Part shown: positions 1-31,535 of the stretch, piece after piece
Layout of the letters: each line of letters starts with the position of its first letter
Numbering within the stretch: the first letter of the stretch is position 1
Virus record (IMG/VR): IMGVR_UViG_3300007345_000150
Span: 1-31,535 of that record
Source: a virus
Reading direction: 5' to 3' (one strand)
DNA length: 31,535 nucleotides
Position numbers and translations under genes: made by a program
The notes under the pieces: generated by a model
What the model was told of the DNA's origin: nothing
The model's database searches: none
Seen by the model: only the letters and a program-made list of their open reading frames with translations

Positions 1-93
1 GATATTCATCTCAAAGGAAAGACAGCAGCTCGTCAAGCTAACGCTAGAATGGGCTACTACATAAAACAAGATTATGAGGTAAACATATTATGA
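1..93 (+). CDS. 3' end of an unidentified upstream gene (partial)
   Basis: An open frame enters from the left edge and ends at a TGA at 91-93, leaving only 30 C-terminal residues that end in KQDYEVNIL. The stop overlaps the next ATG (90-92) in an ATGA arrangement, which is typical of translationally coupled phage genes and is the main reason to call it real. The tail is basic (several Lys and Arg) with no recognisable motif. I cannot name the family from this fragment. Confidence 0.6.
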   Translation, partial: DIHLKGKTAARQANARMGYYIKQDYEVNIL

Positions 94-1007
94 CCGAAGA
101 AGGTGGAAGAAAAATAGAACTGAACATAGAAAAGATTAGGGAAATGAAACCTTATATTGCTACTCCAATGTATGGAGGTATGTGTACAGGACTGTATACT
201 AAATGTTTGATGGATATGACAGCAGTATTTATGAATCATGGTGTACAATCACAGATTTATTATTTATTTAATGAATCCTTAGTTACTAGAGCTAGAAATT
301 ATTGTGTGGCAAACTTTTTAAAGTCAGACGCAACACATTTATTTTTTATTGATAGTGATATATCTTGGAAAGCAATGGATGTAATGTATATGTTACATTT
401 AATTGCTGAAGCACAAGATACAGACGAACCTTTAAGAATATTTACAGGTTTGTACCCAAAGAAAACTATTGCTTGGGAAAAAGTTATGATGGCTGCGAAA
501 AGCGGACTGTATGACGATGACCCATCAAGATTATCTTTGATTGCTGGAGATATGGTATTTAATCCAGACCATGAAGCTTATCCGAATGGACAAGCACCAG
601 TATTTGAACCTGTAAAGGTTAGAGAAGCTGGAACTGGATTTATGATTATAGAAAGAAGTGTTTTTGAAGAATATGAAGAAGCATATCCTCAGTACAAGTA
701 CACTCCAGACCACCTTAGGGAAGGAGACTTTAAGCCAGGAGAACAAATCATGGCATACTTTGACTGTATAATCAACGAACAGAATAGATATTTGAGTGAA
801 GATTATATGTTCTGTGAAAATGTAAGGAAAATAGGGATAGATGTTTGGTCACTACCCATGGTTGAACTATTACATACTGGAACTTACACATTCCAAGGCA
901 ACTTAGTGCAGATGGCTGCAGCAGATGTTCATGCAACTATAGACCCTGAATACGCTAAAAAACTTGCTGATGGGAAAAATCAAGAGCAGGTCAAAAATAG
1001 TTCTTGA
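90..1007 (+). CDS. GT-A type glycosyltransferase (DxD)
   Basis: A 305-residue protein that looks like a nucleotide-sugar-dependent glycosyltransferase with a GT-A fold. The key signature is FFIDSDISW at about residues 85-93, where D88-S-D90 is a DxD metal/UDP-sugar site. It follows the segment NESLVTRARNYCVANFL (61-77), which is common in this group. A later acidic ED (about 235) and HTGTY could supply the catalytic base and a metal-binding His, but this is inference. Proteins of this type occur in marine tailed phages. Acceptor and sugar cannot be read from the sequence. The ATG overlaps the preceding stop. The TGA stop lies inside the -35 box of the next promoter, so this gene belongs to the upstream transcription unit, although read-through into the replication operon is possible. 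Confidence 0.75.
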   Translation: MTEEGGRKIELNIEKIREMKPYIATPMYGGMCTGLYTKCLMDMTAVFMNHGVQSQIYYLFNESLVTRARNYCVANFLKSDATHLFFIDSDISWKAMDVMYMLHLIAEAQDTDEPLRIFTGLYPKKTIAWEKVMMAAKSGLYDDDPSRLSLIAGDMVFNPDHEAYPNGQAPVFEPVKVREAGTGFMIIERSVFEEYEEAYPQYKYTPDHLREGDFKPGEQIMAYFDCIINEQNRYLSEDYMFCENVRKIGIDVWSLPMVELLHTGTYTFQGNLVQMAAADVHATIDPEYAKKLADGKNQEQVKNSS

Positions 1008-1015
1008 CAAGAACT
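999..1015. promoter_or_regulatory. Perfect 17-bp palindrome over a -35 box (candidate operator)
   Basis: AGTTCTTG and CAAGAACT are perfect 8-bp inverted arms around a single central A at 1007. The -35 hexamer TTGACA (1004-1009) lies inside the palindrome, so a dimeric protein bound here would block or alter RNA polymerase access. The GTTC-N7-GAAC core recalls an operator for a helix-turn-helix dimer, but I cannot assign it to a known repressor. The symmetry could also form a small AU-rich RNA hairpin. No T-run follows, which argues against a terminator. Confidence 0.6.
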
Positions 1016-1032
1016 CAGGAAAGTGTTATAAT
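1004..1032 (+). promoter_or_regulatory. Consensus sigma70-type promoter P1
   Basis: TTGACA at 1004-1009 and TATAAT at 1027-1032 are separated by exactly 17 nt, a perfect match to the bacterial housekeeping consensus. The -35 overlaps the stop codon of the preceding glycosyltransferase. Transcription should start near 1039-1040 and drive the replication/nucleotide operon. The 18 nt ending in the -35 box (992-1009) are identical to those of the minus-strand promoter near 22,450. Confidence 0.88.
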
Positions 1033-1061
1033 ATATGTTACTATTTGACTGGAATAAGATA

Positions 1062-1427
1062 ATGAGAATAAGCAAAGGGAATGTTGGTAACATCATTCAG
1101 ATTCTTCGTATCATTACTTACAAGATTCAACCAAAAAATTACTACGATAAAACTTTTAAGTTTTACAAGTATAAGTTCGGCGGTTCTAGTTATATCTTAA
1201 ACCCAAAAGATTTACTAGAACGCGGACGGGCATTTAGTGATAGAGAGGTTGTGGAGTATGCAGGTGTAGCATCATTCCGCAACTATCACGAATATGTTAA
1301 TACAAAAGACACCACACTAGACTTTCTGATGTCACCGATATCGGAAGGAATTATAAATAATAACAGACTGCTTGAACTAAAAGATGGAAGGGTACACTTT
1401 ATGTTTGAGGAGACAATGGAGAAATAA
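1062..1427 (+). CDS. Hypothetical protein, first gene of the replication operon
   Basis: A 121-residue protein of unknown function. An earlier in-frame ATG at 1035 lies only 3 nt after the -10 box and upstream of the predicted transcription start, so I use the ATG at 1062, preceded by a weak GGAA at 1051-1054. The N-terminus is basic (MRISKGNVGN) and the body is rich in Lys and Tyr, including NYYDKTFKFYKYKFGG. The C-terminal half is more acidic. No membrane segment, signal peptide or catalytic motif is evident. It is the first gene after promoter P1 and sits 1 nt before the ssDNA-binding protein gene, so a role in DNA metabolism or early takeover is plausible by position only. Confidence 0.65.
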   Translation: MRISKGNVGNIIQILRIITYKIQPKNYYDKTFKFYKYKFGGSSYILNPKDLLERGRAFSDREVVEYAGVASFRNYHEYVNTKDTTLDFLMSPISEGIINNNRLLELKDGRVHFMFEETMEK

Positions 1428-1431
1428 AATG
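1418..1431 (+). promoter_or_regulatory. Ribosome binding site fixing the ssDNA-binding protein start
   Basis: GGAG at 1418-1421 lies 7 nt before the ATG at 1429-1431. It supports this start over an in-frame ATG at 1384 that would overlap the upstream gene by 44 nt and add 15 residues unlike the family. Confidence 0.6.
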
Positions 1432-2061
1432 GCAATTGGATTCAACCAAACCAAGGGCTCAGCCCAAAAAGAAAAAATCGAAACCTATAACTATGCAGGT
1501 AAAGAAGACCATCATGTAAGACTGATTGGTGACTTATTACCTAGATACGTCTATTGGATTAAAGGAGAAAATGGCAAAAACATTCCTATGGAGTGTTTAT
1601 CATTTGATAGAGATTCTGAAACCTTTAACAACAAAGAACATGACCATGTTCGCGACTATTATCCAGACCTTAAATGTGGATGGTCTTATGCCGTTCAGTG
1701 TATAGACTACGCTGATAAAACTGTTAAAGTTCTTAATCTTAAAAGAAAATTGTTCGACCAAGTACTAGTAGCTATGGAAGAGTTGGGAGACCCAACTGAT
1801 CCAGTTACAGGCTACGACATTCATTTCAAAAGAAAGAAGACTGGCCCACAAGTATTTAATGTCGAGTATCAATTACAAGTTCTTAAGTGTAAACCAAGAG
1901 AACTTGAGGACTGGGAGAAAGATTTAGTGACTAATATAAAGTCAATGGATGATGTTCTTACCAGACCAACTGCTGATGCGCAGTTAGAACTATTAAGAAG
2001 ACTAAACGACCAAGGTAGTGAAACACCTAGCGAAGTCTCTGAGGAGTTTGATGTATCATGA
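1429..2061 (+). CDS. Phage single-stranded DNA-binding protein (gp32-like)
   Basis: A 210-residue protein matching phage replication ssDNA-binding proteins. After a basic N-terminus (MAIGFNQTKGSAQKEK) comes a core with VRLIGDLLPRYVYWIK, PMECLSFDRD, LKCGWSYAVQCIDY and VKVLNLKRKLFDQVL. Aromatic and basic residues alternate there as expected for an OB-type ssDNA-binding surface, and the Cys residues could hold zinc (inference). The C-terminus is an acidic tail (SEVSEEFDVS) of the type used by ssDNA-binding proteins to recruit partner replication proteins. Protein would coat ssDNA during replication and recombination, alongside the gp46/47-like pair downstream. It is shorter than T4 gp32 (about 300 aa). 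Its stop overlaps the peroxiredoxin ATG by 4 nt. Confidence 0.8.
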   Translation: MAIGFNQTKGSAQKEKIETYNYAGKEDHHVRLIGDLLPRYVYWIKGENGKNIPMECLSFDRDSETFNNKEHDHVRDYYPDLKCGWSYAVQCIDYADKTVKVLNLKRKLFDQVLVAMEELGDPTDPVTGYDIHFKRKKTGPQVFNVEYQLQVLKCKPRELEDWEKDLVTNIKSMDDVLTRPTADAQLELLRRLNDQGSETPSEVSEEFDVS

Positions 2062-2579
2062 TAGGCGTTGGAGAGAAGTTCCCTGCCTTTACACTGCAGG
2101 GTGTAGACAAAGATAATAACTTTGTAGCCGTATCTGTCACAGAACAGTACGAACCTTTGAAAAAAGATTACACAGTTATATACTTCTATCCAAAAGATTT
2201 TACTTTCATATGCCCAACAGAAATTGCGGGAATGGATATGTTAGTAGAGGAAGCTAATGTTATTGGTATTAGTGGCGATAACGAGTTCTGTAAATTAGCT
2301 TGGAAACAAGATAATGAACTCATTGGAAATATACAACACTCTTTAGCGGCAGACTGCGGCTTAGGACTATCTTCTAAACTAGGAATAGTACATGAAGAAG
2401 CAGGAGTATGTTTTAGAGCTACTTATATTATTGACAGAAATGATATAATACAACATGTAAGTGTTAACGCACTTGACACAGGCAGAAATGCTCATGAAGT
2501 TCTTAGAACTTTACAAGCAATCAAAGCAGGTGGATTAACAGGGTGTGAATGGACACCTGGGGATGAACTATTAGGATGA
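2058..2579 (+). CDS. AhpC/TSA-type 2-Cys peroxiredoxin
   Basis: A 173-residue thiol peroxidase that should reduce H2O2 and organic peroxides. The peroxidatic site is YPKDFTFICPTE, with C52 in the FTFxCPTE motif. The conserved Arg is in FRATYIID. The C-terminus CEWTPGDE carries C163 in the position and context of the AhpC resolving Cys (C-x-W-x-PG), so it looks like a typical 2-Cys enzyme. The length is close to bacterial AhpC (about 187 aa). It overlaps both neighbours by 4 nt (ssDNA-binding protein and gp47-like nuclease), so it is firmly in the replication operon and not a stray insertion. A glutaredoxin and a class I RNR lie downstream in the same operon. No reductase (AhpF) is present, so recycling would rely on host or phage thiol donors. 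Confidence 0.9.
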   Translation: MIGVGEKFPAFTLQGVDKDNNFVAVSVTEQYEPLKKDYTVIYFYPKDFTFICPTEIAGMDMLVEEANVIGISGDNEFCKLAWKQDNELIGNIQHSLAADCGLGLSSKLGIVHEEAGVCFRATYIIDRNDIIQHVSVNALDTGRNAHEVLRTLQAIKAGGLTGCEWTPGDELLG

Positions 2580-3529
2580 TTTTATTTACAGCAGACTGGC
2601 ATATTAAACTAGGACAAAAGAATGTACCGACCGCGTGGGCGTGTTCCCGCTATGAGATGTTCTTTGAACAAGTACAGGAAGCTATAGATAAACATAATGT
2701 GACTCTTCACATCATAGGCGGGGACTTGTTTGATCGAGTCCCTTCCATGGATGAACTTACTTTATATTTTGATTTCGTATCAAGACAGAAAGTAAGAACA
2801 ATTATCTATGACGGAAATCACGAAGCAACTAAAAAGAATCATACATTCTTTACTAATTTAATTCGTGCCACAAAAGATATTAACCCTCTAGTAGAAGTAG
2901 TAACAGAGACTTACTATGAGGACAATTGGTGTATTCTACCATATGCAGATTTGCATAAAAAGAAACAGATAGAAAACATTAAGGCAGATGTTTTATTTAC
3001 TCATGTTCGTGGTGAGATACCACCTCATGTAGTACCAGAAGTAGATTTAGAAAGATTTGACAAGTTTGATGTCGTCTTTGCTGGAGACTTACATGCTCAC
3101 GAGAATACTCAACGAAATATTGTGTACCCAGGAAGTCCAATGACAACATCTTTTCATAGAAATGAAGTCCAAACGGGTTATCTAATTATTGATGATAACT
3201 TTGATTGGACATGGCACAAGTTTGAGTTGCCACAACTTATTCGTAAGACTGTGGAAGACCCAAATGAAATGGAACAGACAGACTTCCATCACACTATCTA
3301 TGAACTAACAGGAGATGTACAAGACTTAGCAAAAGTTAAAAACTCTGATTTACTTGACAAGAAAGTTGTAAAAAGAGAGATGGAAGCAACTCTTGACTTA
3401 CAAGCAGATATGACAATGTCGGACGAACTAGCACTATACTTAAAAGAGATAATGGCGCTAGATGAAACAAAAATAAGAAATATTATGGGAGTTTTTAATG
3501 ATTATTCTTCAGAAATTGAAATGGGATAA
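2576..3529 (+). CDS. SbcD/Mre11/gp47-like recombination nuclease
   Basis: A 317-residue calcineurin-like metallophosphoesterase, the nuclease subunit that pairs with the SbcC/gp46-like ATPase encoded next. Metal-binding motifs appear in the expected order: DWH (D7, H9), GGDLFD (D50), GNHE (80-83), FTH (H143) and GDLHAH (170-175), followed by YPGSP (184-188), typical of Mre11/SbcD. The complex would resect DNA ends for recombination-dependent replication and help degrade host DNA. The start overlaps the peroxiredoxin stop in an ATGA. The end overlaps the next gene by 32 nt. The length agrees with T4 gp47 (about 340 aa). Confidence 0.9.
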   Translation: MILFTADWHIKLGQKNVPTAWACSRYEMFFEQVQEAIDKHNVTLHIIGGDLFDRVPSMDELTLYFDFVSRQKVRTIIYDGNHEATKKNHTFFTNLIRATKDINPLVEVVTETYYEDNWCILPYADLHKKKQIENIKADVLFTHVRGEIPPHVVPEVDLERFDKFDVVFAGDLHAHENTQRNIVYPGSPMTTSFHRNEVQTGYLIIDDNFDWTWHKFELPQLIRKTVEDPNEMEQTDFHHTIYELTGDVQDLAKVKNSDLLDKKVVKREMEATLDLQADMTMSDELALYLKEIMALDETKIRNIMGVFNDYSSEIEMG

Positions 3530-5312
3530 TTGCTTTTCTTATGGGGAAGGCAACGAGTTAGACTTAGATAGTGCAACTCTAACACAATTAGTCGGTACAA
3601 ACGGTGTAGGTAAATCTTCCATACCTTTAATATTGGAAGAAGTATTGTTCAATAAGAATAGTAAAAATGTAAAGAAAGCGGATATTGCAAATAGATATGT
3701 TAACAAGGGATATGATATTAGTCTTGACTTTTCTGTTGATACTGACGTATATAACATTACTGTCATACGGCGTAGCACACTCAAATGTAAGTTAACGAAA
3801 AATGGTGAGGACATAAGTTCTCACACGGCTTCTAACACTTACAAAACTTTGGGCGAGACTTTAGGCATTGACTTCAAGACTTTTTCACAGCTAGTATATC
3901 AAAATACAAATGCGTCTTTACAGTTCTTAACAGCGACAGACACAAATCGTAAAAAGTTTTTAATTGATTTATTAAAACTTGATAACTATGTTTCTTTATT
4001 TGAAATATTCAAAGAAGCTGTAAGGGTTTCTTCTAGTGATATTACAACTATCAATGCGAAAATTGCAACAATATCAAAATGGTTATCAGACAATATTCTC
4101 GAAAATAGTTCCATACTTCCAAAATTGGATTTACCATTTTACTCGGAAGATGATGAGAAAGCTTTGCGTTCTTTATTAATAGAACTCGAAAATATCTCTG
4201 AAAAGAATAAAAAGATATTAACTAATAATGAACTGAAGAAACAGTTAAATAATATCGATTTGCATGAATGGAAAAGAAGGTTGGCGGAAAACCCAGAAAT
4301 TAACGATACTTCTAAGTATCTAACAGCTGTTGGAACTTGGAATAGTGAGCGTATGCATGAGCAGAAAATGTTAAAGAAATACGAAGCCCTAGCGGGTATG
4401 CCAGACGCTACTTGTCCTACTTGTGAAGGAGATATTAATCAAATATTTGTACAGTCTCAAATAGACGAACATACAGAAAGAATGAAAGTGTGCGAAGATT
4501 TTGCCACTAAAGAAAGGGAAAAGTTACAGGAGATAGAAAAAGCAAATGCGATACATAGGACAGCAAAACAAGAAATCGAAGATTGGGAAGACCTCTACAG
4601 GAGTATCGACCATGAACTCACTACATCGATCCTCAATAAAGATGACTTGGACGAAAAAATTGAAGCACTTCGTAGTGAAATTACCAGTGCTAAATCGGCT
4701 CTTCAAGAAGTAATTAATGAGAATGAGCAAAGAGAAAGACACAATACAAGACTTGAGATTATACTCGAACAGACTGGAGAGTTTCAATCAGAACTTGATA
4801 AGCTCCAAGATGAACTATCGAGTGCAGAAAACAAACTGGCGATTCTTGAGACACTTAAAAAAGCATTTAGCACAAACGGTCTACTCGCGTACAAAATCGA
4901 ATCTCTTGTAAAAGAATTAGAGATACTTACAAATGAGTATCTTGCAGAGTTTAGTGATGGAAGATTTAGTATTAATTTTGTTGTAGAAAACGACAAACTT
5001 AATGTAGAAGTATCAGATAATGGAAATATTATCGACATACTAGCTCTTTCTAGTGGAGAACTAGCAAGAGTGAATATTGCGACATTAGTTGCAATACGAA
5101 AACTTATGACATCTATTAGTAGAAGTCAAATTAATGTACTTTTCTTAGACGAGGTTAATCAAGCCTTAGATGAGCAAGGTAAAGAAAAAGTAGTGGATGT
5201 TTTACTCAAAGAGAAAAATCTAAATACATATTTAGTATCTCACGGTTGGACTCACCCACTCTTAGAAAAAATAGAAATAGTTAAAGAAGATAATATTTCG
5301 AGGTTAGACTAA
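3498..5312 (+). CDS. SbcC/Rad50/gp46-like recombination ATPase
   Basis: A 604-residue SMC-type ATPase. The Walker A motif is GTNGVGKS (33-40), after a typical N-terminus (LKWDNCFSYGEGN). A zinc hook CPTC sits at 306-309, between two long charged stretches suited to coiled coils (about 180-300 and 320-465). The ABC signature LSSGEL starts at 517, Walker B is VLFLDE at 547-552, and the switch His is in VSHGW (about 582). It should form a heterotetramer with the gp47-like nuclease and use ATP to open DNA ends. The size is near T4 gp46 (about 560 aa). GGGAG at 3487-3491 lies 6 nt before the ATG and supports this start, despite the 32-nt overlap with the preceding gene. Confidence 0.92.
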   Translation: MIILQKLKWDNCFSYGEGNELDLDSATLTQLVGTNGVGKSSIPLILEEVLFNKNSKNVKKADIANRYVNKGYDISLDFSVDTDVYNITVIRRSTLKCKLTKNGEDISSHTASNTYKTLGETLGIDFKTFSQLVYQNTNASLQFLTATDTNRKKFLIDLLKLDNYVSLFEIFKEAVRVSSSDITTINAKIATISKWLSDNILENSSILPKLDLPFYSEDDEKALRSLLIELENISEKNKKILTNNELKKQLNNIDLHEWKRRLAENPEINDTSKYLTAVGTWNSERMHEQKMLKKYEALAGMPDATCPTCEGDINQIFVQSQIDEHTERMKVCEDFATKEREKLQEIEKANAIHRTAKQEIEDWEDLYRSIDHELTTSILNKDDLDEKIEALRSEITSAKSALQEVINENEQRERHNTRLEIILEQTGEFQSELDKLQDELSSAENKLAILETLKKAFSTNGLLAYKIESLVKELEILTNEYLAEFSDGRFSINFVVENDKLNVEVSDNGNIIDILALSSGELARVNIATLVAIRKLMTSISRSQINVLFLDEVNQALDEQGKEKVVDVLLKEKNLNTYLVSHGWTHPLLEKIEIVKEDNISRLD

Positions 5313-5533
5313 TGAAAATAGAAATCTATAGTATACCAAACTGTCCTTATTGTGTAAAAGCAAAAAATCTTGCAAAAAGAGAAGGACACGAGGTAGATTA
5401 CAAAATGATGGGAGAAGAGTTTCAAGCAGGAGATGTTAGAGAACTATTCCCAACAGCTCGTACATTTCCACAAATTATTGTGGATGGCGAGAAAATTGGA
5501 GGTTATACGGAACTGGAGAAGTTGATTGGTTAA
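5312..5533 (+). CDS. Glutaredoxin
   Basis: A 73-residue thioredoxin-fold redox protein. It has the dithiol site CPYC at 11-14, the cis-proline in TFPQI (P53) and the GGY motif (63-65) that binds glutathione, all in the positions expected for a bacterial or phage glutaredoxin. It likely supplies electrons to the ribonucleotide reductase encoded 1.3 kb downstream, as T4 NrdC does for T4 RNR. It might also recycle the peroxiredoxin. The ATG overlaps the gp46-like stop by 1 nt (TAATG). Confidence 0.93.
   Translation: MKIEIYSIPNCPYCVKAKNLAKREGHEVDYKMMGEEFQAGDVRELFPTARTFPQIIVDGEKIGGYTELEKLIG
5515..5528 (+). promoter_or_regulatory. Ribosome binding site for a TTG start
   Basis: GGAGA at 5515-5519 lies 6 nt before TTG at 5526-5528, inside the 3' end of the glutaredoxin gene. 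It supports a rare TTG initiation codon for the nuclease, since the next in-frame ATG is about 17 codons later and would remove the conserved N-terminal Glu. Confidence 0.5.
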
Positions 5534-6014
5534 TTCAAGACGTAAAGGACATGACGCAGAAATTAAAGCTGCGGCTATGATGAAAAGAATTACAGGTAAT
5601 GACTTTACACAGACTCCAGGCAGTGGCTCTGGTAAAATCAAAGGCGACTTGTATGTAGAACATAAACATAATTTATTCTGCATAGAAGTAAAGCACTACA
5701 AAGATATGGGATTTAATCACAAAATATTTACTCAAAAGAGTAATGTATTTGTTAAGTGGTGGTCAAAACTTTGTAGACAGTCTGAAGAAATGAAACAAGA
5801 GCCATTGCTAATCTTCAAAGAAAACCACTCGCAGTGGTATGTGGCAACGACAAGAAAGCCATGTTACAAAAAACATATGTACATAAACTGGTTAGGGTGT
5901 TATGTCACCTTTGCCGAACAATTTTTAGAAACACAAGAGGTACAATTTACAAATGGCGATACAATTTACGAGCCATGGAAAGCCGATTCCCAATGGGAAC
6001 TTATTGATTGTTGA
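5526..6014 (+). CDS. PD-(D/E)xK nuclease, likely Holliday-junction resolvase-like
   Basis: A 162-residue protein with a restriction-endonuclease-like active site: E12 in GHDAEIKAA, D41 in GKIKGDLYVE, and E54-x-K56 in FCIEVKHYKD. The order E...GDL...(x)ExK with a Gly/Ser-rich loop (PGSGSGKIKGD) is typical of Holliday-junction resolvase and VRR-type phage nucleases. A role in branch resolution or concatemer processing fits its place between recombination genes and the flap nuclease. The exact substrate is inference. It begins with a TTG codon overlapping the glutaredoxin end by 8 nt. Its 3' end overlaps the next reading frame by 62 nt. Three Cys in the C-terminal half have no clear zinc-binding pattern. 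Confidence 0.72.
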   Translation: MVNSRRKGHDAEIKAAAMMKRITGNDFTQTPGSGSGKIKGDLYVEHKHNLFCIEVKHYKDMGFNHKIFTQKSNVFVKWWSKLCRQSEEMKQEPLLIFKENHSQWYVATTRKPCYKKHMYINWLGCYVTFAEQFLETQEVQFTNGDTIYEPWKADSQWELIDC

Positions 6015-6810
6015 TGGACTCAATCTAGCTTTTCGATGGAAACATCAAGGACGCAACGACTTCGAACATGATTATGTGAGAACAGTTGAATCTTTGGCAA
6101 AGTCCTATAACTGTGGGGAAATAGTAATACTTGGCGATGGTGGTAGTAACTATCGTAAAGAAATCTACCCAGAGTACAAAGCAAATCGTAAAGAACGATA
6201 TGCAGAACAAACACCTGAAGAAGCAAAAGAGTTTGAAATGTTCCTTGCAGAGTTTAGTGATACAATGACTAATCTCAAAAGCAAAGGATATCTCACTCTA
6301 AAGTATGCAGGAGTTGAGGCTGATGATATAGCAGGTCTTATCTGTCAAAACCGAGAAGAATTAGGTATAGATGAGATTTGGATGATATCATCAGATAAAG
6401 ATTGGGATTTACTAGTTGATTCCAAAATAAGTCGATTTTCGACAGTAACTAGAAAAGAAACAACACTCCTAAATTGGGACGAGCATTATGACTTTGATCC
6501 TGAGTACTTTTTAACTTACAAGTGCTTAACTGGAGATAAAGGAGATAACGTCCCTGGAGTTGATGGTGTTGGCCCAAAGCGAGCATCCCAACTTATAGAA
6601 CAGTATGGAGATATCTTTGATATTATGGCGAGTTTACCTCTTGAAGGAAAGTACAAGTACATTCAGAACTTAAATGAGTTCGGAAGTGAAGGACTAGAAA
6701 CAGGAATACAACTCATGGATTTAACTTATGACGTAGACGGTGCAGTCTTAGGTCATGCAAAAGAAATTATAGGATTGGTAGAAAATTATGTCAGTGAAGA
6801 TAGACTTTAG
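5953..6810 (+). CDS. 5'-3' exonuclease / flap endonuclease (T4 RNase H-like)
   Basis: A 285-residue PIN-like nuclease of the FEN family, which removes RNA primers and 5' flaps during lagging-strand synthesis. The acidic metal sites are visible in order: VDG (D21), GDGG (D62), YPEYKANRK (72-80), EADD (122-125) and SSDKDWD (146-152). They are followed by a helix-three-turn-helix DNA-binding segment, GDKGDNVPGVDGVGPKRA (194-211). The length is near T4 RNase H (305 aa). The ATG at 5953 gives a 15-residue leader before the first beta strand and a 62-nt overlap with the upstream gene. A TTG at 6004, after GGGAAC, is a possible alternative start right before the conserved VDG. The 3' end overlaps nrdA by 23 nt. 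Confidence 0.9.
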   Translation: MAIQFTSHGKPIPNGNLLIVDGLNLAFRWKHQGRNDFEHDYVRTVESLAKSYNCGEIVILGDGGSNYRKEIYPEYKANRKERYAEQTPEEAKEFEMFLAEFSDTMTNLKSKGYLTLKYAGVEADDIAGLICQNREELGIDEIWMISSDKDWDLLVDSKISRFSTVTRKETTLLNWDEHYDFDPEYFLTYKCLTGDKGDNVPGVDGVGPKRASQLIEQYGDIFDIMASLPLEGKYKYIQNLNEFGSEGLETGIQLMDLTYDVDGAVLGHAKEIIGLVENYVSEDRL

Positions 6811-8563
6811 TAAAGATAAACTTTTAGATGATTTTGCACTTGCAACTCTAAAAGATAGATATATGGTTGGTGATGAAACTTCACCCCAAGAAGCATTTGC
6901 TAGAGCCGCTATGGCTTTTGCAGATAATGATGCTCACGCACAGAGATTATATGATTATGTCAGTAATCTTTGGTTTATGTTTGCAACCCCCTTATTATCA
7001 AATGGAGGCACTAGCAGAGGACTTCCGATTAGTTGTTTCTTAAACTATGTTGATGATAGTAGAGAAGGAATTACAGAACACTATGTAGAAAATGCTTACC
7101 TATCATCTTTTGGTGGTGGTATCGGCGGTACTTGGAGTGATGTTCGTTCAGTAGGAACAAAAACATCAAAAGGTTCTGAGTCTACTGGTGTTGTTCCTTT
7201 TATAAAAGTAGTAGACGCAGAAATGTTGGCTTTCTCACAGGGAGTTACAAGACGAGGAAGTTATGCTGCGTACTTACATATGTCACACCCTGAAATAGAG
7301 GAGTTTTTAGATGGAAGAAAAACAACGGGTGGGGACTCGAATAGAAAGTTTCTTAACTTACATCATAGCATCGTTATTCCTGATAGCTTTATGGAGCTAA
7401 TTCATAAAGCAACTAAAGAGGAAGGCTTTGATGATAGTTGGGAATTAATTGACCCACACACGAAAAAAGTAGTAAAAACAGTTAGTGCTAGAGCATTATG
7501 GGTAAAAATATTACAAAATAGAATGGAAACTGGAGAGCCTTATCTTATGTTTGAAGATGCGGTAAACAATGCTTTACCTGAGTATCAAAAGAAAAAAGGC
7601 TTGAGAGTTCATCATTCAAACTTATGTTCAGAAATAACACTTGCTACAAATGAGGAAAGAACAGCAGTATGTTGTCTATCCTCAGTTAACTTGGAATATT
7701 ATGATGAGTGGAAAACCCACCCAGCATTTATACCAGACTTGATTAGAATGTTAGATAATGTATTAACATACTTTATTGAAAATGCTCCAAGTCAATTAGA
7801 AAGAGCTAAGTTTAGTGCTATGAGGGAGAGAAGCATTGGACTTGGCGCTATGGGATTCCATGCGTATCTACAGAAAAATAGTATTCCATTTGAGAGTGCT
7901 ATGGCAGGGGGTACTAATTTAGAAATGTTTGCATATATAAAATCTATGGCAGACAAAACTACAAGAGAACTTGCAGTAGAAAGAGGCGCTTGTCCAGATG
8001 ATGATTCTTGCTCAGTAAGAAATGCACATCTACTTGCAATCGCTCCTAATGCCAGTTCAAGTATTATTTGTGGTAATACTTCTCCAAGTATAGAGCCTTA
8101 TCGTGCTAATGCGTATACTCAGAAAACAAAATCTGGGTCTAATCTAGTAAAGAATAAGTTTCTTGACCAAATCATTAGAGATAAAACTACTAGTGAAGAA
8201 GAATATACAGAAGTTTGGAGAAGCATAGTAGCAAATAAAGGAAGTGTTCAACATCTTACATTCTTAGAAGAATGGGATAAAGATGTATTTAAAACAGCAG
8301 TTGAAATAAATCAATCCTGGGTAATTGAACACGCCTCTGTAAGACAGCAATTTATTTGCCAGTCACAGAGTGTAAACTTATTCTTTCCACCTGATGTTAA
8401 CAAAGGTGATTTACATAATGTACATATGTTAGCATGGGCGAAAGATTTAAAAACATTATATTACCTAAGAAGTGAAGCTATTGGTCGTGCCGATAATGTT
8501 ACTTCTTTGGCTAAAAGAGAGATAATTTTTGAGCAATCAGATTGTCTAAGTTGTGAGGGATAA
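6788..8563 (+). CDS. nrdA: Class I ribonucleotide reductase large (alpha) subunit
   Basis: A 591-residue RNR catalytic subunit that converts NDPs to dNDPs. Visible active-site residues are C83 in PISCFLNYV, N278/C280/E282 in SNLCSEIT (thiyl-radical Cys with its Asn and Glu), C295 in AVCCLSSVNL (partner of C83), and the radical-transfer tyrosines in LKTLYYLR. The phosphate-binding loop PNASSS is present. The C-terminal tail is CLSC (C586, C589), spaced CxxC rather than the CxxxxC of E. coli NrdA. The protein lacks the roughly 100-residue N-terminal ATP-cone of E. coli NrdA (761 aa), so it probably escapes dATP feedback inhibition through that site. Adjacent nrdB and upstream glutaredoxin complete the system. 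Confidence 0.95.
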   Translation: MSVKIDFSKDKLLDDFALATLKDRYMVGDETSPQEAFARAAMAFADNDAHAQRLYDYVSNLWFMFATPLLSNGGTSRGLPISCFLNYVDDSREGITEHYVENAYLSSFGGGIGGTWSDVRSVGTKTSKGSESTGVVPFIKVVDAEMLAFSQGVTRRGSYAAYLHMSHPEIEEFLDGRKTTGGDSNRKFLNLHHSIVIPDSFMELIHKATKEEGFDDSWELIDPHTKKVVKTVSARALWVKILQNRMETGEPYLMFEDAVNNALPEYQKKKGLRVHHSNLCSEITLATNEERTAVCCLSSVNLEYYDEWKTHPAFIPDLIRMLDNVLTYFIENAPSQLERAKFSAMRERSIGLGAMGFHAYLQKNSIPFESAMAGGTNLEMFAYIKSMADKTTRELAVERGACPDDDSCSVRNAHLLAIAPNASSSIICGNTSPSIEPYRANAYTQKTKSGSNLVKNKFLDQIIRDKTTSEEEYTEVWRSIVANKGSVQHLTFLEEWDKDVFKTAVEINQSWVIEHASVRQQFICQSQSVNLFFPPDVNKGDLHNVHMLAWAKDLKTLYYLRSEAIGRADNVTSLAKREIIFEQSDCLSCEG

Positions 8564-9523
8564 ATGAGTCTATTAGAAGAAAGAGATTATTATAAACCTT
8601 TTGATTACCCTTGGGCATTTGAGTTTTACAAAAAACAACAACAAATGCATTGGCTACCTGAAGAAGTAGCACTACAAGATGATATTAAAGATTATAATCA
8701 AAAACTATCAGACGGAGAAAGAACACTTATAGATAATATATTTAAGTTTTTTACTCAAGCTGATGTTGATGTGTGTTGTGGATATGCTAAGCATTATCTA
8801 CCCACATTCAAAGTACCAGAAATAAGAATGATGCTAGTAAGTTATGCTGCTATGGAAGCAGTACACCAAGAAGCATATTCTTTATTATTGGAAACATTAG
8901 GTAAGTCAGATGATATGTACCAAGAGTTTTTTGATATACAAGCTATGTCAGAAAAACATGAGTATCTAACTGACTTCAATATGGATAATCCACACGAGAT
9001 TGCAAAAACAATGGCAGTCTACAGTGGATTCACAGAAGGAGTACAACTATTCAGTAGTTTTGCTATACTTCTAAACTATCCTAGACATAACCTTATGAAA
9101 GGTATGGGGCAGATAGTAACATGGTCTATAAGAGACGAGTCACTTCACGTTGAAGGGCTATCAAAACTCTTTAGAACCTTTATCGCAGAAAATCCAGAAA
9201 TATGGACAGATAAACTAAAATATGAGATATATTGTGCAGCAGAGCGCGTTGTTGAATTAGAAGATAAGTTTATTGATGTTTGTTTTGATAAAGCAGATAT
9301 CAAAGATTTAACAGCAAAAGAAGTGAAAGAATACATAAGATACATCGCCGATAGACGATTATTAGGTCTTGGTATGAAAGCAATATTCCATAGTACAGTT
9401 AATCCACTTCCTTGGATTGATATGCAAATTAATGCAGTTGAGCATACCAACTTTTTTGAAAACCGTGCTACTGAGTATGCTAAGGCTAGTACACAAGGCA
9501 ATTGGCAGGATGTATTTAAATAA
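8564..9523 (+). CDS. nrdB: Class I ribonucleotide reductase small (beta) subunit
   Basis: A 319-residue ferritin-like radical-generating subunit. All six metal ligands are present: D67, E98 and H101 (MEAVHQEAY), E158 (FTEGVQ), and E192 and H195 (RDESLHVEG). Y105, four residues after H101, is in the position of the E. coli radical Tyr122. The D67-E98 spacing (31 residues) equals that of E. coli D84-E115. This indicates a tyrosyl-radical enzyme rather than a Tyr-less type. The C-terminus NWQDVFK would dock on NrdA. The ATG directly abuts the nrdA stop (TAA-ATG) with GAGGGA just upstream. The stop overlaps the next ATG by 1 nt. Confidence 0.95.
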   Translation: MSLLEERDYYKPFDYPWAFEFYKKQQQMHWLPEEVALQDDIKDYNQKLSDGERTLIDNIFKFFTQADVDVCCGYAKHYLPTFKVPEIRMMLVSYAAMEAVHQEAYSLLLETLGKSDDMYQEFFDIQAMSEKHEYLTDFNMDNPHEIAKTMAVYSGFTEGVQLFSSFAILLNYPRHNLMKGMGQIVTWSIRDESLHVEGLSKLFRTFIAENPEIWTDKLKYEIYCAAERVVELEDKFIDVCFDKADIKDLTAKEVKEYIRYIADRRLLGLGMKAIFHSTVNPLPWIDMQINAVEHTNFFENRATEYAKASTQGNWQDVFK

Positions 9524-9720
9524 TGCAAATACAAGAAATGATAAGTATAGATGGTGTTGATTACGACACTGATGAGTTTACTAAAGACCAAAAGTTAATA
9601 GTAGTTGCAATGAACTATTGTGATACAAAAATCGCTGAAACAGAGCAACAACTAGCTGCGTTAAAAACGGCTAGACAAGCCTATATAAACGACTTAGGGT
9701 CTCAACTAAAAGAGGATTAA
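9523..9720 (+). CDS. Small conserved phage-type protein (possibly DUF6447-like)
   Basis: A 65-residue acidic protein that starts with IDGVDYDTDEFTKDQK and continues with a predicted amphipathic helix (DTKIAETEQQLAALKTARQAYINDL) with heptad-like hydrophobic spacing. Its pattern, 'IDG.xY...x(T/S)x(D/E)QK' followed by a coiled-coil helix, resembles small DUF6447-type proteins of marine phages. This is from memory, not a search. The function is unknown. It is translationally coupled to nrdB (1-nt overlap) and followed 1 nt later by a glycosyltransferase gene. Confidence 0.7.
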   Translation: MQIQEMISIDGVDYDTDEFTKDQKLIVVAMNYCDTKIAETEQQLAALKTARQAYINDLGSQLKED

Positions 9721-9721
9721 T

Positions 9722-10381
9722 ATGGTAATTTATATTGGCTACGATTCAGAACAACCTGAAGCATACGAAGTATGTAAGGAAAGTATTTTAAGATACAATC
9801 GTAGCCATGTTATCAAACCATTAATACGTAGTGAATTAGAAGAAAAAGGAGTATACTGGAGACCGTTTCAAAATGAAAGTACAGAGTTTGCTTTCACTCG
9901 GTTTCTAGTACCTTATCTTTCTAAGTATGAAGGATATGCTTTATTTTGTGATAGTGATTTTATGTGGAGATGTGACCCTGCTGAATTATTTGATTTCATG
10001 GATATAGAATGGATGGATAATAGACTAGGTGTTTACTGTGTAAAACATCCCGACTTCATACCTCCAAATACAAAAATGAATGGCAAACTAAACTTAGACT
10101 ATCCTAAAAAGTATTGGTCATCTTTAATGTTATTCAATAACGCCCATTGTAAAGAGCTTACTAAAGAGCTTGTAAACCGAGCAGATGCGGGTTTTTTACA
10201 TGAGATGCTTTGGGCAGATGGTATTGGAAGTTTGCCTGCTGAATATAACGCAATGATAAATTATTATCAATTTAAAAATCCAAAAGCAGTTCACTTTACA
10301 GATGGTGGACCGTGGCATGGTATAAACGACAACGAGGAGTACTCCCAAGAATGGCAAGAGATATACAAAAAGATTCAGTAA
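9722..10381 (+). CDS. DxD glycosyltransferase, GT8-like
   Basis: A 219-residue protein with a GT-A-like layout. The N-terminal strand is VIYIGYDSEQPEAYEVCKESI, an Arg-containing helix (FAFTRFLVPYLSKYEG) follows, and then comes ALFCDSDFMW with D77-S-D79 as the metal/nucleotide-sugar motif. The C-terminal VHFTDGGPWHG supplies a His-Gly segment typical of GT8 metal ligation. The likely reaction is transfer of a sugar from a nucleotide donor; the acceptor is unknown. It is followed by a GT29-like gene whose start lies within its 3' end (31-nt overlap), and it faces the fibre/glycosyltransferase operon on the other strand, so a role in decorating virion or host glycans is plausible. Confidence 0.75.
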   Translation: MVIYIGYDSEQPEAYEVCKESILRYNRSHVIKPLIRSELEEKGVYWRPFQNESTEFAFTRFLVPYLSKYEGYALFCDSDFMWRCDPAELFDFMDIEWMDNRLGVYCVKHPDFIPPNTKMNGKLNLDYPKKYWSSLMLFNNAHCKELTKELVNRADAGFLHEMLWADGIGSLPAEYNAMINYYQFKNPKAVHFTDGGPWHGINDNEEYSQEWQEIYKKIQ

Positions 10382-10998
10382 TATTAGTAGGAAACTCTGT
10401 AGAAATATTGCAACATAATTATGGAGAGTACATAGATAGTTTTGACCATGTTGTTCGCTTTGGCCAAGGAGTACCTAGAAAAGATATTTCAAAATCCGTA
10501 GGGTCAAAAACAGATTTTTGGGTCACAGGTTGGTTAAGAAAAAATTATTGGCATCATTTTCCAAATGCGGAGATTCTATTTAATCGTAGTAGAATCCACT
10601 TGAATGTAGAGCCAGACCTAGACCTGCCGTTTGATGATTATACGATTATGTTTTCCGATGAAGAACTTTTAAAGATTTTTGCTCAGATAGGGGCGGAGTC
10701 TAATAAAGCCACAAAAGGTGCAAGGCCTTCTGCTGGATTTCTCGGTATTTTATATTTTCTCACAAAACTCAAATGTGAAAATATTACATTGATTGGATTC
10801 GATTTCTTTTCAAAGAAATTACCAATATTCTCTGGAGGCAATCAGCCCTCTAGTTGGCATATCCCTTTTAATAGTGCGAGCGTAAATCCACACAACCCTC
10901 ATGAAAAGGGTTGGGTATGGAAATGGTATAAAGAAGGGAAGTTAGATTGGAAAATCTTATCTGACTTAAAAGACGAGCAACTAGACCTTACCCAATGA
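10351..10998 (+). CDS. GT29 sialyltransferase-like glycosyltransferase
   Basis: A 215-residue protein with the hallmarks of family GT29. A sialylmotif L-like block is at about residues 10-55: VILVGNSVEIL, then IDSFDHVVRFG, then VGSKTDFW. A sialylmotif S-like block is at about 124-150: GARPSAGFLGILYFL to CENITLIGFDFF. A VS-like H(x)3E is at 181-185 (HNPHE). In GT29 enzymes these motifs bind CMP-sialic acid and carry the catalytic His. Donor identity in a phage protein is inference and could be another CMP-linked sugar. I place the start at ATG 10351, after GAGGAG (11-nt spacer), in preference to an upstream GTG at 10312. The 3' end overlaps the convergent gene by 18 nt. Confidence 0.78.
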   Translation: MARDIQKDSVILVGNSVEILQHNYGEYIDSFDHVVRFGQGVPRKDISKSVGSKTDFWVTGWLRKNYWHHFPNAEILFNRSRIHLNVEPDLDLPFDDYTIMFSDEELLKIFAQIGAESNKATKGARPSAGFLGILYFLTKLKCENITLIGFDFFSKKLPIFSGGNQPSSWHIPFNSASVNPHNPHEKGWVWKWYKEGKLDWKILSDLKDEQLDLTQ

Positions 10999-11916
10999 AA
11001 ATCCTGCTGTAATTAATTTACCAGCAGCAGCTTTTTGTTTATTCGACTTAATTAAAATCTTTTCATTTAATCTTCCGTCTTTAAATCTAGCTGGAATCTT
11101 TTCCATTAGTGGAGTGTATAAATCCCAAGGTATACTTAATTGTAAACCTGTTCTACACTCATAGTAATCTCTTTCTAATAAGTAACTTGGTATATCTAAG
11201 TTATATGCTTTTCTTAACATAATATTATAATTAATACAATCCATCGCTCCAAGAGCATCTAATTCTATTAAAGGGTCTACTTTGCCGTGCATATAAATAG
11301 GCATCTTACTTGTTTCTATAGTTTTAAAGTAAGTTGTTATTTGTTCATCTCTTGCATGATTTATGTAAGCATCAAGATCATGTTCCCATTTATATTTTTG
11401 AATAGGAGGAGTGCCATCTTTCATAAATAGTTCAGATTCTGTCATGTTTTCTAACTCATTCCAGTTCCATATTAAGAAAGAAGTGTCTACTTTATATCCA
11501 CCAATCTGACCCAGTATACTATAGTAAGTTTTAAAAATACCATGATTATGAAAAGTATTTCTAGAAGTTGTTGCAACTAACTTTTTAAACCAAGAATTAG
11601 GTGGTAGTTGATTTCCTATAAGTTCTTTTGTAAATATAGGTGCGCGTGTATAGCTTTGTACAATTTTGTTTATTTTACCTTTACCCATCCAATGTCTTTT
11701 AAACTGTAAAATCTGTTTTGCAGCTACATGGGTATCGTAAGGAGCTTGATATACTTGTACGTTATCAAAACTCTGTATGAGCCAATCTGCAACATCTTGG
11801 TCGTAGTCGTTGTCATTCATAAATACATGCAAACGAAACTTCTCTGTTTTATCCAACAAAGAGGCAAACGTAAACATTGAGTATTTAGGGTGGTATCTAA
11901 GTAATATTTCTATCAT
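10981..11916 (-). CDS. Uncharacterised protein, possible glycosyltransferase
   Basis: A 311-residue protein I do not recognise with confidence. The N-terminus MIEILLRYHPKYSMFTFASLLDKTEKFRLHVFMNDND resembles the first strand-helix-strand of a GT-A fold ('...FASLL...KTEKFRLHVFMND'), but no clear DxD motif follows. Other features are an aromatic region around 100-150 and an acidic-aromatic stretch, LIWNWNELENMTESELF. The C-terminus is basic. It is the last gene of the leftward fibre operon. Its ATG overlaps the preceding stop (ATGA), which ties it to the KPHP-type gene upstream. Context suggests sugar modification of a virion component. Its last 18 nt overlap the convergent GT29 gene. Confidence 0.6.
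   Translation of the reverse strand: MIEILLRYHPKYSMFTFASLLDKTEKFRLHVFMNDNDYDQDVADWLIQSFDNVQVYQAPYDTHVAAKQILQFKRHWMGKGKINKIVQSYTRAPIFTKELIGNQLPPNSWFKKLVATTSRNTFHNHGIFKTYYSILGQIGGYKVDTSFLIWNWNELENMTESELFMKDGTPPIQKYKWEHDLDAYINHARDEQITTYFKTIETSKMPIYMHGKVDPLIELDALGAMDCINYNIMLRKAYNLDIPSYLLERDYYECRTGLQLSIPWDLYTPLMEKIPARFKDGRLNEKILIKSNKQKAAAGKLITAGFSLGKV
11004..11036 (+). terminator. Possible rho-independent terminator of the rightward operon
   Basis: CTGCTG (11004-11009) pairs with CAGCAG (11022-11027). The stem can be extended by GTAA/TTTA-type pairs with one bulge, and a TTTTT run starts at 11032. It lies 5 nt after the GT29 stop, inside the 3' end of the convergent gene on the other strand. The stem is short and the T-run is 4 nt from the stem, so this is only a moderate call. 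Confidence 0.4.
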
Positions 11917-12806
11917 TTTGTTTTATAATCCCAAAAGTTTTCCTGGTAAAGATACATTCTTTCTTCTGCATCTTCATCGAAGTCAAATATCATTCCTGAC
12001 CTCTTGCTTGATAATATTTTAAGTAAAGCTTCTGTTGAGTTTCGTACATCTGGTTGTGATATTGCATGATATACCGCTTCATAGGTAAGAGGTTGTTTTT
12101 CTCTTGCGCTATATGGCGTTGAAACTAAACTTAATTGTTTATCTAATAATAATGCTATAATACCCATTTCACTGTTAGGGCATACTGCAGCTTCTTTGCA
12201 GTTAAGTAATACTTCAAAACCACCTTCCTTGTGTCCTAGGACATTTTCTTCTCCTAGTTCCATCTTTAATTTTGCTCTCCAAAGATGTGCTGTTATTGGA
12301 TGTGGTTTTACTTTAAATCCTCTATCTACATGGTCTTTCATTCTTCTCCAAGATACAACGTTTTTATTCATTAAGTTGCTTCCTGGCGGGAAAATAACTT
12401 TTTCAGGAAACTCTTGTGGAGTTTGCAAAGTATATTTATTATGTAGATTTTCTCTTATTTTTTCTATTCTATCCCAATCAATCTCTTTCTCTCTAAGAGC
12501 AATTGAATGTAGTAGATTGTTATTTATTAATATGGAATTAACTCTAATATAAATCCCATTTCCTAAAAAATCTGTATATAACCAGCTTCTAATAGAGTAC
12601 CTTTCATTAGTATTAAACCAAAGGTCATACTCAAAAGGCAATCCTCTATAATCTCTAGGAATTATTCTCTTCTTAAACTCTGCTAGTCGGTTTAAATCCT
12701 CTTTAGGTCTAAAACACGAACCTGACTTCATTACATGAGTAGGAATATCTCCAAGGCTTTCGTTAATAGTCATGGCATCTATTGGATTTTTAGATTTAAC
12801 TGCCAT
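11913..12806 (-). CDS. Capsule-polysaccharide-synthesis-like / GT-B type protein (KPHP motif)
   Basis: A 297-residue protein. The C-terminal half carries GFKVKPHPITAHL (about 175-187), then LLNCKEAAVCPNSEMGIIALLLDKQLSLV (about 210-238). The order of a KPHP motif, a 'llxC..av.xNSe.g..Alll.k' block and a closing hydrophobic strand matches the nucleotide-sugar domain of capsule polysaccharide export/synthesis proteins (KpsS/KpsC-like) and related GT-B enzymes. An earlier VIFPPGSN may begin the domain. Exact activity is unknown. It lies in the leftward fibre operon after the Thr-rich fibre and overlaps the 58-aa gene before it by 11 nt and the gene after it by 4 nt, so it is co-translated with them. 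Confidence 0.6.
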   Translation of the reverse strand: MAVKSKNPIDAMTINESLGDIPTHVMKSGSCFRPKEDLNRLAEFKKRIIPRDYRGLPFEYDLWFNTNERYSIRSWLYTDFLGNGIYIRVNSILINNNLLHSIALREKEIDWDRIEKIRENLHNKYTLQTPQEFPEKVIFPPGSNLMNKNVVSWRRMKDHVDRGFKVKPHPITAHLWRAKLKMELGEENVLGHKEGGFEVLLNCKEAAVCPNSEMGIIALLLDKQLSLVSTPYSAREKQPLTYEAVYHAISQPDVRNSTEALLKILSSKRSGMIFDFDEDAEERMYLYQENFWDYKTK

Positions 12807-12972
12807 TTTGTTTTAACTCAAATATTATTTTTTCTAAGTTTTTTACTCTTTCCTCGTATTCACCGATACTTTCAAAGAAAGCACTCATCATGCTTTCCAT
12901 TTTTTTATTTAAATAATCTGTATCGACCTTAGTTCGTTCATTTAAAGGAACTTTTGTATCTTGTATTGACAT
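12796..12972 (-). CDS. Small coiled-coil-like protein after the Thr-rich fibre
   Basis: A 58-residue ORF begins at ATG 12972-12970 and ends at TAA 12798-12796. It fills the gap between the Thr-rich fibre and the KPHP gene exactly: its ATG overlaps the fibre stop by 1 nt (TAATG) and its end overlaps the next gene by 11 nt. The N-terminal half is charged (MSIQDTKVPLNERTKVD). The C-terminal half, FFESIGEYEERVKNLEKIIF, has heptad-spaced hydrophobics and predicts a coiled coil. The position after a fibre gene suggests a fibre chaperone, trimerisation or attachment factor, but this is inference. Its composition is ordinary and unlike the repetitive fibre. Confidence 0.75.
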   Translation of the reverse strand: MSIQDTKVPLNERTKVDTDYLNKKMESMMSAFFESIGEYEERVKNLEKIIFELKQNGS

Positions 12973-15900
12973 TATGTCTCACTCCATTTTGAGCCATCCC
13001 AGAAGGAGAATCCATAATCTGCATCACTTGTAACTTCAGTGTCAAATAAGGTTCCAGCTGAGCTGGCGGTTAATCTTTCAAATATCGACGTTTGTGTTAA
13101 AGTTTGAATCGTCGTTAAATGGTCTGTTGTAATTGTTGTAAGTGTTGACTTACTTGTATTAAATGTTGTAGTTGTTGTGACCGTGGTATTAAAGGTTGTG
13201 GTAATAGTTGTATTAAATGTTGTTGTAGTACCAAAACCTGTTGTAGTTGTAATTGTTGTATTATATGTTGTTGTTGTACTTCTAACTGTCTCTGTACTTT
13301 TTGTTGTGTTAAAAGTAGATACCGTATCTCTACTTGTTTCTGTAGTTCTTTGTGTATTAAATGTAGTAACAGTTGCTCTACTTGTAAGTGTTGACTTACT
13401 TGTATTAAATGTAGTTGTTCTATTTGTTTCAAATACAGTAGTTGTACTTCTAGATGTTCCAGTATTTCTAGAACTTGCTCTTGAAGTTTGGAAAGCTGTT
13501 TCAAATGTAGTTGTTCTACTAGTAGCTGTATTTACAGCGAATGTTGTTACAAAAGAGGTATTAGCTGCAAATGTTGTTTGAGTACTTCTTGAAGTAGTGG
13601 TACCTAATGATGTATTTGTATTTACACCAAATGTTGTTTGAGTATTTCTTGAAGTAGTAGTACCTAATGATGTATTTGTGTTTACTCCGAACGTACTTAC
13701 AGTAGTTTTTGAAGTAGTGGTACCTAATGATGTATTTGTATTTACACCAAATGTTGTTATAAAAGAGGTTGCTCCTACAAAGTTTGTAACAGTTGACACA
13801 GAAGTAGTTGTATTTCTTGTTGTACTTACACTTGTATTTGTATTTGCAGCAAATGTTGTTATAAATGCAGTATTAACATTAGGCAATGCTGTTTGTCTAG
13901 AAGTATTTGTACTTCTACTTGTGCTTACACTTGTATTTGTATTTGCCGCGAATGTTGTTACAAATGCAGTATTTGCAGCGAATGTTGTAGCTACACTTGT
14001 ATTTGTACTATTTGTAAATCCTGTACTTACTGATGTATTTGTAGCTACTGCTGTATTTGTATTTGCAGCAAATGTTGTTGTTCTACAAGTAGTAGTAGCG
14101 TTAGTAAATCCTGTACTTACCGAGGTATTAGTATTTACTGCGGTGTTTGTATTTACGGCAAATTGTGTCATTCTCGAAGTTGTAGTAGCGTTAGTAAATG
14201 ATGTATTAACAGTATAGTTTGTTAGATTCGTAAATGCAGTAGTAATATTCGGTAACGCTGTACCATAACTTGTAGTTGTTCCTCTAGATGTATTTGTAGA
14301 TGCAACTGGTAGTGCTGTTAATCTAGTAGTATTATATCCTGTATTTCTAGCTGTATTAGTGTTTCTTGCAGTATTTGTTGCTACAGCGAATGTTGTAAGA
14401 ACGGCAAGTAGTGCAGTATTTCTTGTTGTTCCTACTGCTGTATTTGTATTTCTACTCTCTGTGAAAAAGTCAAAGGATGTTTCGTATTGCTCTTCACAGA
14501 AGTAAGCAATTGTATTAACTAAGAATACAGTTAGGTTAGTACCTGCAGTATTATATGCTGTAGATCTTGATGTATTTGTTCCTACAGATGTATTTGTATT
14601 ATTCGTAAATCCTGTAGAGTTTGTAAAACCTGTTGACCTAGTTGTTCCGTATGCTGTATTTCTACAAGTATTTGTATTATTTGTAAAGCTAGTAGTGACG
14701 TTTACATTTGTTGCTCTAGAAGTAGTAGTTGCTCTGCCTGTGTTTGTATTATTACAAGTAGTCGTTCCTACAGATGTATTTGTATTTACATCTGGCAGTC
14801 CTGTTTGTCTAGATGTAGTAGTACTATTCGTAAATCCTGTACTAACAACAAATGTTGTTGTTCTTGCTGTGTTAGTATTTACATTTGGCAGTCCTGTTTG
14901 TCTAGATGTAGTAGTACTATTCGTAAATCCTGTATTAACACCAAATGTTGTTGTTCTTGCTGTGTTAGTATTTACAGCAGGGTATGCTGTATTTCTAGAA
15001 GTAGTGGTACCTCTACTTGTGCTTACTGATGTATTTGTACTTGCTGTAAATGTAGTTATAAAAGCTGTATTTACAGCGAATGTTGTTTTTCTTGAAGTTG
15101 TTGTTGCTCTTGATGTACTTACTGATGTATTTGTGCTATTTGTAAATGTTGTAATAAAACTTGTAGCTGCTGTAAAGTTGGAAATAGTTGATATAGATGT
15201 ATTTGTATTTCTCGTTGTACTTACACTTGTATTTGTACTATTTGTAAATGTTGTAGTTGCTGCAAAGTTTGTAATAGTTGATATAGAAGTATTCGTTGCA
15301 TTACTAAATGTTGTAACTGCCGCAAAGTTTGTAAGAGTTGTTATAGAAGTATTCGTTGCATTACTAAATGTTGTAACTGCTCCAAAGTTTGTAACAGTTG
15401 CTATGGAGGTTGTTGTTCCTCTTGATGTACTTACTGATGTATTTGTACTATTTGTAAAACCTGTGTTTCTTGACGTAGCAATTACTGTGTCAAAGAATGT
15501 TGTATAGGCGGTTACAGTTGTATATGCAGTAACAGTAGCTAATGTAGTATTAAATGTAGTTACTCTACTTGTTTCAAAAGTCGTAGTTGTACTGAATGTA
15601 GTAGTAGTAGTTAATGTAGTGTTAAATGTTGTTGTAGTACCAAAACCTGTTGTAGTTGTAATGGTAGTGTTAAATGTTGTAGTTGTACTAAATACAGTAT
15701 CTGTTGCTCTACTTGTGTTAAAAGTAGATACTGTATCTCTAGTTGTTTCTGTAGTTCTTTGTGTATTAAAGGTAGATACTCTAGAAGTGTTAAATGTAGA
15801 GATAGTATCTCTTGTAGTATTAAATATTGTTGTAGTATTAAAGGAAGTTTCCTGAGTACCAGAAATATAAGTTGTATTAGTATTGGTATTTCTATCAGTG

Positions 15901-16043
15901 ACAAATACGGCTTCAAAAGGGCCTGCTAATGTCCCATTATCATTTACGTATACTTCGTTGATACGACGAAGTGTTCCACCGTCATTGATGGCAAGGAAGT
16001 CGATAGTTCGTAAACTACCGTTGTCATTGATATATAACGCCAT
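12972..16043 (-). CDS. Thr/Asn/Ser-rich repetitive tail-fibre-like protein
   Basis: A 1,023-residue protein. The N-terminus (1-45) has three imperfect 14-residue repeats of the form (Y)INDNGSLR, each with an N-D-(N/G)-G-(S/T)-L core. This looks like a small virion-anchoring domain. From about residue 60 to 960 the protein is built of short Thr-dominated repeats such as TFNTTRDTIST and VNTNTSVSTSR, with polar/hydrophobic alternation suggesting a beta-solenoid or extended beta fibre. By eye Thr is over a third of residues, with Asn, Ser, Val, Ala, Phe and Arg making up most of the rest. A non-repetitive island with Cys and acidic residues (FLVNTIAYFCEEQYETSF, about 503-520) interrupts it. The last 50 residues (ending FSFWDGSKWSET) return to a normal composition. 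It is probably the receptor-contacting fibre. Repeats of 20 and 31 aa show recent internal duplication. Confidence 0.8.
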   Translation of the reverse strand: MALYINDNGSLRTIDFLAINDGGTLRRINEVYVNDNGTLAGPFEAVFVTDRNTNTNTTYISGTQETSFNTTTIFNTTRDTISTFNTSRVSTFNTQRTTETTRDTVSTFNTSRATDTVFSTTTTFNTTITTTTGFGTTTTFNTTLTTTTTFSTTTTFETSRVTTFNTTLATVTAYTTVTAYTTFFDTVIATSRNTGFTNSTNTSVSTSRGTTTSIATVTNFGAVTTFSNATNTSITTLTNFAAVTTFSNATNTSISTITNFAATTTFTNSTNTSVSTTRNTNTSISTISNFTAATSFITTFTNSTNTSVSTSRATTTSRKTTFAVNTAFITTFTASTNTSVSTSRGTTTSRNTAYPAVNTNTARTTTFGVNTGFTNSTTTSRQTGLPNVNTNTARTTTFVVSTGFTNSTTTSRQTGLPDVNTNTSVGTTTCNNTNTGRATTTSRATNVNVTTSFTNNTNTCRNTAYGTTRSTGFTNSTGFTNNTNTSVGTNTSRSTAYNTAGTNLTVFLVNTIAYFCEEQYETSFDFFTESRNTNTAVGTTRNTALLAVLTTFAVATNTARNTNTARNTGYNTTRLTALPVASTNTSRGTTTSYGTALPNITTAFTNLTNYTVNTSFTNATTTSRMTQFAVNTNTAVNTNTSVSTGFTNATTTCRTTTFAANTNTAVATNTSVSTGFTNSTNTSVATTFAANTAFVTTFAANTNTSVSTSRSTNTSRQTALPNVNTAFITTFAANTNTSVSTTRNTTTSVSTVTNFVGATSFITTFGVNTNTSLGTTTSKTTVSTFGVNTNTSLGTTTSRNTQTTFGVNTNTSLGTTTSRSTQTTFAANTSFVTTFAVNTATSRTTTFETAFQTSRASSRNTGTSRSTTTVFETNRTTTFNTSKSTLTSRATVTTFNTQRTTETSRDTVSTFNTTKSTETVRSTTTTYNTTITTTTGFGTTTTFNTTITTTFNTTVTTTTTFNTSKSTLTTITTDHLTTIQTLTQTSIFERLTASSAGTLFDTEVTSDADYGFSFWDGSKWSET
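13213..13361 (-). repeat. 149-nt direct repeat, C-terminal copy in the fibre
   Basis: This block pairs with 15622-15770 without indels at an offset of 2,409 nt (803 codons). About 41 nt at one end are identical, the last ~50 nt differ at about two positions, and the middle has diverged. Both copies encode TFNTQRTTET.RDTVSTFNT followed by TTITTTTGFGTTTTFNT. Confidence 0.8.
13561..13760 (-). repeat. 60-nt tandem repeats (20 aa x about 3)
   Basis: Near-identical copies start at 13591, 13651 and 13711, each exactly 60 nt apart. They encode successive GVNTNTSLGTTTS(K/R)..-type units of 20 residues. The high nucleotide identity points to recent tandem duplication within the fibre gene. Confidence 0.85.
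14790..14990 (-). repeat. 93-nt tandem repeat (31 aa x 2)
   Basis: The word GGCAGTCCTG recurs at 14794 and 14887, 93 nt apart, within nearly identical flanks. The two units encode VNTNTARTTTF..STGFTNS and a closing RQTGLP(N/D). They differ at only a few positions. Confidence 0.8.
15622..15770 (-). repeat. 149-nt direct repeat, N-terminal copy in the fibre
   Basis: Partner of 13213-13361. The offset is a whole number of codons (803), so recombination between copies would remove the central fibre in frame and keep both end domains. Confidence 0.8.
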
Positions 16044-16046
16044 ATA

Positions 16047-16271
16047 TTAACTCGAATATACAAACCATATATGACCACTCGATGTACTGCCCACATTAGA
16101 AGGAGCAGTTTGAGTGATAGTATAAGGTAGTCTTGCTGATGAGACAGTTCCGCTTGTAATTTTATCTGCTGCTATAGTAATCGCTGCTGCAGCTCCTGCG
16201 CTGTCAAACTTTTCACTACCATCAACACTTAAACCTGCGTCCTCAATGTTAAAGTTTAATTTTGTTCCCAT
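16047..16271 (-). CDS. Small tail-associated hypothetical protein
   Basis: A 74-residue protein with no named family. The N-terminus (MGTKLNFNIEDAGLSVDGSEKFDSAGAAAAI) is followed by DKITSGTVSSARLPYTIT, a Gly/Ser/Thr segment resembling the linking motifs (ITSGTVSSARLP) often seen at the C-termini of phage fibre proteins. It ends with an aromatic strand, HIWFVYSS. It lies between the two giant fibre genes with only 1-3 nt on either side, so it is probably a fibre-linked structural or accessory protein. Confidence 0.6.
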   Translation of the reverse strand: MGTKLNFNIEDAGLSVDGSEKFDSAGAAAAITIAADKITSGTVSSARLPYTITQTAPSNVGSTSSGHIWFVYSS

Positions 16272-16272
16272 T

Positions 16273-19200
16273 TTATACCTCTATTGTTGTTCTAATGAAC
16301 TTATAACTCATGCTATCTGCTGAAGCAGGAGTCACTCTTAATCTTACATTACCACCATTTATATCTGCATCAAATGTTGCTTGTGCACCATTGTCAAATA
16401 TAGAAGCGTATTGTGTTAAATAAACTGTTGTTCCATCATGGAACATAACTATTTCTAGTGATTGATAATCTGAATCCGTTGTATTATGTACTTGTACTAA
16501 GTACTTAGCAGTTCTAAATGTAGCTGCTGCAAAACTGTCTAGTGTAAATTGTGTAGTTGCTGATGAAGTTCCTGAACCTACATCCATACCAGCTACTTCG
16601 TCTATGTGAAGTTTTTGTGGTGGATTACTGTCTTGTATACCTATCTTATCTGCTTGTAATCTTGTAGTAGCATTAAGTGTTGGTATTACTTGAGTTCCAG
16701 TAAATGTTTGGTTCAAAGCGCCACTTGTTATTTCACTTGTTCCTATACTGTTTGCTGCAATCTCACTTGACCCAACAGCGTTAGCGGCTATTTTAGCTGC
16801 TGTTACAGAGTTAGCTCCTAGTTTTGCATTTGTTACTTGTAAGTTTGCAATATGTGCTGTATCAATACTACCATCTACATAATGTTCTGAATTGATACTG
16901 TCATCTGCTATTTTTGTACCATTTACTATATCTGCGGCTAAATGTATTCTATCTATACTTCCTGTAGCAATTTCAGAACTATCTATTGCGTTTGCAGCTA
17001 TCATTGCTGAGCCTACTGCATTCCCTGCTATTTTTGAACCTGTTACAGCGTTATCTGCTATTTTACCATTCGTAACATTTGCATCTAGTATCTTTGCTGT
17101 TACTACAGAATCAGAAGCTAATTTAGCTGAAGTTACTTGTAAGTTTCCAATGTGGATAGTATCTATACTACCAGAAATTAATTCTGCTGAATCTACTGAG
17201 TTGGAAGCTAATTCACTTGAACCAACTGCTCCTGCAACAATAGCTGCGGCTCCTACAGAGTCCGTTGCTATTTTATTTGTTGTTACTGCATTATCTGCAA
17301 TGTGTATAGTATCTATACTACCAGTAACAAGTTCGCTTGAATCTATTGAGTTCGCTGCTATTTTACTTCCTACTACTGCATTGTTTGCTATATGAATTGC
17401 GTCAATAGACCCACTTACTATTTCACTGGAGTCCACTGAGTTTGCTGCTAAATCACCTGCTGCAATAGTTCCATTTGCTATCAAGTCTGATGTAATTAAA
17501 CCGCTTGAAATAAAGTTTACACTATTAATAGCATTGTCCGCTATTTTAGCACTTGTTACAGAGTCAGAAGCTAAGTGAATTGCATCTATGCTACCACTTA
17601 CTAATTCTGCACTGTCCACAGTATTCGCTGCTAAACTTGTTGATAAAGCAACTGCACCTGAGCCGTTAAAGTTAACACCTGAAGCTGTTACATCTCCTGT
17701 TAGAGAGAAAGCTCTATTTGTTGCTAAAGTAGTAGCTGTATCGGCATTACCTGTTAAATCACCAGTAACATCTCCTTCTACATTAGCTATTATTGTTCCT
17801 GTTGTAATTGTTAAGTCACCTGTAGAAGCACCAGTAAATGTACCAGTACCTACTTTAAACTTATTTGCACTCTCATCAAAACCTATAAATGCATTATTTT
17901 GGTCGCCTCTTTCTATAACGATACCTGCATCATTTGCTGGAGTACCTGTTGTTCCTGTACCAAGTTCCATTAATGGATCAGCAATTGTTGTGGTTGTTGA
18001 ATTAACTGTTGTGGTTGTTCCGTTTACTGTTAAGTTACCTGATAATGTTACATTACCTGTAAAAGTTTGTCCACCAAGTGCACTACTTGCTAGTTCACTT
18101 GTCCCAACAGAGTTCGCAGCTAGTTCACTAGAATCTACTGCTCCAGCAGCTATGTGTCTAGCTAAAACTTGGTCTGTGGCAATTTTTGCAGAAGTAATAT
18201 TATTTGCTGCTATTTTTGCTGTTGTTACTTGAGAAGTTCCAATGTGTATAGTATCTATACTACCACTTACTAATTCTGCAGAATCTACTGAGTTTGCAGC
18301 TATTTGTAATGCACCTACTGCATCAGTTGCTATTTCTGATGAGCCAATTGTATTTTCTGCTATATGTCTTGAAACTACAGAGTTACTAGAGATTTTAGTG
18401 CCATCGATAGCATTATCTGCAATATTTCCTGTTGCAATAGTATTTGCTGCTATATCTCCTGAAACAATAGTACCGTTTGCAATATGGTCTGAAGATATTA
18501 CTTCTGAAGGAAGTTTACTTGCTGTAATAGCATTATCAGCTATTTTTGCTGTTGTAACTTGTGCCGCACCTATATGTATTGTATCAATACTGCCACTTAC
18601 TAATTCTGCAGAATCTACTGAGTTTGCAGCTATTTTATCTGCTGTTACAGAATCCGTTGCTAAGTGAATTGCATCTATTGAACCACTTACTAATTCTGCA
18701 GTATCTACAGAGTTTGATGCAAGTTCAGAAGCACCTACTGCAGCTGCTCCTATATGTCTTGCTTGAATACTATCTGTAGCTATTTTTGTTCCGTCTATTG
18801 CGTTATCCGCTACATTTCCTGTTGCGATAGTATTAGCAGCTATTTTAGCTGAAGTTATTTGTAAGTTTCCAATATGTGCTGTATCAATACTACCGTCTAC
18901 TAAATGTTCTGAATCTATTGAGTCATCTGCTATTTTAGCACCTGTTATTGCATCTCCAGCTATTTTTGCTGTAGTAACTTGTAAAGCCCCTATGTGTATT
19001 GTGTCGATAGAGCCAGTAATTAATTCTGCGCTGTCAACACTGTTTGCTGCGAGTTGAGTGCTAGTAATACTCCCATCAGCAATATGATGAGCAGTAATCT
19101 GATTTTGAGCAATCTTCGCTGTTGTAACTGCATTGCCTGCTATTTCTGAAGAGCCTATTACTCCTGTTCCAATTTCTGCGGAAGTAATAGCATTAGCGGC

Positions 19201-19536
19201 TATTTTAGCTGTTGTAATTTGTCCTGTGCCTATATGTATAGTGTCTATTGACCCACTTACTATTTCACTAGAATCTACTGAGTTTGCAGCTATAGATGCT
19301 GCATCTATTGAATTATCTGCTACTGCTGTGATAGCTGATGCTTGTAACTGTGCTGAACCAATAGCATTAGTAGCAATCTCTGATACTCCGACAGCGTTTG
19401 CTGCGATTTCACTAGAGCCTACTGCATTTGCTGCTATTTCGCTTGCAGTAATAGAATTACTTACTATTTCAGTAGTTCCGACTGCATTGGCCTCCAATAC
19501 GGAGACTAAATGATTTTCCTTACCTATTAATGCCAT
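16273..19536 (-). CDS. Decapeptide-repeat tail fibre protein
   Basis: A 1,087-residue fibre. Residues about 10-485 and 632-940 consist of roughly 10-residue repeats, for example SEIAANAVGS, then units of the type NSVDSAELVSGSIDTIHIG and QVTTAKIADNAIT. The regular I/V spacing suggests a beta-helical or trimeric beta fibre. Between them is a non-repetitive module (about 487-632) with TFTGNVTLSGNLTVNGTTTT, a middle part ending GFDESANKFKVGTG, and ending DVTGDLTGNADTATTLA, a type common in marine phage structural proteins. After TFTGTQVIPTLNA (about 945) comes a compact C-terminal domain rich in beta strands (KYLVQVHNTTDSDYQSLEIV) that may be a receptor-binding or trimerisation tip. It is in the leftward operon 1 nt upstream of the 74-aa gene. 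Confidence 0.82.
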   Translation of the reverse strand: MALIGKENHLVSVLEANAVGTTEIVSNSITASEIAANAVGSSEIAANAVGVSEIATNAIGSAQLQASAITAVADNSIDAASIAANSVDSSEIVSGSIDTIHIGTGQITTAKIAANAITSAEIGTGVIGSSEIAGNAVTTAKIAQNQITAHHIADGSITSTQLAANSVDSAELITGSIDTIHIGALQVTTAKIAGDAITGAKIADDSIDSEHLVDGSIDTAHIGNLQITSAKIAANTIATGNVADNAIDGTKIATDSIQARHIGAAAVGASELASNSVDTAELVSGSIDAIHLATDSVTADKIAANSVDSAELVSGSIDTIHIGAAQVTTAKIADNAITASKLPSEVISSDHIANGTIVSGDIAANTIATGNIADNAIDGTKISSNSVVSRHIAENTIGSSEIATDAVGALQIAANSVDSAELVSGSIDTIHIGTSQVTTAKIAANNITSAKIATDQVLARHIAAGAVDSSELAANSVGTSELASSALGGQTFTGNVTLSGNLTVNGTTTTVNSTTTTIADPLMELGTGTTGTPANDAGIVIERGDQNNAFIGFDESANKFKVGTGTFTGASTGDLTITTGTIIANVEGDVTGDLTGNADTATTLATNRAFSLTGDVTASGVNFNGSGAVALSTSLAANTVDSAELVSGSIDAIHLASDSVTSAKIADNAINSVNFISSGLITSDLIANGTIAAGDLAANSVDSSEIVSGSIDAIHIANNAVVGSKIAANSIDSSELVTGSIDTIHIADNAVTTNKIATDSVGAAAIVAGAVGSSELASNSVDSAELISGSIDTIHIGNLQVTSAKLASDSVVTAKILDANVTNGKIADNAVTGSKIAGNAVGSAMIAANAIDSSEIATGSIDRIHLAADIVNGTKIADDSINSEHYVDGSIDTAHIANLQVTNAKLGANSVTAAKIAANAVGSSEIAANSIGTSEITSGALNQTFTGTQVIPTLNATTRLQADKIGIQDSNPPQKLHIDEVAGMDVGSGTSSATTQFTLDSFAAATFRTAKYLVQVHNTTDSDYQSLEIVMFHDGTTVYLTQYASIFDNGAQATFDADINGGNVRLRVTPASADSMSYKFIRTTIEV

Positions 19537-19537
19537 A

Positions 19538-19870
19538 TTATGTTTGCTCCAAATATGATAGGACTACATCGATACTACTTGCTACGTTGCTTTGTACTTG
19601 TATACTGTCCCCTGCCTCTAATACTACTTTTGCGTCTCCACCTATGACCGCTATTGACGTGCCACTTGGTATTGGTGTATTATGTGTTATGTTTACTAAT
19701 GTAGATGAACTGCTATCACTGAAAACAGTGTTTGCTTCGATTGAGCCACCACTTTGATTACATAAGTACATACCTATTATAGTGCTGGTACTACCTACTG
19801 GTGACGTATAAACCGTTGTAAGCGAAGTGCCTACATTTGCTGCCGTTGCTGTCTTAAATGATGAAGCCAT
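19538..19870 (-). CDS. Small beta-rich virion protein
   Basis: A 110-residue protein of a type frequent in marine phage structural clusters. It starts with SFKTATAANVGTSLTTVYTSP, has an IIGMYLCNQSGGSIEANTV strand pair, and ends with the pattern IPSGTSIAVIGGDAKVVLEAGDSIQV and a closing SSIDVVLSYLE. The spacing suggests a single beta-sandwich domain, possibly a fibre cap or baseplate decoration. It has no catalytic motif. It sits 1 nt before the 1,087-aa fibre gene, and coupling suggests it functions with that fibre. Confidence 0.65.
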   Translation of the reverse strand: MASSFKTATAANVGTSLTTVYTSPVGSTSTIIGMYLCNQSGGSIEANTVFSDSSSSTLVNITHNTPIPSGTSIAVIGGDAKVVLEAGDSIQVQSNVASSIDVVLSYLEQT

Positions 19871-19874
19871 ATTT

Positions 19875-20078
19875 CTATCCTAGTGCTATGGCTAACGCTA
19901 GTACATCGTCTTCGGTTTGTCCACCTGAAGAACCTATTGTTACTATTGAACCATTAGCCGCTTTTGTATAAATCTTACCGTCTGCGATATTCATCGCAAT
20001 TTCATGTGTTTGTAGGTCATCTGTTCCTGGTGTACTACCACTTGTTTCAGACCTTTTTGGTTTAATCACATGAGCCAT
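19875..20078 (-). CDS. Short fibre-related protein with IKPKRS N-terminus
   Basis: A 67-residue protein beginning MAHVIKPKRSETSGSTPGTDDL, then HEIAMNIADGKIYTKAANGSIVTIG. The 'IK.KRS...L..GE.A.N..D.K.Y' pattern matches the N-terminal attachment segment of many phage fibre proteins, including that of the next gene upstream (MAQTIKIKRSSSSATP). Here the segment stands alone, as if it were a fibre N-terminus without a shaft: either a dedicated adaptor or a relic of a longer fibre. The last residues (QTEDDVLALAIALG) form an amphipathic helix. Confidence 0.65.
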   Translation of the reverse strand: MAHVIKPKRSETSGSTPGTDDLQTHEIAMNIADGKIYTKAANGSIVTIGSSGGQTEDDVLALAIALG

Positions 20079-20079
20079 A

Positions 20080-21660
20080 TTAGAACGTACCTCCGTCTAA
20101 TGTATTTGACCATGCTATTGTTCCGTTTGCTCCAACTTGTAGTACTTGTCCTACTGAATTAGTAGAGTCATATGCTCCGATAGCAAGTCTAGTATAAGAA
20201 CTACCACCATTTGCTCCAAAGATTAAATCACCTTCTGAAACTGAGCCAATACCTTTTATTCTTAGAATATCAGAATTAATTTCAATTGTTGTATCATCTA
20301 CTCTTACATCTAAAGTGTTACCTGTACCTAATAAACCCTCTCCTGCTGTTATCTGTCCAGCACCTGAGAATTGTGTATATACTAAGTTGTCTGTCCCTAC
20401 TGTTGCCGAGCCTGTTACTGAAGTTAAAACAAAACCATTGTCGCCATTTGTAGAACCTTCTTCAATGAATGTAAACATACCACCTGTAACTTCTGCAGAA
20501 GAATCTGCATCAGTTGTTCTTGTTAGTACAAAAGCAGTACTTCCATCTCCGACTGTTGTTACGCTATAAAGACCATTTTGAGTAGTAGTAGTTTGATTTT
20601 TAACAAGTACTCTGTTACCAGAAGTTAAAGTGACTCCATCAACTGAAATTGCACCATTTGCATCTGCTGTAAGTGTAGCTCCTACACCACCTGTTCCATT
20701 GTCATATGTAGCTGCTAAGTTTGCTGTGGTTGCTACTCTTGCTGAGTCTTTAATGTCTAGTGCTTGTTTAACGCTATCTACATAAGCTTTTGTTGTTGCG
20801 TCTGTTGCTTGGGTAGGAGTACCAATATTTCGTACTCTATTTCCACCCATATCAATAGTATTTGTAGAAGCAACATTTAATCCATTACTAAAGTCTACGG
20901 TGTTCCCGAAAGTTGCATTACCATTGATAGTTATTGTGTCTGTTGAAGCATCTCCTAAAGTAACTGCTCCGTTACCTGTAAGTGCTCCTGTGATTGTAAC
21001 TCCAGAAGAAAAAGTTGCGGCATTAGTTACTCCTAAAGTACCACTAATACTTGTATTACCTTCTCCTGATGATACTGTAAACTTATCTGTATTTACAGTA
21101 ATGTTACCTGTGACTCCTAAATTACTTCCCACATTTGCTGAACTTGTAACTTCTAAAGTACCGCCAGTATTTAGAGACATTGTTCCTACATTTATGGATT
21201 CAGAGCCATTAGTTGTTATAAATGATAAATAAGATGTTGTTCCTTCTTTTATAACAAAAGATGCTGCTTCATTATCAGCAATTAATAAATCAGTTGCTTG
21301 AGCATCTACATCTATTGCACCACCATGAGTAACTACTAAGTCTCCTGTTGGAGCTATAGTTAAATTACCTGATGAAGTTGAAATTGTATCTGAAGAACCA
21401 GTAACTACAATATTACCAGATTTAAACTGGTCAACTTTACTTTGTGCGTCTACAAGAATTGCAGAACTTGCGGTAAGTGTACCAGCAGTATGGTCAAGCA
21501 TAGCGACATATAAGTCGCCGCCTATTGTTGTAACTGTTCCATCAGATGGAGCTCCAATAAATAGCTTCTGCGAATTAGAAGAATACGCTAATTCACCAGC
21601 ACTTAATGAAGTTGGCGTGGCGGAACTGCTACTTCTTTTAATTTTAATTGTTTGTGCCAT
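20080..21660 (-). CDS. Tail fibre protein with ATKAYVD shaft repeat
   Basis: A 526-residue fibre. The N-terminus MAQTIKIKRSSSSATPTSLSAGELAYS followed by KLFIGAP is a common fibre attachment domain. The shaft (about 100-270) is a run of short beta segments such as GNITVNTDKFTVSS and ATFSSGVTITGALTGNG. At about 280-300 is NIGTPTQATDATTKAYVDSV, the well-known phage fibre repeat motif, followed by a compact domain (TTTTQNGLYSVTTVGDG) and a C-terminal segment ending TIAWSNTLDGGTF. The role is host adsorption. Between its start and the preceding gene is a 20-nt gap with AGGAC as likely ribosome binding site. Confidence 0.82.
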   Translation of the reverse strand: MAQTIKIKRSSSSATPTSLSAGELAYSSNSQKLFIGAPSDGTVTTIGGDLYVAMLDHTAGTLTASSAILVDAQSKVDQFKSGNIVVTGSSDTISTSSGNLTIAPTGDLVVTHGGAIDVDAQATDLLIADNEAASFVIKEGTTSYLSFITTNGSESINVGTMSLNTGGTLEVTSSANVGSNLGVTGNITVNTDKFTVSSGEGNTSISGTLGVTNAATFSSGVTITGALTGNGAVTLGDASTDTITINGNATFGNTVDFSNGLNVASTNTIDMGGNRVRNIGTPTQATDATTKAYVDSVKQALDIKDSARVATTANLAATYDNGTGGVGATLTADANGAISVDGVTLTSGNRVLVKNQTTTTQNGLYSVTTVGDGSTAFVLTRTTDADSSAEVTGGMFTFIEEGSTNGDNGFVLTSVTGSATVGTDNLVYTQFSGAGQITAGEGLLGTGNTLDVRVDDTTIEINSDILRIKGIGSVSEGDLIFGANGGSSYTRLAIGAYDSTNSVGQVLQVGANGTIAWSNTLDGGTF

Positions 21661-21680
21661 GTTTTTGTCCTATTGAGCTA

Positions 21681-22058
21681 TTAAAAAGCTCCTGCGTCTA
21701 TCGTGTCAGAATCTGCTGAGTCGTTACCTATCATTATAGGAACAAAAGTAGCTGAGCCATCGACATCTCGATAAACCTTTAACTGATTGTCGTCAGTATC
21801 ATAAAATAAATCTCCTTCAGCAAGATCTTGTGTGTTTGCTGATGGAGCTGTTGTTGCAACATAAAATTGATTTGCTAGAAAGTTGAGTGCGTTTTCAACA
21901 GTTGATTGCGATGATAATGTACCTACAGGATTAGACAAGCTAATTCCTGCAGCATCAGCCGCACTACCACCAACTGCCGAAGATATTGTCAAGGTTGTAG
22001 TTTGTGAAGTGGCGTTCAGGGTAGTATTATTAGGAGTAATAGTTATCGTTGTTGCCAT
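21681..22058 (-). CDS. Small fibre/structural protein
   Basis: A 125-residue protein with a Thr-rich beginning (MATTITITPNNTTLNATSQT), then a middle with ENALNFLANQFYVATTAPS and a closing EGDLFYDTDDNQLKVYRD. The 'GDLFYDT.DNQLKVY' pattern is typical of phage fibre and collar modules. The last residues (DSDTIDAGAF) resemble those of the 526-aa fibre (NTLDGGTF), suggesting related C-terminal ends. Its ATG overlaps the preceding stop by 1 nt. A short hairpin-forming sequence (GAGCT/AGCTC) spans its stop, without a T-run. Confidence 0.65.
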   Translation of the reverse strand: MATTITITPNNTTLNATSQTTTLTISSAVGGSAADAAGISLSNPVGTLSSQSTVENALNFLANQFYVATTAPSANTQDLAEGDLFYDTDDNQLKVYRDVDGSATFVPIMIGNDSADSDTIDAGAF

Positions 22059-22396
22059 TATCTTGTTACATTTTGTGTAACTCTTGCTACACCTTGAATT
22101 AATCTAGACATTGAATCAACGCTAGAATTATATATTTCTAAATCATAATAGTATTTACCTGCTGTAATATTTGCTGTTGTTGCGTGTCCAAGGGACATTT
22201 TCAGCGCACCATTTGCAGCATCTGTTATTGCACAGGTGAATGTTGCTGTTAGGGTATTTGAAGAGGGGGTAGGTCGAAGTTGAGCGGATGCTGTGTGACT
22301 TGCTAAGTTTGTAGCGACTCCGTCTTCGGCAATAGTAATCGAGAGTGCAAAGTCTGCTCCCTGATCGATAACTATATCATAATTTCCCGCTGCCAT
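22058..22396 (-). CDS. Beta-sandwich tail protein (LtfC/Gp6-like family)
   Basis: A 112-residue protein. Recognisable pattern: YDIVIDQGADFALSITIAED, then NLASHTASAQLRP, then LKMSLGHATTANITAGKYYYDLEI, then RLIQGVARVTQNVTR. This succession ('I.qG.df.l...... l....a.aqiR ... Y.yDl.......rl..G.v.v...VTR') is a widespread phage tail/neck-associated beta-sandwich family, although I know it only from memory. It is the first gene after the minus-strand consensus promoter, and AGGAG (plus 22403-22407) lies 6 nt before the ATG. Confidence 0.72.
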   Translation of the reverse strand: MAAGNYDIVIDQGADFALSITIAEDGVATNLASHTASAQLRPTPSSNTLTATFTCAITDAANGALKMSLGHATTANITAGKYYYDLEIYNSSVDSMSRLIQGVARVTQNVTR

Positions 22397-22402
22397 AAAA
22401 TA

Positions 22403-22407
22403 CTCCT
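22403..22407 (-). promoter_or_regulatory. Strong Shine-Dalgarno for the first fibre-operon gene
   Basis: AGGAG on the minus strand, 6 nt before the ATG at 22396. It follows promoter P2 directly, giving a short leader of about 15 nt from the likely transcription start. Confidence 0.65.
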
Positions 22408-22417
22408 ATATGCAATA

Positions 22418-22446
22418 ATTATACCAAAAACTTGAGGTGGTGTCAA
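22418..22446 (-). promoter_or_regulatory. Consensus sigma70-type promoter P2 for the fibre operon
   Basis: On the minus strand, TTGACA (plus 22441-22446) and TATAAT (plus 22418-22423) are separated by exactly 17 nt. The 18-nt block CAAAAATAGTTCTTGACA (22441-22458) is identical to that at promoter P1 (992-1009). Transcription should start near 22411 and serve the fibre genes and the glycosyltransferase genes to their left. It lies in an 80-nt non-coding gap, the longest in the window. Confidence 0.88.
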
Positions 22447-22476
22447 GAACTATTTTTGGGGGGTGTTTTCTTTACC

Positions 22477-22665
22477 CTACGATTTAGGATACTTGTCCTT
22501 AACTGCTTCTAACTCTGTATAAAAAGACGTTAATTTTGCATTATCCCCAAATACTCCGTCATCTATGGCGTGCCAAAGTAAATCAAGCTGAGTTCCCAGG
22601 GTTGGATAATATTTTTGTCTTTTATCAGAGTAAGTTGCATTTGCTGTTTCTAAATCTATATTCAT
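22477..22665 (-). CDS. Small XkdW-like tail protein
   Basis: A 62-residue protein with the pattern YSDKRQKYYPTLGTQLDLLW, then HAIDDGVFGDNAKLTSFYTELEAVKDKYPK. The 'R...YP..gdQLD.LwHai..g....' core is common in small proteins at the end of phage tail clusters (XkdW-like, near tail fibre genes). It predicts two helices and has no catalytic residues. It overlaps the 140-aa gene by 4 nt at its start and is the last gene before promoter P2, hence the end of the upstream tail unit. Confidence 0.7.
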   Translation of the reverse strand: MNIDLETANATYSDKRQKYYPTLGTQLDLLWHAIDDGVFGDNAKLTSFYTELEAVKDKYPKS

Positions 22666-23084
22666 GTTAATCTCCTACTTACTATTATATTTTGCCCTGC
22701 AGTATAATATTTGTCTTTTTTAAATTGTAATGTATGTCGTCCTGCCATTGTTCCTGTAAAAGTTAAATCTCCGCTTTCATATGTACCTTGAGATACTTTA
22801 TTCAAAAATATTTCAGTTCCTGCTGGACATCCTGTAACTGTAACTGTACCATCAACATCAATAGTAGTTGCAGAAAAAGTTAAACTAAATGAATTATATC
22901 CGACTACATTATCTTCAGCATCATTTATATAAAAATGGTCACAAGCAGGTATTTGTTCTAGCTCAAGAGACAAATAAGATAATCCTAATGCTGCTTGAGA
23001 ATCAATTATATCCTCTGTAACGGGAGCGTCTGCAGCCCATTTAATATCTTTATTTGAATCGTAAAATATATGATAGGTGCTCAT
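22662..23084 (-). CDS. Tail protein with PEGA-like C-terminus
   Basis: A 140-residue protein. The N-terminal part (MSTYHIFYDSNKDIKWAAD, then LSYLSLELEQIPACDHFYIND) recalls short phage tail/fibre-assembly-linked proteins that bind a preceding structure. The C-terminal part (about 75-140: VDGTVTVTGCPAGTEIFLN, then GTMAGRHTLQFKKDKYYTAG) is a single PEGA-like beta domain with the typical G..V..N......G......L..G.H.l....dGY pattern. The function is likely structural. It overlaps both neighbours by 4 nt. Confidence 0.6.
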   Translation of the reverse strand: MSTYHIFYDSNKDIKWAADAPVTEDIIDSQAALGLSYLSLELEQIPACDHFYINDAEDNVVGYNSFSLTFSATTIDVDGTVTVTGCPAGTEIFLNKVSQGTYESGDLTFTGTMAGRHTLQFKKDKYYTAGQNIIVSRRLT

Positions 23085-23662
23085 AGCCCTAATCCTCCTG
23101 TAAAATCTTTTGCTTTAAAAATTATATATGCGTAATATATTGTTTGTTTATTTGTACCAAACTCTTCCTCTGGTGCTGTGTCTGCTTCATCATCACCAAC
23201 TTCGACATTATACCCAAACTCGTGATTATAAATAGTAAGTTGAGTAGTGCTCATTGTTGTAGATATTCCCATTAGAGATATTTCGTCCCATGTAGATTCT
23301 ACTTCTTCGATTAAATCATAGCCATAGTTATTGTTTCTTGCATAACTTGGTGTATACATTCTATTTGCAACACCACTTGTTAAATCACTTGCATAACACC
23401 ATCTTACTACATAAAGAGGTACATATCCTAAACTATGACTTATTGTAGCACTTGTAGAATAATCAACTCCTGATGCATCATTAGTAGCATGTGGTGCTAT
23501 TGAACCTTCTCCTTTTGAATGAATTACTAATCCACGAACAGCCCGAGAATCAAAAGCAAGTGGAGTTGTACTACTTGTATTAGCAACATCTACTCCATTT
23601 TGCGAAACGAAAACACCAAAATCTGAAGTGCCTCTTTTACCTACTAATACTCTATTTGCCAT
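23081..23662 (-). CDS. MANR-family tail protein, paralogue 3
   Basis: A 193-residue protein starting MANRVLVGKRGTSDFGVFVSQNGVDV, with LAFDSRAVRGLVIHSKGEGS and LGYVPLYVVRW further on. It shares MANR(V/I)x(V/I)GK, the (F/Y)G(V/L)xVS..G.DV segment and an (I/A)FDS.(S/A)VR...GYxP block with the 236-aa gene. This shows gene duplication. It is likely a virion decoration or receptor-interacting protein; its acidic loop (VGDDEADTAPEEEFG, about 157-171) is unlike the others. The function is unknown. Confidence 0.7.
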   Translation of the reverse strand: MANRVLVGKRGTSDFGVFVSQNGVDVANTSSTTPLAFDSRAVRGLVIHSKGEGSIAPHATNDASGVDYSTSATISHSLGYVPLYVVRWCYASDLTSGVANRMYTPSYARNNNYGYDLIEEVESTWDEISLMGISTTMSTTQLTIYNHEFGYNVEVGDDEADTAPEEEFGTNKQTIYYAYIIFKAKDFTGGLGL

Positions 23663-24114
23663 TAGAAAAGTGCCGCCACTGAAAAACCTTTTATAACTGA
23701 TATTGTTGCAGTTATAGAAGTATCTCCTGTATTACTTATTGTTCCACTTGTAGCTCCTGTATAGTTCCCATTTAGTGTTTGTTCAAAATCATTTTGCGAG
23801 CTGTAAGATCCTTGAAAATCAGTGTATAAAAGATTTCCTGTTCCTAAATCTTCTGTACTTATTGTAGCTGTAGAGCCACTTGCAACAGTAACATTCGTAG
23901 AAGCATTTGTTCCACCTGAAATAGGAACTATTTGAAATTGTCCAACATCAATTGCTCCTGCTACAGCACCAGCATTATCTGTATTAAATACAAGCTGATC
24001 CTTTGTGCAATTTGTAATATCATCTCCTGGACGAGAAATATACAAGCCAAACTTTCCTCCTGAATGTCCAAGATTTGTATTTGTACTTTTTCCTATTATA
24101 ATTCGATTAGCCAT
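23662..24114 (-). CDS. MANR-family tail protein, paralogue 2
   Basis: A 150-residue protein starting MANRIIIGKSTNTNLGHSGG, then KFGLYISRPGDDITNC, giving the same N-terminal module as its neighbours. The rest is Gly/Ser/Thr-rich beta sequence (AIDVGQFQIVPISGGTNAST) ending in a compact ITATISVIKGFSVAALF. It is shorter than the flanking paralogues and lacks the 'GY(I/V)P' block, so it looks like a variant with a different C-terminal domain. Its ATG is 1 nt after the stop of the 236-aa gene. Confidence 0.7.
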   Translation of the reverse strand: MANRIIIGKSTNTNLGHSGGKFGLYISRPGDDITNCTKDQLVFNTDNAGAVAGAIDVGQFQIVPISGGTNASTNVTVASGSTATISTEDLGTGNLLYTDFQGSYSSQNDFEQTLNGNYTGATSGTISNTGDTSITATISVIKGFSVAALF

Positions 24115-24115
24115 T

Positions 24116-24826
24116 TTAACTCCATAGACTTGCGTCGTTCATTTTTCCATACTGACAGGGAAGGCGTAGTACAATAAACTTAAAATTAGTTGCAGTTCTG
24201 CCTCGGCCTGCACCGCCACCAGTATTTACTGCAGAGTCATAAAACCTTATTGGATTTATATTGGTTGTTGTTACTTCGTGCATTCCTGCTCTGTCTTGAT
24301 ACCTTTCTTCCATGTTGCCAATATCATAAGTTTCAACTGTTCCTTTTCTATCATCCATTGAAATACATACAGGAATATATCCAAGTGTTCCTTTTGTACT
24401 AGACCAGTTTATTCCTGTAGAAGATACGGAAGCAGCGCTACCTCCCGCATATGTCATTCCACTTCTTACTGAAGTTGAATCAAAAATTAAAGGCTCTGTT
24501 GGACTTAACACATTATCTCCTGGTTGAGATACTTGAAGTCCATATTCATTATAGGCTGCATAAAAAGTGCCATTTACAGGTAAATACTGAGTGCTTATAT
24601 TATGACTTAAAACTATATCCCAAGTGCCTCCATTTCCAACTTGATTTTTATACCAAACGTATACATCTGTACCCCCAATGTTATTAGTTCCATCTATACT
24701 AATATAAGATCCCACTCTTATTGCTTCTGCATTTGTGACGTTATAATATCCTGTTGCATTTGCAAATGCACGCTGACTTACTGTATGTACTGTTGCTAAT
24801 TTACCTATTACTACTCTATTTGCCAT
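24116..24826 (-). CDS. MANR-family tail protein, paralogue 1
   Basis: A 236-residue protein starting MANRVVIGKLATVHTVSQRAF. The module common to the three paralogues is split by a roughly 70-residue insertion (Gly/Ser/Tyr-rich, with VYVWYKNQVGNGGTWDIVLS) before YGLQVSQPGDNV. Next comes LIFDSTSVRSGMTYAGGSAAS and GYIPVCISMDDRKG, as in the 193-aa paralogue. The C-terminus has a GGGAGRGR loop and LRLPCQYGKMNDASLW. It is directly coupled to the gpJ-like gene (1-nt overlap), so it probably acts at the tail tip. Confidence 0.72.
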   Translation of the reverse strand: MANRVVIGKLATVHTVSQRAFANATGYYNVTNAEAIRVGSYISIDGTNNIGGTDVYVWYKNQVGNGGTWDIVLSHNISTQYLPVNGTFYAAYNEYGLQVSQPGDNVLSPTEPLIFDSTSVRSGMTYAGGSAASVSSTGINWSSTKGTLGYIPVCISMDDRKGTVETYDIGNMEERYQDRAGMHEVTTTNINPIRFYDSAVNTGGGAGRGRTATNFKFIVLRLPCQYGKMNDASLWS

Positions 24827-27800
24827 TATGAACTATCCGAAATTAAAATCCTTTGATTAGTTGAATCAATTACAATGTTTGCGCTTGATATTGCAGATGA
24901 ATTAATAGTCCATCCCCCAACGCTACCACCAGTTTTTGCTCCGCCTGCCAAGGTATTTGTATTAGCCGCTGTGTTAGCTTGGGCTAAAGTAGCTTTTGTT
25001 CCTGCTAAAGTAGAAGCATTGGCTGCTGCATTAGAAGCATCACTTGTAGAAGTATTCATAGCTGCTGTATTAGGGAAAGATTCAATCTGTCCTATTGTTA
25101 CAGTTGCAGCTGATATGTCTCCTTTAAAGAAAGCGTTACCTGCAGTATCTATATAAAATTGTTTTGCATGTATTGAGCCACCACTATTTAAAGTAATACC
25201 ACCAGTAGTATACCCACTTGTATCTTTTGTTCCACTATAGATTGCAGATGAATCAATAGTCCATCCCCCTACTGAGCCTCCTGTTTTGGCTCCATTTGAC
25301 AATATGTTTGTATTAGCTGCTGTATTCGCTTGTGATAAAGTAGCTTTACTATTTGCTGTATTTTGTGCAGCTGAAGCTGAGTTAGCTGCTGAATTAACTG
25401 AATCTGAAGTAGCTCCGCCTGCCTCTGTTACAGAATCTATGGTTATACTTCCTTTAAAGAAAGCATTTCCACTTGTATCTATATAAAATTGTTTTGCATG
25501 TATTGAGCCGGCACTATTTAAAGTAATACCACCAGTAGTATACCCATTTGTATCTTTTGTTCCACTGTAAATTGCGCTACTGTCAATAGTCCAGCCACCC
25601 ACACTACCACCAGTTTTAGCCCCGTTTGATAGTATGTTTGTATTAGCTGCTGTATTCGCTTGTGATAAAGTAGCTTTACTATTTGCCGTATTTTGAGCAG
25701 CTGAAGCTGAGTTAGCCGCAGCTGAAGCTGCAGCTGCTGCTCCTACTTCTGCTTCAATAGTAGAAGCTGCTGTTGCTCCTATTTGTACAGATTGCCCTAT
25801 AGCTAATGTTCCATTAGCACTATAGAACTTAATAAACTTGTTTCCTGAATCTTGTCCAATATTTACATTACCAGCACCATCAAAGTATACTCCTAAGTCT
25901 CCGTCTGCAAAGGTTGTTTTATTTGCTGTAACAAACTTACCATTATCTCCACTTGTTCCAAGTTGAATTGTATTTGCTATGTTTGCTCTATTTGTAAATG
26001 TAGTGTTTGCGCTTAATCTATTTGCTTGTAATGTTCCTTCAACGATTACTGAGCCGTCAAAAGTTTCTACTACTAAAGAACTGAAGTTTGCTGCTGTTAT
26101 TGAACCTGATGAAGTAGCTGCGGAGCCATTATATATTCTTGTACCTGCTACATCTGCACTATTGTCTGTTACTGTTATTCTATCATTTGGTCTTATTGTA
26201 CTGTCGCTAGCATTTGCTATTACAGCTGAAGCTACTGCTTGTGCGGAGGCATTATTAAGAGTACCTGCAAACTTACTTGCTTGTGCTGCTGATATTTGTG
26301 AAGTATCACTTTCTTCAAAAGTAAAGATACTTGAACCTCTAACCCCATCAACACCTATGCTACCAGCATTTACTTTTACAAAATTAAGTGTTTTTACTGC
26401 TACTGTTACGCCACCTGAATTATCGATAATAGGAATAGTTGTGCTACCTGTAAGAGTTGAACCACTTCCTATAGCTGAGTTTGCATTAAGAGAAATTACT
26501 CCACTTGCTGATACAGCTGAACTTACATTTACATCTGTTCTTGTTCCATATCTAAAACTATTTGCAGTATAAGGAGAAGTTGCATCATAAGTATATGCCT
26601 GACTTCCTTTAAATACTGTTGGACTTGAACTAAAAGTTGTAAAATCGCTAATTGTTCCGCTACTATTTGCATCAAAAGCGTGTGATTCATTTGTAAAAAC
26701 TACAGTATATGCATCTACTCCTGGTGCTCCATTATCTCCTTCAATTGATTTAGATAATGATTGTATTTTTGTAAATGTAAACTCATTACCATCACTATTT
26801 TTGACTGTAATAGTATAAGTTACTTTTGCATTATCTGCAGTCATGGAGTTATGTACTCCAAATCTTCTTGTGTATGTTGAAACAGTACTTGCAGTTCCTA
26901 CTCCAACACTAGTACCTGAAGCAGATACTCTGAAAGAAGGAGAAGCATAAGGAGAGCTTCCATCATAAGGAACTTGAGTTGTTCCGTCGTATACTACAAT
27001 ATCTGTTCCCGAATCAGTATAAGTTACTACTCCCGCATTTGTGGTTGGAAGTGTGTGTGCCTCATTAGATAATATAACAGTTATCGCATCTGCACCATTA
27101 TCACCGTCTGTTCCGTTTGTTCCGTTTGTTCCGTCTGTTCCAGGTTTTACACCGTACACTGTTAATTGGTCTCTAGCTTTAATTGCTGCAGAGCCACTAT
27201 CTCTAATTTGAACTTCTATTTTATCAGGCATATTGCTGAAAGAAGATTGAGGTGTGTATGTGTAAGTATTTGTAGTAGTATTTGCCTGACTTACATCATT
27301 TAAGAAAAACTCGTAATATACAGTTCCATCTGTATTTAATGCAGTAGCTGTTACTGTTGTACTTGAAGGAGAAGGAGTGCTTCCTGTATTTGCATAGGTA
27401 AATGCTTGGTCACCTATAGTTAAGTTTACTGTTCTTGAATCTACTCCTGCTGAGCCATTTGCACCATTTGCACCTGGTAGTCCGTCTGCTCCTTTCTCTC
27501 CACTAGCAAAATTAACTAAAGAGAATGTACCTCCAGTATTTAGTACTGAAGCTATTACAGTATCTTTCTGTCTATCGAATCTTAATGATTGTGCAAATAA
27601 GTTAGCTCCTGAGTATGTTCTGTCAGAGCCACTAGCTACAGTCATTGAAGTATCATTTTCAATATGTGCTACTCTTGCCCAAAAACGAGAAGCTCCAGCA
27701 TCGTCTAATATTACTAAGTCCCCTGCTCTAAAGTCCGATAAAAATGTTGTGGAAGACCCAACTACATTTGAACTAAATCTTTCTAAACTAAAAGTACCAT

Positions 27801-30800
27801 TTGCTTGACTTAAGTCTTCATTTGATTGTCCTAATCTTTTAAAGAAGCTAAAGTAATATGGTTGTCCTCCAGCAGCTGTAGCTGCTACATTATCTGTTCC
27901 AGCAACGACTGCTCTTAATACGTCTGTTCTTGTAGATCCTCTTGCTAAGTTTCCATCGTAATCAAATAGTAAGTACCCTGTTTCACCGTCTGCCAAACTT
28001 GAAAAGTTTTGTTGAGTAAAATTAGTGTTTCCACTTTCTATAGTTATACTTGGTACTCCAGTAGGTGGAGTAAATGTATAAGTACTTGAATCAAAATTAA
28101 CAGTAGCATTTGCACTGCCTATACTCATCCCTGTAGTTAAACTTCCGCCTCTAGCAATTTGTTGATTTAGTCCTGCTCCAATTACACCTTCACTTGGTGC
28201 GGCTACATCTGAAGGGTCAAAAGTAAACTTAGCTTGTATAAACTCAGAAGTGTACCCTTGAGTATTAACTGTTCTTATACGTACTCTGTACTCATCCCCT
28301 GGTGGTATATTTCTTATGCTAAAACTGCTTTGTCCTCTACTTCTAATTTGTTCTCTAATAAAGCCACTATTATTTCTTACTTTATCAGATTGAGGCACAT
28401 CATGTTCTAAGTCAAAACCAGCTAAGTGTTCATAAATATCATCTAATGCATTTCCGTCTGAATCTGTTCTTATAGATTTTGGTGCTGTCCATTGTACTAA
28501 AGCTTTATAGCCTCTTATTGGTTGGTCAACATCTGTAACATCTCCACCTTCTTCATCAGGTATTATTTGTATAGATACATTTATTGGCAGTGGAACTATC
28601 TCTGTTCTAAGAGGTGGTCTCATTATATCAGGTATATCTGGTATTACCCAACCTCTATCTATTTCTGTAAACTTGTTAACATCATATTCTGCTGCAGTAA
28701 TTTCAAACTGTAGCTCTTTTGTTTTTTCTTTTATACCAGTAATAATATACTCTTTTGCACTTCCAGTTACATCAGCTCCTGATGCTTGTTGTCCTGTAAT
28801 TGCATATATTACTTCACTGTTAGGTGCGGAACTAAATGCACTTGATACAGTTACATTTGATGAGTTATATGATGAAATAGGTTTTGTTTCTATTCTTTGA
28901 TCTTCTGACCATATAACTTGTACTTGGCCACCTGAATCATCTTTTAATTGTGATGCAGAAGCTTGAGTTGAGATTGCTGTTCCGTTTGCGTGTTCTAATA
29001 CAAGGTCGCCTACTTTATAATCTGTGCTGTTAATTGTAGCAGTTGGTTGCGCTATATATGCACCTCCGCTTGGATATATTAAATGTAAATCAAAATTATC
29101 TGTACCATTTAGACTTAATGCTCTATCTGTTTCGATTACAGTAGTAGTAGAAGCTTTTGCAGTTGATACTCTTCCAGAGAATTGTACATCTTTGTCATCT
29201 GCATCTTGTACAAGAATAACATCTCCAGCAACTAAAGCACCCCCATTGATACCTGTACTAAATGTTACGATTTCTTTTTCTAATTTTTCAGTAAGTAAAT
29301 GCCATCTTCCAAGTCTTTGTGCTTGACCTTGAGAAGTACAACCAAGAGCTGGTAAATCTTTTGATATTACCCTACCTGTTTGTGCAATATTATTATCGTC
29401 TGTTACTATTTCTACTGCTTGTTTATATCTATTACCTGGGTCATTCCAAGTAACCTTTACTTCATTTGTTCTAAATCTTCTAGAACTGCCTGAATAACTA
29501 AAAGTTCCTTCAATAACATTTGATTTACCAAAAGTATATATCGGGCCTTTCTCTCTGTTTGAGTTTAAACTCACTTGACCATTGTGCCAAATAAGCATAC
29601 CACGAATCATAGTACTTAAATCTTTAAGCAATCTTAAAGCATCTTGACCTTTCTGTATATATAAGTTACATGAGAAGCGAGGCTCTGTTCCGCCTTTTCC
29701 ATTTGGTACAAGTTCGTCACAGTACTTCGCTAAATTATATAAAGTGTATTTATCTACTTGTGTAAAGTCAAAATCTGGGTCTACATACTTTCCAAGACCA
29801 TATCTTGGATTTGTAAGTAAGTCCATAAATATCCATACTGGATTGCTAGTATATACAGGCATATAGTTAGGACTTGTAGCACTAAAAGTTTTTTGGTCTC
29901 CTCTAAAGTTACCGTCCCAGTCTACAGGGTTTCCTGTGTCTACACCTGTAGTAACATTACGACTATAAGAAGCAGTTGCCCTTCTTGCTCCTGTATTATC
30001 ATGTATTTCATCTGCTGGAAAATAGTTAGTAGGAACTTTTACTTTTAGTCCTCTAATTTCGTATGCTCTTTCAGGTATATCATCAAAATCTTCTGCATCA
30101 ACTATCACAGCTGCATAAGCTGTATAAGGATAAGTTAACTTATCAGTAATAATATTTTCTATAGATACTAAACTGCCTTGGTTAGTTTGTTGCCAATCAT
30201 TTTCTTTTTGATTTATTGGAGATACTCTTTGAACTTCTATTTTGTAATCAGTAAAAGGTTGGTATTTTGATATATCAAAACTAAATATACTATTGAAAGG
30301 AGCTCGTATCTGTCCATCAATCATACCGGAACTACCACCTTTGACTCTAGTATTTCTATGATAATCTCTAACATTTGAAGATAAAGTTCTTCTACCATAA
30401 ATAACGTGTTCGTTATTTGAAAAACTATCTGTTGAATCTGTTTTATATGAAAAAACTATTCTATATTCAGCAAATCCCGGTCCTTTCTTACCATTGTTTT
30501 TATTAGAAATCATTGAAGCATGATTTAAAGTTACACGAATGTAATCTACTTCTCCTGGGTCTGCTATATTCATACCAGTAGAAGCAACTCTGCTAATTCC
30601 TGATTCTCCGTTTCTATTAGGAGAAATGTCAGTATTTATTCCTAAAGCACTATTAGTTGGTTGACCTATTGATCTTAAATCTGTTTGGTCTAATGCTGCA
30701 TTTATTGAATGTGCTGAAGAAGCACTACCTATACCAGAAGGAGCAGATAGATATGCTTGTTCTCTTTCTCCTTTTCTAAATGCCCAGCCAAAGTTGTTAA

Positions 30801-31479
30801 AATTGTATTTTAGTACGTCTCCTCTTGCTGATTTAGGAGGAGATATTATAACTGCAGTAGCTGAAGTTGTTACTCCACCCCCATTTGTTAAAGTTGCCTG
30901 AGTGTTACTATTTATAGTTGAAATTGTGTCTACTAAGTCGATTGAAACGTTAGCAGAAGAAACTGTTTTTGCAGGGGGACTGTCTACTCTTACATGAGTA
31001 ACATTTATAAATTGAGTTATTTGACCTGCATACTCTGTGCCGTCTTTACCCGCTCCTTCTATTCTAATAAATTGATTTAATGGTTTTGCTTCATCTCTAA
31101 TATCATCTGCTGCAAAGAAAGAAGTAGCAGTACTAATAATATTATTACCTGCAGAAGTAGAAGCATTTGTAGCTCTTTTCTTACCTGCTATTACAGATAT
31201 ATATCTTTGTCCTTGTGCAGTAGTAAGATTTTCAAATACAGCTCCACCGCCTTGGTCTGTTACTATCCTACTTGTTGCATTATAAGAAGCATTAGGAGTT
31301 CTAAGTAGTTGGAAATATGTACTTACATTTGCAGAAGCTGCAGGATTACCGTCAATTACAATACTGTTTGGTCCGTTAACTAATCCCTCAATAGGGCCTT
31401 CAGACACAGCATCATATATGACAGCAGTTTGATGTCTAGTAGATTTTGTTAATTTATTATATCTGGAGTTTCCTGCCAT
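24826..31479 (-). CDS. Central tail tip / host-specificity protein (lambda gpJ-like)
   Basis: A 2,217-residue protein, larger than lambda gpJ (1,132 aa). The start RHQTAVIYDAVSEGPIEGLVNG is the classic gpJ N-terminal pattern. Residues about 1-900 form the expected baseplate-hub region (PVWIFMDLLTNPRYGLGKYV, LKDLSTMIRGMLIWHNGQVS). A fibronectin-III-like segment follows at about 1000-1110 (GYKALVQWTAP to GDEYRVRIRTVN). Three Gly-X-Y collagen-like stretches are at about 1327-1347, 1445-1465 and 1577-1590. The C-terminal ~350 residues hold a 110-aa unit twice and a third partial copy (GGSVGGWTIDSSAI, GSIHAKQFYIDTSGNAFFKG). Its role is binding the host receptor and triggering DNA release. The ATG overlaps the preceding stop by 1 nt. 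Confidence 0.9.
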   Translation of the reverse strand: MAGNSRYNKLTKSTRHQTAVIYDAVSEGPIEGLVNGPNSIVIDGNPAASANVSTYFQLLRTPNASYNATSRIVTDQGGGAVFENLTTAQGQRYISVIAGKKRATNASTSAGNNIISTATSFFAADDIRDEAKPLNQFIRIEGAGKDGTEYAGQITQFINVTHVRVDSPPAKTVSSANVSIDLVDTISTINSNTQATLTNGGGVTTSATAVIISPPKSARGDVLKYNFNNFGWAFRKGEREQAYLSAPSGIGSASSAHSINAALDQTDLRSIGQPTNSALGINTDISPNRNGESGISRVASTGMNIADPGEVDYIRVTLNHASMISNKNNGKKGPGFAEYRIVFSYKTDSTDSFSNNEHVIYGRRTLSSNVRDYHRNTRVKGGSSGMIDGQIRAPFNSIFSFDISKYQPFTDYKIEVQRVSPINQKENDWQQTNQGSLVSIENIITDKLTYPYTAYAAVIVDAEDFDDIPERAYEIRGLKVKVPTNYFPADEIHDNTGARRATASYSRNVTTGVDTGNPVDWDGNFRGDQKTFSATSPNYMPVYTSNPVWIFMDLLTNPRYGLGKYVDPDFDFTQVDKYTLYNLAKYCDELVPNGKGGTEPRFSCNLYIQKGQDALRLLKDLSTMIRGMLIWHNGQVSLNSNREKGPIYTFGKSNVIEGTFSYSGSSRRFRTNEVKVTWNDPGNRYKQAVEIVTDDNNIAQTGRVISKDLPALGCTSQGQAQRLGRWHLLTEKLEKEIVTFSTGINGGALVAGDVILVQDADDKDVQFSGRVSTAKASTTTVIETDRALSLNGTDNFDLHLIYPSGGAYIAQPTATINSTDYKVGDLVLEHANGTAISTQASASQLKDDSGGQVQVIWSEDQRIETKPISSYNSSNVTVSSAFSSAPNSEVIYAITGQQASGADVTGSAKEYIITGIKEKTKELQFEITAAEYDVNKFTEIDRGWVIPDIPDIMRPPLRTEIVPLPINVSIQIIPDEEGGDVTDVDQPIRGYKALVQWTAPKSIRTDSDGNALDDIYEHLAGFDLEHDVPQSDKVRNNSGFIREQIRSRGQSSFSIRNIPPGDEYRVRIRTVNTQGYTSEFIQAKFTFDPSDVAAPSEGVIGAGLNQQIARGGSLTTGMSIGSANATVNFDSSTYTFTPPTGVPSITIESGNTNFTQQNFSSLADGETGYLLFDYDGNLARGSTRTDVLRAVVAGTDNVAATAAGGQPYYFSFFKRLGQSNEDLSQANGTFSLERFSSNVVGSSTTFLSDFRAGDLVILDDAGASRFWARVAHIENDTSMTVASGSDRTYSGANLFAQSLRFDRQKDTVIASVLNTGGTFSLVNFASGEKGADGLPGANGANGSAGVDSRTVNLTIGDQAFTYANTGSTPSPSSTTVTATALNTDGTVYYEFFLNDVSQANTTTNTYTYTPQSSFSNMPDKIEVQIRDSGSAAIKARDQLTVYGVKPGTDGTNGTNGTDGDNGADAITVILSNEAHTLPTTNAGVVTYTDSGTDIVVYDGTTQVPYDGSSPYASPSFRVSASGTSVGVGTASTVSTYTRRFGVHNSMTADNAKVTYTITVKNSDGNEFTFTKIQSLSKSIEGDNGAPGVDAYTVVFTNESHAFDANSSGTISDFTTFSSSPTVFKGSQAYTYDATSPYTANSFRYGTRTDVNVSSAVSASGVISLNANSAIGSGSTLTGSTTIPIIDNSGGVTVAVKTLNFVKVNAGSIGVDGVRGSSIFTFEESDTSQISAAQASKFAGTLNNASAQAVASAVIANASDSTIRPNDRITVTDNSADVAGTRIYNGSAATSSGSITAANFSSLVVETFDGSVIVEGTLQANRLSANTTFTNRANIANTIQLGTSGDNGKFVTANKTTFADGDLGVYFDGAGNVNIGQDSGNKFIKFYSANGTLAIGQSVQIGATAASTIEAEVGAAAAASAAANSASAAQNTANSKATLSQANTAANTNILSNGAKTGGSVGGWTIDSSAIYSGTKDTNGYTTGGITLNSAGSIHAKQFYIDTSGNAFFKGSITIDSVTEAGGATSDSVNSAANSASAAQNTANSKATLSQANTAANTNILSNGAKTGGSVGGWTIDSSAIYSGTKDTSGYTTGGITLNSGGSIHAKQFYIDTAGNAFFKGDISAATVTIGQIESFPNTAAMNTSTSDASNAAANASTLAGTKATLAQANTAANTNTLAGGAKTGGSVGGWTINSSAISSANIVIDSTNQRILISDSS
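24890..25810 (-). repeat. 330-nt tandem repeat near the 3' end of the gpJ-like gene
   Basis: Two nearly identical copies are in register at 25151-25480 and about 25481-25810, exactly 330 nt (110 codons) apart. A third, shorter and more diverged copy starts near 24890 and runs to the stop. Each unit encodes ANTANSKATLSQANTAANTN, then KTGGSVGGWTIDSSAI, then GITLNS(A/G)GSIHAKQFYID. High nucleotide identity indicates recent duplication. Confidence 0.85.
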
Positions 31480-31535
31480 TATTTTTGTTCCTCTGTAATT
31501 AGAGCGTCCGTACCGCCACCACGGCCTCCACCACC
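31479..31535 (-). CDS. 3' end of a Gly-rich protein upstream of gpJ (partial)
   Basis: Eighteen C-terminal residues (GGGGRGGGTDALITEEQK) end at TAA 31481-31479, overlapping the gpJ-like ATG by one nucleotide. In lambda-type tail operons gpI (tail assembly, with a Gly-rich part) is immediately upstream of gpJ, so this may be the end of a gpI-like protein. The fragment is too short to test that. Confidence 0.55.
   Translation of the reverse strand, partial: GGGGRGGGTDALITEEQK

Follow-up and report, generated by a model that had tools for sequence, protein, structure and literature searches.

Why would a virus carry, beside a threonine-rich fibre, a group of four glycosyltransferase genes? The question is raised by a stretch of 31,535 nucleotides (IMG/VR virus record IMGVR_UViG_3300007345_000150, positions 1 to 31,535), analysed as a whole and referred to here as the window, in which the genes and fibre segments concerned are arranged as follows:

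9722..10381, plus strand: GT8-like GT-A enzyme of 219 aa with a DxD motif (phrog_28018, motif)
10351..10998, plus strand: GT29 (sialyltransferase)-like protein, 215 aa counted from the ATG (PF00777 match)
10981..11916, minus strand: GTx, 311 aa, predicted GT-A fold, GT8/GT24-like (AF2 model, fold matches)
11913..12806, minus strand: KPHP glycosyltransferase, 297 aa, putative core enzyme of the module (PHROG match, AF2 model, fold, motif)
12972..16043, minus strand: Thr-repeat fibre, 1,023 aa (ORF list, composition and repeat statistics, 78 related loci)
12975..13121, minus strand: fibre head at the C-terminus, approximately residues 975-1023, which relatives conserve (partial matches)
13122..15893, minus strand: Phi-x-Thr repeat region of the fibre, about residues 51-974 (repeat statistics, tandem repeats in the DNA)
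15894..16043, minus strand: N-terminal fibre anchor, approximately residues 1-50, with three copies of an NDGG-type motif ahead of the repeats (sequence; the label is our own)
16273..19536, minus strand: tail fibre gene immediately preceding that of the repeat fibre (phrog_892)

This layout agrees with that of a first-pass annotation, which had described a 1,023-aa fibre dominated by Thr, Ser and Asn (measured here as T 35.3%, N 11.3%, S 10.4%), followed on the same strand by a KPHP-type and a second glycosyltransferase gene, with a GT8-like and a GT29-like gene converging from the other strand. For the GT29-like gene, the longest ORF starts at GTG 10312 (to 10998), and the alternative ATG at 10351 appears the likelier start. 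The gene preceding the repeat fibre matches phrog_892 (tail fiber, E 5.6e-111), its top row being phrog_13518, a family of no known function. A terminator scan revealed no minus-strand terminator-like site between the fibre and KPHP genes, with which their placement on one transcript would be consistent, short of proof.

The fibre had been proposed to receive O- or N-linked glycans, in view of its many N-x-S/T triplets. The triplets are indeed present (61), but their number barely exceeds that obtained in shuffles (52.6 +/- 5.1) and they are thus mostly a product of composition. Together with the finding of a single extended bacterial sequon (D/E-x-N-x-S/T), this led to rejection of the N-linked option, leaving O-linkage to Thr as the favoured prediction. 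The arrangement of the threonines departs much more clearly from chance, with 158 occurrences of [FYRWLIVKMH]-x-T versus 94.6 in shuffles (z 9.6). Of the 74 gaps of at most 20 residues between successive [FYRW]-x-Thr motifs, 67 are even (a fraction of 0.44 in shuffles). The strongest Thr periodicity is 6 rather than 4, meaning that the repeat unit is not one fixed tetrapeptide. The fibre has no PHROG match at E 0.01, yields no Pfam row other than PF06042, which is below the cut-off (E 0.11), and found no match in INPHARED by tblastn, the latter probably a result of low-complexity filtering since phage DLP_6 does carry the repeat. Some relatives match the fibre solely at its C-terminal head (residues 974-1022 or 983-1023). 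Inspection by eye shows this ending in locus L321 as well, and N-termini resembling the anchor in L321 and L326.

The enzyme encoded immediately downstream, KPHP, matches phrog_26179 (function not known, E 3.8e-39). Its AF2 model (m71919b66d8ba, pLDDT 86.9) has as nearest folds, among the families listed in the fold searches, KpsC (VIA Z 10.0 over 214 residues, rmsd 4.3), WbbB (8.9), KrkA (8.7) and a polysialyltransferase (8.0), and Foldseek gave two rows only at E <= 0.001, including WbbB (E 5.8e-4). The predicted fold is therefore described as GT-B-like, with moderate similarity (Z 8-10) to CMP-Kdo and polysialic-acid transferases. Passages of PMC12887879 give (K/R)xHP as the CMP-binding motif of the retaining beta-Kdo transferases, with Ser in place of K/R in KrkA, and a figure of about 220 Da for Kdo. 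A [KR]xHP motif is found in 79/79 complete KPHP representatives. Compared with GT99 (WbbB), GT107 (KpsC) and GT140 (KrkA), KPHP thus shares the overall fold (Z 8.7-10.0) and this motif, but differs in that the QxxxD nucleophile of the retaining Kdo transferases, its site judged from sequence, is not conserved among the 79 proteins: the strand before KxHP mostly reads FLPG[ST/H]N, and a Q...D within 45 residues upstream of KxHP occurs in 10/79 at variable distances. Because of this, the donor and the stereochemistry are not fixed by the likeness of fold. Family profiles gave little (PF05159 in 1/26 members, E 0.038), a PDB profile search returned nothing useful, and neither of two scans of bacterial genomes confirmed a KPHP relative.

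The three accompanying enzymes are of other kinds. GTx, for which a GT-A type had been considered possible, does have a GT-A fold in its AF2 model (pLDDT 89.3, pTM 0.87), its nearest structures among the families listed in the fold searches being GlyE (VIA Z 15.5 over 221-223 residues, rmsd 4.0), WbbM (15.3) and LgtC (14.8), with UGGT found by Foldseek (E 4.9e-7); tblastn with GTx in INPHARED gave no match. The GT29-like protein exceeds the PF00777 cut-off (43.8 bits versus 23), has a profile match to the alpha-2,3-sialyltransferase 2wml (E 0.0087) and belongs to a set of 26 sequences displaying GN[ST].E (26/26), [RK]PS[AT]G (20/26) and H...E (19/26), which are residues of L- and S-motif-like type; it differs from GT29 sialyltransferases in being short and in coming from a bacterial virus. 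The GT8-like protein matches phrog_28018 (function not known, E 3.2e-48) and conserves D-x-D[FYL] in 19/19 aligned members, PF01501 being recognized in 3/19 (best E 0.0012) and not in the window protein itself. PDB profile searches with GTx and the GT8-like protein returned nothing useful, and PF05704 was absent from the window's own record, but also from the controls, which makes this result uninformative. A role in antiphage or host defence was also considered and rejected, as PADLOC detected nothing in five of the proteins and NCBIfam nothing in ten.

Comparative genomics had been suggested as a check on whether these enzymes accompany Thr-rich fibres. Among close relatives of the window virus (78 fibre loci, six of which end inside the fibre, each count including only loci with enough downstream DNA), the fibre is followed by KPHP in 72/72, GTx in 72/72, the GT29-like gene in 65/65 and the GT8-like gene in 38/38, and the order of all four is the same wherever the contig reaches. 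Beyond this clade, at least 292 KPHP ORFs (5 of which, under 200 aa, were dropped) were reduced to 80 representatives at 90% identity, originating from the fibre scan (26), the A1 (16), A4 (9) and A5 (18) scans, named phages (7) and a pattern scan (4), so that 30 entered by routes not blind to the repeat. Nine had less than 1.5 kb upstream and were left unjudged; of the 71 assessable, 68 are preceded on the same strand, at no more than 1.5 kb, by a Thr-repeat ORF, among the matches listed (the KPHP scans contributed the best 80 of 204 and the best 80 of 328 matches, and two of 35 matching Vibrio records were examined). This dereplicated figure replaces an earlier 200/200 for KPHP ORFs with at least 500 nt upstream (215 in total), in which overlapping pieces of the same contig were counted repeatedly. 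At least one pair is present in each of the 18 clusters formed at 40% identity, and 13 of these were reached by KPHP searches alone, blind to the repeat; L326 (whose cluster also holds DLP_6), L346, L382 and L420 entered through the repeat-pattern scan. L382 had matched the pattern on the opposite strand by accident.

There are three exceptions: L243 and L249 have borderline repeat ORFs in the right place (17% Thr directly upstream, and 24% Thr with z 1.7, respectively), and DLP_6 has KPHP together with a repeat located elsewhere in the genome, at a distance of some 15 kb when its ends are taken as joined. The reciprocal search, starting from at least 120 stretches matching the pattern in DNA, left 11 ORFs within the length, Thr and run limits, of which five with mixed aromatic/basic units were kept by judgement as genuine repeats; four of these five records contain KPHP, the fifth being L316, a 26-kb fragment. 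Named pairs include Lullwater gp41 (with gp42 as KPHP), Quill_5.2, BL198, KVP40.0254 (with KVP40.0256), Vibrio D484 and Cr30. The pair is found in T7-like Caulobacter phages, Cr30 and KVP40, and recurs in Autographiviridae, Straboviridae and other records. The link between KPHP and the repeat is thus near-obligate across divergent phages. The expectation of co-occurrence is strongly upheld, above all for KPHP. Homologues of the GT8-like enzyme also occur in Mosig, ctDrO704, CcrColossus and S-SCSM2R, where no KPHP match was found and none of 1,451 ORFs was repeat-like under the same criteria (nearly whole records were covered, 855 of 141,461 bases in Mosig and 186 of 244,186 in S-SCSM2R being unread). 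The GT8-like gene is therefore not exclusive to the fibre.

What the paired ORFs have in common, and what defines the core module along with KPHP, is a repeat in which F/Y/R/W is followed at the second position by Thr, these units being an even number of residues apart (4, 6, 10). Over the 18 clusters, T/(T+S) at Phi+2 ranges from 0.75 to 0.98, versus 0.41-0.74 elsewhere in the proteins, and the even fraction of Phi-x-Thr spacings from 0.65 to 1.00, versus 0.39-0.50 in shuffles, values biased upward by the choice of ORFs for Thr content and Phi-x-T enrichment and calculated on every representative with a Thr-rich upstream ORF, beyond the 71. Cr30 presents hardly any Thr preference at Phi+2 (0.75 versus 0.73). 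In DLP_6 the repeat is fused behind a baseplate-wedge domain (E 2.3e-236), as it is in L316 (E 1.7e-132), and these fusions, together with PHROG matches and gene order, indicate that the repeat protein is probably structural.

The reading that best accommodates these data, to which a probability of roughly 0.6 is assigned, is that of a phage virion-decoration module, in which KPHP most likely glycosylates the Thr repeats of the virion using a host CMP-sugar and the other glycosyltransferases elaborate the product. The repeat domain would display successive threonines on one face of extended strands, to which KPHP would attach, before or during tail assembly, a CMP-activated acidic sugar, possibly Kdo or another nonulosonate, drawn from a Gram-negative host. 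Synthesis of the donor by the phage was rejected, given that CMP-sugar synthetase (PF02348) is absent from 18/18 phage records while being found in 11/14 control genomes; the donor would thus need to be supplied by the host. In the lineage of the window, GTx and the GT29-like and GT8-like enzymes would have been added to extend or cap the glycan, resulting in a bristle-like glycosylated fibre. We infer in this scheme the repeat as acceptor, the Thr linkage, the identity of the sugar, the order of the enzymes and the host of the window virus, as well as a role of the decorated fibre in adsorption, shielding or as a decoy.

The occurrence of a Thr-repeat tail-type protein beside a glycosyltransferase in unrelated kinds of phages suggests that they sugar-coat their own tail parts. 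A wider version can be put forward only tentatively, namely that KPHP represents a new glycosyltransferase family transferring a Kdo-like or other nonulosonic acid onto Thr of an evenly spaced Phi-x-Thr code, the repeat being a mobile tail domain placed on different virion anchors in unrelated phages to give tail parts an acidic coat.

The even spacing and the preference for Thr over Ser could instead reflect a structural need of beta strands and not an acceptor code. Beta-branched Thr alternating with aromatic residues or Arg on one face of long strands would produce the mostly even intervals and the Thr bias expected of a beta rod, with KPHP acting elsewhere or as an assembly factor; this purely structural explanation is judged unlikely, because it does not explain why the repeat should be coupled to a gene whose predicted product resembles glycosyltransferases in fold. 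It is also quite improbable that KPHP and its companions modify host surface glycans for superinfection exclusion or receptor masking, the repeat being a neighbour merely through a shared late tail region. This alternative, raised by the first-pass annotation, draws on the fact that the nearest KPHP folds (KpsC, WbbB, KrkA) make capsule or O-antigen glycans and that GT8-like homologues exist apart from the repeat. It is weakened by the presence of the repeat neighbour in 18/18 KPHP clusters with otherwise differing surrounding genes, since a host-surface enzyme would have no need of such a partner, and by the retention of both components in DLP_6 in spite of their separation. Least credible by far is that the enzymes glycosylate phage DNA, or hitch-hike within a single virus genus, unconnected with the fibre: the GT8-like and GT29-like genes do lie downstream of two plus-strand genes for putative ribonucleotide reductase subunits, yet KPHP and the repeat recur across families, and common ancestry inside a single genus does not account for the core pair.

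Decoration of the virion by its own phage would have partial precedents. In Gram-positive bacteria, Ser-rich repeat adhesins are low-complexity Ser/Thr surface proteins encoded beside their own glycosyltransferases and accessory secretion functions. The window resembles these systems in the adjacency of repeat protein and glycosyltransferase genes, and the top structural match of GTx is GlyE of Streptococcus pneumoniae; the adhesins are, however, bacterial and Ser-rich, whereas the fibre is viral and Thr-rich, and we know of no KPHP counterpart among them. In mycobacteriophages, a passage of PMC12619734, citing Freeman et al. 2023, places glycans at the C-termini of capsid and tail-tube subunits. 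The pairing of a glycosyltransferase gene with a structural gene, as in phage virion glycosylation, is present here both in the clade and across phages; glycans on virion structural proteins are predicted here too, and the predicted acceptor differs in being a dedicated Thr-repeat tail domain served by a CMP-sugar-type enzyme. No title describing the KPHP-repeat pair was found in the literature covered, to which subscription journals mostly do not belong. If the decoration reading is correct, Gram-negative phages, KVP40 included, would own a dedicated route to glycosylate tail parts, which would account for low-complexity tail-type proteins as a class that keeps recurring and would yield an acceptor sequence and an enzyme, a pair open to testing in E. 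coli K-12. The families phrog_26179, phrog_30602 and phrog_30374, all catalogued without a function, would then gain a suggested one.

The tail genes occupy the right part of the window (a 31,535-base viral record from IMG/VR) on the minus strand, the last two encoding a tail fibre and a Thr-rich protein. Every feature that the first-pass annotation had claimed for this region, a Thr-rich fibre with two same-strand glycosyltransferase genes and two converging ones, was present in the ORF map:

Minus strand: tail fibre, 1,087 aa, phrog_892
12972-16043, minus strand: Thr-rich repeat fibre, 1,023 aa
11913-12806, minus strand: KPHP, a candidate GT-B-like glycosyltransferase with a KxHP motif, directly after the Thr-rich fibre
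10981-11916, minus strand: GTx, a second candidate glycosyltransferase, following KPHP
10351-10998, plus strand: GT29-like gene, convergent toward KPHP/GTx
9722-10381, plus strand: GT8-like gene, convergent toward KPHP/GTx

The convergent 3' ends of GTx and the GT29-like gene overlap by 18 bases (10981-10998). Outside the cluster, a GT-A-like gene at 90-1007 (plus strand) matches phrog_1574 (unknown function, E 5.5e-51) and also the glycosyltransferase family phrog_34859 (E 0.00031). A tandem repeat (period 330, 1.8 copies) lies at 25120-25716, near the 3' end of the gene for a 2,217-aa tail protein.

The ordered element of the fibre is a Phi-x-Thr motif, in which Thr stands two residues after an aromatic or Arg-type residue (Phi, mainly F, Y, R or W). 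A wider Phi class gives 158 occurrences, where shuffles have 94.6, and successive motifs (Phi = F, Y, R, W) are an even distance apart in 67 of the 74 intervals of up to 20 residues (0.44 in shuffles), most commonly 6, 4 or 10 residues. The autocorrelation of all Thr is strongest at a distance of 6 residues (0.23) and slight at 4 (0.05), so that no single tetrapeptide can be the repeat unit. Even spacing along an extended strand would place these Thr and Phi residues all on one face. The many N-x-S/T triplets reported initially do exist, but they barely exceed what composition predicts (61 versus 52.6 +/- 5.1 in shuffled sequences). Some stretches of the repeat DNA are tandemly repeated (periods 18 to 93 bases), and repeat number and fibre length change fast, since the fibres of two viral loci measure 1,281 aa (L009) and 845 aa (L010) although their KPHP proteins are 97% identical.

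Scanning viral contigs with the fibre recovered 78 related loci. Counting for each gene only those loci whose contig extends far enough downstream, the fibre is followed by KPHP in 72/72, GTx in 72/72, the GT29-like gene in 65/65 and the GT8-like gene in 38/38, with order and orientation constant. Clustered at 90% identity, each gene of these relatives falls into between 19 and 26 groups; the median pairwise identity is 57% for KPHP and 39% for GTx. By itself, such conservation could reflect descent within one virus group. In seven relatives (L015, L018, L020, L021, L028, L029 and L054) the GT29-like and GT8-like genes are separated by an additional 1.4-2.2 kb or so, which may encode further enzymes.

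A wider survey used a broad KPHP profile (A5), from which the best 80 of 328 loci were taken. Dereplication at 90% identity left 80 of the 292 KPHP ORFs from all fetched loci as representatives, and 71 have 1.5 kb of upstream sequence. A repeat ORF (18% Thr or more, a Phi-x-T z greater than 2, same strand as KPHP) lies upstream in 68 of these 71, and the pair is present in all 18 clusters formed at 40% identity, 13 of which were reached by KPHP searches alone. Around the 80 representatives, 927 ORFs reach a length of 150 aa; only 74 of them qualify, KPHP neighbours included, so that most ORFs there lack such a repeat. In the reverse direction, a scan by repeat pattern gave at least five ORFs judged genuine, and among the matches listed KPHP was found in four of those five records, the exception (L316) being a 26-kb fragment. 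Four GT8-bearing control phages (Mosig, ctDrO704, CcrColossus and S-SCSM2R) yielded no KPHP match and no repeat-like ORF among 1,451. The expectation that glycosyltransferases accompany Thr-rich fibres is borne out above all for KPHP; GT8-like genes also occur where there is no repeat. In Caulobacter phage CcrColossus, giant tail genes precede one gene annotated as sialyltransferase-like, one GT8-like and one GT9 gene (L235:9614-14167).

Distant KPHP homologues occur in Stenotrophomonas phage DLP_6, Caulobacter phages Lullwater and Quill_5.2, BL198, Cr30 and KVP40-like Vibrio phages. In all six named phages opened besides DLP_6, a Phi-x-Thr repeat ORF immediately precedes KPHP or is one short gene away:

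Lullwater: gp41
Quill_5.2: gp41
BL198: gp046
KVP40: KVP40.0254
Cr30: 116 aa, the weakest case, z about 3
Vibrio phage D484: L240:6961-7491, unannotated

The public D484 record lists only shorter ORFs at this last position. KVP40.0254 matches phrog_30374 (unknown function), as does, weakly, the repeat ORF of locus L267. In DLP_6 the repeat occupies a large part of the C-terminal half of the baseplate-wedge protein P0004 (phrog_17744, E 2.3e-236), with KPHP at the opposite end of the linear record; the L316 repeat protein has the identical architecture.

Across clusters, T/(T+S) two residues after F/Y/R/W ranges from 0.75 to 0.98, and from 0.41 to 0.74 at other positions. It is higher at the motif position in 18/18 clusters (barely in Cr30, 0.75 versus 0.73), which points to position-specific use of Thr. 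The even-spacing fraction is 0.65 to 1.00, small clusters being based on 8 to 30 intervals. These statistics lean upward because Thr content and Phi-x-T enrichment helped to select the ORFs; spacing parity and Ser content played no part in the choice.

The KPHP model (pLDDT 86.9; residues 1-30 below 50) has KpsC, WbbB and KrkA as nearest structures (Z 10.0 to 8.7), followed by a polysialyltransferase (Z 8.0), all CMP-sugar enzymes; the only Foldseek matches with E <= 0.001 are two to WbbB. [KR]xHP is found in 79/79 complete KPHP representatives. According to PMC12887879, sialyltransferases and retaining Kdo transferases both have the CMP-binding motif (K/R)xHP, and the nucleophile motif of the latter is QxxxD. 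KPHP proteins share the former motif with the retaining Kdo enzymes but do not conserve the Q...D, the strand preceding KxHP reading mostly FLPG[ST/H]N, and for this reason KPHP was not classed among them. Fold and motif together suggest that KPHP acts in the manner of a CMP-sugar transferase. As for the other enzymes, GTx is modelled with a GT-A fold (GlyE, Z 15.5), the GT29-like gene exceeds the family cut-off of PF00777, and the GT8-like gene shows DxD in 19/19 aligned members with weak profile support.

KPHP is the sole glycosyltransferase that accompanies the repeat in every cluster, which makes it the best candidate for the enzyme modifying the peptide. L268-L271 and the wider clade to which the window belongs carry GTx together with KPHP. 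The GT29-like and GT8-like genes occur in the window's own clade and in L262-L263, and DLP_6 has both at a distance from KPHP. GTx and the GT29-like and GT8-like enzymes would extend the glycan. The baseplate fusions of DLP_6 and L316, together with the position of the repeat after genes annotated as tail fibres in Lullwater, Quill_5.2 and BL198, suggest that the repeat protein is located on the virion, where the glycan could serve adsorption, shielding or fibre stiffness. This virion-glycosylation reading as a whole is drawn from sequences and models. Its strongest rival holds that the Thr ladder is purely structural and that KPHP acts on something else, which the coupling of KPHP to the repeat makes less likely.

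Two scans of bacterial genomes produced 22 and 40 pattern matches, among which no KPHP relative could be confirmed, and a search of 18 phage records found no CMP-sugar synthetase; the sugar donor for KPHP is therefore presumably the host's. In Synechococcus phage S-SCSM2R, genes annotated as KdsB and KdsA come after the GT8-like homologue, separated from it by two hypothetical genes (L241:15001-18526), and are a possible phage-borne supply of CMP-Kdo.
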